Both the position numbers and the translations under genes were made by a program. A stretch of 64,000 nucleotides of DNA, from the IMG/VR virus record IMGVR_UViG_3300006793_000015, positions 50,470 through 114,469 of that record; one strand, 5' to 3'. Below are positions 1 to 64,000 of the stretch, one piece after another (positions within the stretch are counted from its first letter, which is position 1; each line of letters starts with the position of its first letter). This DNA is from a virus. The notes beneath the pieces are model-generated. The model searched no databases. It was not told where the DNA came from and saw only the letters and a program-made list of their open reading frames with translations.

Positions 1-2645
1 ATGGAACCATCGTGTCCTTGAATAACATCAATTGATGTCTTGTATGTGTCATCTGTAAACTTACTTGGAACATACTTTGGATATAATCCCAACTTAGTAG
101 GAGTAGGCGGCACAAAGTTACCACCTGTAGTAATATACTCAACGATCTCAAGTTTTTCGTTTGAAACTAATGTTACACTGTCCGCCAATGTAACAAACGG
201 AGTTGTTGTAGAGAAAGTATAATCTCTATCTTTTACCAGCATAACACCATTGTTGTATATTAATACACCAGTTTCACTTGGAACTGTGTCGTTGTAAGTT
301 TTATTAAGTTCAAACTTCTTATTATCAATATCAAAAATTGTATATGTTAAAGTTGTTGTATCTGTTGAGAACGGAACCATATCACTATTGTGATATGCCA
401 TTGTATTATTTTTACCAGCGAACATTGTCTGTAAAATAGAATCAACAAACCTAGATGTATTTGAATCATACTCGAGGTTGTCAGCAGTAGTTAAAAATAA
501 GTTCTTAAATCTATTGTATTGTACTTCTGCGTGGTCAATTGAAGTGAAAAAGTCATATTCGTTGTTTGTTAGTATGTACCCTGCTTTTGCTAAACTAGCA
601 GAGTTTTGAACAATGTTTGTTCCTAACAGACTGATGTCGCCAATGTCTCTAGTATTATTATAACCAAAGTATGTGCCCTCAAATTCTAAACTATTATCAA
701 CGCACGTTCCGATATGGTCTCTAATTTGTCCAAGGGTGTATGTTGTTGTTACGTCCAAATTATTAAGCGGGTTATTATTTAAGTTAACAGGAATGTTATA
801 CACTTCTCCATCTACTAAGTTTTCAGTAGTGTCGTCAGTATAGGATTTTATAACAAGTACGTCACCAGTGGTAAGGGCTGTTGTGAAATTAACATACTGT
901 ACATTATCAGTTGTTAAAATATAAAAATCTTTTGTGGTGGAGGAGTTTTCTCCTTTCTCCTTCAACTTTCCGTTAACTTTTACAATTAAATTCTTTGCGT
1001 TAGTTTCTTCCTTTGGAGTTGTCGTAATTTTAAACTGTTGTAATTCAGATCCTACTGAAATTGTTTGTTGTATAAACTGTCTACTCTCAAACGGTGCTTT
1101 TGTCCAGTTATTTTCTACTGTATAATCAGAAATACTATTATAGTTGTGTAAAAAGCCTTTTGCGTTTCTTACACTACTAGTGACATTGTTTAAAACATCA
1201 GTAGTATATGTAAAACTATCTCTAATAATATTATCGTAAAAAACAATGTCGCCAATGTTATTAAAGTTTCTATATGTTAAAGCAAAACCTAACTCAGTGT
1301 CTGCCACTCCTGCTGAGTTTACTGCGTAACTGAACACTGGAGAACCAGCGAACGTGCTGTTAGTATATGTTGAAAAACTAACACCAGTCTCATCAAACAT
1401 ATCAAACAATGGGGCTTGGTTTACTCCTGCTTTAATTTGTCCTTTATTCCATTTGCTGTTTTTATAATACCACTGTGTTCCTGCATTATTGCCATATTTG
1501 GCAATAAGTGTATTATGCTCTACAGGATCTGCGATAGTAGTTGACTTTTCCAAGTGTATAGTATCTACACCAGCAATTCTAAGAATTTGTATTTCGTATA
1601 CAAAGCCATTAACAAAAGGATCTGCATCGCTTGTAAATACTATTAATTGTCCTTCTTCAACCAACTTTCCGTCTATGTAAGTACCAGCACTTGGCTGTCC
1701 TTCTAAATCAGAGAACGCATCTGTAAATAAAGTGTCAACTAAGTCGACATCTGTTAACTTAGCAGTACCAAAATCATAAAGTTTTAAGTTTTTATCAAAC
1801 TCAATAATAGGACGTTTTGCTCTAACTGCTGAATCAAATACAGGAACTGTGTTTGTATATTCTGCTGTTTTGGTAATAATATCTTCATGGAACCAACGGT
1901 TATTATTACTCCATTGGTTGCCATCAAGTGCGCCAGGCTTAATAGTTATGTAATCTTTAGTTAGAGAATAAACTGCTGACTCAGGTGTGACTAAAGTGCT
2001 CCACTCAATCAATTCAATGCTCTTTCCAACATTTGCAACCAGGTATTCTTTGTTTTGGTATGATGATGGATACGTAGATGCGTTAGTGAACTTAACTTTT
2101 AGTCCAGAGGAAAACACCACTGATTGTGTGCCACTAGTAGCAGTAAAAGTTGTTTTGCCTATTAAATCTGATTCTACATTAATTTCTTGATCAATCTCTA
2201 TAGTATCTGGACCGTCTTGTAACCAAAAGTATTTTGTATAACTGGAAATTTTATCTTGGTCAATAGGTGGTGTCCACACATAGTATTCACTAGAAAACAA
2301 TCTGTTATGATTATAACTACTACCGCCCTTTACTTTAACTGAGTTAATTGTGTCAATATATGTGGCGGCAAAGGCATAAGCAGATTGCTCTAAGTTTGCC
2401 GTTGCTAAATCTTTTTTAATTGTTATTGCAGGTTCTAACTGATAGTTTCTTCTATCAGATGTTGTTTCAACTACATAACTATCAGTTGTTTCAAAGTTGT
2501 TAACATCTCGCCTTCCAACGAAACCATTAACAACATCCAAAGTCCCTGGGGACATTAACTGATCCAATGTTGCGTTTAAAAACTTTTTATTAACATCAGT
2601 TTGAAACTGTCCAGGTAATAGGTTAACAGTCTTTCTTATTGCCAT
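1..2645 (-). CDS. large virion structural protein, baseplate-proximal (partial, 3' end outside window)
   Basis: An open frame runs from an ATG at 2645 on the minus strand to the left edge (about 881 codons visible) without a stop. The N-terminus reads MAIRKTVNLLP, followed by NKKFLNATLDQL and later a VNGFVGRRDV stretch. The body is Asn/Thr/Ser-rich and beta-strand-like, with no enzyme motif visible. It starts 8 nt after the gp6 stop with an AGGAAAT ribosome-binding sequence, so it belongs to the gp25-gp6 baseplate operon. Similar large proteins sit next to gp6 in marine T4-like phages, so a baseplate or tail-fibre attachment role is inferred. The short plus-strand ORFs across it are antisense shadows. 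Function is not established from sequence. Confidence 0.75.
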   Translation of the reverse strand, partial: MAIRKTVNLLPGQFQTDVNKKFLNATLDQLMSPGTLDVVNGFVGRRDVNNFETTDSYVVETTSDRRNYQLEPAITIKKDLATANLEQSAYAFAATYIDTINSVKVKGGSSYNHNRLFSSEYYVWTPPIDQDKISSYTKYFWLQDGPDTIEIDQEINVESDLIGKTTFTATSGTQSVVFSSGLKVKFTNASTYPSSYQNKEYLVANVGKSIELIEWSTLVTPESAVYSLTKDYITIKPGALDGNQWSNNNRWFHEDIITKTAEYTNTVPVFDSAVRAKRPIIEFDKNLKLYDFGTAKLTDVDLVDTLFTDAFSDLEGQPSAGTYIDGKLVEEGQLIVFTSDADPFVNGFVYEIQILRIAGVDTIHLEKSTTIADPVEHNTLIAKYGNNAGTQWYYKNSKWNKGQIKAGVNQAPLFDMFDETGVSFSTYTNSTFAGSPVFSYAVNSAGVADTELGFALTYRNFNNIGDIVFYDNIIRDSFTYTTDVLNNVTSSVRNAKGFLHNYNSISDYTVENNWTKAPFESRQFIQQTISVGSELQQFKITTTPKEETNAKNLIVKVNGKLKEKGENSSTTKDFYILTTDNVQYVNFTTALTTGDVLVIKSYTDDTTENLVDGEVYNIPVNLNNNPLNNLDVTTTYTLGQIRDHIGTCVDNSLEFEGTYFGYNNTRDIGDISLLGTNIVQNSASLAKAGYILTNNEYDFFTSIDHAEVQYNRFKNLFLTTADNLEYDSNTSRFVDSILQTMFAGKNNTMAYHNSDMVPFSTDTTTLTYTIFDIDNKKFELNKTYNDTVPSETGVLIYNNGVMLVKDRDYTFSTTTPFVTLADSVTLVSNEKLEIVEYITTGGNFVPPTPTKLGLYPKYVPSKFTDDTYKTSIDVIQGHDGS

Positions 2646-2653
2646 ATTATTTC

Positions 2654-5600
2654 CTATGCACTTGTTGTAATTGTGCCGCTTGCTCTAATCTTAGATGCTG
2701 TTACTGCATCAATAATCTCAACGTTTTCTACTTTAGCATCACTTATAAAAATCTCATCGCTTGTACACTCAATTTCAAACAAACTACCAAAAGTTTGCTC
2801 AGTACCCTTTGGAACAATTAATACTGTTGCAACGTGTGGTGATAATTCAGTGTGAATATACGCTGATAATTCTGTAAAGTAAAATGTATCTCCAAAGTCC
2901 CAATTTACGCTATCAAAATATTCATTAATAGCACTCACTGCCTTTGTTTTAATTTCAGTGTCAGTGATTGAAGACTGTGGATTTTTTACAATCTTAAACT
3001 CTGCTTGCAGATAGCTATCTGCTTTGCTTCCAAACAATACTTTATACTTTACTGGATGGAAAATAATCTCATCACTTAGCATTTTATAATCTAATAAATT
3101 ACTAAATTGTGACGATAACTCTGTTGTAGTACTTTCTTCTGGTTTAATAACAACACCAGTATTATCTTTTATGTAACGAATAAATTGGTTACTATATGAT
3201 TGGGTTAATATATACAAATCAATAATATTACTCAACCCAGGGTTAATTCTTCTGTCGCTTGGTGAGTTATGCTTGTAGTTAAAGTATAAGTCTTTTCTAC
3301 CAATATATGCCAAATAATCTGTGCTATCCAACAATGTACTATCTGCTGAATTGTTTACTTTAAACTTCTTATCTAGAGTTAAGTATATAACTTCTCCGTC
3401 ACTAAAAATTGACAAGTCTGTTGGCAAGTTTGTTGCTAAATCGTAATCTAAATTAACTTCTTTTGTAGTTAATCTATATTGTTCTCCACCGTCTGCCTCA
3501 GTTAACTTTTCAAAAAATACTAATTTGTTATTTGGATTAACTGTTGGATCAATTACTGTGGTAAACTGATCTGGATTATCTGGAATGCCGTCGTCATCGC
3601 TATCTAAAAATGTAACTAATACTCTACGTGTGTTTGTGCTTCCTGAAAACTCTGTGTCTAAACCGTAAATTTGCCAAATGTAATCTTGATCTAATGCGTC
3701 ATTAGAATCAGGCTTGCTATTCATTTTAAATACATTAACGTGGTCTGCTAATGTTTGTCCAGTTCGTGAGTCATAAATTTTAACTGAATCGTCAAAGTAA
3801 AATCTTGTTTCCAAATCACTTTCAAAACTGTATTTTAAACCTCTATATGTTGATGTATAAATTACGCCAGTACTACTAAAACGTATCATCCAACTTGAGT
3901 CTTTACGTAGTCCGGAAGTGTCGCCCGCAAAGCTAAAACTAAATGCATTTGTCGTATTTAAATTTTCTGCTAATACAATAATCCATTCTCTAGTAGTTGC
4001 ATCAAAGCGTAAGCCAAACTCTTCATGATTAAATATTTTGTTTAGCATTGCGGTTTCAATTGCAGAAGTCAAGTCTGTATCAAACTGCGGAATAATTTCC
4101 GCTACTTCTGCACCATCACCAATCTTTTCTGTTAGTGTTACTGGGCCGGAGCCGTCGGATAGATTGCCGGTGCCACCATTCATGCCATCACCTACTACGT
4201 TTTTAACCATTGCCCATATGGAACTAAATGTTCCTGGAGCACCAACTACACCAGTGTGTAAACTGCCATCTGACTTAAAGTATTTTCCAGACGGTGCATT
4301 AAACTTAACTAGTGAGTTTGTTGTTAACCACACTCTGTTGTCTGGTGCCCCTGAACCAATTGGAACTGGAGAGCCGATGTTGTTTTTAAAATAACCAGTG
4401 CTGATATTAGTGCTTGTAGTTGACTGTTCCCAAGTTGTGGTGGATACTGATATTCTTGGGTAATTTTTATAGTAGTATTGTTTACTACTAACGTTACGTA
4501 GAATAGGTTCAATAGTATCGCGAATAATTCGCAATATATCCATTTCATTAGAAAACTCAAAATCAAAATTGTTAGTAAATAATTCTTGGAATAATATTCC
4601 ATCCTCACAAAATACGTTTGTGGATGAATACTTTGCTGAAGGATCAATGACATCTAAATATCTAGATATACCACTTGATGTTCTATTAACTGCCTTTGCT
4701 TTAATAATTTCGTTTGTTGCTGTTACTGGAAAAATATTATAATCTTCGCCATTAACCATTCTGTTTTGTGAATAATAACTCTGCGGTGCCTTTGTTCTAA
4801 TATCTTCAATAGTTTCTCTTTCGGCTGCATTATAAACTTGCTGTTGTAGATCAAGAACCATTGTTAATGTATGTTGAACATTATATTTGCTTAGGTAACT
4901 AATGTTTAACGTTACACCTTGCATATCGTCTGAGTTAATGTCGTATGACAATCCGTTACCTTGTCTAAAGTATGATCTAAAACTACCGCGTGGCATATCA
5001 GAAAATATACCGTCGCCAAACACATATGTAATTTGATCTGCTTCACGTGATTGTACACTGTATAATGATCTTATATCTCTTGATAAACTATTGTAAATCA
5101 CGTTATTACCTGTTACCGCTGGCACTTGCGTCCATAGTCTATATAAGTCATTGTTAGAATCTAACTCATATAACCAAACATCATTTTGGCTAACGTTACT
5201 AGTATTAATTAATACTTGTCTATTAGGAATTGCTTGGTCAATAGTAAAATCAGATGCTCTTAAAGTACCTTGTTTAAAGTAAGCAAAGAAGCCAGTGTTG
5301 ACACTGCCGTTACCTTTGCCGTCACTTCTATATAAAAAACTAAATGGTGAGATAGTGCTAGGTTCTTTTTCATAAACATAGTCATAACCTTCAAAAGTAG
5401 CACTAACAATTTCAAAATCAATATTAACGCCATCAATTGATGCTTGGAATGGAAACACTGGCAGTGTTCCAGTTGCTATGTTAATTTGGTATTCTTGAGT
5501 CTCGATACCATTTAACGTTTTAGAACTATTAGGGTTACCAACTTTTTGTGTGTTCACCATTGCCGCATTTAATACTAAATTAATTTGTTCTGCGTAATCA

Positions 5601-6049
5601 TCATTATTAATGTCATTCCAATCAATTCTAGTGTTTGCTAAATTCTCTCCATTGGAATCATAAACATCTTCCGTTGTAGAGATGCTTGATAACTTTAACA
5701 TTCCGCTTGCGTTTACACTACGCTTTGCGTTATAACTTACGAGTCTCGCAAGTCTTAAAATACTTTCTCTGCGTTCAGCAGTTGCTAGGAAGTTTTCTCT
5801 AGCGTTTAAATCTACTCTGTAACTAATGTTTTGTGTTACATAAGATATGAGGTCAATTAACGCAATAAATTCTGAACTTTCAATGTAGTCATTGAAATCT
5901 TCAGGATAGTATGCTTTGATGTAATCAATCATTGACTTACGCAATGTTTGGAAATCATAACTCTCAAAGTCTGCGTTAATAAAAGATTGGTATAATACTT
6001 GCCAATCCTCTGCGTTGTATATGTTATTTTGTCGTGTTGTTAATGCCAT
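2654..6049 (-). CDS. gp6: baseplate wedge subunit gp6
   Basis: This 1131-residue protein is the gp6-type baseplate wedge component, which forms the inner ring joining wedges around the hub. The conserved N-terminal region is visible at about residues 30-110: a LRKSMIDYIKAYYPEDFNDY segment, then SEFIALIDLISYVTQNISYR and DLNARENFLATAERRESIL. T4 gp6 is 660 residues, so this version is much longer, with extra beta-rich sequence in the middle and a C-terminal part ending in an SGTITTSA tail. Its start codon overlaps the gp25 stop (TAATG, 1-nt overlap), implying coupled translation. The downstream gene begins 8 nt after its stop. Identification is from sequence family resemblance and neighbours. 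Confidence 0.9.
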   Translation of the reverse strand: MALTTRQNNIYNAEDWQVLYQSFINADFESYDFQTLRKSMIDYIKAYYPEDFNDYIESSEFIALIDLISYVTQNISYRVDLNARENFLATAERRESILRLARLVSYNAKRSVNASGMLKLSSISTTEDVYDSNGENLANTRIDWNDINNDDYAEQINLVLNAAMVNTQKVGNPNSSKTLNGIETQEYQINIATGTLPVFPFQASIDGVNIDFEIVSATFEGYDYVYEKEPSTISPFSFLYRSDGKGNGSVNTGFFAYFKQGTLRASDFTIDQAIPNRQVLINTSNVSQNDVWLYELDSNNDLYRLWTQVPAVTGNNVIYNSLSRDIRSLYSVQSREADQITYVFGDGIFSDMPRGSFRSYFRQGNGLSYDINSDDMQGVTLNISYLSKYNVQHTLTMVLDLQQQVYNAAERETIEDIRTKAPQSYYSQNRMVNGEDYNIFPVTATNEIIKAKAVNRTSSGISRYLDVIDPSAKYSSTNVFCEDGILFQELFTNNFDFEFSNEMDILRIIRDTIEPILRNVSSKQYYYKNYPRISVSTTTWEQSTTSTNISTGYFKNNIGSPVPIGSGAPDNRVWLTTNSLVKFNAPSGKYFKSDGSLHTGVVGAPGTFSSIWAMVKNVVGDGMNGGTGNLSDGSGPVTLTEKIGDGAEVAEIIPQFDTDLTSAIETAMLNKIFNHEEFGLRFDATTREWIIVLAENLNTTNAFSFSFAGDTSGLRKDSSWMIRFSSTGVIYTSTYRGLKYSFESDLETRFYFDDSVKIYDSRTGQTLADHVNVFKMNSKPDSNDALDQDYIWQIYGLDTEFSGSTNTRRVLVTFLDSDDDGIPDNPDQFTTVIDPTVNPNNKLVFFEKLTEADGGEQYRLTTKEVNLDYDLATNLPTDLSIFSDGEVIYLTLDKKFKVNNSADSTLLDSTDYLAYIGRKDLYFNYKHNSPSDRRINPGLSNIIDLYILTQSYSNQFIRYIKDNTGVVIKPEESTTTELSSQFSNLLDYKMLSDEIIFHPVKYKVLFGSKADSYLQAEFKIVKNPQSSITDTEIKTKAVSAINEYFDSVNWDFGDTFYFTELSAYIHTELSPHVATVLIVPKGTEQTFGSLFEIECTSDEIFISDAKVENVEIIDAVTASKIRASGTITTSA

Positions 6050-6438
6050 TATGCTGTACTCAGTGTAGCGGTAGTTGTTTGTGTGTTAAAATCAATTAGC
6101 AAATTTTCTATTATCTGGTCTGGAATAAACTTTAAGTTTAATTCTATTAATAGACCGTGCTCATATTGTTTAACCACTATATTTTCTGCTTCTATTCTCG
6201 GATCATAAGCAATAACATCCTGTATGTCTTGTCTTATTGTTTCTATTGTGGTTTCATTCAAGGGCTCGTAAACCATATCCCATACCACAGATCCAAAATC
6301 AGGTAGTTGTAACTTTTCACCTTTTCTTATATTAAAATGGTTCATAAGATCTTGTTTTGCAATATCAAAACCAGTTAATGTGTAAGAATTAGAGAAGTTT
6401 TTGCCCAGAGTATTGAAGCCTTTATATGTAATCGCCAT
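6049..6438 (-). CDS. gp25: baseplate wedge subunit gp25 (GPW/gp25 family)
   Basis: A 129-residue protein of the GPW/gp25 family, a small baseplate wedge protein that connects gp6 to the sheath initiation site. Family hallmarks are visible: an N-terminal NSYTLTGFDIAKQDLMNHF segment, then RKGEKLQLPDFGSVVWDMVYEP (residues about 39-60), the classic motif in which gp25 proteins carry a conserved glycine-rich turn before a VWD/YEPL strand. Length matches T4 gp25 (132 residues). It opens the gp25-gp6 operon and overlaps gp6 by 1 nt. No Shine-Dalgarno sequence is present; instead a CTAAATA late-promoter box ends 5 nt before the ATG, so the mRNA is predicted to be leaderless. Confidence 0.93.
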   Translation of the reverse strand: MAITYKGFNTLGKNFSNSYTLTGFDIAKQDLMNHFNIRKGEKLQLPDFGSVVWDMVYEPLNETTIETIRQDIQDVIAYDPRIEAENIVVKQYEHGLLIELNLKFIPDQIIENLLIDFNTQTTTATLSTA

Positions 6439-6443
6439 ACTAA

Positions 6444-6450
6444 TATTTAG
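6444..6450 (-). promoter_or_regulatory. late promoter box CTAAATA, 5 nt before gp25 start
   Basis: On the minus strand the sequence is CTAAATA-TTAGT-ATG. The box is one base off the T4 late consensus TATAAATA and ends exactly 5 nt before the gp25 start codon. T4 late boxes occupy roughly -13 to -6, which would place +1 at the A of the ATG. Confidence 0.6.
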
Positions 6451-6486
6451 TTATTTTAATTATATACTACTATTAACCTACGTAGA

Positions 6487-8022
6487 TTAATTACTACTGT
6501 CAGCAATATGTGAGGTGGTTCCTGCTTTAGGTTCCTTTTTCTTTGATTGGTTAATTCTTGGATCTGGCTCGTGCATTGGAACTCGTTGCATTGCGGTATA
6601 ATAAGAGTAGCTGCCATCAACAGCATAACGTTTACCACCGTGCGTGTTGGATGCTCCTTTGTTTACCCAGTTATTTTCATATATAGCAACTCTGCCTGCT
6701 TCTTCAGCAACGTTTCCGGCTTCAGTGTTGAGTTTAATAGGATACTTTGTTCCGCCGCCACTTTTAAGAAAAATACATGCTGTGCTTGTAAGGCTAATTG
6801 CTTCCTTGCAAGTAATATTAAACCAGTCAGTGGACTTAAAGTTCATAGTGCCTACTGATGTTGCTTTTAAATTACCATTTATATAGAAGTGAGCGTGTCC
6901 TTTGCCTTGAGCATTTGTTGGATTTGTTTCTATTTTAAAGTTATGCCCTGCTAGTAGATTAATATCCTCGCCCGCTTGTATATTAACATCAACATCTGCT
7001 AACATATTAACATTACCTTCGGCATGAACGCTAACGTCTTTAGCACTAAACACATCTACTGATCCGTCATTTCTCAACTCAGCCCAAGCACTCCCGCTTG
7101 CAGTTCCTAAATAAACTGTGCCACCGTCGTCACTTAATAAAATTTGATGCCCTGTACCTGTTCGTAATCTTATTAACTGGCTAGTACCATTATTGTCGCC
7201 GTCGTCCATAACAAAAGTATGTCCGCTTTTTCTGTTAACAGGCCACTCATATCCTTCTTTATTTTCCTCAGTAACAAGTCCTTGCGTAATTGTTCCAAAG
7301 TCATAATCTAAAGGACCAGGCGTGGAAATACCAAACACATTAGACGGACTCTCGCGTTGAACACTAGAAGTTGTAAGTCCTCTAACATAGTCTGTTTCTA
7401 ATCCTTGCATAAGCAAAGTATCAAACATTGGGTGTACAGGTTTTTCTACATTTTTCCAAGCAGTAGTTTTGTCAAATTTCTTGGTACTTAACTTATTATA
7501 TTCCGCAACAGGCACTTCAAACTTTGGTGAAGTTATACCAGCTGCTTTAGTAGAACTTGAGCCTTTAAATGCTGGCGATGCGGCGATACCCGGAACCATA
7601 TGTAACATTAATGCGTCAGGAATATATGAGATAATATAACCACTTCCTAGTTTGCCTTCTGCAAACACTACCATAACTTGGGTATCAATATCAGGTGTAG
7701 GGAAGGTCATACCATATGATTTAGTGGTCATTTCATACTGATCATTATTATCAGCTAATGCATTCGTTCTTCCGTAAAAAGGCAATGCTAATGAGCAAAG
7801 TATAGTGTTAGATTCATACTCTGTCTTATCGTAACCTGATTCTTTGGATTTACGCTGTTGTGCTAATGCAGGAATATAAACCGCAATACGATTCATACCG
7901 CTGTCATCACCATATCCTTTGACAATACCTATATAAGGACCTGGGTCTGTTTTCGCTGTATAATCTCGTCCAGCAGTGGGTAATCCTACTGTAGGCTTTT
8001 TAGGATGATTTGCTTGAGGCAT
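6487..8022 (-). CDS. gp5: gp5-like baseplate hub spike protein (no lysozyme domain visible)
   Basis: A 511-residue central spike protein resembling T4 gp5. Residues about 25-140 form an OB-fold-like domain (PGPYIGIVKGYGDDSGMNRI, then VYIPALA and IDTQVMVVFAEG). From about residue 265 the protein turns into short strand repeats (HQILLSDDGGTVYLG, VDVFSAKDVSVHAEG, NVNMLADVDVNIQAG, EDINLLAGHNFKIE) typical of the gp5C trimeric beta-helix needle. The region between, about 145-260, has no recognisable T4-lysozyme catalytic arrangement, unlike T4 gp5. It lies between the 963-aa hub-like gene and gp25. Start ATG at 8022 follows a GGAAAAG sequence. The C-terminus is polar and Lys/Ser-rich. Confidence 0.8.
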   Translation of the reverse strand: MPQANHPKKPTVGLPTAGRDYTAKTDPGPYIGIVKGYGDDSGMNRIAVYIPALAQQRKSKESGYDKTEYESNTILCSLALPFYGRTNALADNNDQYEMTTKSYGMTFPTPDIDTQVMVVFAEGKLGSGYIISYIPDALMLHMVPGIAASPAFKGSSSTKAAGITSPKFEVPVAEYNKLSTKKFDKTTAWKNVEKPVHPMFDTLLMQGLETDYVRGLTTSSVQRESPSNVFGISTPGPLDYDFGTITQGLVTEENKEGYEWPVNRKSGHTFVMDDGDNNGTSQLIRLRTGTGHQILLSDDGGTVYLGTASGSAWAELRNDGSVDVFSAKDVSVHAEGNVNMLADVDVNIQAGEDINLLAGHNFKIETNPTNAQGKGHAHFYINGNLKATSVGTMNFKSTDWFNITCKEAISLTSTACIFLKSGGGTKYPIKLNTEAGNVAEEAGRVAIYENNWVNKGASNTHGGKRYAVDGSYSYYTAMQRVPMHEPDPRINQSKKKEPKAGTTSHIADSSN

Positions 8023-8038
8023 TATGCTTTTCCATTGT

Positions 8039-8046
8039 TATTTAAA
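8039..8046 (-). promoter_or_regulatory. late promoter-like box TTTAAATA upstream of gp5-like gene
   Basis: Minus-strand TTTAAATA lies 16 nt before the gp5-like ATG, with a GGAAAAG ribosome-binding sequence between. It deviates from TATAAATA at one position and sits in the only gap between the gp5-like and 963-aa genes. Confidence 0.4.
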
Positions 8047-8049
8047 GTT

Positions 8050-10941
8050 CTATTGTCCTGTTAGAGGATTTACTGGAAGTATGTCTGACAAATATCCGTG
8101 TTCTTTCCAACTATTATAACCGTTTCCATATTTACCGTGTGTAATCTTACTACTTTCACTCGCTGAGTTTCCGGCCGCCCAAGCAGTTACGGCTGCCGCT
8201 ATCGCACCTGCAGACACGGCATTAATAACATCTTTTCTCGCACTGCGTTCAGTATTGTTATTATTTGATATAGTAGTTTGGTCTTGGGACGCATAACTGC
8301 TTGTATTAATAATTGGATTTAATCCAACTACGCCAAGCGATTGTCCAGTAGGCTCGGTCAAAACAGTGCCTCCTGTACTAGTTACAAATGACGGCGATGA
8401 TCTATAACTCTCAATAGCAGGACTTGCACTAAATGTAAAAGATCCTGATGCGTCTCCTGGATTTGGACGCATAGGAGTAGTTCCACGCGAAGTATTGGAA
8501 ATTACTGCTGATGTAGTGCCTGACTGCGCCGACGTTGTGTTTAAAGAATTTAACTGAAATGATCTTGCTTCAGCCGCTCTAAACTCTTGTGCGCTTTGAG
8601 GAGAAGATTGTATTGCTTGGGTATTAAAATCTGCATGTGGATTTACACTGTTTCTATTTGACGCTGTTTCAGTTACAGGGCCACTAACTGAGTCAAACTC
8701 ACCTGCCCATTCTCTGTCAGCTGCTTCTGATGCAAGTTCGCGTTCTTTTTGTTCTTCTTGGCTGGCTAATGATTGCACTGGTGTTCCGTCAAATTCGCCA
8801 GCGGCGCTGTCAACGGCTGCTTCACTTCCAGGCGCGGTTGTTGTTGCTGATGCGGCCGCGGCTTTAGCATCTTCAAAATCATAATTTGCGGCTTCGTCAT
8901 CTGACATTAACTCTTGACCTGGTTTCTCAGGGTTGTCTATGTTTTCGCGCCATTGATTATAAATTCTTGTGGCCTCAACAGCTTGTGTAAATTCACCGCC
9001 TTGGAAAGTACTGTTTACCTCCCAAATTCTATAGTAACCTGACAATGTGCTACCGCCATCACTCTCAGCAAAGTTTGCTAATCCAGTTGCTTCATCATAA
9101 TCTCTTGGAGTTTTGAACACTAAGTAAAAATGCGAATCGTCAAGATCACTAAGAATTGCTCCGTTTGCTGGATCGTGTCCTTCGGTGCCGCCTTGGGCTC
9201 CTGTTTTATTAGGAGTAGTCATTGTTAGAATACCGTCTTGTTGTATATAACCAGGATCTCCAACAATCTCTAAACTAATAGTTATCATATCAGACCCAGG
9301 AGTTCTGTATAGATTTTCCATCAACGTGGCGCCAGTTCTTTGCTTTTGGTTTGCGTGTTCATCTGCATTAAATTTGTTATTTTTTGGTTTAATGCTTTGT
9401 GCGCCACTAACAACAGCCTCTCCATCTTGCTGATTCCCTGACTCAGGTGACACATTTGCTTCAGTTTCTTCAATAATAGGGTTTTCAGAACCTTCGTTTG
9501 ATGTTCCAATACCCGACATTGCCATTATAAAAGCATTGTTGAAGGTCAAATCTAAGTTTCTTATATCTAAGTTTTGTCCAGTGTAGATATAGCTATAACT
9601 TCTAGCAGGATTACGAAGGCCGTTTTCTCCAGGTTTAGATTTCCCGCCAGTAACTTCAGGATCAACTACTTTGTAAGGATCTATTTGTATAACTGTTTTT
9701 CTAGCATACTTGTTTCGTATTTTATCAAAATCTTTTAATGTCTTAACATACGTAATTTTCCACCAATTTAGGCCGTTTTCTGGATTTTTCAGTACTGACC
9801 TAGCATCCTTCATTTTATCAAGCGTGGTGTTTTCTTCTAGTTGATCAGTGACGTATGTACTATCACGTATTATTTTTTCAAGAAATGCTAACATGGATTG
9901 CCCAGGTGCTGTTATCTCAACCTTGTAGTCGCCTCTCTCACCTTCACCATAATACCTTATGTCTCTATTAAATTTAAATTTTTTCTCGGGAGGCACTTGA
10001 CGCCCCCTCTCGCCAGGAGCTGTAGTAACCGGGCCTACCCTCAATAAAGTTTGTTTAGCAACATTTGGTTCTATTTTTGCATTTTTTAGCTTTTCAGCAA
10101 TTGGGCCACCACCTGACCCTAATTTAAATTCAATTTCATCAGGAAATTCCTGTGTTTTCGGTGCGACGACAGTTCCGGCAGAATTTGGTTTTAGTCCTGC
10201 ACCACCTATTTTGTCTGTTGATCTTTCCACTTGCTCTCTATTAAATTCTTTCTCAAGAATTTTACAAAAGTCTTGAAGTGATTTTCCTTTAACTTGTTTT
10301 AAATTAAGTGCTTGGGTCAATGGATTGTTACTTCCTTCTAACACAGCCATTGCGATAAACTCAACTGAATAACTAGTACCGACTGACGTAATATTAAAAT
10401 CTAAACTTACTAATCTGACAGGAATCCATCGAGTAGCTGGTTTTATTCTAACCGGCTGGCCTGCATCATCGTACCCAAGAAAATCAATTTGAATTAGTAG
10501 CGGTTTCTCTGTCCAATTTGGTCCGTCTTCGGTTAGTACTTCGTGAAGTCTTTCCAACAATGTGGTGCCAGCTGGCTCTACAATGGCCATGTTCATATCC
10601 ATCACGTTGGTTGCACGACTGGTGGAATTCATACCCATCATTCCTGATATTGACATAGAATCTATGTAAAAATCCAATCCAAAGGCTGGGTGCCGGGCTG
10701 GTATAAACTCTGTGGCGCTGTCTGCAATTCCTCCGGAAGATATTAATGTGTTACATATAGAAGGAATATTTCCATGGCACCATTCCCAACTGCCGTTTTC
10801 AGCCAAATCGTTATACATCTGAAAAGATTTAAAACTTAACAAACTAATTTTATAAGTGTAGTTTGTGAACTGATGTAAAATATTATCAGGTGCTGGAATG
10901 GGCTTGTTAGGATCTATTTGTAGGTTTGGATCACCTGACAT
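8050..10941 (-). CDS. large baseplate hub-like structural protein
   Basis: A 963-residue protein without a name I can assign firmly. Residues about 20-230 look like a tail-tube-fold hub domain: FTNYTYKISLLSFKSFQMYN, then FYIDSMSISGMMGMN and NMAIVEPAGTTLLERLHEVL, a pattern reminiscent of gp27-type hub proteins where a strand pair precedes an EP-G-L motif. The middle part (YSYIYTGQNLDIRNLDLTFN) is beta-rich. The last 250 residues are Ser/Ala/Thr/Gln-rich and low in complexity. It sits between gp53 and the gp5-like spike, where a gp27 functional equivalent would be expected. It starts 4 nt after the gp53 stop with a GGAG motif upstream. A hub role is inference. Confidence 0.6.
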   Translation of the reverse strand: MSGDPNLQIDPNKPIPAPDNILHQFTNYTYKISLLSFKSFQMYNDLAENGSWEWCHGNIPSICNTLISSGGIADSATEFIPARHPAFGLDFYIDSMSISGMMGMNSTSRATNVMDMNMAIVEPAGTTLLERLHEVLTEDGPNWTEKPLLIQIDFLGYDDAGQPVRIKPATRWIPVRLVSLDFNITSVGTSYSVEFIAMAVLEGSNNPLTQALNLKQVKGKSLQDFCKILEKEFNREQVERSTDKIGGAGLKPNSAGTVVAPKTQEFPDEIEFKLGSGGGPIAEKLKNAKIEPNVAKQTLLRVGPVTTAPGERGRQVPPEKKFKFNRDIRYYGEGERGDYKVEITAPGQSMLAFLEKIIRDSTYVTDQLEENTTLDKMKDARSVLKNPENGLNWWKITYVKTLKDFDKIRNKYARKTVIQIDPYKVVDPEVTGGKSKPGENGLRNPARSYSYIYTGQNLDIRNLDLTFNNAFIMAMSGIGTSNEGSENPIIEETEANVSPESGNQQDGEAVVSGAQSIKPKNNKFNADEHANQKQRTGATLMENLYRTPGSDMITISLEIVGDPGYIQQDGILTMTTPNKTGAQGGTEGHDPANGAILSDLDDSHFYLVFKTPRDYDEATGLANFAESDGGSTLSGYYRIWEVNSTFQGGEFTQAVEATRIYNQWRENIDNPEKPGQELMSDDEAANYDFEDAKAAAASATTTAPGSEAAVDSAAGEFDGTPVQSLASQEEQKERELASEAADREWAGEFDSVSGPVTETASNRNSVNPHADFNTQAIQSSPQSAQEFRAAEARSFQLNSLNTTSAQSGTTSAVISNTSRGTTPMRPNPGDASGSFTFSASPAIESYRSSPSFVTSTGGTVLTEPTGQSLGVVGLNPIINTSSYASQDQTTISNNNNTERSARKDVINAVSAGAIAAAVTAWAAGNSASESSKITHGKYGNGYNSWKEHGYLSDILPVNPLTGQ

Positions 10942-10945
10942 GATA

Positions 10946-11257
10946 TTATAACTCCAATGATTTTTGAAGAGTTGTTATTTTTGGTACAAATATAGTTACG
11001 CCCGCAACAAAATCATATACTGGGTCAATTAGAGTGTCTGGGTTTCTCACCGCAAATACCCACCACAGGTTAGCATTGTTATAAATGTCATGTGCTAATA
11101 AATCAGGGCGATTATTATAACTCTCTTCAATTTGATATTCTAAATCGTCGTTTTCGAATGGAAAGGATCTCTTTCTCATTATGCCTAATCTACTATTTAC
11201 AGTGGGAGTTAAGTAATAAGGACTATCTGCAAAATAACTGTATCTTGTCTTTGCCAT
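10946..11257 (-). CDS. gp53: baseplate wedge subunit gp53 (LysM-like)
   Basis: A 103-residue gp53-type protein. The C-terminal half RPDLLAHDIYNNANLWWVFA followed by NPDTLIDPVYDF and TIFVP has the LysM-like pattern of gp53 proteins, which bind gp25/gp6 in the wedge. I chose the start at 11257 (MAKTRYSYF): it has AAGGAGG at a good distance, whereas the upstream in-frame ATG at 11284 lies inside the preceding gene and has no ribosome-binding site. The preceding gene's stop (TAA at 11261-11259) is immediately adjacent, so translation is coupled. T4 gp53 is 196 residues; this is the short form. Confidence 0.85.
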   Translation of the reverse strand: MAKTRYSYFADSPYYLTPTVNSRLGIMRKRSFPFENDDLEYQIEESYNNRPDLLAHDIYNNANLWWVFAVRNPDTLIDPVYDFVAGVTIFVPKITTLQKSLEL

Positions 11258-11258
11258 T

Positions 11259-11927
11259 TTATATAAAGCCTCCTTCACTGTCACTTCCTAATAATCCGCC
11301 AGATGCGAATTTTTTCAGTCCAAAACGTTTGGATGTTGCTTTTCTTGAATACGTTGGCTTTGCTGTTATAGTAACTGTAGTGCTTGATGGAATCATTGTT
11401 TTACCATCAGAAGTTCTAATGTAATCAACACTACTTGGAAGTTCCATCGAAAATGATTCTACTACAACAGGTACATTTGAAAATATGTAATCTCCAGATG
11501 CATTTAATCTTAGTACAGGTGGCGGCGTGCCTGCTACAGGCTCCGCATCTTGTCCAAAAAACATTTTTGTAACAGTTCTTAAAAAGTGTAACACTCCTCT
11601 TAAATAGTCCGCCTCAGCAGAACTATTTGCTGTAAACTGTCCTGTAATTTGTATTGAGCCAATTTGATGACTTTCAAACGTAGGATGATCATAGTTTGTA
11701 TGAGTAAGTCCAGCCGCGCCATAAGCCGCGTTGTGTTGAACAAACAGTGTCGGAGTGTAAGGAAAAATAATTCCTTTTCCGGCTGCCAATGGACTTAGCA
11801 CTGGTCCTCCCAAGAGGTCAGTGTTGACTGTTAATCTTGTTCTCCAATCCTCACCTACATCGCTAAACGCAACTATTGGCGCCGCAATGCTACCTAATAA
11901 TATTCCACCAAATGGTATTGTTGCCAT
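11259..11927 (-). CDS. baseplate tail tube cap protein, gp48/gp54-like
   Basis: A 222-residue protein. The sequence PPPVLRLNASGDYIFSNVPV followed by VVESFSMELPSSVDYI is the signature of tube-initiator/cap proteins of the gp48/gp54 group in T4-like phages: the hydrophobic V-x-SF-x-x-x-LP-x-x-VDYI strand is shared with tail-tube folds. An N-terminal glycine-rich, hydrophobic segment (GGILLGSIAAPIVAF) is present. The start at 11927 (MATIPFGG) has AGGAAC upstream; an in-frame ATG at 12005 would add 26 unlikely residues and cross the promoter region. It is the first gene of the minus-strand baseplate operon. Distinguishing gp48 from gp54 needs profile searches. Confidence 0.65.
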   Translation of the reverse strand: MATIPFGGILLGSIAAPIVAFSDVGEDWRTRLTVNTDLLGGPVLSPLAAGKGIIFPYTPTLFVQHNAAYGAAGLTHTNYDHPTFESHQIGSIQITGQFTANSSAEADYLRGVLHFLRTVTKMFFGQDAEPVAGTPPPVLRLNASGDYIFSNVPVVVESFSMELPSSVDYIRTSDGKTMIPSSTTVTITAKPTYSRKATSKRFGLKKFASGGLLGSDSEGGFI

Positions 11928-11950
11928 AAAAAAGTTCCTGTATGCCTTGT

Positions 11951-11959
11951 TATTTATTT
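11951..11959 (-). promoter_or_regulatory. late promoter box AAATAAATA for the baseplate operon
   Basis: Minus-strand AAATAAATA ends 23 nt before the 11927 start codon. It faces away from the gp55 promoters at 11958-11991, giving a divergent promoter pair in an 80-bp gap. Confidence 0.55.
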
Positions 11960-11986
11960 GACTTTTTAATATACGTGTATTATAAT
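11958..11986 (+). promoter_or_regulatory. sigma70-type promoter TTGACT-N17-TATAAT before gp55
   Basis: TTGACT (11958-11963) and a perfect TATAAT (11981-11986) are separated by exactly 17 bases, and gp55 begins at 12008. The match implies use by unmodified host RNA polymerase, as expected for a gene that must be made before late transcription. Confidence 0.7.
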
Positions 11987-11991
11987 AAATA
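11984..11991 (+). promoter_or_regulatory. late promoter box AATAAATA overlapping the gp55 sigma70 promoter
   Basis: AATAAATA overlaps the -10 TATAAT by three bases and lies 16 nt before the gp55 ATG. If active, gp55 would sustain its own expression late in infection. Confidence 0.4.
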
Positions 11992-12007
11992 CTATATTGG
12001 AGCATAA

Positions 12008-12814
12008 ATGAACAATAAAAAAACAGTTTACCTTAGAAACAAAGATATTTTAGAAGAAATACACAAATCAAAGAATACCTACAGTAGTTACACTACACCA
12101 GAAGATGCTGATTACGATATCATTGTACCAGAGATTGAAAAAATTAATATAAGATCTGTTGCACAAGCGAAGCGTAATCGAGCGGCAAAACTTTCCAAGA
12201 TAGAACACGCAAAAGCAGTAGAGGAAAATACATCTCGTAAAAAACCTCGACTTATTGACTTTCAAATTAATTGGAAAAAGATTCCTAAAGAAGATCTTGT
12301 GTTTAGAGTTATGACTTTTGACCATATTCCTTTACAACACGGAAGGGTTAAAACACCAAAGCGTGTAGCGGATCACTATGAAAAACTTCCTTTTCCGCCA
12401 TATCAACACTTTCGTTATGATGACAATAAGGAACTTTTTTGCGTAGGCAAAAGTCACTGGATTGGTGACTTAGAAACTGGATATTTTAACAAGGATCATG
12501 GTCAAATGACTGAAAACCTCGCTAAAATGTTTATGAAGTTATGTGATCGTTATGGCACAAGATCTAACTGGCGCGGATACACATATAATGATGAGATGCG
12601 CGGTACTGCGATATTACAATTAATTCAAGTAGGGTTACTATTTGATGAAAGTAAAAGCCAAAACCCATTTGCGTATTACACAGCAATTGTCACTAACTCG
12701 TTTACCAAGATTCTTAATATGGAAAAGCGTAACCAAAACATTCGTGATGATATATTAGAAATGAATGATATGGCGCCAAGTTACACAAGGCAAAATCAAA
12801 ACGCAAAAACTTGA
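12008..12814 (+). CDS. gp55: late transcription sigma factor gp55
   Basis: A 268-residue gp55-type sigma factor, which directs host RNA polymerase to TATAAATA late promoters. The sigma region-2-like core is visible at about residues 195-255: WRGYTYNDEMRGTAILQLIQ, then NPFAYYTAIVTNSFTKILN, followed by EKRNQNIRDDILEMND. T4 gp55 is 185 residues; the extra length is an N-terminal basic segment (AQAKRNRAAKLSKIEHAKA) and a FRVMTFDHIPLQHGR region. It has its own sigma70-like promoter, and the abundance of late boxes in this window fits its role. The gene ends at 12814, where its stop overlaps the -35 of the next promoter. Confidence 0.93.
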   Translation: MNNKKTVYLRNKDILEEIHKSKNTYSSYTTPEDADYDIIVPEIEKINIRSVAQAKRNRAAKLSKIEHAKAVEENTSRKKPRLIDFQINWKKIPKEDLVFRVMTFDHIPLQHGRVKTPKRVADHYEKLPFPPYQHFRYDDNKELFCVGKSHWIGDLETGYFNKDHGQMTENLAKMFMKLCDRYGTRSNWRGYTYNDEMRGTAILQLIQVGLLFDESKSQNPFAYYTAIVTNSFTKILNMEKRNQNIRDDILEMNDMAPSYTRQNQNAKT

Positions 12815-12839
12815 CAATTTACTTTAACTTTAGTATAAT
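12811..12839 (+). promoter_or_regulatory. consensus sigma70 promoter TTGACA-N17-TATAAT before gp47
   Basis: TTGACA (12811-12816) and TATAAT (12834-12839) are both perfect matches with the optimal 17-base spacer. The -35 overlaps the gp55 stop codon. Transcription would start about 6 nt before the gp47 ATG at 12852, giving a very short leader. Confidence 0.8.
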
Positions 12840-12851
12840 ATTTAATTATAT

Positions 12852-13877
12852 ATGAGTAACAATAATCTATTTAAAAAAGTAGCAGTTTGTACAGATATAC
12901 ACTTCGGAAATAAAAGCAATTCAACTACACACAATCAAGATTGTGAAGACTTTATTGACTGGTTTATAGAAACGGCGCACAAAAACGATTGCGAGACTTG
13001 CATGTTTTTAGGCGACTGGCATCACCAGCGAGCAAGCATTAACGTCCATACGTTAAACTATAGTTTGCGTAGTTTGGAAAAGTTGGGTAAATCTTTTGAG
13101 AAGTTTTACTTTATTACAGGCAACCATGATCTCTACTACAGAGATCGTCGTGATCTAAACAGTGTTGAATTTGCTAGTAGATTTCCTGGAATTTCTATTG
13201 TAAATCAAACAATTAACGAGGGCAATGTTGCTATTGTTCCGTGGTTAGTTGGTGATGACTTTAAGAAAATTAAAAAAATTAAAGCAAAGTATATTTTTGG
13301 ACACTTTGAACTGCCTCACTTTTACATGAACGCTATGGTACAAATGCCGGATCACGGCGAACTTTATGCTGACGACATGGGACATGCAGACTACGTGTTT
13401 AGTGGTCATTTCCATAAAAGACAACAGCAAAAGAATGTAATATACATTGGTAATTGCTTTCCACACAACTATGCTGATGCGTGGGACGATGATCGTGGCA
13501 TGATGATGTTGGAATGGGATGGTGAGCCAGAGTATGTTGCTTGGCCTGATGCTCCATCATATAAAACACTAAAACTATCGCAACTGTTAGAGAATCCTAC
13601 GCAGTATTTAGATAGTAAAACATACGCAAGAGTAACAATGGATATTGACATTAGTTACGAAGAAGCAAACTTTATCAAAGAAACATTTACAAAAGAGCAA
13701 AGTGTTCGCGAGTTAAGTTTATTACCGAATAAAGAGAAACAAGACCTTGACATTATTGATGAGGATATTCAACTTAACTTTGATAGCATCGATTCAATTG
13801 TTAGTGACCAATTAGCCAACATTGAAAGCGAGCATTACAATCCACAAACGTTGTTAGAAATATATAGGAACATTTAA
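12852..13877 (+). CDS. gp47: recombination endonuclease subunit gp47 (SbcD/Mre11-like)
   Basis: A 341-residue calcineurin-type phosphoesterase, the nuclease subunit of the gp46/47 complex that resects DNA ends for recombination-dependent replication. Metal-binding motifs appear in order: TDIHFGN (D15, H17), FLGDWHH (about residue 55), TGNHDLYYRD (about 90-100), FGHFE and a final SGHFHKRQ. Length equals T4 gp47 (339). It is followed by gp46 with a 1-nt TAATG overlap, giving coupled, stoichiometric synthesis. It is driven by the perfect sigma70-like promoter overlapping the end of gp55 and has essentially no leader or Shine-Dalgarno sequence. Confidence 0.95.
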   Translation: MSNNNLFKKVAVCTDIHFGNKSNSTTHNQDCEDFIDWFIETAHKNDCETCMFLGDWHHQRASINVHTLNYSLRSLEKLGKSFEKFYFITGNHDLYYRDRRDLNSVEFASRFPGISIVNQTINEGNVAIVPWLVGDDFKKIKKIKAKYIFGHFELPHFYMNAMVQMPDHGELYADDMGHADYVFSGHFHKRQQQKNVIYIGNCFPHNYADAWDDDRGMMMLEWDGEPEYVAWPDAPSYKTLKLSQLLENPTQYLDSKTYARVTMDIDISYEEANFIKETFTKEQSVRELSLLPNKEKQDLDIIDEDIQLNFDSIDSIVSDQLANIESEHYNPQTLLEIYRNI

Positions 13878-15637
13878 TGTTAGTCTTAAAATCTCTGACA
13901 GTAAAGAATTTTATGAGCGTGGGTAACCAAACCCAAGCAGTTAGTTTAGACAGACAGGATCTCACACTTGTTTTAGGTGAAAACTTAGACTTAGGCGGCG
14001 ATGATGCCGGCGCTCGTAATGGTACAGGCAAGACTACTATTGTTAATGCGTTGAGTTATGTGTTGTATGGACAAGCATTAACAAATATTAAAAAAGATAA
14101 TTTAATCAATAAAACAAATGCCAAAGGCATGTTAGTCACTGTTGAGTTTGAAAAAGACGGTGTACATCATCGTATAGAACGTGGCAGACGACCGGGTATT
14201 TTAAAATATTATTCAAACAATGACGAGGTTGATCAAGCGCAAGGCGAAAATAGACAAACGCAAGATCAAATAGAAGAAGCAGTTGGTATGTCGCATACAA
14301 TGTTTAAACACGTTGTGGCACTTAACACATACACTGAGCCGTTTCTTGCTATGCGTGTATCAGATCAACGTGACGTTATTGAGCAGTTACTCGGTATTAC
14401 TTTGCTGTCTGAGAAAGCAGAAAAACTTAAAGAGATTATAAGACAAACAAAGGATCTTATTACTGAAGAAGAATACGCAATCAAAGGTAAGCAACAAGCA
14501 AACGAGAATATTGAGAACACTATTAAAAGTCTCGGCATAAAACAAAAAGCGTGGGTAGAGTCTCGCAACAAAGATATTGAGAAAATAGACAATGCTGTTA
14601 AAGAACTTGAAGCTGTCGAGATTGAAGAGGAAATAGCACTACACACTAAAAAAGCAAACATAGAGCAGTTAGAGTCTAAACTGCGTGGATATAACAGAGA
14701 ACAGTCAACTTCTAAGAACTTATTATCCAAATATAACAAGGAGTTAGCGCGGTTTGAGAAGAATATATCACAAACCGAGGATAAAACATGCCATACTTGC
14801 GGACAAGCATTACACGACGAAATACACCAAAAGATGCTTGCGGATTTGGAAGAACAAATAACTGAGCATAAACAATCTATTAAAGCAGAAGAGAAAAACT
14901 TAGCAACTGTTACTAAAAAAATAGAAGAAATTGGTACTATTGATTGGTACGAAGAAACGTTTTATGATGATATTGCTAGTGCTTATAAGCATGATAGTAG
15001 TTTAGAGCATTTGCGTAATACTTTAGTAGAGAAGGCAGAGGAAGAAGATCCGTATAAGTCTCAAATTGAAGATCTACAAAATTCTGTTTTACAAGAAATT
15101 AATTACAATAAATTAAATGAATTAGTGTCTCTTAGAGAGCACCAAGAGTTTTTAGCACGATTGCTAGTTAATAAGGACTCATTTATTCGCAAAAGAATTA
15201 TTGATCAAAACTTAGCATTGTTAAATAAAAGACTAAGTTATTACTTAGACAAGATTGGATTACCACATGCTGTAATGTTCTTGAACGATTTAAGCGTTGA
15301 AATTACAGAGTATGGGCGTGATCTAGACTTTGATAATCTTAGTAGAGGCGAACGAAATAGACTTATTTTAAGTTTATCTTGGGCGTTTAGGGATGTTTGG
15401 GAACACTTATACGACAACATAAACCTGCTAGTTATTGACGAATTAGTTGATAGTGGTATGGATGCGTTAGGGTTAGAAGGTAGTATAAGTATTCTTAAGA
15501 AATTTTGTAGAGATAGAAATAAAAGTGTATTTCTTATCTCGCATAAAGATGAACTGGTCGGGCGTGTGCATAACGTTCTGACAGTTACAAAAGAAAATGG
15601 TTTCACAAATTACAGTGACGATATAGAAATCATGTAA
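13877..15637 (+). CDS. gp46: recombination endonuclease subunit gp46 (SbcC/Rad50-like)
   Basis: A 586-residue SMC-type ATPase partner of gp47. Walker A is GARNGTGKTTIVNAL near residue 50. Long coiled coils flank a zinc hook with CHTCGQ near residue 305. The ABC signature LSRGERNRLILSLSWAF and Walker B NLLVIDELVDSG follow near the C-terminus, with an ISHKDE H-loop. T4 gp46 is 560 residues. The start codon overlaps the gp47 stop. Together the two genes form the end-processing machine, and the following nuclease and histone-like genes probably share the transcript. Confidence 0.95.
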   Translation: MLVLKSLTVKNFMSVGNQTQAVSLDRQDLTLVLGENLDLGGDDAGARNGTGKTTIVNALSYVLYGQALTNIKKDNLINKTNAKGMLVTVEFEKDGVHHRIERGRRPGILKYYSNNDEVDQAQGENRQTQDQIEEAVGMSHTMFKHVVALNTYTEPFLAMRVSDQRDVIEQLLGITLLSEKAEKLKEIIRQTKDLITEEEYAIKGKQQANENIENTIKSLGIKQKAWVESRNKDIEKIDNAVKELEAVEIEEEIALHTKKANIEQLESKLRGYNREQSTSKNLLSKYNKELARFEKNISQTEDKTCHTCGQALHDEIHQKMLADLEEQITEHKQSIKAEEKNLATVTKKIEEIGTIDWYEETFYDDIASAYKHDSSLEHLRNTLVEKAEEEDPYKSQIEDLQNSVLQEINYNKLNELVSLREHQEFLARLLVNKDSFIRKRIIDQNLALLNKRLSYYLDKIGLPHAVMFLNDLSVEITEYGRDLDFDNLSRGERNRLILSLSWAFRDVWEHLYDNINLLVIDELVDSGMDALGLEGSISILKKFCRDRNKSVFLISHKDELVGRVHNVLTVTKENGFTNYSDDIEIM

Positions 15638-15640
15638 ATA
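15634..15640 (+). promoter_or_regulatory. possible late promoter box GTAAATA at the end of gp46
   Basis: GTAAATA contains the gp46 stop codon and lies 28 nt upstream of the 59-aa gene, with an AAGGAG ribosome-binding site between. The first base deviates from consensus. Confidence 0.3.
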
Positions 15641-15668
15641 GATTTTTACACATTAAGGAGTAAACAAT

Positions 15669-15848
15669 ATGTCAACAATTCATGAGCAAATCTTAGAGCA
15701 AGTCGAAACATACGTTAGCGAATCTTCAAAGTTTGAGGATAAGGGTGTAAAAGCCGCGGCCGCTCGCGCTCGTAAAGCGTTAGGCGAAATTGGTAAATTA
15801 GCTAAAACACGCAGGGCTGAGATTCAAGACAAAAAGAACGCAATGTAA
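15669..15848 (+). CDS. histone H1-like small basic protein (Hc1-like)
   Basis: A 59-residue ORF, MSTIHEQILE at the start, preceded by a good AAGGAG site. The central KAAAARARKALGEIGKLAKT resembles the histone H1-like Hc1 family, in which a helix with K-AAxRARKxLxE-xxKL binds DNA or chaperones it; the C-terminus (RRAEIQDKKNA) is also basic. Small proteins of this type occur in bacteria and phages. Its place between gp46 and a PD-(D/E)XK nuclease suggests a DNA-structuring or recombination accessory role, which is inference. The stop is 3 nt before the next gene's ATG. Confidence 0.7.
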   Translation: MSTIHEQILEQVETYVSESSKFEDKGVKAAAARARKALGEIGKLAKTRRAEIQDKKNAM

Positions 15849-15851
15849 TTA

Positions 15852-16355
15852 ATGCCCAGTAAGCAAAAAATTAAAGGCTCTACATGGGAACGCGACGTTG
15901 CTAAACACTTATCTGATTTATACAGTGAGACGTTTATTCGCGTACCTCATAGCGGGTCTTACATTGGTGGAGTAAACAAAGCAAGGAAGGAATTTTTACA
16001 CGAAGGACAAATACGTTCTTTTAAAGGAGATATCATTCCAGGTCAAAGTATGCCTTTACTCAATATTGAGTGTAAGGCATATAAAGACTTTCCATTTCAT
16101 CATTTGTTTGGACAAGACGTAAAACTTTTAGATGATTGGATAGCACAGTTGTTAGAGCCTGCTGACGAAGGAGACTTTAACATCTTAATAATGAAATTTA
16201 ATAGAAAAGGCAAATACATAGCAGTAGAAGATAGGCACACCACACTAAAATTCAATAGGCACATTAACTATAAAGGTTGGAACTTTTGTGAGTACGATAA
16301 TTTTTGGGCTCACAACACTGACCAAGTTAAGCTTCTCTCAAGTACACAAAACTAA
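15852..16355 (+). CDS. PD-(D/E)XK nuclease, Holliday-junction resolvase-like
   Basis: A 167-residue nuclease of the restriction-endonuclease-like fold. A helix with E13 (STWERDVAKHL), then D60 in SFKGDI and E73-C-K75 in NIECKAY form the E...D...ExK catalytic pattern of archaeal-type Hjc resolvases and related phage nucleases. The small size fits a single-domain enzyme. It follows gp46 and the histone-like gene, so it probably cleaves branched recombination or packaging intermediates, a job done by gp49 in T4. It starts 3 nt after the previous stop without a clear ribosome-binding site, suggesting coupling. Substrate specificity cannot be read from sequence. Confidence 0.75.
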   Translation: MPSKQKIKGSTWERDVAKHLSDLYSETFIRVPHSGSYIGGVNKARKEFLHEGQIRSFKGDIIPGQSMPLLNIECKAYKDFPFHHLFGQDVKLLDDWIAQLLEPADEGDFNILIMKFNRKGKYIAVEDRHTTLKFNRHINYKGWNFCEYDNFWAHNTDQVKLLSSTQN

Positions 16356-16369
16356 ACTAGGCACAGACA

Positions 16370-16690
16370 CAAGACATCTACAATGCGGTTAAGACCCGCT
16401 CTCCTTGACGGTGTAGCATAAGCACACTGGGATTCTGGAGATGATGACAAAAATTTAGCGTATTAATTATTTCAGGGCTAAAAAGACGAGGGTAAAAACC
16501 TCGCGTCTATTATTTGTTGAAACTGTAGCACTTAATAGATACCGTTTGTTGGCGTGATAGCCAGGAGACTGTGGTAGGGAGTACAGGACAACCGCTTCCG
16601 TGTTTAACAACAATCCACAACAGTTTACAGGTCGGGACTGAAGGAAAAAGTCTAACCACACTTCACCCAGTCGGGTGGAGTGTGAACGGA
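16370..16690 (+). ncRNA. candidate structured non-coding RNA or long 5' leader (strand inferred)
   Basis: No plausible gene covers the roughly 435 bases between the nuclease and the next gene. The stretch looks richer in G+C than the other intergenic gaps and holds several stable hairpins: CTACA/TGTAG (16378-16382 with 16412-16416) enclosing GCGG/CCGC; AGACGAGG/CCTCGCGTCT (16484-16508, 2-nt bulge); GGACT/AGTCT (16635-16653); and a 12-bp stem with an AGTC loop (16657-16684). An alternative pairing TCTCC/GGAGA (16400-16404 with 16437-16441) competes with the first stem. I could not match it to tmRNA, RNase P RNA, SRP RNA, a tRNA or an intron. The strand follows the flanking genes. Confidence 0.5.
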
Positions 16691-16722
16691 ACTTCGGGAA
16701 AAAGTTAATCAAAAGAACTTTA

Positions 16723-16765
16723 GTTAAATAGTATTATACTCTTTTAAAAGTGATTTATATAAATT
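16723..16765 (+). promoter_or_regulatory. two late promoter-like boxes before the transferase gene
   Basis: GTTAAATA (16723-16730) and TATAAATT (16758-16765) each deviate from TATAAATA at one or two positions and lie 62 and 27 nt before the ATG at 16793. Confidence 0.35.
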
Positions 16766-16790
16766 TAGTTCGAGCTGTAAGCGAAGAACT

Positions 16791-16809
16791 AGATGAACGT
16801 AGTTCATCT
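16791..16809 (+). repeat. inverted repeat spanning the start codon at 16793
   Basis: AGATGAAC-gta-GTTCATCT is a perfect 8-bp stem with a 3-nt loop that contains the first ATG of the transferase-like gene. A second stem, TAGTTC/GAACTA (16766-16771 with 16786-16791), lies just upstream. Together they could occlude initiation or mark M8 (16814) as the true start. Confidence 0.55.
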
Positions 16810-17524
16810 CATAATGCAGAAACAAATAAAAACATCTTTCGGAAAACAAGAAAATAGAGAAATTATTATTAATGAGATATCTTTGACTGATGTTTCTGCA
16901 GAAGAAGAACATTTAGCAATAGAGCAAGGATTTCTTATTGATGTTTTAGATGATGAATATTGGTTTATGTCGCGATCCACTCGTGTTATTACTAATAGCG
17001 TTGATGCGAAGGAATACGACGGAAAATGGGAACTAGTAGAAACTCTTACTCCAGACCTTATTAAGATTCTGCGTAAAATATTAAATCAATACGTACAAAA
17101 ACATAACTTCAAAGACTTTGAACGGTCATTAAACGAAACTAAAAGAACAAAGTTTTTTATCTACTATCATAATAGTAGAATAGTTGCGTTTACCAAGATG
17201 CAATTTTATCCTGAAATTGATCAAAGCGTAGAGCATCCACATAAAAGTGTTGAAACATGTATGTTTGCGTGGGACTATAAAAATCCAGAACTACGTCTCG
17301 GAGAAGTAACACTACAGCACGAAGTATATTGGGCACAACAAGAAGGATTTAAGTATTTGTATATAGGTCCTGGGTATGAGAAAAGCAGTATCTATAAATC
17401 AAATATTTCTGGATTTGAATGGTGGACAGGTATGGAGTGGAGTAAAGATACTGTTGAGTATAAAGAGTTGTGTAAGCGTGACAGTAAAATAAGAAGTTTT
17501 AAAGCGTTAACTTCTTTAGACTAG
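16793..17524 (+). CDS. GNAT-fold protein resembling the C-terminal domain of arginyl-tRNA-protein transferase
   Basis: A 243-residue protein. The C-terminal region LRLGEVTLQHEVYWAQQEGF followed by KYLYIGPGYEKSSIYK and FEWWTGMEW matches the layout of ATE/Bpt transferases (LG-x-x-x-L-x-EI-x-x-A, YLYLGY, then YK and a W-containing tail), which have an acyltransferase fold and move an amino acid from tRNA to protein N-termini. The cysteine motif of the ATE N-terminal domain is absent, so the substrate may differ. Either the ATG at 16793 or M8 at 16814 could be the start; neither has a clear ribosome-binding site, and the first lies in a hairpin. Its end overlaps the convergent minus gene by 26 nt. 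Function is inference. Confidence 0.5.
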   Translation: MNVVHLIMQKQIKTSFGKQENREIIINEISLTDVSAEEEHLAIEQGFLIDVLDDEYWFMSRSTRVITNSVDAKEYDGKWELVETLTPDLIKILRKILNQYVQKHNFKDFERSLNETKRTKFFIYYHNSRIVAFTKMQFYPEIDQSVEHPHKSVETCMFAWDYKNPELRLGEVTLQHEVYWAQQEGFKYLYIGPGYEKSSIYKSNISGFEWWTGMEWSKDTVEYKELCKRDSKIRSFKALTSLD

Positions 17525-18041
17525 CTGGAATTTCTTCAAAACGCCAAAGCGTAACCCACTCTAAATAATCTTTAGGCCAATTTTTATAATAGTCTGTGTT
17601 TTTTGCAAGTTGTTCTGATGCATGGTTTAACACACTTAGTCTTGCCATTAAACATAAAATACATTTACCAAAGTTTAACACTAATTTACCTATACGCTCT
17701 TCACGTTCCGGATGATCATCAAGTATAACAATGTCTAGTGGCATTAGTTCGTCATTTACTGCTTCTGTAATATTGGCAACTTCTTCTTCAGAATAGTTTT
17801 CAGTTGGAGTTAGTATAGCGATAACCTCTACTTTGCCCTCATTGTCCTCGTCAGTCCAGTTACGCCCTAAGTCTAACAAGTGTTCTTCTAAGTCATCATA
17901 TACAAATTTAAAACGAATTGTATTGTTATCTACAGTTGGCTTTGCATAAGGACACACAGGTAGATTACCTAACTCTGCTTGCGGTTTAGCAAGGAAAGTT
18001 TTTATCCAGTCTTTTAAATCGTTAATAAGTTCTTGTTCCAT
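17499..18041 (-). CDS. conserved hypothetical protein with CPYAK motif
   Basis: A 180-residue acidic protein that I do not recognise with confidence. An N-terminal LINDLKDWIKTFLAKPQAEL helix is followed by LPVCPYAKPTV (about residues 27-37), loosely like the LCPFAK motif of DUF1415 proteins. A second cysteine pair occurs in FGKCILCLMARLSV. The C-terminus has aromatic residues (YYKNWPKDYLEWVTLW). No catalytic triad or membrane segment is obvious. Its ATG overlaps the stop of the upstream -1-frame extension of the gp26-like gene (TAATG), so it is translated with the hub-assembly genes. The 3' end overlaps the convergent transferase-like gene. Confidence 0.6.
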   Translation of the reverse strand: MEQELINDLKDWIKTFLAKPQAELGNLPVCPYAKPTVDNNTIRFKFVYDDLEEHLLDLGRNWTDEDNEGKVEVIAILTPTENYSEEEVANITEAVNDELMPLDIVILDDHPEREERIGKLVLNFGKCILCLMARLSVLNHASEQLAKNTDYYKNWPKDYLEWVTLWRFEEIPASLKKLTL

Positions 18042-18274
18042 TAGAAGTATGGTAGCCCCGAATCTTTTGTTATTTTTAAGTTTTCTTCTACAATCTCTGT
18101 TAGCAATTGTCTTTCTTTTAAAGAAGTATTGAACATTTCATTAATAGTAAAGCCACCTCTCATAAACCAAGCAAATTTGTAAATTTCTTTTTTAATGACT
18201 TCTACCTGTTTCTCGTAATTAGCAATTAATTCTAATACTTCTTCAAAACCTAATGATAAAAGCCTTAGGCGAAA
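18041..18274 (-). CDS. gp51-like C-terminal extension reached by -1 frameshift from the gp26-like gene
   Basis: A 77-codon open frame with no in-frame ATG until its middle (18163 region, MRGG). Its sequence includes YKFAWFMRGGFTINEMFNTS and ENLKITKDSGLPYF, the pattern of small hub-assembly proteins that follow gp26 in T4-like phages (gene 51 follows gene 26 in T4). It lies in the -1 frame relative to the gp26-like gene and opens exactly at the slippery heptamer A-AAT-TTT at 18280-18274, three codons before the gp26 stop. Frameshifting would yield a fusion of 277 + 77 = 354 residues. Internal initiation at MRGG would give only 40 residues and has no ribosome-binding site. The stop overlaps the next gene's ATG. 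Confidence 0.7.
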   Translation of the reverse strand, partial: FRLRLLSLGFEEVLELIANYEKQVEVIKKEIYKFAWFMRGGFTINEMFNTSLKERQLLTEIVEENLKITKDSGLPYF

Positions 18275-19104
18275 AAATTTGCATAATCAAAAATTATTGG
18301 AGAGTCAAACGCATGGTTACATTTAGGACATTCTATATGCAATGGTTCTAGTGCAGTTTTATCTTTTATTTCTTGTATAGTATTTGTAATTTTCTTAAAA
18401 AGTTTTACACTAGCATTATTCACAAAACCTATAATTTCGTCTTTATCTGTAACCATAGTCCCATCTGGTAATTCAATACCTTTAATACCAGATGATATGC
18501 TATTAATATTAATTTCAGTCATAGTGTTTAATATTTCATTATATATTTCTTTTAGTTCTTCCTCTGACTTATCTTCCATAGTTCCTACTGCTTCAATGGC
18601 TCTTTGCTCTTCAAAAGTTCTTCTTTGAATTAGAGATAAATCTTTATAAGATAGAGGTTTAATATGAACTTTAACTTCACCGTATTTGAGAATATTACTT
18701 TCTACAGACATACTGGCTTGACTTAAATGATCTATGTAATGATTTAAAGTGACTGCATAATTAAATTCTTCCTCACATTCTGAACATTTAAATTCTAATT
18801 CCATGTCGTTTCCGTATGATGCTATTCTAATAGCAACTAAAATAAAATCAACATCAGTAGCAGGAATTTGCCACGGATCCAAAATAGCAGGAATACAACT
18901 TTTAATAACTTGTGCTACCGCCTCTCCTGAAATGAGGGCGTCAGGTGTTTTTAAAATAATATCGTCCTTTGCGGTCATAGCATAAACTGGCACCTCGCTG
19001 GTTGGTGATAAATCTAAACTACCTTCAGGGTAAAATTTTCCCTCATGTGGAATTGAGATATAAATCTCAGGTTGGCGATAATATTGTTCTAGTATGTTAC
19101 TCAT
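18265..19104 (-). CDS. gp26: baseplate hub assembly protein, gp26-like (T4_baseplate family)
   Basis: A 279-residue protein of the T4 gp26 group, needed for baseplate hub assembly. Family-like features: an N-terminal ISIPHEGKFYPEGSLDLSPT segment, then VYAMTAKDDIILKTPDALIS and a DVDFILVAIRIASYG helix. Two cysteine pairs, FKCSECEEEF near residue 107 and IECPKCNHAF near 260, could bind zinc. The gene ends NFFA-stop, and the slippery heptamer just before this stop leads into the gp51-like frame. It precedes the tape measure gene in divergent orientation. Start ATG at 19104 has GAGGATT upstream. Comparable chaperone frameshifts are well known in lambda-type tails (G/GT), not to my knowledge as a standard feature of T4. 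Confidence 0.8.
   Translation of the reverse strand: MSNILEQYYRQPEIYISIPHEGKFYPEGSLDLSPTSEVPVYAMTAKDDIILKTPDALISGEAVAQVIKSCIPAILDPWQIPATDVDFILVAIRIASYGNDMELEFKCSECEEEFNYAVTLNHYIDHLSQASMSVESNILKYGEVKVHIKPLSYKDLSLIQRRTFEEQRAIEAVGTMEDKSEEELKEIYNEILNTMTEININSISSGIKGIELPDGTMVTDKDEIIGFVNNASVKLFKKITNTIQEIKDKTALEPLHIECPKCNHAFDSPIIFDYANFFA
18274..18280 (-). promoter_or_regulatory. slippery heptamer A-AAT-TTT for programmed -1 frameshifting
   Basis: Read on the minus strand in the gp26 frame as GCA-AAT-TTT-TTC-GCC-TAA. The X-XXY-YYZ heptamer is in the correct phase and sits just before the stop. Four bases downstream, CCTAA pairs with TTAGG across an 11-nt loop, a modest stimulatory stem. The -1 frame stays open for 77 codons. 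Confidence 0.7.
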
Positions 19105-19126
19105 TTAGAATCCTCGAAAAATAATG

Positions 19127-19134
19127 TATAAATA
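19127..19134 (+). promoter_or_regulatory. late promoter TATAAATA upstream of tape measure gene
   Basis: Exact TATAAATA on the plus strand, 43 nt before the ATG at 19178. On the opposite strand GTAAATA (complement of 19144-19150) could serve the gp26-like gene. Confidence 0.65.
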
Positions 19135-19177
19135 ATGTAGCGGTATTTACTCTATTTTATAATATACGCATATAATT

Positions 19178-21310
19178 ATGGCAGACGACGCAATATTACA
19201 ACAAACTAAAGCAAGCATAGACGCACTATTTAATAGCGTTAGCAAATCTTCCAATAGAGCCAAAACAAGCCTTGATGGGTTAAGCAGATCTGCAAATTAT
19301 GCACAAGATAGTCTTAATAATTTAGGTGCAAGTTTTGGTGGCACAACGACAGCAACTGATCAACAGTCACGTGCATCTTACGTTGCAGCCGGCGCCTTAG
19401 GTGTTGCCGCCGGCGCTACCCAACAATACTCTGAGGTTATGAATGCACAGTCTCAAGTAATGGCAGCTGGAATAGCTCAGTCTATGGAAACAATTGAGGA
19501 AGAAGCATCAAAAGGCGGTAGTGGAATGGCAGCCTCAATGAAGGGTTTAATGGCCAAGCTTGGCCCAGTGGGCAAGATATTAACTGGCATCGGAACTGCC
19601 GGATTTGCATTAGGGAAGCAGATGGTAGATATTGGTGATCAAGCATATGCAGGTTGGCAAGAACAAGCAAAAGTGGGTGCAAGTTTTGGCGGTAGTATGG
19701 TTGAGTATACTAAAGCAGTTGGTGTTTCTAAACTAGGTTTTGAAGGATTCAACTCTGTTGTGAGAAACAACGCTGAAGCATTATCAGTTCTTGGCGGCAC
19801 AGTTAATGCTGGTGCTGAAAGATTTGCTAGAACTATGGCAGTTATGGGAGATTTTACTAGAGGCATGACCCAAGGCGTTCATGCAGGAAGATCATATATA
19901 GAAGTAACAAGAATGTTAGGTTTAAGCACATCTGATACTGCTGATTTAATGGCTGATATGAATAGCCAAACTGCGTTAGCAACTAATCTCCGGAAACTTG
20001 ACGACACCGGGCAAGCGAATGCCACCGCTAACTATATTAATCAAATGTCCCAATTAAGTATGCTTACTGGTAAAAGTATTAAAGAACAATCAGCACAAAG
20101 AAAGAAACTAGCAGCCGATGCTCAATTCCAAGCGGCAATTTATAAAATGCCTCTAGAACAACAAACAGCGATGATGGAGGCTTATGAAGAAGCAGTTTCG
20201 CTTGGCGGGCCACAAGCAGGCGAACTATTCAAAGCCGGTGTTACTGGTTCGTTTAAAGGAGTATCTGCAGAAGCCAAGCAGTTAGCGTCAACGGAAATGG
20301 GGCAGGCGTTTCTCGATATGGGACAAACTACGAAATCAGCTGGTATTAATGCAGCTAATGTTTTTGAAGAATCCTTACCGGCATTAAAGGCCGCAATAGA
20401 AAACACAAGGGATACATTTGCTGATTCAGCAGCTGCAGGTGTAGGCGCTGGATTAAATGCATTTAAGCAAAGTTTTAAAACATCTGTTAAACTCGATGCT
20501 ATTCAAGATGCGGCTAACGAGATTGCTCAAAAGACTGGCGTTGCAGGCGGCAATATTGCCAACGCTTTGGAACTTGTATATAAAGATATACACGGTGTAA
20601 GAACAAAGATGGGTCCAGATGGACAACAAGTTGTCGAAGGACAAGGTGACGAAGTTACCCTCGGGTACGCAAATATAGACGCAGTTAAAGAAGAACTTGC
20701 TAACGGAGCGTTACTTGTTGGTATAACCCAGCTAGGGACGCATCTCGAAAGTTTGGCTGGAGGCATGAATTCCCTCGGAGAAAAATTAGGTATAGGACTT
20801 ACTGCTGGTACAGCAACAGATGCAAAGGAATACGAAAATCTACCTATAGAACAGTTAAACGCAACAAACCGTTTTGTAACTAAGGAGCTCCGGACCATTG
20901 GCAATTTTTTCTCAACTCTAACTGGTGTTTTGACAGGTGAAGTAAGTAAAGAAGACTTACAGAAGTCTATGAGTGTTGGCTTTGCGAATTTAGAGACTCA
21001 ATATACAACAAGAGCTGCCAATGCAAAAGAAAAAGAAGTAGGTTCAAAAGAATTTAAGTTGCAAGAACAAGCAAAAATGGCAACTGGGTTAGCATATAAT
21101 GAACGCCCGGGACTGGCCATTGAAAAAATGACAGAACTTAATCAAACTCATGGTGATGAGGTAATATCATTGTCAAAACAACAGGTAGAACTTCTTGATC
21201 AAATTGTAACAAATACTAAGTCTGGAAACAACGCTAATCAAACAGATCCGGATGTTCGCCGACGTAAGCCGGTTGACCCAACCGGCTCCAGTTTGGAGGC
21301 CTTTCAATGA
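19178..21310 (+). CDS. probable tail tape measure protein (gp29 counterpart)
   Basis: A 710-residue, largely helical, Ala/Gln/Ser-rich protein. The first 100 residues are polar with heptad-like spacing; a glycine-rich hydrophobic stretch (GPVGKILTGIGTAGFALGKQ, about residues 126-150) follows, and a coiled-coil-prone end reads VISLSKQQVELLDQIV. This composition and length fit a tape measure or tail-length determinant, which in T4 is gp29 (590 residues). It lies directly beside the gp26/gp51-like assembly genes and upstream of the portal. In lambda-like tails the frameshifted chaperone binds the tape measure, which fits this arrangement. No ribosome-binding site is strong; late box TATAAATA lies 43 nt upstream. 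Assignment rests on composition and position. Confidence 0.65.
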   Translation: MADDAILQQTKASIDALFNSVSKSSNRAKTSLDGLSRSANYAQDSLNNLGASFGGTTTATDQQSRASYVAAGALGVAAGATQQYSEVMNAQSQVMAAGIAQSMETIEEEASKGGSGMAASMKGLMAKLGPVGKILTGIGTAGFALGKQMVDIGDQAYAGWQEQAKVGASFGGSMVEYTKAVGVSKLGFEGFNSVVRNNAEALSVLGGTVNAGAERFARTMAVMGDFTRGMTQGVHAGRSYIEVTRMLGLSTSDTADLMADMNSQTALATNLRKLDDTGQANATANYINQMSQLSMLTGKSIKEQSAQRKKLAADAQFQAAIYKMPLEQQTAMMEAYEEAVSLGGPQAGELFKAGVTGSFKGVSAEAKQLASTEMGQAFLDMGQTTKSAGINAANVFEESLPALKAAIENTRDTFADSAAAGVGAGLNAFKQSFKTSVKLDAIQDAANEIAQKTGVAGGNIANALELVYKDIHGVRTKMGPDGQQVVEGQGDEVTLGYANIDAVKEELANGALLVGITQLGTHLESLAGGMNSLGEKLGIGLTAGTATDAKEYENLPIEQLNATNRFVTKELRTIGNFFSTLTGVLTGEVSKEDLQKSMSVGFANLETQYTTRAANAKEKEVGSKEFKLQEQAKMATGLAYNERPGLAIEKMTELNQTHGDEVISLSKQQVELLDQIVTNTKSGNNANQTDPDVRRRKPVDPTGSSLEAFQ

Positions 21311-21351
21311 CAGCCCTTAGTCACAATACAGTGAATATATTATAAAATAGG

Positions 21352-21358
21352 GTAAATA
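21352..21358 (+). promoter_or_regulatory. late promoter-like box GTAAATA before gp20
   Basis: GGTAAATAG lies 25 nt before the portal ATG at 21384 in a 73-nt gap. Confidence 0.4.
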
Positions 21359-21383
21359 GTAGTACAGAATAAAGATTATAATT

Positions 21384-23039
21384 ATGACTTGGAAAAAACA
21401 TTTTACACAACCTAGTAACGTTGTTCCGATGAGAAACGGAACTCCTGATGTTGGCTTTAAAAACTATAGTTCAGTATTGCCTGAAGTTTATTCAGGGCAT
21501 CCTAATCGTATCGAACGTTATATTCAATATGATGCAATGGATCAAGATAGTGAAGTAAATTCAGCATTAGATATTTTGGCAGAATTTTGTACACAACAAA
21601 GTTCAGAATCTGGCATCGCGTTCCAAGTTCATTACCATGACGAAGCAACAGCAACAGAAACAGAAATTTTAAATACACAATTAAAGCATTGGTATAATTT
21701 GCAAAGTTTTGAACGTAAAATTTTTAAACTGTTCCGTAATACATTAAAGTACGGCGATCAAATGTTTATTCGTGATCCGGAAACACAAAGATGGTTTTTT
21801 GTTGATTGTGCCAAAGTTGAAAAAATTGTTGTTGATGAAAGTGCTGGTAAAAAGATTGAGCAATATGTAATTCGAGATTTGTCAATTAATTTCGAAACAA
21901 TGCAGACTGCTGAAAAAGATACAGCCGGTACTACAGTTCCTAATCTTATGAATAGAAATGGATCACAAACTGCTGAAAACGTATCAAATGCATCAAAATT
22001 TTCATACGGTAAAAAAGCCGTTGCTATTGATGCAAACCACATTGTGCATATTAGTTTAACTGAAGAAATGGACGGTTCATGGCCGTTTGGTAACAGTATT
22101 TTAGAAAATATTTTTAAAACATACAAACAGAAAGAATTATTAGAAGACGCTATTATTATCTATCGCGTCCAACGTGCTCCAGAACGCCGCGTATTTTATA
22201 TTGACGTAGGCAACATGCCATCACACATGGCTATGGGTTTTGTTGAGCGTGTTAAAAATGAAATTCACCAACGCAGAATTCCAAGTTCAACAGGTGGTGG
22301 TTCTAAGATGATGGACTCAACATACAATCCTCTTTCCATTATGGAAGATTACTTCTTTCCACAAACAGGAGAAGGGCGTGGTAGTAAAGTTGAAACATTG
22401 CCTGGCGGTGAGAACTTAGGACAAATTGATGATCTAAGATACTTTACAAACAAGTTATATAGAGCATTGCGTATTCCAGCAAGTTATTTGCCAACAGGCC
22501 CTGATGAAGGTGTTGCCGCATATAACGATGGTAGAGTAGGCACAGCACTAATACAAGAATTTAGATTTAATGAATACTGTAAACGATTACAAACAGTGGT
22601 TTCGTCAACAATCGACGATGAATTTAAACTATTTTTAAAGACACGCGGTGTTAATATTGACAACAGTATTTTTGAAATTAAGTTTAACGAGCCACAAAAC
22701 TTTGCTTCATATAGACAAGCGGAGTTAGATAATACAAAGATTTCAGCATTTTCACAATTAGAGCAATTGCCATATATGAGCAAACGCTTCTTGTTAACAC
22801 GTTACTTGGGTCTAACAGAACAAGAGTTGATTGAAAACACAGAGATGTGGGAACAAGAAACTGGCAACACCAAAGCGGCACAAGTTTATGGTTCAGACAT
22901 GCGTAACGTTGGTATTACACCTGGTGGATTGGATTCTGATATGTCAATGGCAGAAGAACCAGAACTTCCTGAAGGTGGTGAAGATATTGAAGGTGTTGAA
23001 GGCGGTGAAGCACCTGCTGAAACTCCAACAACTGTATAA
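21384..23039 (+). CDS. gp20: portal vertex protein gp20
   Basis: A 551-residue portal protein, the dodecameric ring at the head vertex through which DNA is pumped and on which the prohead forms. Strongly conserved T4-type segments are visible: RIERYIQYDAMDQDSEVNSA near residue 40, ALDILAEFCTQ, ALRIPASYLPTGPDEGVAAY near 360, and EFRFNEYCKRLQ. T4 gp20 is 524 residues. The C-terminus is acidic (EGGEDIEGVEGGEAPAE). The late box of the next gene overlaps its stop codon. It heads the prohead assembly series portal-scaffold-protease-capsid, as in T4. Confidence 0.97.
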   Translation: MTWKKHFTQPSNVVPMRNGTPDVGFKNYSSVLPEVYSGHPNRIERYIQYDAMDQDSEVNSALDILAEFCTQQSSESGIAFQVHYHDEATATETEILNTQLKHWYNLQSFERKIFKLFRNTLKYGDQMFIRDPETQRWFFVDCAKVEKIVVDESAGKKIEQYVIRDLSINFETMQTAEKDTAGTTVPNLMNRNGSQTAENVSNASKFSYGKKAVAIDANHIVHISLTEEMDGSWPFGNSILENIFKTYKQKELLEDAIIIYRVQRAPERRVFYIDVGNMPSHMAMGFVERVKNEIHQRRIPSSTGGGSKMMDSTYNPLSIMEDYFFPQTGEGRGSKVETLPGGENLGQIDDLRYFTNKLYRALRIPASYLPTGPDEGVAAYNDGRVGTALIQEFRFNEYCKRLQTVVSSTIDDEFKLFLKTRGVNIDNSIFEIKFNEPQNFASYRQAELDNTKISAFSQLEQLPYMSKRFLLTRYLGLTEQELIENTEMWEQETGNTKAAQVYGSDMRNVGITPGGLDSDMSMAEEPELPEGGEDIEGVEGGEAPAETPTTV

Positions 23040-23042
23040 ATA
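23035..23042 (+). promoter_or_regulatory. late promoter TATAAATA overlapping gp20 stop, 5 nt before next ATG
   Basis: TATAAATA-GTATT-ATG: a perfect late box whose TAA is the gp20 stop codon. The box ends exactly 5 nt before the ATG at 23048. Confidence 0.7.
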
Positions 23043-23047
23043 GTATT

Positions 23048-23287
23048 ATGATTTTACTAGAACTATTTGGTCAAAATGAAGAGAAAGATGATGACGGTCG
23101 TTACGATCCAGAGTCTGACCAAACTATTATTAAAAAATCAGATACACGTAAAACAAGATTAACATTAACACAAATTAATAAGCTTAGAAAAATTTCAGAG
23201 TTAAGAGCGGCTGAAAAAATACAAGACGCTGAAAAATATCAAAAGCAGTATGGTGCAACGCCAGAACCTGCTATGCCTGCTATGTAA
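23048..23287 (+). CDS. small charged protein between portal and scaffold (gp67-like position)
   Basis: A 79-residue, highly charged protein starting MILLELFGQNEE, followed by an acidic patch and a basic helical segment LTQINKLRKISELRAAEK. It occupies the slot of the small prohead core protein gp67 in T4 (gene order 20, 67, 68, 21). Comparable short proteins lie after the portal in marine T4-like phages. A prohead core role is plausible but unproven. It lacks a Shine-Dalgarno sequence, and its late promoter box ends 5 nt before the ATG, so it is predicted to be translated from a leaderless mRNA. Confidence 0.7.
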   Translation: MILLELFGQNEEKDDDGRYDPESDQTIIKKSDTRKTRLTLTQINKLRKISELRAAEKIQDAEKYQKQYGATPEPAMPAM

Positions 23288-23350
23288 TAAAAATAAACAG
23301 AAAAACCCTTTTTCTTGTCGCTTTGGCATCATTCGAGTATAATATTAGTC

Positions 23351-23559
23351 TCCTTTGTTAAATATATAAAAGGAATGATTTCGCTATGAGTAATAAATTT
23401 GAACAGTTGCTTGAATATATCATCAACGAAGAGCAAGATAAAGCTAAAGAGCTTTTCCATGAAATTATTGTGGATAAATCTCGCGAGATTTATGAAGGCT
23501 TGATTGATGAGCAAGATCTTGAAGCTATCGAAGAGGAAATTGAAGAAGTAGATGAAGAA
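23351..23559 (+). repeat. direct repeat copy 1: promoter, ribosome-binding site and scaffold N-terminus
   Basis: This stretch and 24697-24930 share the TCCTTTGTTAAATAT promoter region, ATAAAAGGA(A/G)TGATTTCGCT leader and about 58 codons of coding sequence, with mostly synonymous or conservative changes. Copy 2 has roughly 28 extra bases in the leader. Confidence 0.85.
23357..23364 (+). promoter_or_regulatory. late promoter-like box GTTAAATA before the PcfJ-like scaffold gene
   Basis: GTTAAATA lies 21 nt before the ATG at 23386, with AAGGA between. The same box recurs before the second scaffold gene. Confidence 0.45.
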
Positions 23560-24642
23560 ATTTCCAAATTTTATAATCAAATATTAACTGAAGCAGATTT
23601 GCCGCCAGGCGAATTGAAAAAGCTCCATAGCGATATAGCCAAGATTCGTCGGGATACAGGTACTCAATCTGCTGAACATAATGCTTTCTTTAAAAAATTA
23701 ACGAAGGAAATTATTAATAATAATGTAGAAGGATTTAAGAATTTTATTAATAAAAAACCTGAGCCTTTAATGCCTTACCAAAAAGGATCTTATGTTGATC
23801 AACCTGAGAAGGCGCAAGATTTAGAATATGTTAAACGTAAGGCACCTGAGCAATGGGAGGCAATTATGGCTGTCCCGGCTGACAGTTCGATGCCCCCTGA
23901 ATTTAAGCCAGGAACTGCAACAGTATATATGCAATTTCATGGTTCAGTAGAAGATGATATTGCTATGTGGGTCAGTAGAGTGTTTGGTGGTGAAGACGCA
24001 GAGATTGAAGATGAAGATGAAGGTGCTCGTCCAGGGCAACATCCTTTTCGGAAATTTTGGGATTTGGTTCATGATGAAGAATTTATGAACAATGCAAACC
24101 CTGGTATTGTAAAAAAACTTACTGCTGTTAAAAAGAAATACATCAATGGCACATACAATCTTTATAATCTTGAAAAAACAACAAAAAAGCTTATGGCTGA
24201 CCTCGGTCAAAGATGGAAACATGATAAAGTAGAAAGGCAACGTTTAGAGACAGAAGCACCAATTATAATGAGATTTGATAATGGTTTTATGTGGGTGCGT
24301 TTAGATTCTATAGAAGAAATGCAACGCGAAGGCGACATGATGCAAAATTGCATTAGTGGTTATTGTCCAGTTGGCATAGAAGCCGATGATGATATAGAAA
24401 CTGGAGCAACTCCCGGTGGCCATTTAATTTATAGTTTGCGTGATAAGAATGGGGAATCTCATATATCTGCAGAATATGATCCAGATGTAGATATGAATAA
24501 TATACAGCCAACAGAAGCATTAGGCAAACAAAATAAAACAGCCATTAACAAATATAAACCATATATTAAAAAATTAAATGACTTCTTTGCAGAGAATCCT
24601 GAAACATTTGGTCCTAAAGGCAACACACAGGAAATGCAATAA
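23386..24642 (+). CDS. scaffold-type N-terminus fused to a PcfJ-like domain
   Basis: A 418-residue protein. Residues 1-58 (MSNKFEQLLEYIINEEQDKA onward) nearly duplicate the N-terminus of the acidic core protein encoded just downstream. The remainder differs completely: a linker with ILTEADLPPG, a basic helical region, then at about 299-402 a domain with MWVRLDSIEEMQREGDMMQN, CISGYCP, HLIYSLRDKNGESHISAEYD and ALGKQNKTAINKYKPYI. This matches the PcfJ-like pattern (HCVGxY, SLRDxxGxPHxTxE, QxxGKxN), a domain of unclear molecular function seen in phages and conjugative elements. The shared N-terminus may target it to the prohead core, so it could be packaged cargo. A terminator follows immediately. 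Confidence 0.7.
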   Translation: MSNKFEQLLEYIINEEQDKAKELFHEIIVDKSREIYEGLIDEQDLEAIEEEIEEVDEEISKFYNQILTEADLPPGELKKLHSDIAKIRRDTGTQSAEHNAFFKKLTKEIINNNVEGFKNFINKKPEPLMPYQKGSYVDQPEKAQDLEYVKRKAPEQWEAIMAVPADSSMPPEFKPGTATVYMQFHGSVEDDIAMWVSRVFGGEDAEIEDEDEGARPGQHPFRKFWDLVHDEEFMNNANPGIVKKLTAVKKKYINGTYNLYNLEKTTKKLMADLGQRWKHDKVERQRLETEAPIIMRFDNGFMWVRLDSIEEMQREGDMMQNCISGYCPVGIEADDDIETGATPGGHLIYSLRDKNGESHISAEYDPDVDMNNIQPTEALGKQNKTAINKYKPYIKKLNDFFAENPETFGPKGNTQEMQ

Positions 24643-24660
24643 GCAGATCTGCTTATTTTT
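24641..24660 (+). terminator. intrinsic terminator after PcfJ-like gene
   Basis: Perfect palindrome AAGCAGATCTGCTT (24641-24654) followed by ATTTTT, beginning inside the stop codon. Confidence 0.75.
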
Positions 24661-24696
24661 ATGCCATTTTGGCACTGTTTGAGCATAGAAACAGTT

Positions 24697-24930
24697 TCCT
24701 TTGTTAAATATAGATGATATTTTGTAACTTTTATATATAAAAGGAGTGATTTCGCTATGAGTAATAAATTTGAACAGTTGCTAGATTACATCATCAACGA
24801 AGAGCAAGATAAAGCTCGCGAACTTTTCCACGAAGTTGTTGTTGAAAAGTCACGTGAAATTTATGAAGGCTTAATTGATGAACAAGATCTTGATGCTATC
24901 GAAGAAGAGATTGAAGAAGTTGAAGAAGCA
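24697..24930 (+). repeat. direct repeat copy 2: promoter, ribosome-binding site and scaffold N-terminus
   Basis: Second copy of the segment at 23351-23559. Similarity ends at about codon 58, where the two proteins diverge (DEEISKFYN in copy 1, EEAISDEEV in copy 2). GTTAAATA recurs at 24703-24710. Confidence 0.85.
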
Positions 24931-25467
24931 ATCTCAGACGAGGAAGTAGAAGATTTTGTTAGTGATATTGAAGGCGACGAAGAAGGTATGTCTCTAGAAG
25001 ACGCAAGTGAAGAACTTGACGACGCTATGGACATGGAAGATGAAGGTGACTACGAAGGTGACGAAGAAGAAGCCGACGAAGAAACCGACGAAAGAATCAG
25101 TGATTTAGAATCTGCATTTGATGAACTTCAAGCAGAATTCGACAAGTTAATGTCAAGCGTTGAAGGCGATGATGCTGAAGAAGAAGCTGACATGGACGAC
25201 ATGGAAGACGAAATGGAAGAATCCGTTGAGTCAGACGAAGATTTAGAAGAGTCAGAAGAAGTAGTTGCTGAAGCTGCTGAACTAAAGCCAGTGCCTGCCC
25301 CAACAGGCGGCGCAAGTGAAGGTTCATCACCAGTTGCATCAGGTGGTAAGGCAAGCAATGATGCTCATGAACCAGGTGCAATGTCATCAGGCGAAGGTAA
25401 GAGTGCCCCTGCTCCAAAGGCAGACGATATGGACATGACTACAGAACCAGACATGAAGAAGGTTTAA
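24757..25467 (+). CDS. acidic prohead core/scaffold protein (gp68-like position)
   Basis: A 236-residue, extremely acidic protein. The N-terminal 58 residues form a helical segment shared with the upstream PcfJ-like protein; residues about 60-190 are dominated by Glu and Asp (DEEGMSLEDASEELDDAMD), and the end is Pro/Ala/Ser-rich (PAPTGGASEGSSPV, SAPAPKADD). It occupies the position of gp68, the small prohead core protein between portal and protease in T4. Acidic core proteins are cut to peptides by gp21 during head maturation; multiple L/I-x-E triplets are present. AAGGAG precedes the ATG by a suitable distance. The gp21 gene starts 12 nt downstream. Confidence 0.7.
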   Translation: MSNKFEQLLDYIINEEQDKARELFHEVVVEKSREIYEGLIDEQDLDAIEEEIEEVEEAISDEEVEDFVSDIEGDEEGMSLEDASEELDDAMDMEDEGDYEGDEEEADEETDERISDLESAFDELQAEFDKLMSSVEGDDAEEEADMDDMEDEMEESVESDEDLEESEEVVAEAAELKPVPAPTGGASEGSSPVASGGKASNDAHEPGAMSSGEGKSAPAPKADDMDMTTEPDMKKV

Positions 25468-25479
25468 CAGGTAAACGAA

Positions 25480-26103
25480 ATGACTTATCTAAGAGAACAC
25501 TTGACATTTGACCAAGCTCGTATTGTAACTGAGACCGATTCAGAAGGCAAGAATTTATACATGAAGGGTATTTGCATCCAAGGTGGTGTAAAGAACGCTA
25601 ATAAACGTGTATATCCTGTTGATGAAATCCAAACGGCGGTATCAAGTTTGAATGAGCAAATCAATCAAGGTAACTCTGTTCTAGGCGAAGTTGACCATCC
25701 AGACGATCTTAAGATTAACTTAGATCGTGTTTCCCACATGGTTTCAGAAATGTGGATGGATGGCCCAAACGGTTATGGTAAACTTAAAGTCCTGCCAACA
25801 CCAATGGGTAACTTAGTTAAAACGATGCTAGAGTCAGGTGTTAAATTAGGAGTTTCATCCAGAGGAAGCGGCAATGTTCGTGAAACCTCTGGAGACGTTT
25901 CAGATTTTGAAATCGTTACTATTGATATAGTAGCACAACCCAGTGCTCCAGACGCATATCCAACAGCAATTTATGAAGGTCTCTTAAACATGAGAGGCGG
26001 GCATAGAGTGCTTGAGGCAGCTGCTGAAGTACGTGAGAATCAAAAGGCGCAAAAATACCTAAAAGAAAGTATTTTACGCCTCATAAAGGACATAAAAATT
26101 TAG
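25480..26103 (+). CDS. gp21: prohead core protease gp21
   Basis: A 207-residue serine protease that cleaves core and capsid proteins during head maturation. The catalytic histidine lies in LGEVDHPDD (H73) and the nucleophile in LGVSSRGSG (S126/S127), followed by DFEIVTIDIVAQPSAPDA with the conserved acidic residue. The N-terminal GICIQGGVKNANKRVYP is also typical. T4 gp21 is 212 residues. It is flanked by the core protein and gp22, the same order as in T4. Candidate cleavage targets nearby include gp23 (YLAE at residues 38-41) and the two scaffold-type proteins. Confidence 0.95.
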   Translation: MTYLREHLTFDQARIVTETDSEGKNLYMKGICIQGGVKNANKRVYPVDEIQTAVSSLNEQINQGNSVLGEVDHPDDLKINLDRVSHMVSEMWMDGPNGYGKLKVLPTPMGNLVKTMLESGVKLGVSSRGSGNVRETSGDVSDFEIVTIDIVAQPSAPDAYPTAIYEGLLNMRGGHRVLEAAAEVRENQKAQKYLKESILRLIKDIKI

Positions 26104-26112
26104 GAGAACATT

Positions 26113-27222
26113 ATGTTAGACGTATTTAAACCACTTATCGAAAATAACATTATCTCTGAAGAAGTTCAAGCAGAACTAACAGAAGCTTGGGATGCAAAGT
26201 TGGCAGAAGCCACTGAGCAAAACAAGGCTGAGTTGCGCGAAGAATTTGCACAAAGATATGAACACGATAAAGAGGCGATTGTCGAAGCCCTAGATACAAT
26301 GGTTACAGATTCTCTAAAACAAGAAATCAACGAATTTGTAGAAGATAAGCAAGCATTACTAGCTGAGCGAGTAGCATACAAGACAGCAGTAACAGAGCAT
26401 GCCGATATTCTAAGCAAGTTCGTAACAGAGAATCTAGCATCTGAAATGGGCGAGTTCCGTGCTGATAGAGGCACACAGGCTCAAACAATTCAGAAACTAG
26501 AAGATTTCGTAATCAAAGCATTAAGCGAAGAGATTGTTGAATTCAACGAAGACAAAAAAGACGTAGTTGAAACAAAAGTAAGACTAGTAGCAGAAGCAAA
26601 AGCAAAACTAGCCGAACTTAAGAAAACATTCATTGAGCGTAGTGCTAAGATGGTTGAAGAGACTGTCACTAAAACTATTAAGGGTGAGATGTCACAACTT
26701 AAAGAAGATATCCAGATTGCTCGTGAGAACAATTTTGGACGTCAATTATTTGAAGCATATGCCGCGGAGTATGCCCATTCATATTTGAATGAGAATACAG
26801 AAGTAGCTAAGCTAAGCAAAGAACTTTCAGAGATGGAAGAGGTGTTGGCTGAAGCCAATAAAACAATTGAAGAAAAGGATGCACTCGTAGAGGCAAAAAT
26901 GAGTGAAATCAATATTATGAACGACCAAGCAAGCAGAAAAGACGTTCTTTCACAACTACTTTCACCATTGGCGAAAGAGAAGAAAGACGTAATGGAAAGT
27001 TTACTTGAATCAGTTCAAACTGAGAAACTTAAAGCATCTTTTGACAAATACCTACCAGCGGTTATTAATGGCGATGGTAATGGTATTAAACGCAAACTTA
27101 CAGAAGGTACAGCAAAGAAAGAAGTAACTGGTGACCGCGAAGTTGTTACGGAAGAACGTGCAACAGAGCAACAAGCATCTACATCTAACATTGTTGACTT
27201 GAAGAAGTTAGCAGGATTATAA
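26113..27222 (+). CDS. gp22: prohead major scaffold protein gp22
   Basis: A 369-residue, highly charged coiled-coil protein, rich in Glu, Lys and Ala, with long helices such as EIVEFNEDKKDVVETKVRLV and AEAKAKLAELKKTFIERSAK. This matches gp22, the main prohead scaffold, in composition, size (T4 gp22 is 269; marine versions are often longer) and position between gp21 and gp23. It ends TSNIVDLKKLAGL, a helical tail typical of scaffold C-termini that contact the shell. A GGAGAACATT sequence precedes the ATG. It is expected to be degraded by gp21 during maturation. Confidence 0.93.
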   Translation: MLDVFKPLIENNIISEEVQAELTEAWDAKLAEATEQNKAELREEFAQRYEHDKEAIVEALDTMVTDSLKQEINEFVEDKQALLAERVAYKTAVTEHADILSKFVTENLASEMGEFRADRGTQAQTIQKLEDFVIKALSEEIVEFNEDKKDVVETKVRLVAEAKAKLAELKKTFIERSAKMVEETVTKTIKGEMSQLKEDIQIARENNFGRQLFEAYAAEYAHSYLNENTEVAKLSKELSEMEEVLAEANKTIEEKDALVEAKMSEINIMNDQASRKDVLSQLLSPLAKEKKDVMESLLESVQTEKLKASFDKYLPAVINGDGNGIKRKLTEGTAKKEVTGDREVVTEERATEQQASTSNIVDLKKLAGL

Positions 27223-27252
27223 ATTTATAATTAAGGAGTTTAGGAGACTAAA

Positions 27253-28425
27253 ATGTCAGAACTATTAAATGAAAACTGGAGCGAAACCAAAGACGCACTT
27301 TTAGAGGGTCTTTCAGGTTCAGCTCGTAGTACAATGGCAGTAACTCTAGAAAATACAAAAAGTTATCTAGCAGAAGCTGCAACAGCCGGCGCATCAACAT
27401 CAGGTAATGTTGCAACACTTAACAGAGTAATTTTACCAGTAATCCGCCGTGTAATGCCATCAGTAATTGCTAACGAAATCGTTGGCGTTCAACCAATGGC
27501 AGGTCCAGTGGGCCAAATCCACACATTGAGAGTACGTTACGCAGACGCATTCACAGGCAGTGCAGGTGGTAACACAACAGCAGGCGAAGAGGCATTAAGC
27601 CCATTCAAAGTTGCTGAAGGTTACTCAGGCAACGTTGCTTCAGCTGATACAGCAGGCGCAACAGCAGCTAATGAAGGCTCAGCAGGTAACAGACTAAGCA
27701 TTCAAATCTTGAAGCAACCAGTAGAAGCAAAGACACGTAAGCTATCAGCACGTTGGACTTTCGAAGCTGCTCAAGATGCTAACTCAATGCACGGTATTGA
27801 CATGGAAGCAGAAATCATGTCAGCACTAGCACAAGAGATTACAGCTGAAATTGATCAAGAGATTCTACGTTCACTACGTGGTATCGCATCAACAGACTTC
27901 ACATTCGACCAAACAGGCGTTTCAGGTACAGCAACATACGTTGGTGACGAACACGCCGCATTGGCAGTAACAATGAACCGCGCAGCCAACGCTATCGCAC
28001 AACGCACACGTCGTGGTGCCGGTAACTGGGCAGTTGTAGGTACAGACGCACTAACAGCAATTCAATCTGCTTCAACAAGTGCATTTGCTCGTACAACAGA
28101 AGGTTCATTTGAAGCACCAGTTAACCAAAAGATGGTTGGCACACTAAACGGTGCAATGAAAGTTTACGTTGATACATACCAAGGTACAAACGATTCAGTA
28201 CTAGTAGGTTATAAGGGTTCAAGCGAAGCAGACGCAGCCGCTTTCTATTGCCCATACATTCCTCTAATGTCATCAGGTACAGTATTAGATCCTGATACAT
28301 TCGAGCCAGTCGTAGGCTTCATGACACGTTATGGTTATGTTGCACTAACAAACACAGCATCATCACTAGGTAATGCTGGCGACTACCTACAAAAAATCAA
28401 CATCTCAAACCTATCATTTGTATAA
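27253..28425 (+). CDS. gp23: major capsid protein gp23
   Basis: A 390-residue HK97-fold capsid protein. Conserved segments include LPVIRRVMPSVIANEIVGVQ, PMAGPVGQIHTLRVRY, WTFEAAQDANSMHGIDMEAE and the C-terminal PFVYIP equivalents (FYCPYIPLMSSGTV). T4 gp23 is 521 residues; marine homologues are shorter, like this one. An LAE triplet at residues 39-41 (SYLAE) is a good gp21 cleavage site, giving a mature start near A42. It has two GGAG motifs upstream and is followed by the strongest terminator in the window. Codon choice is clean and biased towards few synonymous codons, as expected for the most abundant virion protein. Confidence 0.97.
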   Translation: MSELLNENWSETKDALLEGLSGSARSTMAVTLENTKSYLAEAATAGASTSGNVATLNRVILPVIRRVMPSVIANEIVGVQPMAGPVGQIHTLRVRYADAFTGSAGGNTTAGEEALSPFKVAEGYSGNVASADTAGATAANEGSAGNRLSIQILKQPVEAKTRKLSARWTFEAAQDANSMHGIDMEAEIMSALAQEITAEIDQEILRSLRGIASTDFTFDQTGVSGTATYVGDEHAALAVTMNRAANAIAQRTRRGAGNWAVVGTDALTAIQSASTSAFARTTEGSFEAPVNQKMVGTLNGAMKVYVDTYQGTNDSVLVGYKGSSEADAAAFYCPYIPLMSSGTVLDPDTFEPVVGFMTRYGYVALTNTASSLGNAGDYLQKINISNLSFV

Positions 28426-28450
28426 GGTTTAGAACTTTTTGTAAAGATAA

Positions 28451-28475
28451 CCCCCCGTTATTTGGGGGGTTTTTC
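28451..28475 (+). terminator. strong intrinsic terminator after gp23
   Basis: CCCCCC-gttattt-GGGGGG followed by TTTTTCTT, an unusually G/C-pure 6-bp stem in AT-rich surroundings. It ends the capsid transcription unit. Confidence 0.85.
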
Positions 28476-28479
28476 TTGA

Positions 28480-28551
28480 CTAAATAATACTGCTTACTAA
28501 TGGGTAGTAAGTTTATGGGGACTAACCCTCCTCGTAGCGGATAGAACCCGC
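28480..28551 (+). promoter_or_regulatory. late promoter box and hairpin-rich leader of the 217-aa virion gene
   Basis: CTAAATA (28480-28486) is followed by CTTACTA/TAGTAAG (28493-28511, 5-nt loop), a GGG/CCC pair, and GCGG/CCGC (28537-28551). The ATG is at 28578 with AAGGAG upstream, so the predicted leader is about 85 nt and structured. Confidence 0.5.
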
Positions 28552-28577
28552 AACGGACTTCTAAAAGGAGAAATAAA

Positions 28578-29231
28578 ATGGGTAGACCATTAAACAAAAA
28601 ATATTTTGGTAATACAAATGATTCAGGACTAGGCGGCGAAGGCGTTGCTTCAGTAACAGTCACAGGCGCTGGTACAGGCTATACAGACGGTGATGCAGTA
28701 GTTTTCAGCGCACCTCAACTTCCAGGCGGTGTTACTGCAACTGGTGTTGTTGTTGATGATGGTGCCGACGGCACAGTTAATTCAATATCAATTACTAATG
28801 CAGGTTCAGGCTATACATCAGCACCAACTATTGACTTAACAGGAGAAGGTAACGGAGACGCCACAGCAACAGCCACATTAACCACATCTGGTGTTAACGC
28901 AATCGCATTTTCATCATATGTTGATGGCGGTAGCAATCAAACAGACGGCGATATTGTTAAACAAGTAGCCGCAAGACGCTTCAAAGTTACAAACTCAGAC
29001 GGCACAGGCACATGTAAACTAGTTGCAGCTACACCAAGCGCAGCTGGAGAAATGATGATGAGTGCTACGGACTCATCTGGTAAGACATACTATGTAACAA
29101 AGATTTCTGCTCGCAAAGCAACTTTAACACAGTATGGTGCAGGTGGTCATGAATTTACTGACGGCACATCACAAAAGTGGTCATTTGATTCAGCAGTATT
29201 AAATGATTCAGTACAATTAGATAATAACTAA
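28578..29231 (+). CDS. virion structural protein, MGRPLNKKYFG family
   Basis: A 217-residue beta-rich protein. The N-terminus MGRPLNKKYFGNTN is a recurrent opening of virion proteins in marine T4-like phages. Two glycine repeats (VTVTGAGTGYTDGDAVVFS and ISITNAGSGYTSAPTIDL) follow, then a VKQVAARRFKVTNSDGTGT segment and a C-terminal YYVTKISARKATLTQYG that such proteins use for capsid or fibre assembly. It sits directly after the gp23 terminator with its own promoter and strong AAGGAG. Whether it decorates the capsid or starts the fibre cluster is not resolved. A palindromic terminator follows. Confidence 0.7.
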   Translation: MGRPLNKKYFGNTNDSGLGGEGVASVTVTGAGTGYTDGDAVVFSAPQLPGGVTATGVVVDDGADGTVNSISITNAGSGYTSAPTIDLTGEGNGDATATATLTTSGVNAIAFSSYVDGGSNQTDGDIVKQVAARRFKVTNSDGTGTCKLVAATPSAAGEMMMSATDSSGKTYYVTKISARKATLTQYGAGGHEFTDGTSQKWSFDSAVLNDSVQLDNN

Positions 29232-29254
29232 GATAGTTATTTTATATTTTATGG

Positions 29255-29284
29255 AAAAGGGTCAGACGTCTGACCCTTTTTCTA
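29255..29284 (+). terminator. perfect palindromic terminator (possibly bidirectional)
   Basis: A 26-bp perfect palindrome, AAAAGGGTCAGAC-GTCTGACCCTTTT (29255-29280), flanked by A and T runs on its two sides. Confidence 0.8.
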
Positions 29285-29295
29285 TTGTAAAAATG

Positions 29296-29303
29296 TATAA
29301 ATA
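29296..29303 (+). promoter_or_regulatory. late promoter TATAAATA before the 293-aa fibre-like gene
   Basis: Exact TATAAATA, 37 nt upstream of the ATG at 29341. A short out-of-frame ATG ORF (29325, 16 codons) lies between and is probably incidental. Confidence 0.65.
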
Positions 29304-29340
29304 ATAGTAACATTAGAAGTAACAATGGAAAACACAAAAT

Positions 29341-30222
29341 ATGGCACAGAATCTAATTGTCAACAGCGATTATAATATTGACGTTGGCGCGAACGAAGTA
29401 AACATTACAGCATCAGAAGTTAACGTTATAGGTAACTTTGTTGTAACAGGTACAACTACAACAGTTGACTCTGCTAATATGTCTGTCACAGATAATAATA
29501 TTGTTCTTAACCAAGGCGAAGCCGGTGCAGGTGTAACATTAGGATCTGCAGGTATTACTGTAGATCGTGGTAGTGTAGATGACGCTACACTTATTTGGGA
29601 CGAAACAACAGATAAGTGGAACTTTAAAGTAGGCGCAAGCACAGCAGACCTAGTAGCAAACGTTTCAATGGACGCGTTAGAATTAGACGGTGTTACTGTT
29701 ACGGATATTATTACAGAAGCAGAAACAATTGCCGCTAACGACAATGACACATCTCTTCCAACATCAGCCGCAGTAAAAGCTTATGCAGACGCAATTGCGA
29801 CATCATCAGCGGCAGGTGGCGCACAATACGATGTACAATACAACACAGGTGCAGGATTAGGTGGTAATAGTAACTTTACTGTAAACTATACTACAAACGT
29901 TGTAAGTATTTTAGGCGAACTTAATGTTGATAACATTAACATTAACGGCAATGATATTATTTCATCTAATGTAGATGGCAACATTACATTAACACCAAAT
30001 GGTGTTGGTAATATTATTTTAGCAAAAGAAACAGGAGTTTCAGTACAGTTAGACTTTACAGATCAAGGCAGTGATCCAAGTGCAACAGCGACAGTGAATA
30101 AGATTTATTCTAAAACACCAAGTGGTGGCGGCACAGGTTTATATTTTGTTAATAATACAACAACTGGTGAGTTTATTAGTAAAAGCAAATCAATTGCTTA
30201 CTCATTAGTATTCGGCGGATAA
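29341..30222 (+). CDS. tail fibre-like virion protein (TGTTTTVDS module)
   Basis: A 293-residue beta-structured protein. GNFVVTGTTTTVDSANMSVT and VDDATLIWDETTDKWNFKVG form a module that recurs twice in the 1564-aa fibre (37316), and in many marine phage fibre proteins. The second half has SAAVKAYADAIA helix, NGNDIISSNVDGNITLTPNG strand repeats and a GGTGLYFVNN region. It lacks enzymatic motifs. A GGAAA sequence lies before the ATG. The next gene's late promoter overlaps its stop. Fibre or baseplate accessory role is inferred from modules and context. Confidence 0.7.
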   Translation: MAQNLIVNSDYNIDVGANEVNITASEVNVIGNFVVTGTTTTVDSANMSVTDNNIVLNQGEAGAGVTLGSAGITVDRGSVDDATLIWDETTDKWNFKVGASTADLVANVSMDALELDGVTVTDIITEAETIAANDNDTSLPTSAAVKAYADAIATSSAAGGAQYDVQYNTGAGLGGNSNFTVNYTTNVVSILGELNVDNININGNDIISSNVDGNITLTPNGVGNIILAKETGVSVQLDFTDQGSDPSATATVNKIYSKTPSGGGTGLYFVNNTTTGEFISKSKSIAYSLVFGG

Positions 30223-30225
30223 ATA
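30219..30225 (+). promoter_or_regulatory. late promoter box ATAAATA overlapping a stop codon, 5 nt before ATG
   Basis: GATAAATA-TAATT-ATG. The TAA of the box is the stop of the preceding gene, and the start codon at 30231 is exactly 5 nt downstream of the box. Confidence 0.65.
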
Positions 30226-30230
30226 TAATT

Positions 30231-30632
30231 ATGGCAATAGCAATCGCAAATTTAGCAAATACAACAGCAACGGCAGTTATTACAGCGGCAAGTGACATCG
30301 CTGTTACTGATATTATTATCTTTAATACAGACTCACATACTGGATCACTTTTTGAATGGAGTTTAAATTTAATTCCAAGTGGTGATTCAAACTCCATTGA
30401 TAACTTACTATATTCTTCAAGTTTAGTGACAACAGGTTATGCAAACTCATTGTATCCTGGGTCAAACATTCATGTTAATACAATAACAGGGTTTATTGGT
30501 AATAAATGGTTGCTATCAACTGGTGATTCATTTGAAGTTACATTGTTTGACGCAAGTAATACATCACCAACATGGTCTGGTACACCAGCATTAGTTCCAG
30601 TAAACGTATTTGTTAACTACATAGGATTGTAA
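30231..30632 (+). CDS. small virion-associated protein of unknown function
   Basis: A 133-residue protein with an Ala/Thr/Ile-rich beginning (MAIAIANLANTTATAVITAA), then beta-strand-like segments (DIIIFNTDSHTGSLFEWSL, VNVFVNYIGL). It has no cysteine and no recognisable motif. It lies between two fibre-like genes and starts 1 nt before the next gene's region, so it is likely a structural fibre or collar component. Its predicted mRNA is leaderless because the late box ends 5 nt before the ATG. Confidence 0.6.
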   Translation: MAIAIANLANTTATAVITAASDIAVTDIIIFNTDSHTGSLFEWSLNLIPSGDSNSIDNLLYSSSLVTTGYANSLYPGSNIHVNTITGFIGNKWLLSTGDSFEVTLFDASNTSPTWSGTPALVPVNVFVNYIGL

Positions 30633-30633
30633 A

Positions 30634-31062
30634 ATGCCTTTTGACGCTTCACAACCACAATACTTTACTCATAATAAAGTTAACTTCGGTAGACAAGACG
30701 CTGTCGGTCTTCCTGCAGGTACTACCCTTGAACGTCCTGGTACACCAAATCCAGGTGATATAAGATTTAATACACTACTTAATTCATTAGAAACATATGA
30801 TGTTGTTAATTTTTGGCAACCTATTAGAATTCCAGGAACTGCTACTATTACTAAAGATACAGACACAGGTGATGGTTCAACAACTGCTTTCAATATGTTA
30901 TCATCAACTCCAGATTCAGAAGAAAATGTTCTTATTTTTATTAATAATATTTTTCAAGAAGCAACAACTGCATATACAGTATCAGGAACAACAGTTACAT
31001 TTACATCTGCCCCACCTAACGCACATGTTATTGTAGCATTAAGCGGATTTGACACTGTTTAA
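30634..31062 (+). CDS. fibre-type virion protein with GTTLERPG and GDGSTTAF modules
   Basis: A 142-residue protein made of two modules also present at the C-termini of larger fibres: PAGTTLERPGTPNPGDIRFN (residues about 26-45) and TGDGSTTAFNM followed by VLIFINNIFQEATTAYTVSG. The same order occurs in the 425-aa protein at 34564 and the 1564-aa fibre at 37316, so this looks like a stand-alone copy of a fibre tip or linker module. It begins 1 nt after the preceding stop, implying coupled translation. The next gene has its own late promoter. Confidence 0.65.
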   Translation: MPFDASQPQYFTHNKVNFGRQDAVGLPAGTTLERPGTPNPGDIRFNTLLNSLETYDVVNFWQPIRIPGTATITKDTDTGDGSTTAFNMLSSTPDSEENVLIFINNIFQEATTAYTVSGTTVTFTSAPPNAHVIVALSGFDTV

Positions 31063-31077
31063 TATTTTAAACTCTTA

Positions 31078-31085
31078 TATAAATA
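31078..31085 (+). promoter_or_regulatory. late promoter TATAAATA before the PKD-domain gene
   Basis: Exact TATAAATA ending 32 nt before the ATG at 31118, with ACGGAGAA as ribosome-binding site. Confidence 0.65.
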
Positions 31086-31117
31086 CTAGTATAAAGTAAT
31101 TTTAAACGGAGAATAGT

Positions 31118-34100
31118 ATGGGTATAGGTCGCGTCTCGGGACCAATGTTACAACCAAATTTGGTCAGGCAAGGTACTGACTTAGCATTTGAAACGGATTT
31201 ATTATATCTCGATGTAACAAATTCACGCATTGGTATTAATCAAAACACGCCGGGTTATTCGTTAGACATTTCAGGCGACCTGCAAGTTGGTAATATCGAA
31301 CTTGATACCAACACTATTACTACAACAAATACAGATGGTAATTTAATATTAAATGCCAATGGCGCCGGTCAAATACAAGTATCAAGTAAGAACATTCAAA
31401 ATGTTCTTGATCCTGTATTAGCACAAGACGCCGCAACAAAAGCATATGTTGATGCACAAATTGGCGGATCCAGCGGTGGTAGTATTACGTTAGGAACTCC
31501 CACTGATGGTAGTTTAACAACATGTAGTGCGTATTTAGGTTGGACCGGATCCACCTTTGTAACAGATGCTATAGATGATTTAAATGAAGTAGTTGAAAAT
31601 ATTCGCAATAATACGTTTGTTAAAGAAGTAGACTTTACTGCTGACCAAACAGTAGGCGGTGCTGGGCTTGTTGTAACGCTAACTATTACCGCAACAGGTA
31701 ATGCTAACAGATATGATATTACTTGGGGTGACGGTAATACAACAACTGGAACAAGTGATAGCACACCAACGCATACATATAACTCTAATGTTGGCTCGCC
31801 ATTTGATGTAGAGGTTAGAGCATATAACAACAGTGGTTGTGGAACAGGTAGCGAAGCAACAAAAGTAAGAGCAAGTTATATTATTATTTACACTGCTAAC
31901 CCAGTAGTAACATTTGCCGCATATACTGCCGCTAGCGGTGGTAGTCCAATTACATATTGGGACGACGGCGATACAGTATACTTTGAAAACGACACAACAA
32001 ACATCGGTGGCGCCACAATACAATACACTTGGGATTGGGGTGACGGAAGTAGTGATGATGTTATCAATACAGACAGTGATGCAGGAGGCAGTGCCGGCGC
32101 AAGACTAGCACACACGTTCACTACCAGTACCGAACAAGAACAAACAAGAACAGTTAGTTTGACACTTGACTCGCATAATACAGCAGACCCAAGTGTTATT
32201 CCAACAGATGATGACACTGCTTATAAAATTTACGATGACCATACTCCAACTGTTACATTAAGTGGAACAACTGGTATTAACGAAGAAGGCACAAGCGGAT
32301 TACCAATTACTTTTACTAACACTACTGAAAGTACAATTGGCAGTTACGCAACATATGGTATACAATACCAATATCAGTGGGGTGACGGCACTTCAAATAC
32401 AACAGTAAATGTCGGCACAGGCGGAAGTGGTGACACAGGTAACACCATTGCTCACACATTTGCACTAAGTTCTGGAAATCAAGCATCTGGAACACCAGTA
32501 GATTATACTGGTAACTTAAGAGTTATTAGTAACCACTCAAGTAGCCCATTTATTAGTTCCAACTTTACAGTTCATGTTGAACCCGATGTTAGAGCAAACA
32601 TTGCGGCTACAGCAGTAACAGTAAGCGATAGATCCGGTGATAATCAATATGACATTTACGATTACACAGACTATAGTGGAAATAACAGAGCATTAGTAAG
32701 AGCAACAAACACTTCGCAAAACGCAGACGATTATGTTTATACGTGGGCAGACGGAGATTCAGATTCTCCAACAGAGGATGGTGTGAGCGCAGGTTCAATT
32801 GGAGCAACATTGGATCACGACTATACAGGCGAATCAACAGGCAGCTATAACTTGTCATTCACTGCGAATGGTACTCCGGACATTACAGCACAAACAGATG
32901 TTGATACAAGCATTACATTTACAATGAATGCAACACCATCTGCTCCTGCTGATTTAAGCACAAAGTCTATTACACTAAGTGACTCGTATCAAGGAACAAG
33001 CCCAAAACTTTGCGCTGGGTTTACAGACAATAGTGCTACAAGTCCATTGGTTGCTGGCGCGTCATTAACAACAACGACAGCAAGACGTTATACAAGTGGC
33101 ACAATTGATACAAGCACAGTTGCTAATGCGTATAATGGATTAAGCGGAACATTAACAGCAAGTATTAACGGTGTTGATAGTGGTAACAAAACATTTACCT
33201 CAGCACTAAACGAAAACGGAACATTTACTTCACTTGTTGTAAGTGACCAACGCGACGCGAATGACACAATTAGTTCAGCAACATACCCAACAGGTTTTTA
33301 CCAAACATTTGATGCTAAGATTACACAATCACTTGGCAGTTACTCTGTTGGTGTAAACGACGAAAGATTAGAACATAGCGCAACAGGTAACACAAATTAT
33401 GTTTCTGTTGTATACGATGATGTCACAGCATCACCGACTATTTCCAGTGTAGGCACATTATCAGAAGGAACTGCTGGCACAAAACGATATATCTCAGGTA
33501 TTCCATACTACAACACAGGAAGCCCAACACTTAACCTAACTGGTGTACAGATCAGTAATTTAACAGGGCAGGCTTATAGAGACACAGGCTCTATTGTTGA
33601 AGTAGATAACGGAACAAACCAAGAAGGTACATCAAGTGCAGGCACAAGTAATACAAACTTTACATACGCACAGATTGATGGTGCTAGTTCAATGCTAACA
33701 GGCGGCATTCCAAACACTGACACAGGTGTTGCCTCACCTTACACAATAGGAACATTATCCGTACCTATAACATCAAGTAGTGTAAGAACTGTAGACAGAG
33801 TAAAAGTTAGAGCATCTAACTGTAACGGAAAAAGTAGTTACTCTGAAGTTACAGCAACAGATATTAACGTCCATACTGCCTCACAATCAGGCATTAATGA
33901 ACTTGTTATTGCTGTAGCAGACAGTTTAGGTAATGGAACATATACAGACGATGGTATTCGAAGCACAGCATTTTTAGCAGAGACTACCGACACGCCAACG
34001 TTTAATGGCGCAACAAACTTTTACACTAGCAGCCTTTATACTGAGTCAAGTGACCCGGGTGTTAGTGGAACAAAAGAAGCAACAATTAGACTTGGTGTTT

Positions 34101-34564
34101 TAGAGTATGACGTAACAGATTACAGTACAGGCTTCCTACCAGTCGGACCTGATCGCAGTAGCGACACTGGAACACAATATTTTACATTTGCTTTCCGTAG
34201 ACAAGTTGTTGCTAACTTTGATATTAACATTACATCAAGTTCAGGAATAAGTGGCTTATGGATTGCCGCACCAGGCACTGCTATTGATAGTGCTAGTGGA
34301 CTCAACGGTTGGATAGATTCAAGCACAACATATGGTGGTAGTGGTGTTCCAGGTAGTGATGTAGGCAACGGCGGTAACGGTAGTGATGGTTGCGCGTTTA
34401 CATCAGGTGATAGAATTGCAACAGGTGTTTCACTAAGTGGTGGTTATACAATGACACTTGGTGCAGAGAACATGTCAAACGCTACAGGTAATGTAGTGTT
34501 GGTAAGAATAGCGTTAGCAAGTGGCGAATCAGTAACCGCACTTAGCGTAGGGGAGGCGGCATAA
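31118..34564 (+). CDS. large fibre/adhesin-like virion protein with PKD-type repeats
   Basis: A 1148-residue protein. The N-terminal 110 residues (GIGRVSGPMLQPNLVRQGTD, LLYLDVTNSRIGINQNTPGY, KAYVDAQIGG) are a fibre-attachment region. At least four PKD-like beta-sandwich repeats follow, each with a W-x-DG core and an H-TF end: YDITWGDGNTTTG, YTWDWGDGSSDDV with ARLAHTFT, YQYQWGDGTSNTT with NTIAHTFA, and YVYTWADGDSDS. The C-terminal part has glycine-rich loops (GGSGVPGSDVGNGGNGSDG). PKD domains mediate surface contact, so receptor or glycan binding is plausible. The stop overlaps the next ATG (TAATG). Confidence 0.7.
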   Translation: MGIGRVSGPMLQPNLVRQGTDLAFETDLLYLDVTNSRIGINQNTPGYSLDISGDLQVGNIELDTNTITTTNTDGNLILNANGAGQIQVSSKNIQNVLDPVLAQDAATKAYVDAQIGGSSGGSITLGTPTDGSLTTCSAYLGWTGSTFVTDAIDDLNEVVENIRNNTFVKEVDFTADQTVGGAGLVVTLTITATGNANRYDITWGDGNTTTGTSDSTPTHTYNSNVGSPFDVEVRAYNNSGCGTGSEATKVRASYIIIYTANPVVTFAAYTAASGGSPITYWDDGDTVYFENDTTNIGGATIQYTWDWGDGSSDDVINTDSDAGGSAGARLAHTFTTSTEQEQTRTVSLTLDSHNTADPSVIPTDDDTAYKIYDDHTPTVTLSGTTGINEEGTSGLPITFTNTTESTIGSYATYGIQYQYQWGDGTSNTTVNVGTGGSGDTGNTIAHTFALSSGNQASGTPVDYTGNLRVISNHSSSPFISSNFTVHVEPDVRANIAATAVTVSDRSGDNQYDIYDYTDYSGNNRALVRATNTSQNADDYVYTWADGDSDSPTEDGVSAGSIGATLDHDYTGESTGSYNLSFTANGTPDITAQTDVDTSITFTMNATPSAPADLSTKSITLSDSYQGTSPKLCAGFTDNSATSPLVAGASLTTTTARRYTSGTIDTSTVANAYNGLSGTLTASINGVDSGNKTFTSALNENGTFTSLVVSDQRDANDTISSATYPTGFYQTFDAKITQSLGSYSVGVNDERLEHSATGNTNYVSVVYDDVTASPTISSVGTLSEGTAGTKRYISGIPYYNTGSPTLNLTGVQISNLTGQAYRDTGSIVEVDNGTNQEGTSSAGTSNTNFTYAQIDGASSMLTGGIPNTDTGVASPYTIGTLSVPITSSSVRTVDRVKVRASNCNGKSSYSEVTATDINVHTASQSGINELVIAVADSLGNGTYTDDGIRSTAFLAETTDTPTFNGATNFYTSSLYTESSDPGVSGTKEATIRLGVLEYDVTDYSTGFLPVGPDRSSDTGTQYFTFAFRRQVVANFDINITSSSGISGLWIAAPGTAIDSASGLNGWIDSSTTYGGSGVPGSDVGNGGNGSDGCAFTSGDRIATGVSLSGGYTMTLGAENMSNATGNVVLVRIALASGESVTALSVGEAA

Positions 34565-35841
34565 TGGCAGTTTCAGATAACCAGAAAGTCGACTACCTTT
34601 GGAAAAAGTTAGGATACGGCGCCACCAAAACAGATACAAACGCACTTAAAAAGGCTCCTAACGAAGCCATAGCAAGTCCGCTATTGCTACGCGGTGACAA
34701 AGTTTGGAAGAACGCATCAAGCATTCCTTCCTCAATACCAGGCTCAAGTGCTGGTGTTGTTACTGTTTATACAACAGCCGCACCGCAGGAGTGTACGCAA
34801 GATATCACATCAACAGCGAACAGAACTTGGAAAACAACATTAACAGATTGGATATCACCTGAGATTGGCTCAACATATCAAGTAAAAGTTTATATACATA
34901 CTGCATCTGATGCAGGGAACGCCGCCGCAAGTGGCACACAAGTATTTGCTACAGGTTCCGGTAATGATGACGAATGGTTCTTTGATTACCAAAGTGGCGT
35001 ATTACACTTTGTTGGAGATAACTTACCTAATGGTGTAAGTTTTACAGGCAAGAGTGTTTACATTAGTGGCGCAAGATATACAGGCGACTTCGGCGTAGGT
35101 GGTGATACAGGAGACTTTATATTCTCAACAAATGTAATGTCAACAGGTACTACAAATGGTGACATACAAATTGATCCGGATGGCACAGGGCAGTTAGTAG
35201 TAGTAGGAACTAACTCAATGCTACCCCCTAGTGGTACTACATTAGAACGTCCTGGTTCACCATCAGCAGGTGACTTCCGCTATAACAGCACAGAAAATAA
35301 ACTAGAATACTATAACGGTAGTGATTGGGTATTTTTAGAAAGTTCTAACTATGCGTTAGTAACAAGTGATACATTTACAGGTGATGGATCAACTACTACG
35401 TTTACTTTAAGTACTTCAGCAACAACCAATAATACTATTGTTAGCATTAACGGTGCGTTACAACAGCCAACAACAGCATACAGTGTAAGTGGCACAACAC
35501 TTACTATGGTTGAAGAAATTCATTTAAATGATGTTGTTGAGGCAAGAATTTTTAGCACAGCACTTGCAAGTGTACAAACATTAATTAGAGATGCAGACAA
35601 TGATACTCAAGTAAGAGTTGAAGCAACTACTGACGAAGATACTATTCGATTTGCAACAGCCGGCACAGAAGTTGCTACAATGACTTCTAGTGCTACAGTT
35701 TTTGCTAATGCAGTACAAGTAGCAAGTATGACAACAACAGAACGAAATGCATTAACTGCCGCCAATGGAATGAATATTTACAATACTACAGATAATAAAT
35801 TTCAAGGATACGAGAACGGATCTTGGGCAAACTTTATATAA
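34564..35841 (+). CDS. fibre-type virion protein with shared C-terminal modules
   Basis: A 425-residue protein. The N-terminus begins MAVSDNQKVDYLWKKLGYGA, suggesting an attachment helix, with KAPNEAIASPLLLRGDKVW. A central beta domain contains WFFDYQSGVLHFVGDNLPNG. The C-terminal half carries PPSGTTLERPGSPSAGDFRY, then a YNGSDWVFLES strand, TGDGSTTTFTLS, VEARIFSTA and a final ENGSWANFI. These modules recur in the 142-aa and 1564-aa proteins. It is translationally coupled to the PKD protein by a 1-nt overlap. A fibre subunit role is inferred. Confidence 0.65.
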   Translation: MAVSDNQKVDYLWKKLGYGATKTDTNALKKAPNEAIASPLLLRGDKVWKNASSIPSSIPGSSAGVVTVYTTAAPQECTQDITSTANRTWKTTLTDWISPEIGSTYQVKVYIHTASDAGNAAASGTQVFATGSGNDDEWFFDYQSGVLHFVGDNLPNGVSFTGKSVYISGARYTGDFGVGGDTGDFIFSTNVMSTGTTNGDIQIDPDGTGQLVVVGTNSMLPPSGTTLERPGSPSAGDFRYNSTENKLEYYNGSDWVFLESSNYALVTSDTFTGDGSTTTFTLSTSATTNNTIVSINGALQQPTTAYSVSGTTLTMVEEIHLNDVVEARIFSTALASVQTLIRDADNDTQVRVEATTDEDTIRFATAGTEVATMTSSATVFANAVQVASMTTTERNALTAANGMNIYNTTDNKFQGYENGSWANFI

Positions 35842-35847
35842 GTTAAT

Positions 35848-35854
35848 GTAAATA
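35848..35854 (+). promoter_or_regulatory. possible late box GTAAATA before the 379-aa gene
   Basis: GTAAATAG lies 46 nt before the GTG at 35901; weak match. Confidence 0.3.
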
Positions 35855-35900
35855 GCACAACAAACAGTTAACCTAGGTATTATTCAAAATTAAGTGTGCC

Positions 35901-37040
35901 GTGAAAATCAAATTAATATTACTTAAAAATACAGATAAGAATTGCGAGCAGATTGCTGATAGATTGTTTGACTTTACAGAATTTTGTGTTCAGCAAAGAT
36001 ATCCTATACACTCACAAGACGACACAGATCCTATTACTATTGCAGACGAAGATTATATTTTTGTTATAAAAGCGGGGCATGTGTTTTGGGACAGATCAAT
36101 TTTTGATCAGTGTATAGAAGAATCTACCGAAGCAGTAATGGGAAACGAAAACTGGTTTCTAATTAATTGTAAATTACTTGAAGTAGATCCGGTAGAAGCA
36201 CAGTTACGTTTCGAAGCAAACTTCTACGGTGATTGGTATAGCAAATCTATACTAGATTCATATGTAAGCAATAGACCAACAAAAACATTTTCTAACAAGA
36301 TAGAAACACTAAAAGCATTTTGTTATCCTGAAACTTACTATAGCGAAGTAGAACAATTAATGGAAAACTTGGATTATCCTGTTCCTAAAAAGATAGAACC
36401 GTTTGCGTTTGAACTGCGTGAAGCCGCAAGAAATTTAAAAGATGGTTACTATATTATAAACACAGAAGAAGTTAATACATCACATAAGATTGAAAATAAG
36501 TTTGACAACTATATGGGAGTCTGTGGCGGATTAAAAACTTATATTTTATTAGGACAAGATTATTTTACAGATGATACAACTGTACTAATGTTTGATATTA
36601 GTCCTGCGGCAATAAAATGGCAACAATATTTAAGAAACAACTGGGACGGCGAAGTAGAATCTTTTAAACAAGTAACAAATAAGTTTATAGACGCAAATCC
36701 AAACTTAGTAGGAATACAAGATGGAGATCGCACAATTGAAAAATATATTAGTGAAAATAATATTACACAAGAAGATTTAAAACAGTATTGGAATAAGTTT
36801 TTAAGTTTAAATGTAGAGTATAAACAATTAGATCTCTTTAATAACAAGCATATTGAACAACTATTAAAGCATACAGAAGGCAAACATAATACATATTTTT
36901 GGCTCAGCAATTGCTTTCAAATGGAACGCTTAGTATTTCAATATGGATCACACATTAATTTACAAGATAAGTTTATAAAACGCTTCAGAGAAGGGTCTAG
37001 TTCAACGTGCGTTTTTGATATATCCGCGGATTTATTTTAA
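35901..37040 (+). CDS. hypothetical protein in fibre cluster (possible Rossmann-type enzyme)
   Basis: A 379-residue protein beginning at GTG; no better ATG lies upstream and no clear ribosome-binding site is seen, so the start is uncertain. Unlike its neighbours it is a globular, Lys/Glu/Asn-rich protein. An N-terminal KIKLILLKNTDKNCEQIADR strand-helix, the central NYMGVCGGLKTYILLG and VLMFDISPAAIKWQQYLRNN suggest a Rossmann-like fold with an aspartate at a strand end, as in methyltransferases. The C-terminal region holds TYFWLSNCFQMERLVFQYG. It lies between two fibre genes, so modification of a fibre or receptor is possible. I do not recognise the family. Confidence 0.55.
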   Translation: MKIKLILLKNTDKNCEQIADRLFDFTEFCVQQRYPIHSQDDTDPITIADEDYIFVIKAGHVFWDRSIFDQCIEESTEAVMGNENWFLINCKLLEVDPVEAQLRFEANFYGDWYSKSILDSYVSNRPTKTFSNKIETLKAFCYPETYYSEVEQLMENLDYPVPKKIEPFAFELREAARNLKDGYYIINTEEVNTSHKIENKFDNYMGVCGGLKTYILLGQDYFTDDTTVLMFDISPAAIKWQQYLRNNWDGEVESFKQVTNKFIDANPNLVGIQDGDRTIEKYISENNITQEDLKQYWNKFLSLNVEYKQLDLFNNKHIEQLLKHTEGKHNTYFWLSNCFQMERLVFQYGSHINLQDKFIKRFREGSSSTCVFDISADLF

Positions 37041-37055
37041 AAATAATATGCTACT

Positions 37056-37085
37056 ATAACTATTTTTATTAGGCAAAATAGTTAT
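37056..37085 (+). terminator. 11-bp hairpin downstream of the 379-aa gene
   Basis: ATAACTATTTT-TATTAGGC-AAAATAGTTAT is a perfect 11-bp stem with an 8-nt loop, 16 nt after the stop codon. It lacks a downstream T-run, so it may be a weak terminator or processing signal. Confidence 0.45.
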
Positions 37086-37138
37086 TCTAGGCACTTTAAG
37101 TAGCGATTATGTGCTAACACTAAATCATCAAAAATACA

Positions 37139-37290
37139 TTTAAATACTCGCATACTATATATGCTCGAGCATATAGATGACCTTTATATATTTTTTCGAG
37201 ATGAAATATGAAGGAATTGTCTGTCATTGGCAGACGAGATCATTCCACAATATGTATATATGGTATATGATAGTCTTCTGAAGGAAGACT
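37139..37290 (+). promoter_or_regulatory. late box and structured leader of the 1564-aa fibre gene
   Basis: TTTAAATA (37139-37146) is followed by an 18-bp perfect palindrome around ATGCTCGAGCAT (37158-37175), a composite stem GGAAT/ATTCC enclosing GTCTG/CAGAC (37213-37246) and AGTCTTC/GAAGACT (37272-37290). The ATG is at 37316 behind AATGGAGAA. The three hairpins fill the whole leader, so control at the RNA level is plausible. Confidence 0.5.
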
Positions 37291-37315
37291 TTAAACAGGA
37301 ATGGAGAAATAATAA

Positions 37316-40300
37316 ATGGCTTTAACTAGAATAGATACCGATCAGTTATCAGATGGTGCCGTAACCAACGTTAAGATCGCAGCCGATGCCGCAATTGTCG
37401 GTAGTAAATTGGCAGACGACTTAACATACGGATCCAACTTAACTGTATCAGGTAACCTAACAGTTAACGGTACAACAACAACAGTTGATACCACAAACAT
37501 GTCTATTGAAGATCCTCTATTAGTATTCAGTGCAAACGCAACTGGGTCCGCTACAGCAGACGCTGGTTTCGTTGTAGAGCGTGGTGACGACGCAAACGTA
37601 GGTTTCATCTGGGATGAATCTGCAGATGAGTTTGTCGCTATTACAACAACAGAAACTGGTGGCACAGCAGGTAACGTCACAGTATCAGCATATGCTGACA
37701 TTCAAGTTGCTGATATTACAGCAGTAAATATCGCAGGTACATTGTCAACTGCAACGCAAAACAGCGTTACAACAATGACTGGTTTAACAACAACTGGCAC
37801 CATTGGTACAGGTACTTGGGAAGCAACAGACGTTGGCGTATCACACGGTGGTACAGGTAGTTCAACCGCTTCAGGCGCACGAACAAACCTAGGCGTTGCT
37901 ATTGGCTCAGACGTACAAGCATGGGACGCTCAATTAGATGATATCGCAGCTCTAGCCGTAACAGACGGTAACATTATCGTAGGTGATGGTTCTAACTGGG
38001 TTGCTGAATCAGGTGCAACAGCAAGAACATCACTTGGTGTAGCAATTGGCTCAAACGTACAAGCATGGGATGCTCAATTAGACGACATTGCAGCTCTAAC
38101 CCCAACAGATAGCAACATCATCGTTGGTGATGGCACTAACTGGGTAGCAGAGACAGGTGCAACAGCAAGAACATCACTTGGTGTAGCAATTGGTACAGAC
38201 GTACAAGCATATGATGCAGAACTAGCAGCTATTGCTGGTTTAACATCAGCTGCCGACAAAGGTATTCAATTTACAGGCTCAGGTACAGCCGCAACTTACG
38301 ACTTAACAGCCGCAGGTAAAGCACTACTTGATGATGCAAACGCAGCCGCTCAATTAGTAACACTAGGCTTAACAGCAACAGCCGCTGAACTTAATACTTT
38401 AGATGATATCGCTTCAACAACAGCAGAGTTGAATATCGTAGACGGCGACACAGCCGCAACATCAACAACACTTGCTGATGCAGATCGTGTTGTAGTAAAC
38501 GATGGCGGTACAATGGTACAAGTGGCTCTAACAGACTTCGAAGTTTACTTTGAATCTGCACTAGATACACTAAACAATGTAACATCAGCAAGTTCACTAG
38601 CAACAGTAGGTACAATCACTTCAGGTACATGGAACGGTACATCAATTGCTGATGCATACGTTGACAATGACCTAACAATTAGTGGTGGTACAGTAAACAG
38701 TTCAGTAATTGGTGGAGTAACACCAGCAGCTGGTACATTTACAACATTAACAGCCAACGATCAGTTGGTAGTAGCCGCCGGCGCAACAATTACCGGTGAT
38801 ACAACAGATGAGATTACACTAGCAGTTAAAGGTGTAGGCTCACAAACAGCAAACTTAATAACTGTCGAAATTAGCGATGGTACAGATAAGTTTACAATCG
38901 CAGCCGACGGTTCAGTCGTAATTGCACAAGACTTAACACTTGCTTCAGGTGCAACAGTCACAGCAATCCTAGACGAAGACAATATGGCAAGCGATAGTGC
39001 AACATCATTAGCAACACAACAATCTATCAAAGCATACGTTGACGACCAGGTCGGTGCATCCGCACTGGACATTGCTGGTGACTCTGGCACAGACACAGTA
39101 ACAGTTGGCACAGATACACTAACATTTGATGGTGGTGCAAACATTACATCAGTGGCTACAGATAATCAAATATCTTATGCACTTGATGCAGACGTTACTG
39201 GCTTGACATCATTGGTAGTTGATGATTTAACATTAGATGGTTCAAGCATTACAAACGGTAGTGGTAATATTACACTTAGTGCCAACGGTGGCGCAGGTGA
39301 CGTTATTATTACTGGTGACTTAACAGTTAACGGTACAACAACAACAGTTAACTCTACAGTTACAACACTCGACGATCCAATTATGACATTGGGTGGTGAT
39401 ACAGCTGGTTTAGATGATGACAAAGACCGCGGTGTTGAATTTAAATGGCACAACGGTGTAACAGCAAAAGTTGGTTTCTTCGGTTACGATGATTCCGCAA
39501 GCAAGTTTACATTTATTCCAGATGCAACAATCACTAGTGAAGTAGCAGCTGGTACAGCAGGTGACGTAATCTTTGGTAGCATCGAAGGTACTATTGCAAC
39601 TGCAACACAAAACAGCATCACAACAATGACTGGCTTAACAACAACTGGTACAATTGGAACTGGTGTTTGGGAAGCAACAGATGTTGGCGTAGCACATGGT
39701 GGTACAGGCGCATCAAATGCATCTGACGCCCGTGATAACTTAGGCCTAACAATTGGTACAAACGTACAGGCATGGGATGCACAGTTAGATGACATCGCAG
39801 CTCTAGCAGTAACAGATGGTAACATCATCGTTGGTGATGGCACTAAATGGGTAGCAGAGTCAGGTGCAACAGCAAGAGCATCACTTGGTGTAACAATCGG
39901 TACAAATGTACAAGCATGGGATGCACAGTTGGATGATATCGCAGCTCTAGCAGTAACTGACGGCAACATTATTGTTGGTGACGGTACTAACTGGGTAGCA
40001 GAGTCAGGCGCAACAGCAAGAACATCACTTGGTGTAGCAATTGGTTCAGATGTACAGGCATATGATGCAGAGTTAGCCGCAATCGCAGGCCTAACATCAG
40101 CTGCTGATAAAGGTATCCAGTTTACTGGTTCCGGCACAGCCGCAACATATGACTTAACATCCGCAGGTAAAGCGTTGTTAGACGACGCTAACGCCGCCGC
40201 CCAACGTACAACAATGGGTGTAGCAATTGGTTCAGATGTACAGGCATGGGATGCCCAACTAGACGATATCGCAGCTCTAACTCCAACAGATAGCAACATC

Positions 40301-42010
40301 ATCGTAGGTGATGGTTCTAACTGGGTAGCAGAAACAGGAGCAACAGCACGAACATCACTAGGTTTAACCATTGGTACAGATGTACAAGCATATGACGCAG
40401 AACTAGCCGCTATCGCAGGTCTAACTTCAGCAGCCGATAAAGGTATCCAGTTTACTGGTTCCGGAACAGCCGCAGTATATGACCTAACAGCAGCCGGTAA
40501 AGCACTTCTAGATGACGCTAATGCCGCCGCTCAGTTGGTAACATTAGGTTTGACAGCAACTGCCGCCGAAATTAACGTACTAGATGATATCACATCAACA
40601 ACAGCAGAACTAAACATTGTTGACGGTGATACAGCTGCAACATCAACAACATTAGCAGACGCAGATCGTGTAGTTGTTAACGACAACGGTACAATGGTTC
40701 AAGTAGCATTAACAGATTTCGAGACATACTTCGAAACAGCACTTGATACATTGAACAACGTTACATCAGCAAGTTCACTAGCAACTGTAGGTACAATTAC
40801 TTCAGGTACATGGAATGCTGACGTTATTGGCGTACAGTACGGTGGTACAGGTGCCGCAACTTTAACATCCAACAGCCTACTAACAGGTAATGGTACATCA
40901 GCAGTACAAGCAGAAGCAAACATCACATATGATGGCACAACATTCGGTGTTGATGACGCCGCAGTCTTTAACGAGAGTGCAGGTGACAACGACTTCCGTA
41001 TTGAATCTGTAAACAGTGCTAATATGTTTTATGTTGATGCAAGTGTAGACTCAGTTGGTTTATTAACCGCAACACCTAACGCAGGTACAGTACTTGACAT
41101 GAGTGCTTCAACAGAATCATTCTTGTTACCAAAAGGTACAACAGTACAGCGTCCAGGTTCACCAGTAGCAGGTATGATGCGTTATCACTCAGATGACAAC
41201 GTATTTGAATTCTACAATGGTACAGAGTGGAAACAAACAACAACAGAGTTCACAATTGTACAAAGTGAAACATACACAGGTGATGGTAGCACAACTGCAT
41301 TCACAGGCTTAAACGCTGATCTAACAACTAATAGTTGTTTAGTAACTGTAAACGGTGTTGTACAATTACCAACAGCCGCTTACGCTATTTCAGGAACAAC
41401 AATTACATTTACAGAGGCACCAGCCACTGGCGATGCAATTGAAATTCGTGAATTTACTACAACACAAACTATTACACGTTTAGAAGATGCTGACGGTGAC
41501 ACCAAGATCCAAGTAGAAGAGTCTTCAGACGAGGACGTAATCCGCTTTGACGTAGCAGGAAGCCAAATTGCTTATATGGATGGAACTGGTTTGGTTCTTT
41601 CATCAGGCACTTTCCAAGGTACAGCAACATCAGCACAATATGCTGACTTGGCAGAACGTTACACAAGTGACACAATCTATGAGCCAGGTACTGTTGTTTC
41701 CTTCGGCGGCGACGCAGAAGTAACAATGTCTACTGAGTCCATGGATTCACGTATTGCAGGTGTAGTATCCACAAACCCAGGTTTCTTAATGAACGACGGT
41801 CTAGAGGGTACAAACGTAGCAGTAGCACTAACAGGTCGTGTACCTGTTAAGGTAACAGGCACAATCCGTAAAGGTGACATGCTAGTTTCCGCAGGCGAAG
41901 GTTACGCAAAAGCAGAAGCAAATCCACGTTTAGGATCAGTAATTGGTAAAGCACTTGAAGACTTTAACGGTGTTTCAGGTATTATCGAGGTAGTTGTAGG
42001 TAGACTATAA
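37316..42010 (+). CDS. giant repetitive tail fibre protein
   Basis: A 1564-residue fibre, the largest protein in the window. The N-terminus ALTRIDTDQLSDGAVTNVKI is followed by GNLTVNGTTTTVDTTNMSIE, also seen near residue 670. SHGGTGSSTASGARTNLG and AHGGTGASNASDARDNLG are classic tail-fibre repeats. Eight tandem modules of two types (48-residue AWDAQ type, 62-residue AYDAE type) occupy residues 194-351 and 811-1078. The C-terminus carries PKGTTVQRPGSPVAGMMRYH, TGDGSTTAFTG, and a terminal domain ADLAERYTSDTIYEPGTVVS with VALTGRVPVKVTGTIRKGDM and GVSGIIEVVVGRL. Probably the main receptor-binding fibre. A strong terminator follows. Confidence 0.85.
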   Translation: MALTRIDTDQLSDGAVTNVKIAADAAIVGSKLADDLTYGSNLTVSGNLTVNGTTTTVDTTNMSIEDPLLVFSANATGSATADAGFVVERGDDANVGFIWDESADEFVAITTTETGGTAGNVTVSAYADIQVADITAVNIAGTLSTATQNSVTTMTGLTTTGTIGTGTWEATDVGVSHGGTGSSTASGARTNLGVAIGSDVQAWDAQLDDIAALAVTDGNIIVGDGSNWVAESGATARTSLGVAIGSNVQAWDAQLDDIAALTPTDSNIIVGDGTNWVAETGATARTSLGVAIGTDVQAYDAELAAIAGLTSAADKGIQFTGSGTAATYDLTAAGKALLDDANAAAQLVTLGLTATAAELNTLDDIASTTAELNIVDGDTAATSTTLADADRVVVNDGGTMVQVALTDFEVYFESALDTLNNVTSASSLATVGTITSGTWNGTSIADAYVDNDLTISGGTVNSSVIGGVTPAAGTFTTLTANDQLVVAAGATITGDTTDEITLAVKGVGSQTANLITVEISDGTDKFTIAADGSVVIAQDLTLASGATVTAILDEDNMASDSATSLATQQSIKAYVDDQVGASALDIAGDSGTDTVTVGTDTLTFDGGANITSVATDNQISYALDADVTGLTSLVVDDLTLDGSSITNGSGNITLSANGGAGDVIITGDLTVNGTTTTVNSTVTTLDDPIMTLGGDTAGLDDDKDRGVEFKWHNGVTAKVGFFGYDDSASKFTFIPDATITSEVAAGTAGDVIFGSIEGTIATATQNSITTMTGLTTTGTIGTGVWEATDVGVAHGGTGASNASDARDNLGLTIGTNVQAWDAQLDDIAALAVTDGNIIVGDGTKWVAESGATARASLGVTIGTNVQAWDAQLDDIAALAVTDGNIIVGDGTNWVAESGATARTSLGVAIGSDVQAYDAELAAIAGLTSAADKGIQFTGSGTAATYDLTSAGKALLDDANAAAQRTTMGVAIGSDVQAWDAQLDDIAALTPTDSNIIVGDGSNWVAETGATARTSLGLTIGTDVQAYDAELAAIAGLTSAADKGIQFTGSGTAAVYDLTAAGKALLDDANAAAQLVTLGLTATAAEINVLDDITSTTAELNIVDGDTAATSTTLADADRVVVNDNGTMVQVALTDFETYFETALDTLNNVTSASSLATVGTITSGTWNADVIGVQYGGTGAATLTSNSLLTGNGTSAVQAEANITYDGTTFGVDDAAVFNESAGDNDFRIESVNSANMFYVDASVDSVGLLTATPNAGTVLDMSASTESFLLPKGTTVQRPGSPVAGMMRYHSDDNVFEFYNGTEWKQTTTEFTIVQSETYTGDGSTTAFTGLNADLTTNSCLVTVNGVVQLPTAAYAISGTTITFTEAPATGDAIEIREFTTTQTITRLEDADGDTKIQVEESSDEDVIRFDVAGSQIAYMDGTGLVLSSGTFQGTATSAQYADLAERYTSDTIYEPGTVVSFGGDAEVTMSTESMDSRIAGVVSTNPGFLMNDGLEGTNVAVALTGRVPVKVTGTIRKGDMLVSAGEGYAKAEANPRLGSVIGKALEDFNGVSGIIEVVVGRL
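37895..38368 (+). repeat. tandem fibre repeats, first array (three modules)
   Basis: Modules at 37895-38038 and 38039-38182 (144 nt, AWDAQ type) and 38183-38368 (186 nt, AYDAE type), keeping reading frame. Codon changes are partly synonymous. Confidence 0.9.
39746..40549 (+). repeat. tandem fibre repeats, second array (five modules)
   Basis: Modules at 39746-39889, 39890-40033 and 40220-40363 (144 nt, AWDAQ type), 40034-40219 and 40364-40549 (186 nt, AYDAE type). The sequence following both arrays (LNIVDGDTAATSTTLADADR) is duplicated as well, indicating a larger block duplication. Confidence 0.9.
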
Positions 42011-42053
42011 GTTGTTATATTAATAAGTTTAACTTACATTATTAAGTTGTACA

Positions 42054-42086
42054 GTGAGGGGGACGAAAGTCCCCCTTACTTTTCTT
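42054..42086 (+). terminator. strong terminator after the giant fibre gene
   Basis: GTGAGGGGGAC-gaaa-GTCCCCCTTAC, an 11-bp stem (one G-U) closed by a GNRA-type gaaa loop at 42054-42079, followed by TTTTCTT. Confidence 0.85.
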
Positions 42087-42090
42087 ATTA

Positions 42091-42099
42091 AAATAAATA
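42091..42099 (+). promoter_or_regulatory. late promoter box AAATAAATA before the 251-aa gene
   Basis: AAATAAATA lies 24 nt before the TTG start at 42124, with AGGAGG (42110-42115) as ribosome-binding site. Confidence 0.6.
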
Positions 42100-42123
42100 C
42101 AGTATACACAGGAGGCTTATGCT

Positions 42124-42879
42124 TTGGCAAAGATAGAAATCGCACGTTATTTAGAAGATTATGATGGTGAATATGTTGTGTCTGGTATTGTTGTAAAAAA
42201 TGGTAGACGACACCAAGATAGATATTGGATTCCAAATATGATATCGAACAGTGATCATAAAAAACATGCGTTTGTTGTCGGCAATGGTGTTTCCCGCACG
42301 TCAATGAGTACGTTTAGATTAAGTTTTCTTACCAATTCCGGCGGCGGCCATTTAGGAAAACACAAAGCACAATGTTATGGATGTAATGCTGTATATAGAG
42401 ATTGGAACCCTGATTTTTTAGTATGTACAAATGATAAAATGGTCGACGATATTGTTGAAGAAGGTTACGCAGAAAATAATGTAGTTTTTGGAAGAGCAAC
42501 CTCTTTATTAAAGTATCCAGAATATGTATCTCTTATTCCGCATGATCCGAGAATGAACTGCGGCGCAACAGCAACATATCTCGCTTGTTTTCACGGACAT
42601 ACAACAATTTATCTATTAGGGTTTGATAATCAACCAAACTCAAAATCCACAAATAATAACGTATACGCAGGATCAAAACATTATGCTCCAGTTACTGAAA
42701 ATTCTGGAGATGAAGTTTGGCGCAATAACATGTCAAAAGTGTTTAACACTTATAAAGATGTAGAGTTTATTAGAGTAACTACAGAAGGCATGGAAGGTGA
42801 AATGCCAGACGAGTGGAAATGGCACAGAAATTTAAGACAAATTAGTTTAAAAAAGTTTTTTATCGAAGCAGATATTTAA
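42124..42879 (+). CDS. conserved phage protein with GCNAVYRDWNPD motif (DUF115/MptE-like candidate)
   Basis: A 251-residue globular protein. The ATG at 42119 opens only a 5-codon ORF (MLWQR-stop) and is too near the AGGAGG, whereas TTG at 42124 is 8 nt from it, so TTG is the start. KHAFVVGNGVSR near residue 50 looks like a nucleotide- or sugar-binding glycine turn; YGCNAVYRDWNPDFLVC with DKMVDDIVEEGY follows; CGATATYLACFHGHTTIYLL and GFDNQPNS come later. This layout recalls DUF115/Maf-type glycosyltransferase-like proteins of phages and flagellated bacteria. A role in fibre or virion glycosylation is inference. The 3' end overlaps the convergent Nudix gene by 4 nt. Confidence 0.6.
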   Translation: MAKIEIARYLEDYDGEYVVSGIVVKNGRRHQDRYWIPNMISNSDHKKHAFVVGNGVSRTSMSTFRLSFLTNSGGGHLGKHKAQCYGCNAVYRDWNPDFLVCTNDKMVDDIVEEGYAENNVVFGRATSLLKYPEYVSLIPHDPRMNCGATATYLACFHGHTTIYLLGFDNQPNSKSTNNNVYAGSKHYAPVTENSGDEVWRNNMSKVFNTYKDVEFIRVTTEGMEGEMPDEWKWHRNLRQISLKKFFIEADI

Positions 42880-43298
42880 ATTGTATCTACTATTACTTTA
42901 ATTTTATCTTTTATAGAATCTAATTTTAGTGTTGAAAAAACACCAGGGTGTAATGGAGCAGGCCATCCTTCCATCGATACCCAAGCATACCCACAATGTT
43001 CGCTATTAAGATTTGGCATAAATTCTTTTTCGATGATTAATATAAACGTATGATAACAAAAATTACCGTCGTCAGAAGTAAATAATTCTATAGGAATAGT
43101 TTTTTCTATGTCTATTTGTATTCCTAATTCTTCGTTTATTTCTCTTTCCAAACCGCCAATAATAGTTTCGTTTGATTCTATTTTACCGCCAGGAAATCCC
43201 CATTTGTTTTTATACTTTGTATCATCTCTTAGTAAAAATAGGAAACGCTTTGTACTGCGGCAATAGAAAATACCACCAGCACCAATAACTTTTTTCAT
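42876..43298 (-). CDS. Nudix hydrolase
   Basis: A 140-residue Nudix-fold hydrolase. The Nudix box is visible as GGKIESNETIIGGLEREIN continuing to EELGI (about residues 37-59), matching G-x5-E-x7-RE-U-x-EE-x-G-U, with Mg-coordinating Glu residues intact. It follows WGFPGGK. The N-terminus KKVIGAGGIFYCRSTKRFLF is a typical beta strand. Likely substrates are nucleoside diphosphate derivatives or oxidised nucleotides; the exact substrate cannot be read from sequence. T4 has NudE. The upstream sequence AATAAGTA-TTACT-ATG resembles the 5-nt leaderless late layout with one mismatch. It overlaps the convergent gene by 4 nt. Confidence 0.9.
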   Translation of the reverse strand: MKKVIGAGGIFYCRSTKRFLFLLRDDTKYKNKWGFPGGKIESNETIIGGLEREINEELGIQIDIEKTIPIELFTSDDGNFCYHTFILIIEKEFMPNLNSEHCGYAWVSMEGWPAPLHPGVFSTLKLDSIKDKIKVIVDTI

Positions 43299-43320
43299 AG
43301 TAATACTTATTGGATAGAAG

Positions 43321-44781
43321 TTATGGTAATAATAAAATGGACCATAAGCCAGCAGTGTACTCGCCTTCGTATGATTTAATCCACTCTCCAGTATTCGTTG
43401 GCATGTCTTCGTTTATAGCGCCAGTCCACTTATATTGAATTCCTGTTTTTGTATTAGATACATAATGAATTCCATTATTAGCACTAGCATCAAAGTCAAC
43501 AGACCAATCAGTTCCGTCATATTGAATAATATCAAACTTATTTGCTACTAAACCAACACCTGCAGGTCCTTTCCAACCATCAGCGCCGTCTGTGTTATCC
43601 GCATCACCGATATCTTCTAATATTAGATAACGCTGGCCAGTAGTTGCAGCTGGTAATCCAGCACCTGGTACATTTTTAAGAGGGTTAATAATTGCGTTAA
43701 TAGCCGTTTGCGTGTTTGCTGGTATAGTATCCGCATCTACAGTAAAGTTTAATACATAATCATCATCCGGATCGTATTCTACTGTACCAACAATCTCTGA
43801 GAAGTCATCAACACCGCCTGTTGTGTTTTGGAAGTTAGTTAATAGTTTTACCTGGCTAATGCCTTCTTTAAGATCACCAAATTGTGCAATAACTTTTTTC
43901 CATGGAATATCCACACCATATTTTACAGGAACATGATCAAACGTAACATCCTCTTTTGTATCACCACTAATAGGTTCACCAACACTTAATGCTTTTAGTT
44001 CGCCGTTTAGTAACAATACACCATAATTTAGCGGCGTAAAGTATTGTCTACTACCCATTAGTTTTGTTTCATCAAGGACACTATCTGCTAAGTTACCACT
44101 GCCATCGAATATACCCATAACAACTTTGGAAATAACACCAAGTCGTTTAATAATAGCAGGTGGATTAACCCAAACAGGAATCTCAAAAGTTAGTGTAGCA
44201 ATATCAATTTGATCTTCAGTTCCTACTGGAACTGTTCTATTACTAAATGAGATGTCAGTTAACTCTACGTATGAAATAGAAGTCCAATCAACATAGTTGT
44301 CTGTTGTTTGAATTTCTAAACTTGGATTAAACATGTAAAATAATTGCTCAGTAAGTTGTAACTTTTGTTCCATATTACTGGTCCATATATCGGCATTTAC
44401 TGTTAGTTTATACGGACTTGGCATACTTCTCTCAATAGTATAACTATCTCCAGGACCGGCTGTATACGTTCCTGTGTCTTTATCGTAAAAGCGTTCTTTA
44501 ATATGAACTTTGTCTACATGAGATGGAGACATAACTCGGTCACGGTCATATTGTACGCCTGTAATATAGCATGATACTCGTGGAACTGTATTAAGAGCGT
44601 TCTCACTATTTTTACGAACAATACTTGCTACCTGACGGGAAATATCACCGTAAGTTACTGGAACTCTTATTAACGCAGAGTTACCATCTGAATCTTTTCC
44701 AGTTTCAACATAAAAGTGAGATAAGAGACGAATAAATTGAGCCATATATCGTCTTATCTGACCGTCGTAATAGAAATCCAT
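43321..44781 (-). CDS. gp15: tail sheath stabiliser and completion protein gp15, with extra C-terminal module
   Basis: A 486-residue gp15-type terminator that caps the tail and joins it to the neck. T4-like segments: MDFYYDGQIRRYMAQFIRLL at the start, RVPVTYGDISRQV, VPRVSCYITGVQYDRDRVMS, PSPYKLTVNADIWTSNMEQK and the ATLTFEIPVWVNPP that ends the T4 protein. T4 gp15 is 272 residues, so about 200 residues are added. The extra part ends with GQRYLILEDIGDADNTDGAD, a YDGTDWSVDF strand and GEWIKSYEGEYTAGLWSIL, resembling W-rich modules of fibres. Its start overlaps the gp14 stop by 1 nt. The added module may be exposed on the neck. Confidence 0.85.
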   Translation of the reverse strand: MDFYYDGQIRRYMAQFIRLLSHFYVETGKDSDGNSALIRVPVTYGDISRQVASIVRKNSENALNTVPRVSCYITGVQYDRDRVMSPSHVDKVHIKERFYDKDTGTYTAGPGDSYTIERSMPSPYKLTVNADIWTSNMEQKLQLTEQLFYMFNPSLEIQTTDNYVDWTSISYVELTDISFSNRTVPVGTEDQIDIATLTFEIPVWVNPPAIIKRLGVISKVVMGIFDGSGNLADSVLDETKLMGSRQYFTPLNYGVLLLNGELKALSVGEPISGDTKEDVTFDHVPVKYGVDIPWKKVIAQFGDLKEGISQVKLLTNFQNTTGGVDDFSEIVGTVEYDPDDDYVLNFTVDADTIPANTQTAINAIINPLKNVPGAGLPAATTGQRYLILEDIGDADNTDGADGWKGPAGVGLVANKFDIIQYDGTDWSVDFDASANNGIHYVSNTKTGIQYKWTGAINEDMPTNTGEWIKSYEGEYTAGLWSILLLP

Positions 44782-45983
44782 TATTCTTCATCCTCTCTTG
44801 CACGTAGTACATTAGATAAACTTTGTTTTGAATCAAGTTTTGTTCCATCAGCTAATGTAATAGAAGTTTTGTCATTGAAGTTTTTAGTTTTATAAGTGTA
44901 GCGGTCTGTATAATTAGTAATCTGCATACGCACATTATCTTCAACATATACCCACTTCTTGCCGTTAAAAATATACAGTCTATTGGGCATGTAATCCACT
45001 CGCAATACGTATTCTCCCTTTACAGGAGTAGCAGGGAAACTTGTTAGTGTTAATACCGGCGCACCGTTTGGAGGTATACCATCGCCAGACAAATAGTGAT
45101 CAATTTTCTCAACAGGCATTCCGTAAAATACATCAGCACTTTCTTTTCCGGCATCAGTTGTTACTTCGCCCTCGTCTGCGGTTACTAGTAAAATGGATCC
45201 GTCTTCTTCAGCAGGAGCAATCCAAAAACGTGTTGTGTCATAACCACTTCTTCCATCAACTACATCTTGTACGTAAGGTGCCATTGCTTCTGCTTGCTGT
45301 ACTATGGCATCGTTAATTTCTAAATTCTTACTGTAATCACTAAGCAGGCTTTTTAGTGTATCATCTGTTCCGTCTACTCCCGCTGTAATGTCACCAATAA
45401 TATCTCTATATTCTTGTGCATCAACTAGTGGTGTACATTTTACACGCCATAAGTGCGGATACCATGTTTGACTGAAGCCTTCAGACGCTCTACTACCGTC
45501 TTGGATTACGTAATATCTTTTTAAACTTTCATAAACTTTATCTGTTTCGCCGTCCTCTAAAGCATAGTCATCCTTTAAGTGTGGCAACTCAATAACATCA
45601 CCACTGATTAACTTTCTGCCCAAAATATCAACCATATCATTTAAATGGAAAGTAATGAATATAGTATCGTTTTGTAGGAACAAACCAAACTGTGACAAAT
45701 CAAAATCAATATCTTGTACGTTGTAAATGCCTTTCATAAAACTAACATCTTTTTCGTACTTACGATCTCTGTTTTCCATGAATAACAGATCTTGTATGTT
45801 AGATACAGATTGGTTTTCATATAATGGCTGATCAGCCTTTTTTGTATCGCCTTGATTTACGGGACCTAAATATTTGTGAATATTAATCCCAGTTCCACCT
45901 ATAACGAACATTTCACGAACTCTGTTGTCCATAAACTTAAAATCGTTACCTTTAGTTGGCTTCCACAGTGATAATCTTGGCAT
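44781..45983 (-). CDS. gp14: neck protein gp14
   Basis: A 400-residue protein of the gp14 type, a neck or head-completion component. Recognisable blocks include VREMFVIGGTGINIHKYLGP, LLFMENRDRKYEKDVSFMKG, SQFGLFLQNDTIFITFHLND, ISGDVIELPHLKDDYAL and the RVKCTPLVDAQEYRDI stretch, matching the size and order of gp14 in marine T4-like phages; T4 gp14 is 256 residues. The extra C-terminal part has EYVLRVDYMPNRLYIFNGKK followed by WVYVEDN, a W/Y-rich module like those in gp15 and gp18. It lies next to gp15, while gp13 lies on the other strand about 1.3 kb away. Confidence 0.7.
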   Translation of the reverse strand: MPRLSLWKPTKGNDFKFMDNRVREMFVIGGTGINIHKYLGPVNQGDTKKADQPLYENQSVSNIQDLLFMENRDRKYEKDVSFMKGIYNVQDIDFDLSQFGLFLQNDTIFITFHLNDMVDILGRKLISGDVIELPHLKDDYALEDGETDKVYESLKRYYVIQDGSRASEGFSQTWYPHLWRVKCTPLVDAQEYRDIIGDITAGVDGTDDTLKSLLSDYSKNLEINDAIVQQAEAMAPYVQDVVDGRSGYDTTRFWIAPAEEDGSILLVTADEGEVTTDAGKESADVFYGMPVEKIDHYLSGDGIPPNGAPVLTLTSFPATPVKGEYVLRVDYMPNRLYIFNGKKWVYVEDNVRMQITNYTDRYTYKTKNFNDKTSITLADGTKLDSKQSLSNVLRAREDEE

Positions 45984-46028
45984 TTTTTAAAAACTCTTAT
46001 TAATCAAACACTTATGTAGTGTATTTTA

Positions 46029-46057
46029 TTGACTTTTTTCGGATTTGTCTATATAAT
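46029..46057 (+). promoter_or_regulatory. sigma70-type promoter TTGACT-N17-TATAAT before the 407-aa gene
   Basis: TTGACT (46029-46034) and TATAAT (46052-46057) with a 17-nt spacer; the TTG start is at 46097. Same architecture as the gp55 and gp47 promoters. Confidence 0.7.
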
Positions 46058-46096
46058 ACTATTTAGTGGTATAAATTCATAATATGGAGTAAAACA

Positions 46097-47320
46097 TTGG
46101 CCACCAAAAAGAAAGCTAAACGAGTATCGAAAAAGAATGATGGCGCATTTGGCGAACCATCATGGGAAGAGTATATTGATCGCTATACTGACGAAGAGTT
46201 AATGGACTTGGATGGTGATGAAAAAATACAAATAAATCTTAAAATCACGCAAGCATTAAACTTCTACAATTATCATTACACCTCTAAGGACAGTAAGCAA
46301 CCCCTTATTGAGTGGATGAAGAAGCAAAAGATTGTAGACACAGATGCGATTAGTGCTATTAAGAATGCCAGTGATTGGCAAATTGGTATTACAGCAGGCT
46401 CAGTATCGCGTATGCTACTCAAAGGTGCGCCTCCAATGGATAATTTGGTTCACAGTCTTAAAAAGCGAATTAAAGACATTGTAGAATCTGTGCCTACAGA
46501 GTGGGGTAAAGAGGATAAACCAAAGGAAAAGCCAAAAGCGGCTCAAGTTATCTCTATTCAAGATCGTATGGTAGAAAAAGCAAATAACTTTGCTGGCGAA
46601 TATATTGAGGGTGCGATTGACGATATGATTGCTAACGGCTTTAAGACTGATTTTAGTCTTGCTAAATTATTAAACGCACATAGCATATCCGGAAAAGCGG
46701 CCGGTCTTATTTCGAGAATGTATGATAGCGACATAGAGGATTTAACAAAAGTTATTAACGGTGTTGATAAAGACGATGAGGATGAAGCACAATTACTGGA
46801 AGGCTATCCTTATAAGAAATCAGAGTTAAAGAAGTTACTTGCTTTTTACTCTGCTGTTGTTGCAGACGCCGAGCATCATGCTAATATACAAAAAGCAACT
46901 CGTAAGGTGCGTAAGAAGAAAGCACCAAGCAAAGAGAAGTTAATTAGTAAGATCAAATACAAACTACAGGATGAGAAACTAAAACTAGTTTCCATAGATC
47001 CAAAAGACATTCTCGGTGCTAACGAACTATGGATTTACAATACAAAGAATCGCAAAATTGGCAAGTATTTTGCCTCTAATATTGATCCTAAGGGAATGGG
47101 TAGAGATGGTACAGGACTAAGCATTAAAGGTACTACCATCACGGGCTTTGATGAAAAGTTGAGCATACAAAAGACATTGCGTAAGCCAGAGGACTCACTT
47201 AAAGCATTTAAGAGCGCCGGTAAGGTTGCCTTACGTAAATTCTTAGATGAATTAACTACTACTGACACTAAACTTACTGGGAGGCTAAACTCTGATACTA
47301 TATTACTTAAGGTAATCTAA
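46097..47320 (+). CDS. conserved hypothetical, lysine-rich protein (gp13-proximal)
   Basis: A 407-residue basic protein that I do not recognise. TTG is the start: TATGGAGTAA supplies a GGAG ribosome-binding site 8 nt upstream, and the nearby ATG opens only a 3-codon ORF. The N-terminus MATKKKAKRVSKKNDGAFGE is highly basic; ISIQDRMVEKANNFAGEYIE and a repeated helical, KKAPSKEKLISKIKYKLQDE region follow. No enzyme motif is visible. It lies directly before gp13, sharing the sigma70-like promoter upstream, which suggests earlier expression than the virion genes. A DNA-binding or structural role is possible. Confidence 0.6.
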   Translation: MATKKKAKRVSKKNDGAFGEPSWEEYIDRYTDEELMDLDGDEKIQINLKITQALNFYNYHYTSKDSKQPLIEWMKKQKIVDTDAISAIKNASDWQIGITAGSVSRMLLKGAPPMDNLVHSLKKRIKDIVESVPTEWGKEDKPKEKPKAAQVISIQDRMVEKANNFAGEYIEGAIDDMIANGFKTDFSLAKLLNAHSISGKAAGLISRMYDSDIEDLTKVINGVDKDDEDEAQLLEGYPYKKSELKKLLAFYSAVVADAEHHANIQKATRKVRKKKAPSKEKLISKIKYKLQDEKLKLVSIDPKDILGANELWIYNTKNRKIGKYFASNIDPKGMGRDGTGLSIKGTTITGFDEKLSIQKTLRKPEDSLKAFKSAGKVALRKFLDELTTTDTKLTGRLNSDTILLKVI

Positions 47321-47326
47321 TAAATA
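47319..47326 (+). promoter_or_regulatory. late promoter box AATAAATA, 5 nt before gp13 ATG
   Basis: AATAAATA-TATGT-ATG at gp13; the box overlaps the TAA stop of the 407-aa gene. Confidence 0.65.
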
Positions 47327-47331
47327 TATGT

Positions 47332-48093
47332 ATGGCAACAAAAGAATTAACCAAGTTAAAAAATGCATTATTTACAAATGTTAAATTACGTTTAGGTGAA
47401 AGAATCGTCGATGTTGAATTAGATAACGAGCATTTAGAAGTAGCATTAGATAATGCTGTAAATAGATATAGACAAATGAGTGCTAACAGTGTTGAGGAGT
47501 CATATGGCTTTTTAACGTTAGAAAAAAATAAGCAAGATTATTATTTAGACGCTAATATTTTAGAAGTTAGACAAATATTTAGAAGAACAATTGGTAGCAC
47601 GAGTGGCGAAGGAGCATCAAACTTTGAACCGTTTGAAGCAGGGTATATGAATATGTATATGCTACAAGCAGGCAGAGTAGGTGGTTTAGCAACATATGAA
47701 CTATTTTCTGGTTATCAAGAAATGGCGGCAAGAATGTTTGGTGGTTTTATAAACTATACTTGGGATTCAGTTACTAAAAAACTTACAATTATTCGCAAGA
47801 TTGATGGTGAAAGCGAAAGTGTATTACTATGGTTATATAACCAAAAACCAATTGAAAATTTAATCCAGCACCACATGACAAAAAAATGGGTAGAGGATTA
47901 CACACTTGCTATGTGTAAACAAATACTTGGTGAAGCACGTTCCAAGTTTGCTACACTTGCGGGCCCACAGGGCGGTACTACCATGAACGGTAGTGAGTTA
48001 AAAGCAGAAGGACAGCAAGAAATGGCTGACCTAACAACACAATTACAAAACTTTGAAGATGGCGGCACACCGCTATCATTTGTTATTGGTTAA
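47332..48093 (+). CDS. gp13: neck protein gp13
   Basis: A 253-residue gp13-type neck protein that completes the head with gp14. Conserved blocks: NVKLRLGERIVDVELDNEHL, LEVALDNAVNRYRQMSANSV, a FLTLEKNKQDYYLDANILEV strand, VRQIFRRTIG, and ENLIQHHMTKKWVEDYTLAM CKQILGEARSKFATLAGPQG near residues 180-230, the most conserved helix in the family. T4 gp13 is 309 residues. The stop lies 23 nt before the short membrane peptide ORF. It is preceded by a late box only 5 nt before its ATG and has no Shine-Dalgarno sequence. Confidence 0.9.
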   Translation: MATKELTKLKNALFTNVKLRLGERIVDVELDNEHLEVALDNAVNRYRQMSANSVEESYGFLTLEKNKQDYYLDANILEVRQIFRRTIGSTSGEGASNFEPFEAGYMNMYMLQAGRVGGLATYELFSGYQEMAARMFGGFINYTWDSVTKKLTIIRKIDGESESVLLWLYNQKPIENLIQHHMTKKWVEDYTLAMCKQILGEARSKFATLAGPQGGTTMNGSELKAEGQQEMADLTTQLQNFEDGGTPLSFVIG

Positions 48094-48116
48094 TATTACA
48101 CACAGGAGAGACACAG

Positions 48117-48191
48117 ATGGACACTGTGATATTTGTCACGGTAATGGCCGTTATTTATGCGGCTATAGTTTACATACATTTTCATAACTAA
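48117..48191 (+). CDS. 24-aa single-span membrane peptide
   Basis: A 24-codon ORF with an AGGAGAGA ribosome-binding site 7 nt upstream: MDTVIFVTVMAVIYAAIVYI plus HFHN. Nearly the whole peptide is a hydrophobic membrane span, with a single acidic residue at position 2 and a histidine-rich end. It lies between gp13 and the dNMP kinase and is too short for ordinary gene prediction. A role in the inner membrane, such as a lysis or assembly accessory, is possible; nothing is established. Confidence 0.5.
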   Translation: MDTVIFVTVMAVIYAAIVYIHFHN

Positions 48192-48202
48192 AAGTTAAAA
48201 AT

Positions 48203-48847
48203 ATGATCATTGGTTTAGTTGGGTTCAAAGGCTGTGGCAAGGACACAGTCGCAAATTATCTTATTCAAAATAGTAGTCAAAATTGGACTAGGGAAAGTTT
48301 TGCTAGTTCACTAAAAGACTCACTTGCATCTGTATTTCAATGGAATCGCGCATTGCTAGAAGGCGATACAGAGGAAAGCAGAGAATGGCGTGAAACAGTA
48401 GATGAATGGTGGGCAAATAAATTAGACATGCCCGACTTTACTCCACGCATTGCTTTACAAAGATGTGGCACAGACTTATGGCGAAGGCAGTTTCATGACG
48501 ATATATGGTTGTTAAGTTTAGAAAAGAAACTAACCACTGCTAAACACAACGTTATTATTACAGATACACGCTTTCCTAATGAGATTAAATTAATTAGAGA
48601 GTTAAACGGCAAAATAGTATGTGTAAAACGCGGACAACAACCAGAATGGTGGAATACAGCAGTTGCGGACAATGCGGAACGCGAAGATCCGATGCACGAA
48701 CTAATGATGCCAACAGTTTATCCAAATGTTCATGCTTCGGAATATTCATGGGTAGGTTGTGACGTAGACTATACTATTGAAAACTACAGTGATATCAGTA
48801 CGCTGGAAAAATCAGTTATATCATTGCTGTTAAAAATCGGGAATTAA
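48203..48847 (+). CDS. deoxynucleoside monophosphate kinase (gp1-like)
   Basis: A 214-residue P-loop kinase. Walker A is GFKGCGKDTVANYL at residues 7-20. Family-typical segments follow: SFASSLKDSLASVFQWNRAL, LQRCGTDLWRRQFHDDIWLL, and the acceptor-site IITDTRFPNEIKLIREL. T4 gp1 is a dNMP kinase of 241 residues and belongs to the same superfamily; it phosphorylates dGMP, dTMP and hydroxymethyl-dCMP. The enzyme would supply dNTP precursors. It lies after gp13 and overlaps the convergent HNH gene by 18 nt. No ribosome-binding site is obvious. Confidence 0.85.
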   Translation: MIIGLVGFKGCGKDTVANYLIQNSSQNWTRESFASSLKDSLASVFQWNRALLEGDTEESREWRETVDEWWANKLDMPDFTPRIALQRCGTDLWRRQFHDDIWLLSLEKKLTTAKHNVIITDTRFPNEIKLIRELNGKIVCVKRGQQPEWWNTAVADNAEREDPMHELMMPTVYPNVHASEYSWVGCDVDYTIENYSDISTLEKSVISLLLKIGN

Positions 48848-49186
48848 ATCGCCCTGTTTCCATCCTTTTCCAGTAGCGTATAGTAATCTGTGACAATTGG
48901 CGCAGACTGTTTTTAAATTCTTCCAATTATTATTCTTTCTATTACTATCCAAGTGGTAAACATCAAGTTGAATACTGTGGTCCGCTACAAAGCCACATTT
49001 CTCGCATGACTTTTTCTTAGTGTAGCCACTTTGCTTCCAGTTTGTTTTGGGTGTGGTTCGAAGCTTCTTTGCTTTACGATTACATTTATCACATTGTGAT
49101 CTATAATGTGGCCTACCTTCTTTATAATAATTTATTGCAACTGGTCGCATACCACAACGACACAGCGGTCGTTCGCTATGTTTCAT
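48830..49186 (-). CDS. HNH endonuclease (possible homing endonuclease)
   Basis: A 118-residue HNH-type protein. An N-terminal zinc-finger-like CRCG...CDKC segment precedes SCEKCGFVADHSIQLDVYHL DSNRKNNNWKNLKTVCANCH, which carries the HNH core His/Asn and two CxxC pairs. Such compact HNH proteins in phages are usually free-standing homing endonucleases. It is on the minus strand between the dNMP kinase and the sheath gene, overlapping the kinase end. A late promoter box AATAAATA ends 5 nt before its ATG, so it appears tuned to the phage's own late expression. Confidence 0.85.
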   Translation of the reverse strand: MKHSERPLCRCGMRPVAINYYKEGRPHYRSQCDKCNRKAKKLRTTPKTNWKQSGYTKKKSCEKCGFVADHSIQLDVYHLDSNRKNNNWKNLKTVCANCHRLLYATGKGWKQGDLIPDF

Positions 49187-49191
49187 ACCAG

Positions 49192-49199
49192 TATTTATT
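49192..49199 (-). promoter_or_regulatory. late promoter box AATAAATA, 5 nt before the HNH ATG
   Basis: Minus strand AATAAATA-CTGGT-ATG. Confidence 0.6.
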
Positions 49200-49260
49200 T
49201 TTACAAACCCTTTTCATTGCCCTTTGGGTGTTACTGTATAGCACTAATTTTACAAGATCT

Positions 49261-49269
49261 AAATAAATA
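49261..49269 (+). promoter_or_regulatory. late promoter box AAATAAATA before gp18
   Basis: CTAAATAAATACTAG is two overlapping late boxes. The gp18 ATG is at 49337, with a GAGGAAAAAG ribosome-binding site. Hairpins ACATCT/AGATGT and an AATTTTAATTAAAATT palindrome lie in the leader. Confidence 0.6.
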
Positions 49270-49336
49270 CTAGCATCAATACATCTTATAAAAAGATGTA
49301 GAATTTTAATTAAAATTTTATACGAGGAAAAAGATT

Positions 49337-52300
49337 ATGGCTTTAGTATCTCCAGGTGTAGAGGTAACAGTAACCAATGAATCCGCGTATGTAACTTCAG
49401 ATCCAGGTACAGTTCCGCTAATTTTAGTAGCAACTGCACAAGATAAGCTACAAGCTTCTGGTTCAGGTACAGCGTCAGGAACAACAGCGGCAAACGCTGG
49501 TAAGGTTCAGTTACTTACTTCACAACTAGAATTAGCAACAACATTTGGTACTCCTAACTTTTATAGTAGTACTTCCGGAACAATGTTGCATGGCTATGAA
49601 TTAAACGAATACGGTTTACAAGCCGCATATTCATATCTAGGTATTGCCAATCAGGCGTATGTATTACGAGCAGATGTAGATTTAAGTAAATTAACAGGCT
49701 CAGCAACAGCACCTACAGGCACACCAGTCAATGGCACACATTGGTTAGACCTAACAAACACTGTTTGGGGTTTACACGTTTGGAACGCCACAACACAAAC
49801 ATTTACATATACAATACCTACAATTTGTGCTACAGAGCACTCAGGTAACCCATCATATCTTCCAAATGCTTCATTTGGTTCAATTGGTGATTACACAGTT
49901 GTTACAGCAACAACAAACAACGCAATTTATTACAAAACTACTAGTAACACATGGGTAGCAGTTGGTTCCGGTGCAATTACATCATCCGCACACGCCCTTG
50001 CAACAAGAAATGCATCATGGGCATCAAGTTTTCCAGCAATCTCAGTAACTCCAAGTGCTGTTACAATCGGTCATGAATTTAGTATTAATGGCAGTACTGT
50101 AACATTTACAGGCACAGGTGTTGACGATATTGTTAGCGACATTAATGGCGTATTTACAGGTGGTAGCGCGGCAATATCCGGTGTACAAGCATACAATAAC
50201 GGTGGTGTATTAGAAATTTTCATCATTGGTTTGTCAGCATCAGATGGTGCAACAGCATCTGCATCAGCTACATTGGCTAATGTGACAGGTACTGCTTTAG
50301 CAGACATGGGCATTACAGCAGGCACTTTTAATGCTCCAAGACTACAAGAGAGTGGTTACACTACAGTTCCTACATGGCAAACAGGTGCGGCAACTCCAGC
50401 ACCTTCAGGCAGTATGTGGGTTAAACTTGATGGATATCTGGGTGGCTCTAACGGCAATAATATTGTTGTTAAAGTGTACTCATCAACATCAGGCCTATGG
50501 GAATCAAAGACAGTATATGCTTATGATTCCATTACAGACGCTACATCAGGAAGAGGTGGCACAGATCCAAGAACAATCGCAGTAGGTACGCTAATAGTTG
50601 ACCACGACGTTGCTTCTGCAGATGAAGTCACATTTAAACCATACAGACGTAAGAGTTCAGGCGAACTTGCTGTAACTGGTTCAAATACTTCACCAACATT
50701 TGTTGCCGCAGAAACCTTTACAATTAACGGTACATCTGTAGTACTAGGTGGCACAGCCGCAAGTGATTTCTTAACAGCAGTTAGCGCCGCCGCAATTACA
50801 GATGTTTCCGCAAGAGTAGAAACTTCAGGTGCGGTTACATTAGTACACGCCAAAGGTGACGATTTAGTACTTCGTGAAACATCAGGCACACCACTAGCAG
50901 ACGCAGGCATTTCTGCTTCACTAGCAACTGTATTCACACTTCCAAACGGTGACTTAATTGGCACAAACTGGGAAGAATTAACATATGAAGCATCCGCAAC
51001 AGTGCCTACATCAGATCCAGCCGCAGGCGATTTATGGTATGATACAACACTTGTTGCTGACATTATGGTTCATGATGGCACAACATGGAAAGGTTATCAA
51101 AATGTATCCACAGATTATCGTGGTTATGATTTAAGTCAAACAGATCCAGCAGGTCCAATTTTTGCAGCCGCAGAGCCTTTGACACAGTCAGATGCTACAG
51201 CACTTGTAAACGGTGACCTTTGGGTTGATACTTCAGATCTTGAAAACTATCCAAAGTTATATCGTTATCAGTCAAGTGTATGGGTATTAATTGATGGAAC
51301 AGATCAAACATCATCAAACGGTATTTTGTTTGCTGATGCAAGATGGCAAACAGCAGCCGCCGCTAAAGTAAGTGGCACAGGTGCTGGAACCGCATCAAGC
51401 ATTGCAGACCTATTAAGTGATGACTTCTTAGATCCAGATGCTCCAGATCCAGCATCCTATCCACGTGGTATGATGTTATGGAACACAAGACGTAGTGGTT
51501 ATACAGTAAAAGAATATAGAGCAGACGAAGTAACAGTAGCAAAATATTCTTCAGGTAACCCACGTATGTCAAGTGAATCTGTTGCTACTTATTATCCAGA
51601 TCGTTGGGCAAATAAGTCAGGCACAAACTCAAATGGTTCATTAAGCGCAGGCCGTAAGTCACAACGTGCAGTTATTGTCGCCGCAATGAAATCAGCAGTT
51701 GATGCCAATACAGATATTCGCGAAGAGCAACGTCAGTTTAACTTAATTGCAGCTCCAGGTTATCCAGAACTGCTATCTAATATGACTACACTAAACGTTG
51801 ATAGAAAGGAAACAGCACACGTTATTGGCGATGCGCCGTTCCGTTTATCAGACAATGCCGCAAATATCCAAGCATGGAGTAAAAACTCAGCCGCCGCAGA
51901 AGACAACGGCGAAGATGGACTAGTAACTAACAATGAGTATATGTCAGTTTATTACCCATCAGGTTTTGCTAATGACTTGGCTGGTAACAGTGTTGTTGTT
52001 CCAGCATCCCATATGATTCTACGCACATTTGCTTATAATGATAGTGTAGGTTATCCATGGTTTGCAGCCGCTGGCACAAACAGAGGCAAGGTTTCAAATG
52101 CAACAGCAATTGGTTACATTGACAGCGTTGGTGAGTTTAACAGCATCGCAGTAAGAGAAGGACTACGTGACGTATTATATGCTGATAACATTAACCCAAT
52201 TACATTTATTAATGGTAGTGGTTTAATGAACTTCGGTAACAAGACCCGCTCTTCCACTTCATCAGCAATTGATAGAGTTAACGTTTCAAGACTTGTGTCT

Positions 52301-52588
52301 TACATGAGACGTCAACTAGATCTTATCGCAAAACCATTTATTTTCGAACCAAATGATGAATTAACCCGTAATGAAATTAAGGGCGTAATTGATTCATTCT
52401 GTAACGAACTATTGGCTAAGCGAGCAATTGGTGATTACTTGGTAGTATGTGATGAGTCTAACAACACACCGGCTAGAATTGACCGTAACGAATTATACGT
52501 TGACGTAGCAATTGAGCCAATTAAGGCGTTAGAGTTCATCTATATCCCAGTAAGATTGAAGAATACAGGAGAAATAGCGGCTCTTTAG
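49337..52588 (+). CDS. gp18: tail sheath protein gp18 (enlarged)
   Basis: A 1083-residue contractile sheath protein; T4 gp18 has 659. The N-terminus ALVSPGVEVTVTNESAYVTS and the C-terminal part NEYMSVYYPSGFAN, VPASHMILRTFAYNDSVGYP, INPITFINGSGLMNFGNKTR and VSYMRRQLDLIAKPFIFEPN are typical sheath sequences. Extra domains are inserted in the middle (about residues 110-700), several with W-rich modules such as DPAAGDLWYDTTLVADIMVH and VNGDLWVDTSDLENYPKLYR. These add surface domains, not a change in the sheath core. It has a strong terminator downstream and its own late promoter. Confidence 0.95.
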   Translation: MALVSPGVEVTVTNESAYVTSDPGTVPLILVATAQDKLQASGSGTASGTTAANAGKVQLLTSQLELATTFGTPNFYSSTSGTMLHGYELNEYGLQAAYSYLGIANQAYVLRADVDLSKLTGSATAPTGTPVNGTHWLDLTNTVWGLHVWNATTQTFTYTIPTICATEHSGNPSYLPNASFGSIGDYTVVTATTNNAIYYKTTSNTWVAVGSGAITSSAHALATRNASWASSFPAISVTPSAVTIGHEFSINGSTVTFTGTGVDDIVSDINGVFTGGSAAISGVQAYNNGGVLEIFIIGLSASDGATASASATLANVTGTALADMGITAGTFNAPRLQESGYTTVPTWQTGAATPAPSGSMWVKLDGYLGGSNGNNIVVKVYSSTSGLWESKTVYAYDSITDATSGRGGTDPRTIAVGTLIVDHDVASADEVTFKPYRRKSSGELAVTGSNTSPTFVAAETFTINGTSVVLGGTAASDFLTAVSAAAITDVSARVETSGAVTLVHAKGDDLVLRETSGTPLADAGISASLATVFTLPNGDLIGTNWEELTYEASATVPTSDPAAGDLWYDTTLVADIMVHDGTTWKGYQNVSTDYRGYDLSQTDPAGPIFAAAEPLTQSDATALVNGDLWVDTSDLENYPKLYRYQSSVWVLIDGTDQTSSNGILFADARWQTAAAAKVSGTGAGTASSIADLLSDDFLDPDAPDPASYPRGMMLWNTRRSGYTVKEYRADEVTVAKYSSGNPRMSSESVATYYPDRWANKSGTNSNGSLSAGRKSQRAVIVAAMKSAVDANTDIREEQRQFNLIAAPGYPELLSNMTTLNVDRKETAHVIGDAPFRLSDNAANIQAWSKNSAAAEDNGEDGLVTNNEYMSVYYPSGFANDLAGNSVVVPASHMILRTFAYNDSVGYPWFAAAGTNRGKVSNATAIGYIDSVGEFNSIAVREGLRDVLYADNINPITFINGSGLMNFGNKTRSSTSSAIDRVNVSRLVSYMRRQLDLIAKPFIFEPNDELTRNEIKGVIDSFCNELLAKRAIGDYLVVCDESNNTPARIDRNELYVDVAIEPIKALEFIYIPVRLKNTGEIAAL

Positions 52589-52602
52589 GGCTTAAACATT
52601 GA

Positions 52603-52628
52603 TTAGGGGTGGTGAAAGCCACCCCTAA
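52603..52628 (+). terminator. 10-bp hairpin after gp18
   Basis: TTAGGGGTGG-tgaaag-CCACCCCTAA is a perfect 10-bp stem, 14 nt after the gp18 stop. No T-run follows, so it may be a weak terminator or mRNA-end stabiliser. Confidence 0.65.
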
Positions 52629-52634
52629 CATGTA

Positions 52635-52642
52635 GATAAATA
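52635..52642 (+). promoter_or_regulatory. late promoter box GATAAATA before gp19
   Basis: GATAAATA ends 23 nt before the ATG at 52666; AGGAGA is the ribosome-binding site. Confidence 0.6.
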
Positions 52643-52665
52643 TAATAAGAAATTAGGAGAATAAT

Positions 52666-53274
52666 ATGTCCGTAGCGTCATTAACAAAATTTACAGTTCC
52701 AATTAGTGGAGCTGGATCTCAGGGTACTTTGATGCCGAAAATGAAGTATCGCTTTAGAGCGATTATGGAAAACTTTGGCGTTACCACTCCAAGATCAGAG
52801 ATTACAAAAAATGTAATGGATATCACTCGCCCAACAGCATCATTCGAAAGTCAAGTATTAGATGTTTACAACTCAAAGATTAATATCATTGGTAAACATA
52901 CATGGGACCCCCTTACAATTAACTTGCGTGATGATATTAATGGTGAGATGACTCGCCGTGTAGGCGAGCAAATGCAGAAGCAGTTTGACTTTTTCGAGCA
53001 AATGAGTTCTGTATCTGGTGTTGATTACAAATTTACATTAAAGTATGAAGTACTTGATGGTGGCAATGGTTCAACAGCACCTGGTGTTTTAGAAACTTGG
53101 GAACTTTATGGTTGCTATATTGAAAACGTAAACTATAACGATTTCAGTTACCAGTCAAGTGAACCAGCAACAATTACAATGTCAATTAAATACGATAACG
53201 CATTAAACACCCCAATTGGTGGTGGTATTGGTGCACCTGTAACAAGAGGAGCTGGTTCCGTAGCTACAGGCTAA
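52666..53274 (+). CDS. gp19: tail tube protein gp19
   Basis: A 202-residue tail tube monomer. Conserved sequence: MKYRFRAIMENFG near residue 26, NVMDITRPTASFESQVLDVY, WDPLTINLRDDINGEMTRRV and NDFSYQSSEPATITMSIKYD. T4 gp19 is 163 residues. It follows the sheath gene as in T4, with its own late promoter and AGGAGA site. Product would form the inner tube through which DNA passes. Confidence 0.93.
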   Translation: MSVASLTKFTVPISGAGSQGTLMPKMKYRFRAIMENFGVTTPRSEITKNVMDITRPTASFESQVLDVYNSKINIIGKHTWDPLTINLRDDINGEMTRRVGEQMQKQFDFFEQMSSVSGVDYKFTLKYEVLDGGNGSTAPGVLETWELYGCYIENVNYNDFSYQSSEPATITMSIKYDNALNTPIGGGIGAPVTRGAGSVATG

Positions 53275-53278
53275 GTAA

Positions 53279-54286
53279 ATGGCATCGTATCTTAACAATT
53301 ATTTGCGTGGTATTGGAGCCGGCGGTTTTATGAAGGACTACCGCCACGCAAGTAACCTTTATTCTGCAAGCAGTTATAGATTAGCACCTAAATTTAGGTT
53401 TCTCTATCATTGCGTTTTCATTTTAGACAACTCAGTTAGATTTCAAAACTATCAAGATGACGAAGTTGGATTTATGGTAAAGTCTGTTGATCTTCCTGGC
53501 ATTAGTTTTGATATAGAGGAAATTAAACAGTATAACAGAAAATCATATAACTATACTGGTGTTGCATACAATCCTATTAGTGTTATTTTTCATGATGATA
53601 ATGCAAATAACGTTAGAAACTTTCTAGCAAATGTTTATAATCATTATACATCAGATGGTACAAAAACTGACGGTGAGTATGCAGTTAGAACAGGTGGAAT
53701 GAAAGATACATATTTAGAAGCAAGTTCAAGCGCAACATTAAGTTGGGGTTTGGATTCAGGGTTTTCTAAGCAAGGTAAAGGATTAATTAAAGAGATACAG
53801 ATTATTTCTTTAAGTAAAGGTGTTGGTAGTCGTTATACATTAAAGAATCCTATTATAACACAATTTTCTCATGGATCTCATGACCAAAGTGATGGAGCAG
53901 GAGTTAAAGATAGTACAATTTCTGTAAGTTATGATGCGTATACATACGCAGATGTTAATATAGCACAAATTCCTAACTTTGGAATAGCATATGATCGACA
54001 AGTAGGATCAACATCATCAGGCCTAGGTCTTGATGCAAATGGAATTGTACAAAATTTGAGATCAGTATTAGATTCAGTTCCAGATAAAAACCCATATGAT
54101 ATTTTAAATACAGCAGTGCAAACAGCCGCACAAATAGAATCTTTTGATAATAGAAATTTAATTCAAAATGTTTTTGGCACTTCATTACCAAGCACGATAG
54201 ACCAAGTAGCGAAGAACGTCAATAATGTATTTCCTACTGCTACTATTAAAAAAGCACAAGAAATAATCAAAGGAATTAAAGGATAA
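53279..54286 (+). CDS. tail tube-fold protein, gp54/gp48-like
   Basis: A 335-residue protein with a tube-type fold. The segment VGFMVKSVDLPGISFDIEEI KQYNRKSYNYTGVAYNPISV IFHDDNANNVRNFLANVYNH (residues 61-120) is characteristic of tube-initiator proteins (gp54) and of tube paralogues in marine T4-like phages: V-D-LP, QYNRK and FHDD are the recurrent landmarks. The C-terminal 100 residues are helical (VQTAAQIESFDNRNLIQNVF). The start follows gp19 by 4 nt, so the genes are coupled. Probably involved in tail tube initiation or the baseplate-tube junction; gp54 versus gp48 is undecided. Confidence 0.65.
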   Translation: MASYLNNYLRGIGAGGFMKDYRHASNLYSASSYRLAPKFRFLYHCVFILDNSVRFQNYQDDEVGFMVKSVDLPGISFDIEEIKQYNRKSYNYTGVAYNPISVIFHDDNANNVRNFLANVYNHYTSDGTKTDGEYAVRTGGMKDTYLEASSSATLSWGLDSGFSKQGKGLIKEIQIISLSKGVGSRYTLKNPIITQFSHGSHDQSDGAGVKDSTISVSYDAYTYADVNIAQIPNFGIAYDRQVGSTSSGLGLDANGIVQNLRSVLDSVPDKNPYDILNTAVQTAAQIESFDNRNLIQNVFGTSLPSTIDQVAKNVNNVFPTATIKKAQEIIKGIKG

Positions 54287-54290
54287 TCCA

Positions 54291-54698
54291 ATGCCAACAT
54301 ACACTAATTATTATAAAAATACCGCAGTGCCAGTTAATACCACATCGAATGGAAAACCAAGCATTGATGAAAAAAGGCAACGATATTTTGACAACTACTA
54401 TACTAAAGTTCAGTCGGTAGACCCGGCTCAGTTTGATATTGTTAATGGATTTTTAGAAGGAAGAAATTATTCCGAGTCTGTTAAGAGAAACTTGTCAATT
54501 TCTTTATTAGAGATTGCAAAAGAACAAGGACTATCCGTAACGGATTTAATTAATCAACTTAGTACAATAGAAGATACATTAAAACTAAACACACTTCTCT
54601 GTATTTTATTTAACACCACAAGAAACAGAACTAGCGTAATAGGCTTTAGCCAAAGCAATAAAGTAATTAGTACAGTACAAAGAACAATACTGGCTTAG
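54291..54698 (+). CDS. conserved small tail-region protein
   Basis: A 135-residue protein: QFDIVNGFLEGRNYSESVKR followed by NLSISLLEIAKEQGLSVTDL, and a hydrophobic end LNTLLCILFNTTRNRTSVIG. The GFLEGR-x-Y and LNTRNRTSxIG motifs recur in a small protein of marine T4-like phages located near gp19 or gp4. Function is unknown. It lies between the tube-fold gene and gp4, with short spacings of 4 and 3 nt. No ribosome-binding site is clear, which supports coupled translation. Confidence 0.6.
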   Translation: MPTYTNYYKNTAVPVNTTSNGKPSIDEKRQRYFDNYYTKVQSVDPAQFDIVNGFLEGRNYSESVKRNLSISLLEIAKEQGLSVTDLINQLSTIEDTLKLNTLLCILFNTTRNRTSVIGFSQSNKVISTVQRTILA

Positions 54699-54701
54699 AT
54701 C

Positions 54702-55142
54702 ATGGCAAAGTATGCCCAAGGGAAGTTCATTCCAAAAAACTACAAAAAATATGTAGGAAAAGGATCACCAACTTATAGAAGCGGATGGGAATTTGCCTTT
54801 ATGAAGTTTTGTGATAATCACCCATCTGTTACAGAGTGGGCAAGTGAGCCGATGAGAATACCTTATCGTAATCCACTCACAGGAAAGCAAACAACATATG
54901 TGCCTGATTTTTTAATTGTTTACCAAGGGAGTGCTGGTAAACGACAAGCAGAATTAATAGAAGTAAAACCAAAAAGCCAAACTCTAATGGAACGAGCAGG
55001 AAAAAGTAAGTATAATCAAGCGCACGTAGCAGTTAACCACGCTAAATGGGAAGCGGCTTATAAATGGTGTAAGCAACAAGGTATACGGTTTCGCATTGTT
55101 ACCGAGGACGATATTTTTCACCAAGGTGGCAAAAAGAAATAA
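54702..55142 (+). CDS. gp4: head completion protein gp4 (TnsA/nuclease-fold)
   Basis: A 146-residue gp4-type head completion protein. Landmarks: YRSGWEFAFMKFCDNHPSVT, WASEPMRIPYRNPLTGKQTT, YVPDFLIVYQG and ELIEVKPKSQT, i.e. an E...D...ExK restriction-endonuclease-like core (E30-region, D in VPDF, E and K in IEVKPK). T4 gp4 is 150 residues and completes filled heads before tail joining. The catalytic-like residues are intact, so it may trim or protect DNA ends. It is the last recognised T4 gene before the four-gene cassette. Confidence 0.9.
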   Translation: MAKYAQGKFIPKNYKKYVGKGSPTYRSGWEFAFMKFCDNHPSVTEWASEPMRIPYRNPLTGKQTTYVPDFLIVYQGSAGKRQAELIEVKPKSQTLMERAGKSKYNQAHVAVNHAKWEAAYKWCKQQGIRFRIVTEDDIFHQGGKKK

Positions 55143-55168
55143 GTATATACACTACTTAAAAAACTAAA

Positions 55169-55897
55169 GTGTTACTTAAAAATCTAAACTATATTTTTGT
55201 CTGTTATCCACACGGTGGAGGCGGCGAATTCCTATCATACATTATAAGCAAAGCACCAGAGTGTAATACACTAGTGCGACGTAAGGTTGGCAATCGCACA
55301 AAAGTACACGATATTTTTAACCAGCATATGCTTAGAATGGATTTTAGTATTGATCGGTGTTTTAGTGATTACGGCGACAACGGTGATTTGTCAATGATAG
55401 ATCCAAACAAGCACGTTATAGTTCCAACACACTACAGAGAAAGCACGATAGGCAAGTATTTTAATAATTACAAGTTTGTTAATATTTTATATCCACATAC
55501 TCAAGAAGGGCATAAAAGAATTTTGCGTAATGTTAAAGATAAAGTGTGGTTGCAACCACAGCCTACACAGTTGGAATTTTTTGGTATGTTACAGCAGTTG
55601 GAAAAGACTGTTGGCAACAGAGATTGGTTTGTTAATACACACTTTTCGATGAATACAATTGATATTTTATTGTTGTCGAAGGGTAAAAAAATAACTGATG
55701 AGAATAGAGAACAGTTAGAGCGTGATTGGGATAATGGCGAACAACGAGTACATAAACAACAAGATGATAATTTATCAATTGAATATGAAAATATTGGAAA
55801 CGCATTACAACAAATTGGCGAATACTTAGACATTACAGTTACAGATGAAATGCTAACAGAATTTAAGAATAAAGTAAGCAATGATGAAAAAATATAA
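55169..55897 (+). CDS. cassette gene 1: hypothetical protein with YPHGGGGEF motif
   Basis: A 242-residue protein beginning at GTG without a clear ribosome-binding site. Near the start IFVCYPHGGGGEFLSYIISK is a strand-glycine loop-helix resembling P-loop proteins of the sulfotransferase type, and similar HG-x-GG-x-FL openings occur in phage proteins of unknown function. VIVPTHYRESTIGKYF could hold a second conserved motif. The rest is charged and helical. It is the first gene of a cluster in which coding ends overlap: its stop lies 17 nt inside the next gene. Expression together with the radical-SAM genes is evident; function is not. Confidence 0.55.
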   Translation: MLLKNLNYIFVCYPHGGGGEFLSYIISKAPECNTLVRRKVGNRTKVHDIFNQHMLRMDFSIDRCFSDYGDNGDLSMIDPNKHVIVPTHYRESTIGKYFNNYKFVNILYPHTQEGHKRILRNVKDKVWLQPQPTQLEFFGMLQQLEKTVGNRDWFVNTHFSMNTIDILLLSKGKKITDENREQLERDWDNGEQRVHKQQDDNLSIEYENIGNALQQIGEYLDITVTDEMLTEFKNKVSNDEKI

Positions 55898-56768
55898 CTT
55901 AAATTATATAGACGTAATGGTACAATACGCTTGTAGTTTATCCTGTAAGGGCTGTATTGTAATGTCTAACTATGATCGTAAAGGACATGTTTCTTGGAAG
56001 GAGGGCGAGCAGTGGCTTAAAGAATGGAGCACACGAATTAACCCAACCGAAGTCAATCTAATGGGAGGTGAACCACTACTTAACAAAGATTTCGAACAAT
56101 GGTTATATGGTGTGCGTGAGATATTCCCTAACTCACGTATAAAATTTATTACTAACGGGTTTCATTATAAAGTCCGTCCTAACTTATACCAGTGGTGTAA
56201 GGAAGTGGGTAATATATTGGTACAAACGAGTTTACACTATCGCCCTCCACCCATGGAATTTGTTGACAATATTATGTTTTTTCTTAAACAAACAGATTGG
56301 AAAATAGATAACACACCATTCACACAGGCAGAAAAACTTATGATGCTAACAGATAAAAACGCAAGTGTTAAATGGCATATGAATCTGTTTGGAGAGTTTA
56401 GGCGTCCGTTTATGGGAGAGGGAGCAGATATGTATCCTGCTAATAATGATGATTATGAAGGAGCGCACAGAGTTTGTGGATCGCCAAGTTCGCCTATTAT
56501 ATATAGAAATAAACTATATAAGTGCCCTGCTATTGCTAACCTAGAAGATACATTAAAAGTGTTTGGCAAGGAAAACGAAGAACAGTGGGCACCGTATCTA
56601 AACTCTGGATTAAACTACGACAGTGATTTGGTTGGATTTATAGACAATTATAATAAGCCAAATAGCATAGTATGTAAAGCATGTAGTAGTAATACAGCAG
56701 AGATAGAATACGACCATTATGAACAAGGAAATGTTATAACTAGAAAAGAATATAACAAAATAAAATGA
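55881..56768 (+). CDS. cassette gene 2: radical SAM protein with C-terminal cysteine cluster
   Basis: A 295-residue radical SAM enzyme. The [4Fe-4S]-binding CSLSCKGC provides C18, C22 and C25 of the CxxxCxxC motif; GGEP follows at 62-65 in NLMGGEPLLNKD, with a KFITNGF strand. The C-terminal part has further cysteines (RVCGSPSSPI, LYKCPAI, VCKACSS) like SPASM/twitch auxiliary cluster domains. Such enzymes modify peptides, sugars or cofactors by radical chemistry. It overlaps gene 1 by 17 nt and gene 3 by 4 nt (ATGA). The substrate is not identified. Confidence 0.8.
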   Translation: MMKKYNLNYIDVMVQYACSLSCKGCIVMSNYDRKGHVSWKEGEQWLKEWSTRINPTEVNLMGGEPLLNKDFEQWLYGVREIFPNSRIKFITNGFHYKVRPNLYQWCKEVGNILVQTSLHYRPPPMEFVDNIMFFLKQTDWKIDNTPFTQAEKLMMLTDKNASVKWHMNLFGEFRRPFMGEGADMYPANNDDYEGAHRVCGSPSSPIIYRNKLYKCPAIANLEDTLKVFGKENEEQWAPYLNSGLNYDSDLVGFIDNYNKPNSIVCKACSSNTAEIEYDHYEQGNVITRKEYNKIK

Positions 56769-57553
56769 GTAAATTAATTACTAGCGGGTGTGGAATTAGT
56801 CAAAGAGATTTTAAACATTATCCAATTTGGGTTCATTTTCCTACCATTAGCCATAAACTAAAACATATTTCTATCGGTGGCCCGGCAGTGGGAAACGAAT
56901 ACATAGGGCGAACATGTAAAAAACATATATTAGAAAATTTAGATGTTGAGGCAGTCATTATACAATGGACTAGTATTGGAAAACTTGATCTATTCGTAGA
57001 AAACGAAAACACTTTAGACGAAATCAAAGACTTTAATTTACGAAACTTTGTTGTTGATATGAATTCATCAGTAGTAAATCACAAAGGGTTTTGGCCTAGC
57101 AGTAACAGTAGTGATAATTTTTTAAAAGAACTGTATAATAATAATTTTAAGTCCAAGATTTACGATCATATAAAAGATCTAGAATATATATTAGACATTC
57201 AAACATTATGTGAATTACACGGTATACCTTATTACTTCTTTTTTGGATACGAGTTTGATTTTGAATTTATAAGAAACACTTCCGAATTGGAACACTTGTA
57301 TAAGAGTATAAACTGGAATAAATTTATGACTCGAACACCCATGTATGCTCTTTATCAAAATAGCGATGAATACAAGTTAGATATATTTGATAAAGATCCG
57401 AGATATATGTCACCAAACAGTGCATTCCAAATTAGTTTTTATATAAAATATATCGTTCCAATACTAAACGAACGGTTTACTCCTACTAAGTTTGATATAA
57501 CCCGCTTAGAAAATCATTGCATCAAATTGGCTAAAGAAATGAAGAACACATGA
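56765..57553 (+). CDS. cassette gene 3: SGNH-hydrolase-like protein (possibly inactive)
   Basis: A 262-residue protein. The N-terminal LITSGCGISQ resembles the first strand-Ser block of SGNH hydrolases, followed by ISIGGPAVGNEYIGR (block II/III Gly-Asn) and VEAVIIQWTSIGKLDL, similar to the VIVQWS strand of phage SGNH proteins. The usual C-terminal D-x-x-H is not obvious: the region reads DKDPRYMSPNSAFQISFY. So the fold is probable but hydrolysis is doubtful. It overlaps both radical-SAM genes by 4 nt (ATGA junctions), showing tight translational coupling. Role within the cassette unknown. Confidence 0.5.
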   Translation: MSKLITSGCGISQRDFKHYPIWVHFPTISHKLKHISIGGPAVGNEYIGRTCKKHILENLDVEAVIIQWTSIGKLDLFVENENTLDEIKDFNLRNFVVDMNSSVVNHKGFWPSSNSSDNFLKELYNNNFKSKIYDHIKDLEYILDIQTLCELHGIPYYFFFGYEFDFEFIRNTSELEHLYKSINWNKFMTRTPMYALYQNSDEYKLDIFDKDPRYMSPNSAFQISFYIKYIVPILNERFTPTKFDITRLENHCIKLAKEMKNT

Positions 57554-58515
57554 GTATTGTATTGCCTTTGAAGCGTGTGGCAGATAATATGCACGGCTTG
57601 CATGTAGAACTCACAACTAAATGTAATGCTTGGTGTCCGGGTTGTCCTAGAAGCAATAATGGGTTTGGTCTAAAAGAAGGTCATAAGTTGATCGATTTAG
57701 ATCCAGATCATTTACTAGACTTTGTTAGCAGAATGCCCAAACTAAGAGATATTTTGCTTTGTGGAAATAGAGGCGATCCCATTGCGTATAATAAAATAAA
57801 CTATCTATTAGAAAATTTATACCAACAAGAAAGAATGATTAATGTTGATATACACACAAATGGAGGTTTGCGCTCTACTAACTGGTGGCGTGATTTAGCA
57901 AGACAATGCAGAAACTACGATAAGTTTATGCAAGTATTTTTTTCTATTGATGGATTACAAGACACTAATCACATTTATAGACAAGGAACAGATTTTAATA
58001 AAATAATAAACAATGCAAAGTCTTTTATAGATGCTGGTGGAATTGCTAATTGGAGATTTTTAATATTCAAACACAACGCACATCAAATTGAAGAAGCAAG
58101 AACACTATCAAAGGAAATAGGGTTTAGTGATTTTATTACAGAAACGCCGTATATACCTATTGAGGCACGAAATTGGCAAACCGGCGAACATTATATTTTA
58201 TCAGCCGATAATGATCAAGAAGATGGTCCAGACATAACAAAGCAATCAATTGTCAATGCTAATATTTTTGATATAGAACATGAAAATAACTGGGTTGATG
58301 TTAAAGAATGCCAACACGTAACACTTCAACGTGTAGGAAACTATCGTAATTTTATAAGTGCAGAGGGAATAATTTACCCTTGTTGCTATTGGGAAGATGA
58401 AAGAAAAGAAACATATAATATAGAAACATTAGATATAATAACAGAATTTTCAAACAGAATGTATCGTAATACGTGTTTGGAAGTTTGTGGTACCACCAAA
58501 ATACAGAATAAATAA
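57550..58515 (+). CDS. cassette gene 4: second radical SAM protein with SPASM-like end
   Basis: A 321-residue radical SAM enzyme, unlike cassette gene 2 in detail. ELTTKCNAWCPGCPRS gives C25, C29 and C32 of CxxxCxxC. LRDILLCGNRGDPIAYNK replaces the GGEP region, and VDIHTNGGLRS and VFFSIDGLQDTNHIYR are typical core strands. Late cysteines (VKECQHV, GIIYPCCYWED, NTCLEVCGTT) form an auxiliary-cluster-like region. It is the last cassette gene, and the gp16 late promoter lies across its stop codon. Two distinct radical-SAM enzymes in a virion-gene region are unusual. The substrate is unknown. Confidence 0.8.
   Translation: MSIVLPLKRVADNMHGLHVELTTKCNAWCPGCPRSNNGFGLKEGHKLIDLDPDHLLDFVSRMPKLRDILLCGNRGDPIAYNKINYLLENLYQQERMINVDIHTNGGLRSTNWWRDLARQCRNYDKFMQVFFSIDGLQDTNHIYRQGTDFNKIINNAKSFIDAGGIANWRFLIFKHNAHQIEEARTLSKEIGFSDFITETPYIPIEARNWQTGEHYILSADNDQEDGPDITKQSIVNANIFDIEHENNWVDVKECQHVTLQRVGNYRNFISAEGIIYPCCYWEDERKETYNIETLDIITEFSNRMYRNTCLEVCGTTKIQNK
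58507..58514 (+). promoter_or_regulatory. late promoter box AATAAATA, 5 nt before gp16 ATG
   Basis: AATAAATA-ACACT-ATG; the box overlaps the stop of the second radical-SAM gene. Confidence 0.65.
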
Positions 58516-58519
58516 CACT

Positions 58520-59011
58520 ATGACAAAGAAACTAGAGGAACTTTTTGATTTAGCACAACCAGAACCAGAAGAGCCGCCATCGGACTTTAAACCGGCTGAC
58601 GCTAATAAATTAAAAACAGTATTGAATGATGTAGACAAAATAGACAGTGCTTTACCACTTGTTAGAGATTTAGAATCAAATGACACGGAAATGGATACCA
58701 TCGCTGAAAAGTCTATGTCAACATTCAATGATCTTATGGATTTAGGTATGAATGTAGAAGCACGATACGCAGGTAAGATATTTGAAGTAGCAGGAACAAT
58801 GATGAAAAACGCTATCGACGCTAGATCAGCAAAGGTAGACAAGAAATTACGTATGGTTGAACTACAGATTAAAAAACAACGAGTAGATCAACAAGAGCAA
58901 AGCGCCGGCGGCCCACTAGAAATAGAGGCAGAGGCAACTATCGTAGCGGATCGCAACGAATTAATTAGGCAAATTTTAGACAAAGGCAAAGACAACGCGG
59001 ATAAAAAATAG
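58520..59011 (+). CDS. gp16: small terminase subunit gp16
   Basis: A 163-residue small terminase. I start it at 58520 (MTKKLEELFDL), not at the in-frame ATG at 58487 inside the previous gene: the late box ends 5 nt before 58520. Family-typical helical segments: EKSMSTFNDLMDLGMNVEAR, YAGKIFEVAGTMMKNAIDAR and SAKVDKKLRMVELQIKKQRV. T4 gp16 is 164 residues, the same size. It forms a ring that regulates gp17 and binds DNA at packaging initiation. It is separated from gp17 by three virion-type genes, unlike T4 where the two are adjacent. Confidence 0.93.
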   Translation: MTKKLEELFDLAQPEPEEPPSDFKPADANKLKTVLNDVDKIDSALPLVRDLESNDTEMDTIAEKSMSTFNDLMDLGMNVEARYAGKIFEVAGTMMKNAIDARSAKVDKKLRMVELQIKKQRVDQQEQSAGGPLEIEAEATIVADRNELIRQILDKGKDNADKK

Positions 59012-59020
59012 CATAATTAA

Positions 59021-59027
59021 ATAAATA
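59021..59027 (+). promoter_or_regulatory. late promoter box ATAAATA before the 200-aa gene
   Basis: TTAAATAAATAAG holds two overlapping boxes, ending 27 nt before the ATG at 59055. Confidence 0.5.
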
Positions 59028-59054
59028 AGTAATATAACTTAAAAGAGTACCCTT

Positions 59055-59657
59055 ATGAAAAGTTTAAAACAATACATTACAGAAGCAAAAACAGATTATC
59101 CTTTTAGATTAAAGTTTGCTGTAGAGATTACAGATGAGCATTTAGATCGTTTAGAAGGCGCATTGGATAGATACAACGTTAAGAGTGTATCTAAATCAAG
59201 CAAAACAATAATGCAAAAGCATCCAATGGATTTTGGTAATTTACCAGCAAGTGAAGTATACATTGTAGATCTAGTGCTAGAGTATCCAACTACTCCAGAT
59301 ATTTTACAAAATTATATTTCAGGAATGCTAGGCATACCAGAAAGCCACATTGTTGTACGTAGTCCTAACCATCCCGAAGAAGTTCAAAACGACAAGGACC
59401 AAAAGGAACTAGACGACGCAGACCCAGATGCAAAACCAGAATCACTTTTAGATGGCGATTATCCAGAGAGTGAAGATGATTTACCTGCTGGGCAAGAATA
59501 CACAGATAAGATGCTTGCTGACGAAGATGAAAAACGCAAAGGTAGATTATTTGATATGGTCAACTTTGCTAAAGATCCAAGTAGTGAAATTGAACACGAA
59601 CCAGATGAGTTTTTAAAAGCACCACAGGGAACAACCTCACCAGTAGGAACAAATTAA
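59055..59657 (+). CDS. hypothetical virion-associated protein with MKSLKQYITEA N-terminus
   Basis: A 200-residue acidic protein. The N-terminus MKSLKQYITEAKTD is a helical opening repeatedly seen in marine phage virion proteins, followed by LKFAVEITDEHLDRLEGALD (a ferredoxin-like beta-alpha-beta pattern) and NYISGMLGIPESHIVVRSPN. The C-terminal half is acidic and Asp-rich (ELDDADPDAKPESLLDGDYP). It lies between gp16 and a larger acidic gene, 1 nt apart from it. A head or core-associated role is inferred from location and the N-terminal motif. Confidence 0.55.
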   Translation: MKSLKQYITEAKTDYPFRLKFAVEITDEHLDRLEGALDRYNVKSVSKSSKTIMQKHPMDFGNLPASEVYIVDLVLEYPTTPDILQNYISGMLGIPESHIVVRSPNHPEEVQNDKDQKELDDADPDAKPESLLDGDYPESEDDLPAGQEYTDKMLADEDEKRKGRLFDMVNFAKDPSSEIEHEPDEFLKAPQGTTSPVGTN

Positions 59658-59658
59658 A

Positions 59659-60726
59659 ATGGACACAAAATATAATTTAAATATTACAACATCTGGAGAA
59701 GGCGGCGATAATGCCACAACATCAATCACTACTACAGATGCTAATAAACTAGCAGATTTATTAAAACTAGCAGGTATGTCACAAGCACATCCTGTAGCAC
59801 TAAACGTAAGCCCAGACGAAGAGCACGACATGCCCTGCTCAACTTGTGGAGAATCTCCATGTGGTTGCGGTATGAGTGAAGGCGAAAGTTGGGACAATGA
59901 GCCAGAAACATTTATTCACTCACCAGAAGAAGTTTTTAAAGTAGGTGATGACTTACATAAGGTAAAGAAAAGCCATGCACCAGTTGCTGGCGGCGATAAT
60001 CCAATGGCATTGGAATCTGTAGAAGATAAACTACGTGGTATGTACTCAGAATATATTGCTGAGCATCATGAAAAAGATGAAGATGGTAACGTCATTGAAC
60101 ACCCAATTAAAAAAGAAGATGACCAGGTAGATGAGGCAATTAGGTTCGTACCTCGCAGTAAAGCTGAAAAATTTGATTTGATGATGAAAAGACGTTCCTC
60201 TGAAAAAGAAGAAAGAGCAATTAATACAGAAAAGTCCAAAAGAGATACTGCAAAATCTGCAGGATATGATGCAGTCGTTGCTGGTAAAGACATCGGCGGC
60301 ATTGCAAAAGAAGAAACGGAAACAAATACGGATATAAACGATATTAGAAAACTTGCTGGTCTTAAAGAACAACCAGAACTACCAAGAATGACCAATGATC
60401 AATATAAAGAGCTTGCTGGTCATATTGATCAAATTGACCCGACTTATGCTGATTATGAAACAAGTTTTACTTTGGGCAATTTATATTCTGCATTAAATGA
60501 TGGTTATTACGGCGAAATCACCGATAAAGAGGATGGAGAGTTTAACGCCTTAGTTAATGAATATAATGATTTAATTGTAAAGGCAGCAAAACAGCAAGGC
60601 GTAAAAGTACCAACTAATTTCGATTACGATGGTGTTAATATTCCAAATGATATCCAACGTGAGATGGAAACTGTTATAGCTAAAATGAAGGCAGTATTTA
60701 TTGACAAGCGGTCGTGGACAGTTTAG
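59659..60726 (+). CDS. hypothetical acidic virion-associated protein
   Basis: A 355-residue protein, Glu/Asp/Lys-rich. A small cysteine cluster occurs in MPCSTCGESPCGCG (about residues 58-72), possibly binding a metal. Further segments: NDIRKLAGLKEQ (like the DLKKLAGL end of gp22) and a C-terminal helical domain with DYETSFTLGNLYSALNDGYY. Composition and location fit a prohead or packaging accessory protein. It starts 1 nt after the preceding stop, implying coupled translation. I do not recognise a family with confidence. Confidence 0.55.
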   Translation: MDTKYNLNITTSGEGGDNATTSITTTDANKLADLLKLAGMSQAHPVALNVSPDEEHDMPCSTCGESPCGCGMSEGESWDNEPETFIHSPEEVFKVGDDLHKVKKSHAPVAGGDNPMALESVEDKLRGMYSEYIAEHHEKDEDGNVIEHPIKKEDDQVDEAIRFVPRSKAEKFDLMMKRRSSEKEERAINTEKSKRDTAKSAGYDAVVAGKDIGGIAKEETETNTDINDIRKLAGLKEQPELPRMTNDQYKELAGHIDQIDPTYADYETSFTLGNLYSALNDGYYGEITDKEDGEFNALVNEYNDLIVKAAKQQGVKVPTNFDYDGVNIPNDIQREMETVIAKMKAVFIDKRSWTV

Positions 60727-60747
60727 AAAGTAATAAGAAACATAATA

Positions 60748-60900
60748 ATGCTTATTTCCGAAATACTTCTCGAAAAAGCACCTCCGGGTAGAGAGAAGCA
60801 AGTTAAGAAGTTAAAAGATAAAATGTGTGGCGGGAAGGACGACTGTCCCGCCGCATACGCTATTTCTTGGTCACAGCATAACAAAAAGAAAAAGAAATAG
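60748..60900 (+). CDS. 50-aa basic mini-protein, APPGREK family
   Basis: A 50-codon ORF between the acidic gene and gp17. MLISEILLEKAPPGREKQVK, then KLKDKMCGGKDDCPAAYAIS and a lysine-rich end. Very similar short proteins (an EKAPPGREKxVKxLKxK motif) occur in marine T4-like phages near gp17. Two cysteines (C27, C33) might bind a metal. Function unknown. It is too short for ordinary gene prediction, but the family motif and reading frame support it. Confidence 0.7.
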   Translation: MLISEILLEKAPPGREKQVKKLKDKMCGGKDDCPAAYAISWSQHNKKKKK

Positions 60901-60913
60901 CCCTCCATAAACC

Positions 60914-60921
60914 GTTAAATA
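60914..60921 (+). promoter_or_regulatory. late promoter box GTTAAATA, 5 nt before gp17 ATG
   Basis: GTTAAATA-CAGTT-ATG. Confidence 0.55.
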
Positions 60922-60926
60922 CAGTT

Positions 60927-62504
60927 ATGTCCTCACTTGACGGAAACTTAGTAAAAAAAGCACACACCAAAGAATCATACACAGATGAGCAACTCTTAGA
61001 ACTTGCTAAATGTGCTGATCCTGACACTGGTCCTGCTTATTTTTTAGAAAACTATTTTTGGATTCAACACCCACGCAGAGGTAGAATACAATACCATGCG
61101 TATGAATATCAAAAACGTTTACTGGAAAGTTACCACACTCACAGATTTAGCGTTAACTTGATGCCACGGCAAACAGGTAAAACTACTACTGCGGCAGGAT
61201 ACTTGTTATGGTATACTATGTTTGTTCCAGACAGTACAATACTTGTTGCGGCGCACAAGTATGCCGGTTCACAAGAAATTATGCAACGTATACGATATTC
61301 ATACGAAGATGTACCTGATTTTATTCGGCCTGGCGTTTACTCATACAATAAAGGTAGCATAGACTTTGATAATGGTAGTAGAATTGTCAGCACAACTACT
61401 ACAGAAAATACAGGGCGTGGTTTGTCCATCTCACTATTATACTTAGACGAGTTTGCGTTTGTAAAGCCTAACATTGCGAAAGAATTTTGGACATCCATAT
61501 CTCCAACACTAGCAACTGGTGGTGGCGCTATTATTACCTCAACACCAAACAGTGATGAGGATCAGTTTGCTATGATATGGAGAGAAGCAAATAAAACAAT
61601 AGACGAACATGGCAACCAAACAGATTTAGGTCGTAATGGATTTTTTGCGTTTAGAGCATATTGGAATGAACATCCAGATCGTGATGAAAAATGGAGACAA
61701 GAAGAACTTGGACGTATTGGCGCAGAACGCTTTGCCCGCGAGCATGAATGTGAGTTTGTTATTAATGACGAGACACTTATTGATTCAAGAGTTTTAGCAT
61801 CACTACGCCCAAAAGACGTTTTACAAAACCAAGGACAAGTTAGATGGTATAGCAAACCACAAAAAGGACACAATTATTTAATAGCATTAGATCCAAGTTT
61901 AGGAACAGGTGGTGATAACGCCGCCATACAAGTGTTTGAAATACCCACGATGAAACAAGTAGCAGAGTGGATGCATAATAAAACGCCAGTCCAAGGGCAA
62001 ATAAAAATATTAAGAGATATCACACATTACATTTCAGAAGAAATAGGTGCAAAGAATTTAGATGTTCCGCAAATATGGTTTAGTATTGAGAACAATACAC
62101 TGGGTGAAGCCGCACTTGTGGTTATAGACGACTTAGGCGAGGAACAATTTAATGGCGTGTTTCTGTCTGAAACTAAAAAGCACGGAAATGCTAGAAGGTT
62201 TAGAAAAGGATTTAATACCACACATAAGTCAAAATTGCTATCTTGTAGTAGATTAAAGAATCTAATCGAAACAGACAAGATAGAGATTCGCAGTAAAAAT
62301 TTAATATCAGAACTAAAAACATATATAGCGAGAGGGCAAAGTTATGCCGCAAAAGATGGCGAAACAGACGATTTAGTAGCCGCAACACTATTAATAATAC
62401 GAATGAGTTATGAAGTAAGGCAATGGGATACTGGATTATTTGACAGACTAAAAGACGATATAGATTCTGAACAAGATATGCCAATGCCATTTATCATGCT
62501 TTAA
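60927..62504 (+). CDS. gp17: large terminase subunit gp17
   Basis: A 525-residue packaging motor. ATPase: adenine-binding HAYEYQKRLL, Walker A NLMPRQTGKTTTAAG near residue 80, Walker B SLLYLDEFAFV near 175 and the coupling motif ITSTPNSDEDQF. Nuclease: LIALDPSLGTGGDNAAIQVF with the catalytic Asp, IWFSIENNTLGEAALVVIDD and a final GETDDLVAATLL. T4 gp17 is 610 residues; the version here lacks extra N-terminal length. It lies downstream of gp16 and packages headful DNA. Late box ends 5 nt before its ATG. Confidence 0.97.
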   Translation: MSSLDGNLVKKAHTKESYTDEQLLELAKCADPDTGPAYFLENYFWIQHPRRGRIQYHAYEYQKRLLESYHTHRFSVNLMPRQTGKTTTAAGYLLWYTMFVPDSTILVAAHKYAGSQEIMQRIRYSYEDVPDFIRPGVYSYNKGSIDFDNGSRIVSTTTTENTGRGLSISLLYLDEFAFVKPNIAKEFWTSISPTLATGGGAIITSTPNSDEDQFAMIWREANKTIDEHGNQTDLGRNGFFAFRAYWNEHPDRDEKWRQEELGRIGAERFAREHECEFVINDETLIDSRVLASLRPKDVLQNQGQVRWYSKPQKGHNYLIALDPSLGTGGDNAAIQVFEIPTMKQVAEWMHNKTPVQGQIKILRDITHYISEEIGAKNLDVPQIWFSIENNTLGEAALVVIDDLGEEQFNGVFLSETKKHGNARRFRKGFNTTHKSKLLSCSRLKNLIETDKIEIRSKNLISELKTYIARGQSYAAKDGETDDLVAATLLIIRMSYEVRQWDTGLFDRLKDDIDSEQDMPMPFIML

Positions 62505-62505
62505 G

Positions 62506-62513
62506 TATAAATA
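62506..62513 (+). promoter_or_regulatory. late promoter TATAAATA, 5 nt before the 456-aa ATG
   Basis: TATAAATA-CTACA-ATG; perfect consensus, 1 nt after the gp17 stop. Confidence 0.7.
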
Positions 62514-62518
62514 CTACA

Positions 62519-63889
62519 ATGGAAAATATAGAACAAGTTTCAGAAGAACTATTTGATAAACTACGATCAGTGTATTCGACATTGTCGATTGGTGACGCAA
62601 GTGCTACGAAAACACTTGAGCCTAAGGACGCACGTTTCTTTGATTTTGTATATGAAGACAAGGACGGAAACGAGGCAGGCACAGTTACTATTAGTTTAGT
62701 AGATGATAAGTTCAAAGTTTACTATAGTAATGATTTAGTAAACAACTTGGGAGAAAACAAGACAGGTTGGTACAATTTTTTACGTGAAATGAGACAGTTC
62801 TCAAAACGTAGAATGATGACATTTGATGTAAGAGATATTAATAAATCCAACTTAGAAAGAAAAGATTTTGAATTTTTACGTAACCAGCAAAAAGAGTTTA
62901 AGGATAGTGATATGAACGAGTCAAAAATGTACGGTAGCATTAAAAGTAGTTACCAAGATCTAGGCGAAACAGCAAAGATTATTGTAAGACACAAACGCCC
63001 AGTAGATGAAGAAGTAAGGGGATCACGTAGCAGAAACATCAGCAAAATATTTGTTGAAACTTCAAGCGGTGAAAGAACATTACTACCATTTAAAAACTTA
63101 CTAGGTGCAAGAGCAATTGCTAGACACATTAGTGAAGGTGGCAACTTATATGACGATATTGGTCAACACATTGTTGAAAATGTAAACCATTTAGGCCAGT
63201 TAAAAAACTTTGTAGCATACAGTAGACGTAATAACTTAGTAAATGAAAACACATCAGACATTGTAGAAAGTGTGCGTGATGCTTATAACAGTATTAGAAA
63301 TAACTTAACACGCATGTCAACAGTACGTGGATACGGATCATTTGCTGAAAGTTTTGAAGCAACATCAGAAACATTATCTGAAGATGATTTAGACGAAATG
63401 AGAGACTTCTTCACAGTTAAGAAGCAAGACGACGGTGTATTTGAATCACTTCCACTTATTAATAGCATTTACAAAACTGCCATGGAAAACAAAACAAACA
63501 AACTAAACCAAGTTAGAGAGTTTATTGAAAGCGGTGAACTAGTACTGGAGAGTTCAGTTGATACAGACCAATTTGCTCGCTCAGTACAACACAGTGATAC
63601 GAGAGGTTTGGTAAGTGCCGCTCTAGAAGATATTAGCAATCGCATTGTTGATAACGATATTGTTAGAGAGTTTGCACATAAGTTTGCTGGCGCAGAACTT
63701 TCCGAATCAGAGGAAAGTACATTAGCAGTACAACTAGCAAAAAAATATGTAAGCGACTTAGGCCGTATTAACGAAGATGAAGAATACGCCCAACGTGTAA
63801 GACATACTCGTGCAGTAGAAGGCAAGTCATTCAAAGACGAAACAGATCTTGTGGAAGAGTGGGCAGACGAGATTACACAAGGCTACTAA
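62519..63889 (+). CDS. hypothetical virion-associated protein
   Basis: A 456-residue acidic, helical protein. The N-terminal 100 residues (MENIEQVSEELFDKLRSVYS, FFDFVYEDKDGNEAGTVTIS) form a strand-rich unit; GWYNFLREMRQFSKRRMMTF and NESKMYGSIKSSYQDLG follow. TSSGERTLLPFKNLLGARAI ARHISEGG suggests a folded core domain. The C-terminal half is helical with many Glu/Asp. Proteins with this signature occur next to gp17 in marine T4-like phages; function unknown. It starts 5 nt after a perfect late box. Confidence 0.6.
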   Translation: MENIEQVSEELFDKLRSVYSTLSIGDASATKTLEPKDARFFDFVYEDKDGNEAGTVTISLVDDKFKVYYSNDLVNNLGENKTGWYNFLREMRQFSKRRMMTFDVRDINKSNLERKDFEFLRNQQKEFKDSDMNESKMYGSIKSSYQDLGETAKIIVRHKRPVDEEVRGSRSRNISKIFVETSSGERTLLPFKNLLGARAIARHISEGGNLYDDIGQHIVENVNHLGQLKNFVAYSRRNNLVNENTSDIVESVRDAYNSIRNNLTRMSTVRGYGSFAESFEATSETLSEDDLDEMRDFFTVKKQDDGVFESLPLINSIYKTAMENKTNKLNQVREFIESGELVLESSVDTDQFARSVQHSDTRGLVSAALEDISNRIVDNDIVREFAHKFAGAELSESEESTLAVQLAKKYVSDLGRINEDEEYAQRVRHTRAVEGKSFKDETDLVEEWADEITQGY

Positions 63890-63890
63890 A

Positions 63891-64000
63891 ATGCTTTTAG
63901 AAGAACTTTTTCAAGAAGGCTTTAGCAAACTTAATCTTTTTAAAGGTGATATGAAAAAGAGGAGGTTTAAAGAGCCTATATCTAATAAAGACCAGGTCAA
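63891..64000 (+). CDS. partial gene beginning MLLEELFQEG (runs off the right edge)
   Basis: An ATG at 63891, 1 nt after the previous stop, opens a frame that stays open to the window end: MLLEELFQEGFSKLNLFKGD followed by MKKRRFKEPI. The opening resembles the MLISEILLEK and MILLELFGQN starts of two other small proteins in this window. Too short to assign. Confidence 0.45.
   Translation, partial: MLLEELFQEGFSKLNLFKGDMKKRRFKEPISNKDQV

Follow-up and report, generated by a model that had tools for sequence, protein, structure and literature searches.

Analysis of a 64,000-nucleotide stretch of viral DNA (the window) indicates that two proteins are probably made from one mRNA by a -1 frameshift at U_UUU_UUC, and that they most likely form a tail assembly chaperone pair of the lambda G/GT type (probability roughly 0.9). 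An earlier note on this DNA had described hub proteins fused by programmed -1 frameshifting. Its frameshift interpretation was largely right, and 'tail assembly chaperone' appears a better reading of the gp26/gp51-like products than 'hub protein', which is the old T4 label for gp26 and gp51.

Locus and proposed mechanism

The features of the locus are as follows.

18265..19104, minus strand: gp26-like 0-frame ORF, putative short product (TAC-N), 279 aa; PF12322, PHROG 150, profile match to the N-part of T4-like gp26/gp51
18271..18277, minus strand: slippery heptamer T_TTT_TTC, where both Phe-tRNAs would re-pair to TTT TTT; invariant in 175/175 non-redundant junctions and 160/160 junction-independent relatives
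18274..18280, minus strand: overlapping heptamer A_AAT_TTT in X_XXY_YYZ phase; relatives have AGT, ACT, CAT, GAT or CGT contexts instead
18265..18267, minus strand: 0-frame stop TAA, first base 10 nt from the heptamer start
18041..18271, minus strand: -1 frame extension, gp51 C-terminal-like ('T') part, 76 codons and stop; base 18271 is read twice
18255..18264, minus strand: predicted stimulatory stem, 5' arm, GGCUUUUAUC; 6 nt past the heptamer, in the minimum-free-energy structure of the window, stem kept in relatives
18197..18206, minus strand: predicted stimulatory stem, 3' arm, GGUAGAAGUC; closes a 48-nt loop, synonymous-codon shuffles in relatives
17499..18041, minus strand: next gene, DUF6875-like, outside the chaperone; its start overlaps the -1 frame stop (TAATG)
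19178..21310, plus strand: 710-aa ORF, divergent, adjoining the gp26 gene; position alone makes it a tape measure candidate

The gp26-like ORF ends ...GAT TAT GCA AAT TTT TTC GCC TAA on the minus strand, confirming the ending (GCA-AAT-TTT-TTC-GCC-TAA) given previously. A -1 shift at the junction reads ...N F F R L R L L S L G F E E V L..., open until the TAA at 18043-18041. The long open -1 frame, the TAATG overlap with the next gene and the 354-residue length of the fused product were all as the earlier note had them, the last agreeing with the computed product of 354 aa. One gp26-like gene and one 3' part were found in the 114-kb virus record, which may be incomplete. The portal protein of this record is nearest to that of Phosso (55%), followed by the PA5oct group (51%).

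In the proposed mechanism the efficiency of the shift is presumed to be such that the majority of ribosomes would terminate at the TAA at 18267-18265, releasing the 279-aa gp26-like protein (TAC-N). A minority would slip by -1 at U_UUU_UUC with Phe-tRNAs in the P and A sites, tandem slippage moving both from U_UUU_UUC to UUU_UUU, and a stem 6 nt downstream would stall the ribosome at this point. Slipped ribosomes would then make a 354-aa fusion carrying the gp51-like tail (TAC-NC) as the minority product. By analogy with lambda gpG/gpGT, both forms together most likely act as a tail assembly chaperone. The tape measure protein may be contacted by the shared part and linked to tail tube subunits by the tail part.

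Conservation of the slip site

All 80 loci from a first search, made with the 3' part, had TTTTTTC at the gp26 stop. One seed of that search was the junction peptide KFFRLRLL, and it was therefore superseded as evidence by two junction-free searches, one with gp26 lacking its last residues and one with the 3' part lacking its first residues; each contributed its best 80 among more than 580 relatives. In-phase T_TTT_TTC was present by the gp26 stop in 80/80 of these best gp26-anchored relatives and likewise in 80/80 of the best relatives anchored on the 3' part. The -1 frame continues for at least 60 codons past the stop in 76 of the 80 best gp26-anchored relatives, and the other four apparently reach the end of the contig. 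Since in-phase TTTTTTC occurs in 160/160 junction-free relatives (the best 80 of more than 580 per search), the junction is not a chance arrangement. The check that the earlier note had proposed, for a conserved heptamer and -1 frame in relatives, thus found the heptamer region and the frame both kept.

The seven bases of the heptamer are without any variation in 175 non-redundant junctions; for a small part of this set (first search and cultured phages) the motif had been a requirement, which was not so for the 160 junction-free loci. The base 5' of the heptamer in the 175 junctions is A, G or C and never T, and the T run is exactly six in 175/175 and never longer. The 0-frame stop lies at +10, +13, +16, +19 or +25, depending on the clade. 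Elsewhere in the gp26 genes of the relatives only 74% of Phe codons are TTT (1206/1627). Among the 57 window ORFs of at least 100 aa, one has in-phase TTTTTTC in its last 33 nt, presumably the gp26-like ORF.

The earlier note had placed the slip at A_AAT_TTT (18274-18280). This heptamer is present and in phase, but it is only partly conserved among relatives and was rejected as the slip site; T_TTT_TTC (18277-18271) is favoured because it is the conserved one. A slip at A_AAT_TTT would yield the same protein, so mass spectrometry would be blind to which heptamer is used.

Cultured phages found via gp26 with the same TTTTTTC junction were Atu_ph07, Phosso, PA5oct, 121Q, Vibrio 2.275.O and RaK2. 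Also reached via gp26 were the cultured phages S-SSM6a, S-RIM8, avDM6 and the KVP40-type phi-pp2, with the same heptamer and -1 frame. The heptamer is common to jumbo phages (RaK2, 121Q, PA5oct, Atu_ph07, Phosso), cyanophages, a KVP40-type vibriophage and an Aeromonas phage.

Two explanations would place the frame change in the nucleic acid or in the data. Slippage of RNA polymerase on the T6 run, giving a mixed mRNA population, would suit a homopolymer run found in every relative. Such slippage would tolerate or even favour longer runs, yet the run is fixed at six and constant in codon phase, C invariably comes next, and a covarying stem begins 6 nt past the heptamer, the textbook arrangement of ribosomal -1 frameshifting; transcriptional slippage is accordingly a very improbable source of the long product. 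An assembly error, or decay of a single gene through a spurious indel, could also put a frame change at a homopolymer, where sequencing errors arise. However, independent datasets give the same architecture in 160/160 relatives (the best 80 of more than 580 per search), cultured phages have it too, and run-length variants of T6 are absent among the relatives. These comparisons already refute an assembly error or decayed gene, and its probability is negligible.

Coding in two frames and translation starts

Substitutions were counted by codon position in 37 independent sequence pairs. Over the final 120 nt before the heptamer, most of them hit the third codon position of the 0 frame (587 vs 261 and 162). 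Downstream, in the last segment counted, most hit the third codon position of the -1 frame (389 vs 152 and 62). The frame under coding selection therefore switches at the heptamer in these 37 pairs. Although the distance of the 0-frame stop varies and the codons differ, the -1 frame retains the peptide FFRxR(L/I)L.

An alternative is that the 3' ORF is an ordinary separate gene, translated by coupled re-initiation at a start overlapping the gp26 stop. Some relatives have such an ATG (TAATG in 121Q, ATGA in Atu_ph07 and Phosso), and in many there is a TTG at +8 or a different start codon for the 3' ORF. In the window, the first ATG, GTG or TTG of the -1 frame is at +104 nt after the stop, within the conserved WFMRGG (the position was read from relatives L004 and L005, which have the same sequence as the window there). 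This bears out the earlier statement that the 3' frame has no upstream start of its own. ATG is absent from the first 75 nt in 85 of the 175 non-redundant junctions, 32 of the 175 have no common start of any kind in this interval, and a start with an SD-like motif was found in only 16 of the 175. A separate start for the second ORF, the finding that had been expected to speak against a frameshift, is thus missing in usable form from many homologues, the window included. Furthermore, the conserved -1-frame peptide FFRxRLL precedes any start, and re-initiation leaves the letter-for-letter invariance of TTTTTTC unexplained. Re-initiation is improbable as the general route to the 3' product, and -1 frameshifting is preferred. 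Sinorhizobium phage phiM9 has TTTTTTG at the end of gp26 and an overlapping ATG at which the gp51 part begins; this is possibly a lineage that has gone from frameshifting to coupled initiation.

Downstream RNA structure

Every possible stem was scanned across 46 junctions. The top-scoring helix pairs columns 17-29 with columns 78-90 and is paired in 80.6% of cells. Its covariation was 0.286; shuffles gave 0.171, with 0/500 reaching the observed value, and sliding the helix gave no more than 0.130. Folding energy directly past the heptamer was well below that of dinucleotide shuffles in the +10 clade (mean z -4.34) and moderately so in the +19 clade (-1.62), and the excess in segments adjoining the stem region was about 0. 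Synonymous-codon shuffles with the -1 protein held fixed gave mean z values of -3.71 (n = 95) and -2.20 (n = 75), with a control at -0.45. The arms differ by clade (GGCUUUUGA/UCAAAAGCC, GGCUUCUA/UAGAAGCC, GCCUCCU/AGGAGGC and GGCUCUUUGU/ACAAAGAGCC), which argues for selection on pairing and not on the peptide.

The minimum-energy fold of the window pairs GGCUUUUAUC (18264-18255) with GGUAGAAGUC (18206-18197), including three G-U type pairs. The stem begins 6 nt past the heptamer, inside the 5-9 nt spacing of -1 stimulators. The window itself gives a weak signal (synonymous-shuffle p 0.063; dinucleotide z between about -0.7 and -1.0), and the case for this stem therefore comes from the relatives. 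RaK2 and avDM6 have the heptamer and showed no excess structure in the shuffle test. RNAalifold returned no pairs from a mixed alignment, probably because clades with different stems were combined in it. No Rfam family fits the element.

A different stem, CCTAA/TTAGG, had been suggested by the earlier note. It was rejected, TTAGG being TTAAA in the closest relative (L006); the conserved stem is GGCUUUUAUC/GGUAGAAGUC.

Protein identity and function

The gp26-like ORF matches PF12322 (T4_baseplate; E 9e-18, 65.2 bits, cut-off 24.5) and the PHROG 150 baseplate hub family (E 8e-19). A profile of the gp26 family matched the N-parts of T4-like gp26 and gp51 with a probability of 98.3. The fused family (N part, junction and 3' part) is collinear with T4 gp51 and with other T4-like fusions over profile columns 69-393 (hhalign, E 6e-16), and in this alignment the junction FFRLRLL is placed on VFKLLV of T4 gp51. 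The proposed gp51-like identity is upheld by this end-to-end alignment of the fused family. The 3' part by itself matched no family and had weak similarity to the C-terminus of T4 gp51 (probability 29.5). A sequence search of the PDB with gp26 gave no match. A Foldseek search of the PDB with the gp26 model (pLDDT 92) gave none at E <= 0.001, known chaperones included; its matches were to viral models only, many labelled baseplate hub or T4-like hub assembly.

The chaperone role is suggested by the published assignment of T4-like chaperones and by the parallel with lambda G/GT (PMC5009743). In two citing papers (PMC10274946, PMC12846349), Vladimirov, Gautam and Davidson (Virology 2022) are reported to have assigned gp26 as TAC-N and gp51 as TAC-NC. 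Poly-T shift signals in T4-like chaperone genes are credited to the same work (PMC12846349), and some T4-like phages are described as using two genes, a short one and a longer fusion, in place of frameshifting (PMC10274946). Going by these citations, the frameshift of the T4-like group has probably been published already.

The frameshift could be real and its product a part of the baseplate hub. The PF12322 and PHROG 150 names agree with the old T4 genetics in making gp26 and gp51 hub proteins, and the gp26 model has no fold match to a solved chaperone. Against this, a short form with a rare long form made by a -1 shift beside a probable tape measure gene is a hallmark of chaperones, and the 2022 assignment, to the extent that the citing papers give it (PMC10274946, PMC12846349), includes some T4-like phages in which the short form and the longer fusion each have a gene. 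A hub role is considered unlikely, and a tail assembly chaperone is preferred.

The probable tape measure gene of the earlier note fits by position only: the 710-aa ORF adjoins the gp26-like gene, as a structural protein does at the same place in PA5oct, 121Q and RaK2. Sequence gave this identity no backing, since neither Pfam nor PHROG yielded a convincing family and the ORF resembles none of the gp26-adjoining proteins of related phages in sequence.

Comparison with known systems

T4 gp26 and gp51 share the PF12322 N-part, and the fused product described here is collinear with T4 gp51. Genes 26 and 51 are indeed separate in T4, as had been said, and also in Aeromonas phage 44RR, where they likewise lie apart and are divergent, whereas here one mRNA is read with a -1 shift. 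Separate short and long genes as in T4 were not found in the 114-kb record; they are a trait of the T4 branch and not of the whole family.

Cyanophages and KVP40/avDM6-type phages, with gp26 and a short gp51, have the same TTTTTTC heptamer and the same -1 frame, but their 3' parts and stem sequences differ from those here. Annotated cyanophage gp51 is about 20% of the length of T4 gp51, as expected for the tail of a fusion, and Aeh1 was reported without gp51 (PMC3037559). Both the short cyanophage gp51 and the missing Aeh1 gp51 fit an unannotated shift. In the annotations of S-SSM6a, S-RIM8, avDM6 and phi-pp2, gp51 is a short internal ORF or is absent, and the -1 frame from the gp26 heptamer restores the full tail. 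None of the related phages examined has the long chaperone form in its deposited annotation. Recognising the shift restores the full-length TAC-NC and gives the exact site, and the records of S-SSM6a, S-RIM8, avDM6, phi-pp2, RaK2, PA5oct, 121Q, Atu_ph07 and Phosso would merit a joined CDS.

In lambda-type systems a short/long pair made by frameshifting lies beside the tape measure gene; of this, the frameshift is present here, and the 710-aa neighbour fits a tape measure gene by position only. Lambda gpG/gpGT differs in its shift site, and the gp26-like gene and the tape measure candidate here lie in divergent orientation. The chaperone of phage Adele (Vandenendeviridae/Andersonviridae) likewise uses a -1 shift, at an invariant GTTTTT with an unannotated 3' frame, but it belongs to another phage group and is another protein; the available part of the paper describes no covarying stem (PMC12846349). 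No published account of the covarying RNA element found here was located, the work of Vladimirov et al. (2022) being represented by papers that cite it, and the element may be undescribed.

Frameshifting is probably the older state, the long form having later become a separate gene, 51, in T4. A -1 shift at U_UUU_UUC with a lineage-specific covarying stem may have been ancestral to the T4-like supergroup, T4-type phages having swapped in a second gene with VFKLLV at the old junction FFRLRLL; this history is put forward tentatively, at slightly below even odds. If it is true, the stimulatory element and the loss event would both be undescribed. The phages form a natural series, with a shift in most T4-like groups and two genes in T4 and 44RR, which lets one ask how a fixed protein ratio set by frameshifting gives way to two separately expressed genes.

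Other observations in the window

The ORF at 16793-17524 (plus strand) has a sub-threshold match to the arginyl-tRNA-protein transferase C-terminal domain (PF04377, E 7e-4), which is unusual in a phage. The ORFs at 23386-24642 and 24757-25467 (both plus strand) have their first ~70 residues in common (76% identical). The product of 24757-25467 resembles an acidic scaffold protein and adjoins the prohead protease at 25480-26103 (PF03420). The product of 23386-24642 (418 aa, with a PcfJ match below threshold) is possibly a cargo protein with a scaffold-type capsid-targeting leader.

Follow-up and report, generated by a model that had tools for sequence, protein, structure and literature searches.

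What are four closely packed genes, two of which encode radical-SAM enzymes, doing among the virion genes of a T4-like marine virus? The window, i.e., the whole stretch of 64,000 nucleotides analysed here, holds such a cassette at positions 55169-58515 on the plus strand, flanked by gp4 and gp16. Its left border is a gene for a gp4-like head completion/closure protein (54702..55142, +; phrog_218, 6.6e-45; PF08722, a TnsA-like fold, 1.1e-25), its right border one for a gp16-like small terminase (58520..59011, +; phrog_16202, 1.8e-13; phrog_445, small terminase, 3.5e-4), and a large terminase is recognised by sequence at 60927-62504. The profile matches of the two neighbours bear out the location that an earlier note had assigned to the cassette. 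The four genes, all on the plus strand, are G1, which starts with GTG (55169..55897), the radical-SAM gene G2 (55881..56768), G3 for an SGNH-type protein (56765..57553), and a second, different radical-SAM gene, G4 (57550..58515). Recomputing the coordinates reproduced the reported reading frames and their overlaps of 17, 4 and 4 nt exactly. G1 and G2 overlap by 17 nt in each of the seven variants compared, whereas the overlaps of G2/G3 and G3/G4 differ among the seven (4-20 and 4-23 nt, respectively), and the G4/gp16 boundary is free of overlap if gp16 starts at the ATG at 58520. Gene overlap by itself is unremarkable in the window, where it occurs in 10 of 43 same-strand neighbour pairs. All four cassette genes are under purifying selection (dN/dS 0.04-0.21). 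Late transcription of the cassette, also proposed in the note, we infer only from its position; the late-promoter motif TATAAATA was not found within the cassette, and in the window it is not above chance.

The order G1-G2-G3-G4 between gp4 and gp16 recurs in 25 IMG/VR contigs, which are every sufficiently long relative and represent roughly nine sequence variants with identities down to 40-66%; the linkage of the four genes is therefore conserved in relatives. The cassette is an insertion, because 45 of 60 related viruses have an empty site, with gp4 running directly into gp16. Other cargo seen at this junction comprises, among others, a radical-SAM gene and sulfotransferase-like genes. Although the four genes, originally treated as one unit, do keep their order at gp4/gp16, the core unit is the trio G1-G2-G3, from which G4 is separable. 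Other T4-like viruses carry the trio between gp47 and gp46, and it also appears in the permuted order G2-G3-G1 at further loci away from both the gp47/46 and the gp4/16 operons. It is found without an adjoining G4, and G4 homologues are found without it, including beside gp47/gp46; as a radical-SAM enzyme, G4 was recruited separately. At loci of the trio clade, G3 adjoins G2 in 23 of 23 cases, and G1 is adjacent in 19 of 23. G1 is essentially single copy and was seen only in the trio; G3 is likewise confined to the trio, with one copy in each genome, except for one weak partial match in a single genome (G004). The trees of G1, G2, and G3 agree, with congruent distances (r 0.79-0.94; as high in 0 of 2000 permutations), and the distance comparison nests one trio from the gp4/gp16 site (L195) among those from gp47/gp46. 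Taken together, these comparisons show that G1-G2-G3 is a co-inherited, exchangeable module inserted at different core-gene junctions of T4-like viruses, and that in the window virus the module occupies gp4/gp16 and is followed by an added second radical-SAM gene, G4. Because the same trio occupies the gp47-gp46 operon elsewhere, the virion-region setting holds for the window virus but is not a constant feature. A tblastn search of 50,697 phage records with G3 (the window copy and two distant copies) gave no match, so there is neither an isolate nor a host for G3-bearing phages.

The chemistry of the module is best approached through G2, for which the assignment as a radical-SAM enzyme with a C-terminal Cys cluster proved sound. 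Its PF04055 match (2e-10; 41.5 bits) is above the cut-off of 29.5, and the core motifs CxxxCxxC (C18, C22, C25) and GGEP as well as the C-terminal C199, C215, C265, and C268 are present in 22 of 22 members, all seven Cys being retained down to 25% identity in the 22-member alignment. With four C-terminal Cys and a single predicted auxiliary [4Fe-4S] cluster, G2 would be classed by sequence as a twitch-type enzyme. A PDB profile search gave 7wzv as the best match (3e-18), with MoaA (5e-8), YydG (1e-7), and BtrN (7e-4) also matched, the last in the core only. In its size, CxxxCxxC core, four C-terminal Cys, and CxxC end, G2 resembles other twitch enzymes and BtrN, a 2-deoxy-scyllo-inosamine dehydrogenase whose auxiliary cluster is bound by four Cys and has been proposed as the electron acceptor (PMC9012708). 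In contrast to BtrN, G2 is linked to G1 and G3. Bacterial relatives of G2 are distant (25-38% identity, mostly over the radical-SAM core). A viperin-like antiviral or superinfection function via modified nucleotides, to which a weak match to PADLOC pVip (1.1e-6) might point, is extremely unlikely, as that match is limited to the shared radical-SAM core (residues 12-96) and G2 carries the predicted twitch cluster. G2 was rejected as a viperin on the NCBIfam model, which gives 22.5 bits against a cut-off of 180.

G4 also belongs to the radical-SAM superfamily, judged by its CxxxCxxC motif (C25/C29/C32 in 16 of 16 members) and its matches to phrog_21308 (5e-20) and TIGR04317 (7e-14); PF04055 misses the window protein and scores 33.8 bits with a relative (G001:146646-147110). 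That G4 is a second, different radical-SAM enzyme stands, but the SPASM-like end once ascribed to it does not: instead of the seven Cys and two auxiliary clusters of a full SPASM domain it has five conserved C-terminal Cys (C254, C278, C279, C309, C313; Cys overall in 15-16 of 16 members), nearer to a single-cluster twitch, and PF13186 has no match to the window protein. The Cys motifs of the radical-SAM genes are retained in all relatives examined, and G4 is duplicated at two loci (L011/L047). The best curated match of G4, TIGR04317, models a tungsten-cofactor oxidoreductase maturase, and the module might accordingly be thought to support a host enzyme through auxiliary metabolism or cofactor maturation while making no decoration; a host-fitness role was indeed suggested by the authors of the work on phage CP220 (PMC2853527). 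However, G4 is not in the TIGR04317 family, its score of 51.6 bits being below the cut-off of 380. Moreover, the module has no linked oxidoreductase target, and the pairing with an inactive SGNH protein would be left without explanation. We regard this possibility as quite unlikely.

The two remaining proteins are less conventional. G3 aligns with a phage SGNH-like family (hhalign, 96.6% probability, E 5.7e-10), and the doubt previously raised about its catalysis was well placed: in this profile-profile match its G8-C9-G10 (GCG) is aligned to GDS/GCS in 18 of 18 members, which puts Gly at the position of the catalytic Ser, and no block V His is aligned in the 18-member alignment. G3 was rejected as an SGNH hydrolase on these two points and is probably not a hydrolase. 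It thus matches the N-terminal blocks of SGNH/GDSL-like marine phage proteins, including Pfam DUF6071 members, but differs from them in lacking both the Ser and an aligned block V His. The AlphaFold2 models of G3 and G1, which predate the deeper alignments, have pLDDT values of 44 and 45. The description of G1 as P-loop-like has to be abandoned, as no Walker A Lys is present in any of the 16 family members, which share instead a conserved loop Y-P/D-x-x-G-x-G-G-E. G1 leans weakly to the sulfotransferase superfamily: the family consensus matches Sulfotransfer_1 at 5e-4 (19.9 bits, below the Pfam cut-off of 22, and over residues 177-225 only), and its best PDB profile matches are sulfotransferases (E 0.05-0.2). 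Window G1 itself has no Pfam Sulfotransfer match, and the PAPS 5'-phosphosulfate loop PxSGT is not recognisable in the family alignment; on these two points G1 does not qualify as a PAPS sulfotransferase. Comparisons by hhalign with two phage sulfotransferase-like proteins, and with the 'YPSGG-G' proteins that fill the G1 slot at three loci (L191, L192, L197; 1.9% probability), were not significant.

The absence of a Walker A Lys from every G1 also bears on whether the module hypermodifies DNA or nucleotides and so shields the phage genome, coupled to replication and packaging. The gp4/16 and gp47/46 sites both lie in DNA-processing operons, and the profile search with G2 also matched the GTP enzyme MoaA. 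Nevertheless, G1 is no P-loop kinase, the cassette lacks a known hypermodification partner, and permuted trios lie away from both operons, which makes such a function very unlikely.

Neighbouring genes offer a further indication of the substrate. An amidinotransferase-like gene adjoins the trio in 7 of 23 loci and lies within a few kb in two more, against 3 of 22 control loci, all of these being counts of contigs that include some near-duplicates. In a second G2 clade, an amidinotransferase of a different subfamily directly precedes G2 in 15 loci. No amidinotransferase was found near the cassette in the window clade, and the L196-type enzyme is absent from the 114 kb of the incomplete window virus record. 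Synechococcus phage S-SCSM2R carries a distant G2 among glycosyltransferases, an AHBA-synthase-like gene, and an 'inosamine amidinotransferase', and GT2 glycosyltransferases make up 18 of 115 neighbours of the distant bacterial G2 relatives. Elsewhere in its genome, the window virus has a seven-gene radical-SAM array near carbamoyltransferase, DegT aminotransferase, epimerase, and SGNH genes. The amidinotransferase and glycosyltransferase neighbours make a small molecule or a glycan a likelier substrate than a peptide. Peptides are frequent substrates of radical-SAM/SPASM enzymes, however, and the closest named structures to G2 include, besides BtrN and MoaA, the peptide enzyme YydG, which counts against a glycan or small molecule. 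A cross-link, epimer, or other change introduced into a virion or host protein, or into a distant precursor peptide, would also suit a cassette lying among virion genes, as it does in the window clade. Yet the virion neighbours are ordinary and not the same at each site, and, as in the initial reading of the window, no precursor is evident: no small conserved ORF lies beside the module at gp4/gp16, gp47/gp46, or any other insertion site, on which grounds a RiPP gene cluster was rejected. Protein modification is, in our judgement, unlikely but worth keeping in mind.

A modification pathway, as the note proposed, is still the best reading, with a peptide substrate now less favoured. At a probability of roughly 0.4, we propose an exchangeable pathway for the radical oxidation of a putative sugar or small molecule that carries an amino or hydroxyl group, probably for glycan decoration. 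During infection, the trio would belong to a small biosynthetic pathway in which G2 may take hydrogen from a substrate with an alcohol or amine group and pass the electron to its auxiliary cluster, predicted to have four Cys ligands as in BtrN, completing a two-electron oxidation. G3, with an SGNH fold but no nucleophile, may hold or present the substrate instead of hydrolysing it; G1 may be a transferase, with sulfo-transfer as the leading guess; and G4 could carry out a second radical step. The product might often bear a guanidino group, because many other viruses have an amidinotransferase gene immediately ahead of G2 or the trio. The likeliest end use would be decoration of a surface glycan, on the host envelope or the virion. 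It is rather unlikely that the trio is a new, portable, self-contained radical-SAM pathway, often joined by an amidinotransferase and plugged into different core operons, for a guanidino- or oxidised-amino-sugar/cyclitol decoration not known from the hosts, with the dead SGNH protein carrying the substrate.

Radical-SAM genes are numerous in marine and Campylobacter T4-like phages, and the trio is the smallest recurrent unit defined among such genes. Two of its three members represent new families, for which Pfam, PHROG, and NCBIfam give no confident match, and the three occur essentially only together. It offers a concrete three-protein system for expression and assay, tied to amidinotransferases and glycan-type genes, and it marks the gp4/gp16 and gp47/gp46 junctions as cargo sites within otherwise rigid core operons. 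The host-recognition cluster of pelagimyophages contains radical-SAM cassettes (PMC7029224), and many radical-SAM genes occur in T4-like TARA genomes (PMC5332604). Like the viruses studied here, these are marine and T4-like, and radical-SAM genes abound in them next to genes for glycosyltransferases and deoxysugars. The subject of those papers, however, is the variable host-recognition region or entire genomes, whereas the trio is conserved in composition and lies in core replication or packaging operons. Closer still is the interchangeable radical-SAM/amidinotransferase module of the Campylobacter phages CP220 and CPt10 (PMC2853527), which are also T4-like and whose multi-gene radical-SAM cluster, with an amidinotransferase inside, varies between close relatives and was seemingly acquired en masse; CP220 even carries G4 homologues. 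In contrast to that module, for which G1 and G3 were not reported, the present one has a fixed set of three genes and sits at defined junctions between core genes, with an amidinotransferase-like gene adjacent at some trio loci and the L196-type enzyme missing from the window virus record. Phage modules of radical-SAM enzymes and amidinotransferases were already known from CP220 and CPt10, and the trio may be a variant of them.

The four genes that the earlier note read as one coupled cassette, G1 (55169-55897), G2 (55881-56768), G3 (56765-57553) and G4 (57550-58515, all on the plus strand), lie where they were claimed to lie, with overlaps of 17, 4 and 4 nt, and the observation of a cassette is real. 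Its left neighbour is a gp4-like head closure gene (54702-55142; phrog_218, 6.6e-45) and its right neighbour is gp16-like (58520-59011; phrog_445, 3.5e-4), with the large terminase downstream from 60927; the window forms the right end (64 kb) of a virus record of 114,469 bases. Because genes often overlap at their starts in this genome (10/43 same-strand neighbours), the overlaps alone tell little; that between G1 and G2 is constant at 17 nt in seven relatives. Purifying selection acts on all four genes, with dN/dS of 0.13 for G1, 0.07-0.09 for G2, 0.04-0.06 for G3 and 0.13-0.21 for G4; these values are close to those of the virion neighbours or slightly higher. Upstream of the prohead genes, two adjoining ORFs of 418 and 236 aa (23386-25467) share nearly identical first ~50 residues (MSNKFEQLL..YIINEEQDKA..), a tandem duplication.

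The cassette is an insertion between gp4 and gp16. Both genes could be located in 60 related contigs; in 45 of these, gp16 directly follows gp4 with a gap of 8-41 nt, and the others carry short ORFs or cargo of similar type, such as a sulfotransferase-like gene in contig L281 (PF03567, 3.8e-9) and a radical-SAM gene in L276 (PF04055, 1.3e-7). The junction looks like a cargo site within the core operon. 'HIPKTGGSS' sulfotransferase-like or radical-SAM genes were seen there in L281, L286, L289, L303, L306, L308, L265 and L276, including one tandem pair of the former. Cassette-bearing records (92-323 kb) have 8-19 radical-SAM domains each, and ten records drawn from the survey of empty sites (20-67 kb each; most have an empty site, two have other cargo) have one in total.

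The proposed linkage holds in close relatives, where every G3-bearing contig of sufficient length has the order gp4-G1-G2-G3-G4-gp16 (G3 occurs in 25 IMG/VR contigs, many of them near-duplicates, as about nine sequence variants), but the unit is not one of four genes: it is the trio G1-G2-G3. G4 is the least conserved member (40-54%) and is present twice in L011 and L047; several relatives have, behind gp16, a fifth gene encoding a radical-SAM protein of ~400 aa whose N-terminus carries a twitch (SPASM PF13186, 5.8e-17; PF04055, 1.9e-9). Extending the search with the G2 alignment gave 23 loci at 26-35% identity, with G3 adjoining G2 in 23/23 and G1 beside them in 19/23; gp47 and gp46 flank 18 of these loci, gp4 and gp16 flank one (L195), and in four (L188, L198, L201, L217) the order is permuted to G2-G3-G1. 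In a set of 17 records, G1 and G3 profile matches are single per genome and confined to the trio, except for one partial G3 match (9e-5) in virus record G004; this search detected no G1 in records G007 and G011. Pairwise distances of the three proteins are congruent (Mantel r 0.79, 0.81 and 0.94; 0/2000 permutations reached such values). The concatenated tree nests L195 with the gp47/gp46 trios, apart from the window clade, and the trio has therefore switched site more than once. G4-like genes without the trio occur on either side of gp46, and G4 is therefore a separate recruit. Such genes flank gp46 on both sides in other T4-like viruses (L016, L022, L024, L030, L032, L036), their start and stop codons almost touching the core genes. 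At L191:7163-8011, L192:2476-3318 and L197:9467-10429, the place of G1 beside G2-G3 is taken by another family with a YPSGG-G loop; considered as G1 homologues, these proteins had no detectable homology to G1.

G2 keeps its CxxxCxxC and GGEP motifs and four C-terminal Cys in 22/22 members, down to 25% identity. Its profile matches radical-SAM structures of several kinds, among them MoaA, YydG and BtrN, the best being the unnamed structure 7wzv, on which a search of open-licence papers found no publication. G4 is also a radical-SAM protein, with five conserved Cys at its C-terminal end; its best curated match, TIGR04317, scores far under that model's cut-off. The suspicion that G3 is SGNH-like with doubtful catalysis was borne out by a profile-profile comparison, which aligned it with SGNH-like proteins of phages (96.6%, E 5.7e-10) and put Gly10 at the position of the catalytic Ser. 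All members (18/18) share GCG, there is no conserved block V His, and G3 has lost the SGNH nucleophile. G1 alone has no family match and no Walker A Lys; its family consensus matches Sulfotransfer_1 over the C-terminal 'YEDL' stretch (5e-4, below cut-off), and its top PDB profile matches are sulfotransferases (E 0.05-0.2).

In the proposed pathway, G2 would oxidize the substrate by radical chemistry, G3 may serve a carrier or binding role, G1 would perform a transfer step, and the product would be a glycan or small molecule. A peptide as the target of the radical-SAM chemistry is less likely, because no precursor was found at any insertion site. DNA modification, a viperin-type function and cofactor maturation each find little support.

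As to a glycan or small-molecule product, an amidinotransferase-like gene directly adjoins the module in 7/23 trio loci and lies within a few kb in two more; in a second G2 clade, which comprises 15 loci and lacks G3, the gene immediately upstream is an amidinotransferase from another subfamily, and 3/22 control loci retrieved with G4 have an amidinotransferase. All these counts include near-duplicate contigs. The trio-adjacent assignment is based on matches to HsvA (0.008) and PF02274 (0.024) and on similarity (4e-8) to a CP220 protein annotated as a pentein in its record. In the second clade (L200, L202-L204, L206-L212, L214-L216, L218), the amidinotransferase precedes G2 every time and is 39-41% identical to an S-SCSM2R protein annotated as inosamine amidinotransferase. 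Phage S-SCSM2R itself has a distant G2 inside a glycosyltransferase/AHBA-synthase-like/inosamine-amidinotransferase cluster, and distant relatives in bacteria are surrounded by glycosyltransferases (GT2, 18/115 neighbours, a raw count without matched control). The window's own genome has, outside the window, seven consecutive radical-SAM/twitch genes (G000:C1:22240-31262 (-); L099:3240-12262) near carbamoyltransferase, DegT aminotransferase, epimerase, PIG-L and SGNH genes, with sulfotransferase-like genes also close. Virus contig L073 (1-16750) contains three distant G2 relatives, with neighbours that by sequence appearance are 2OG-oxygenase-like, amidinotransferase-like, aminotransferase-like and further radical-SAM genes.

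In the open-licence literature, we found no earlier report that describes the trio, treats G1 or G3 as a family, or places the trio at the gp4/gp16 and gp47/gp46 junctions. Radical-SAM clusters in phages have already been reported: CP220 and CPt10 each have an interchangeable block in which an amidinotransferase accompanies five radical-SAM genes (PMC2853527), 12 radical-SAM genes occur in a T4-like TARA genome (PMC5332604), and radical-SAM cassettes distinguish the host-recognition clusters of pelagimyophages (PMC7029224). With four Cys at its auxiliary site, G2 resembles BtrN, which also has four, and is unlike MoaA, which has three (PMC9012708); hence, the oxidation proposed for G2 would be a two-electron reaction.
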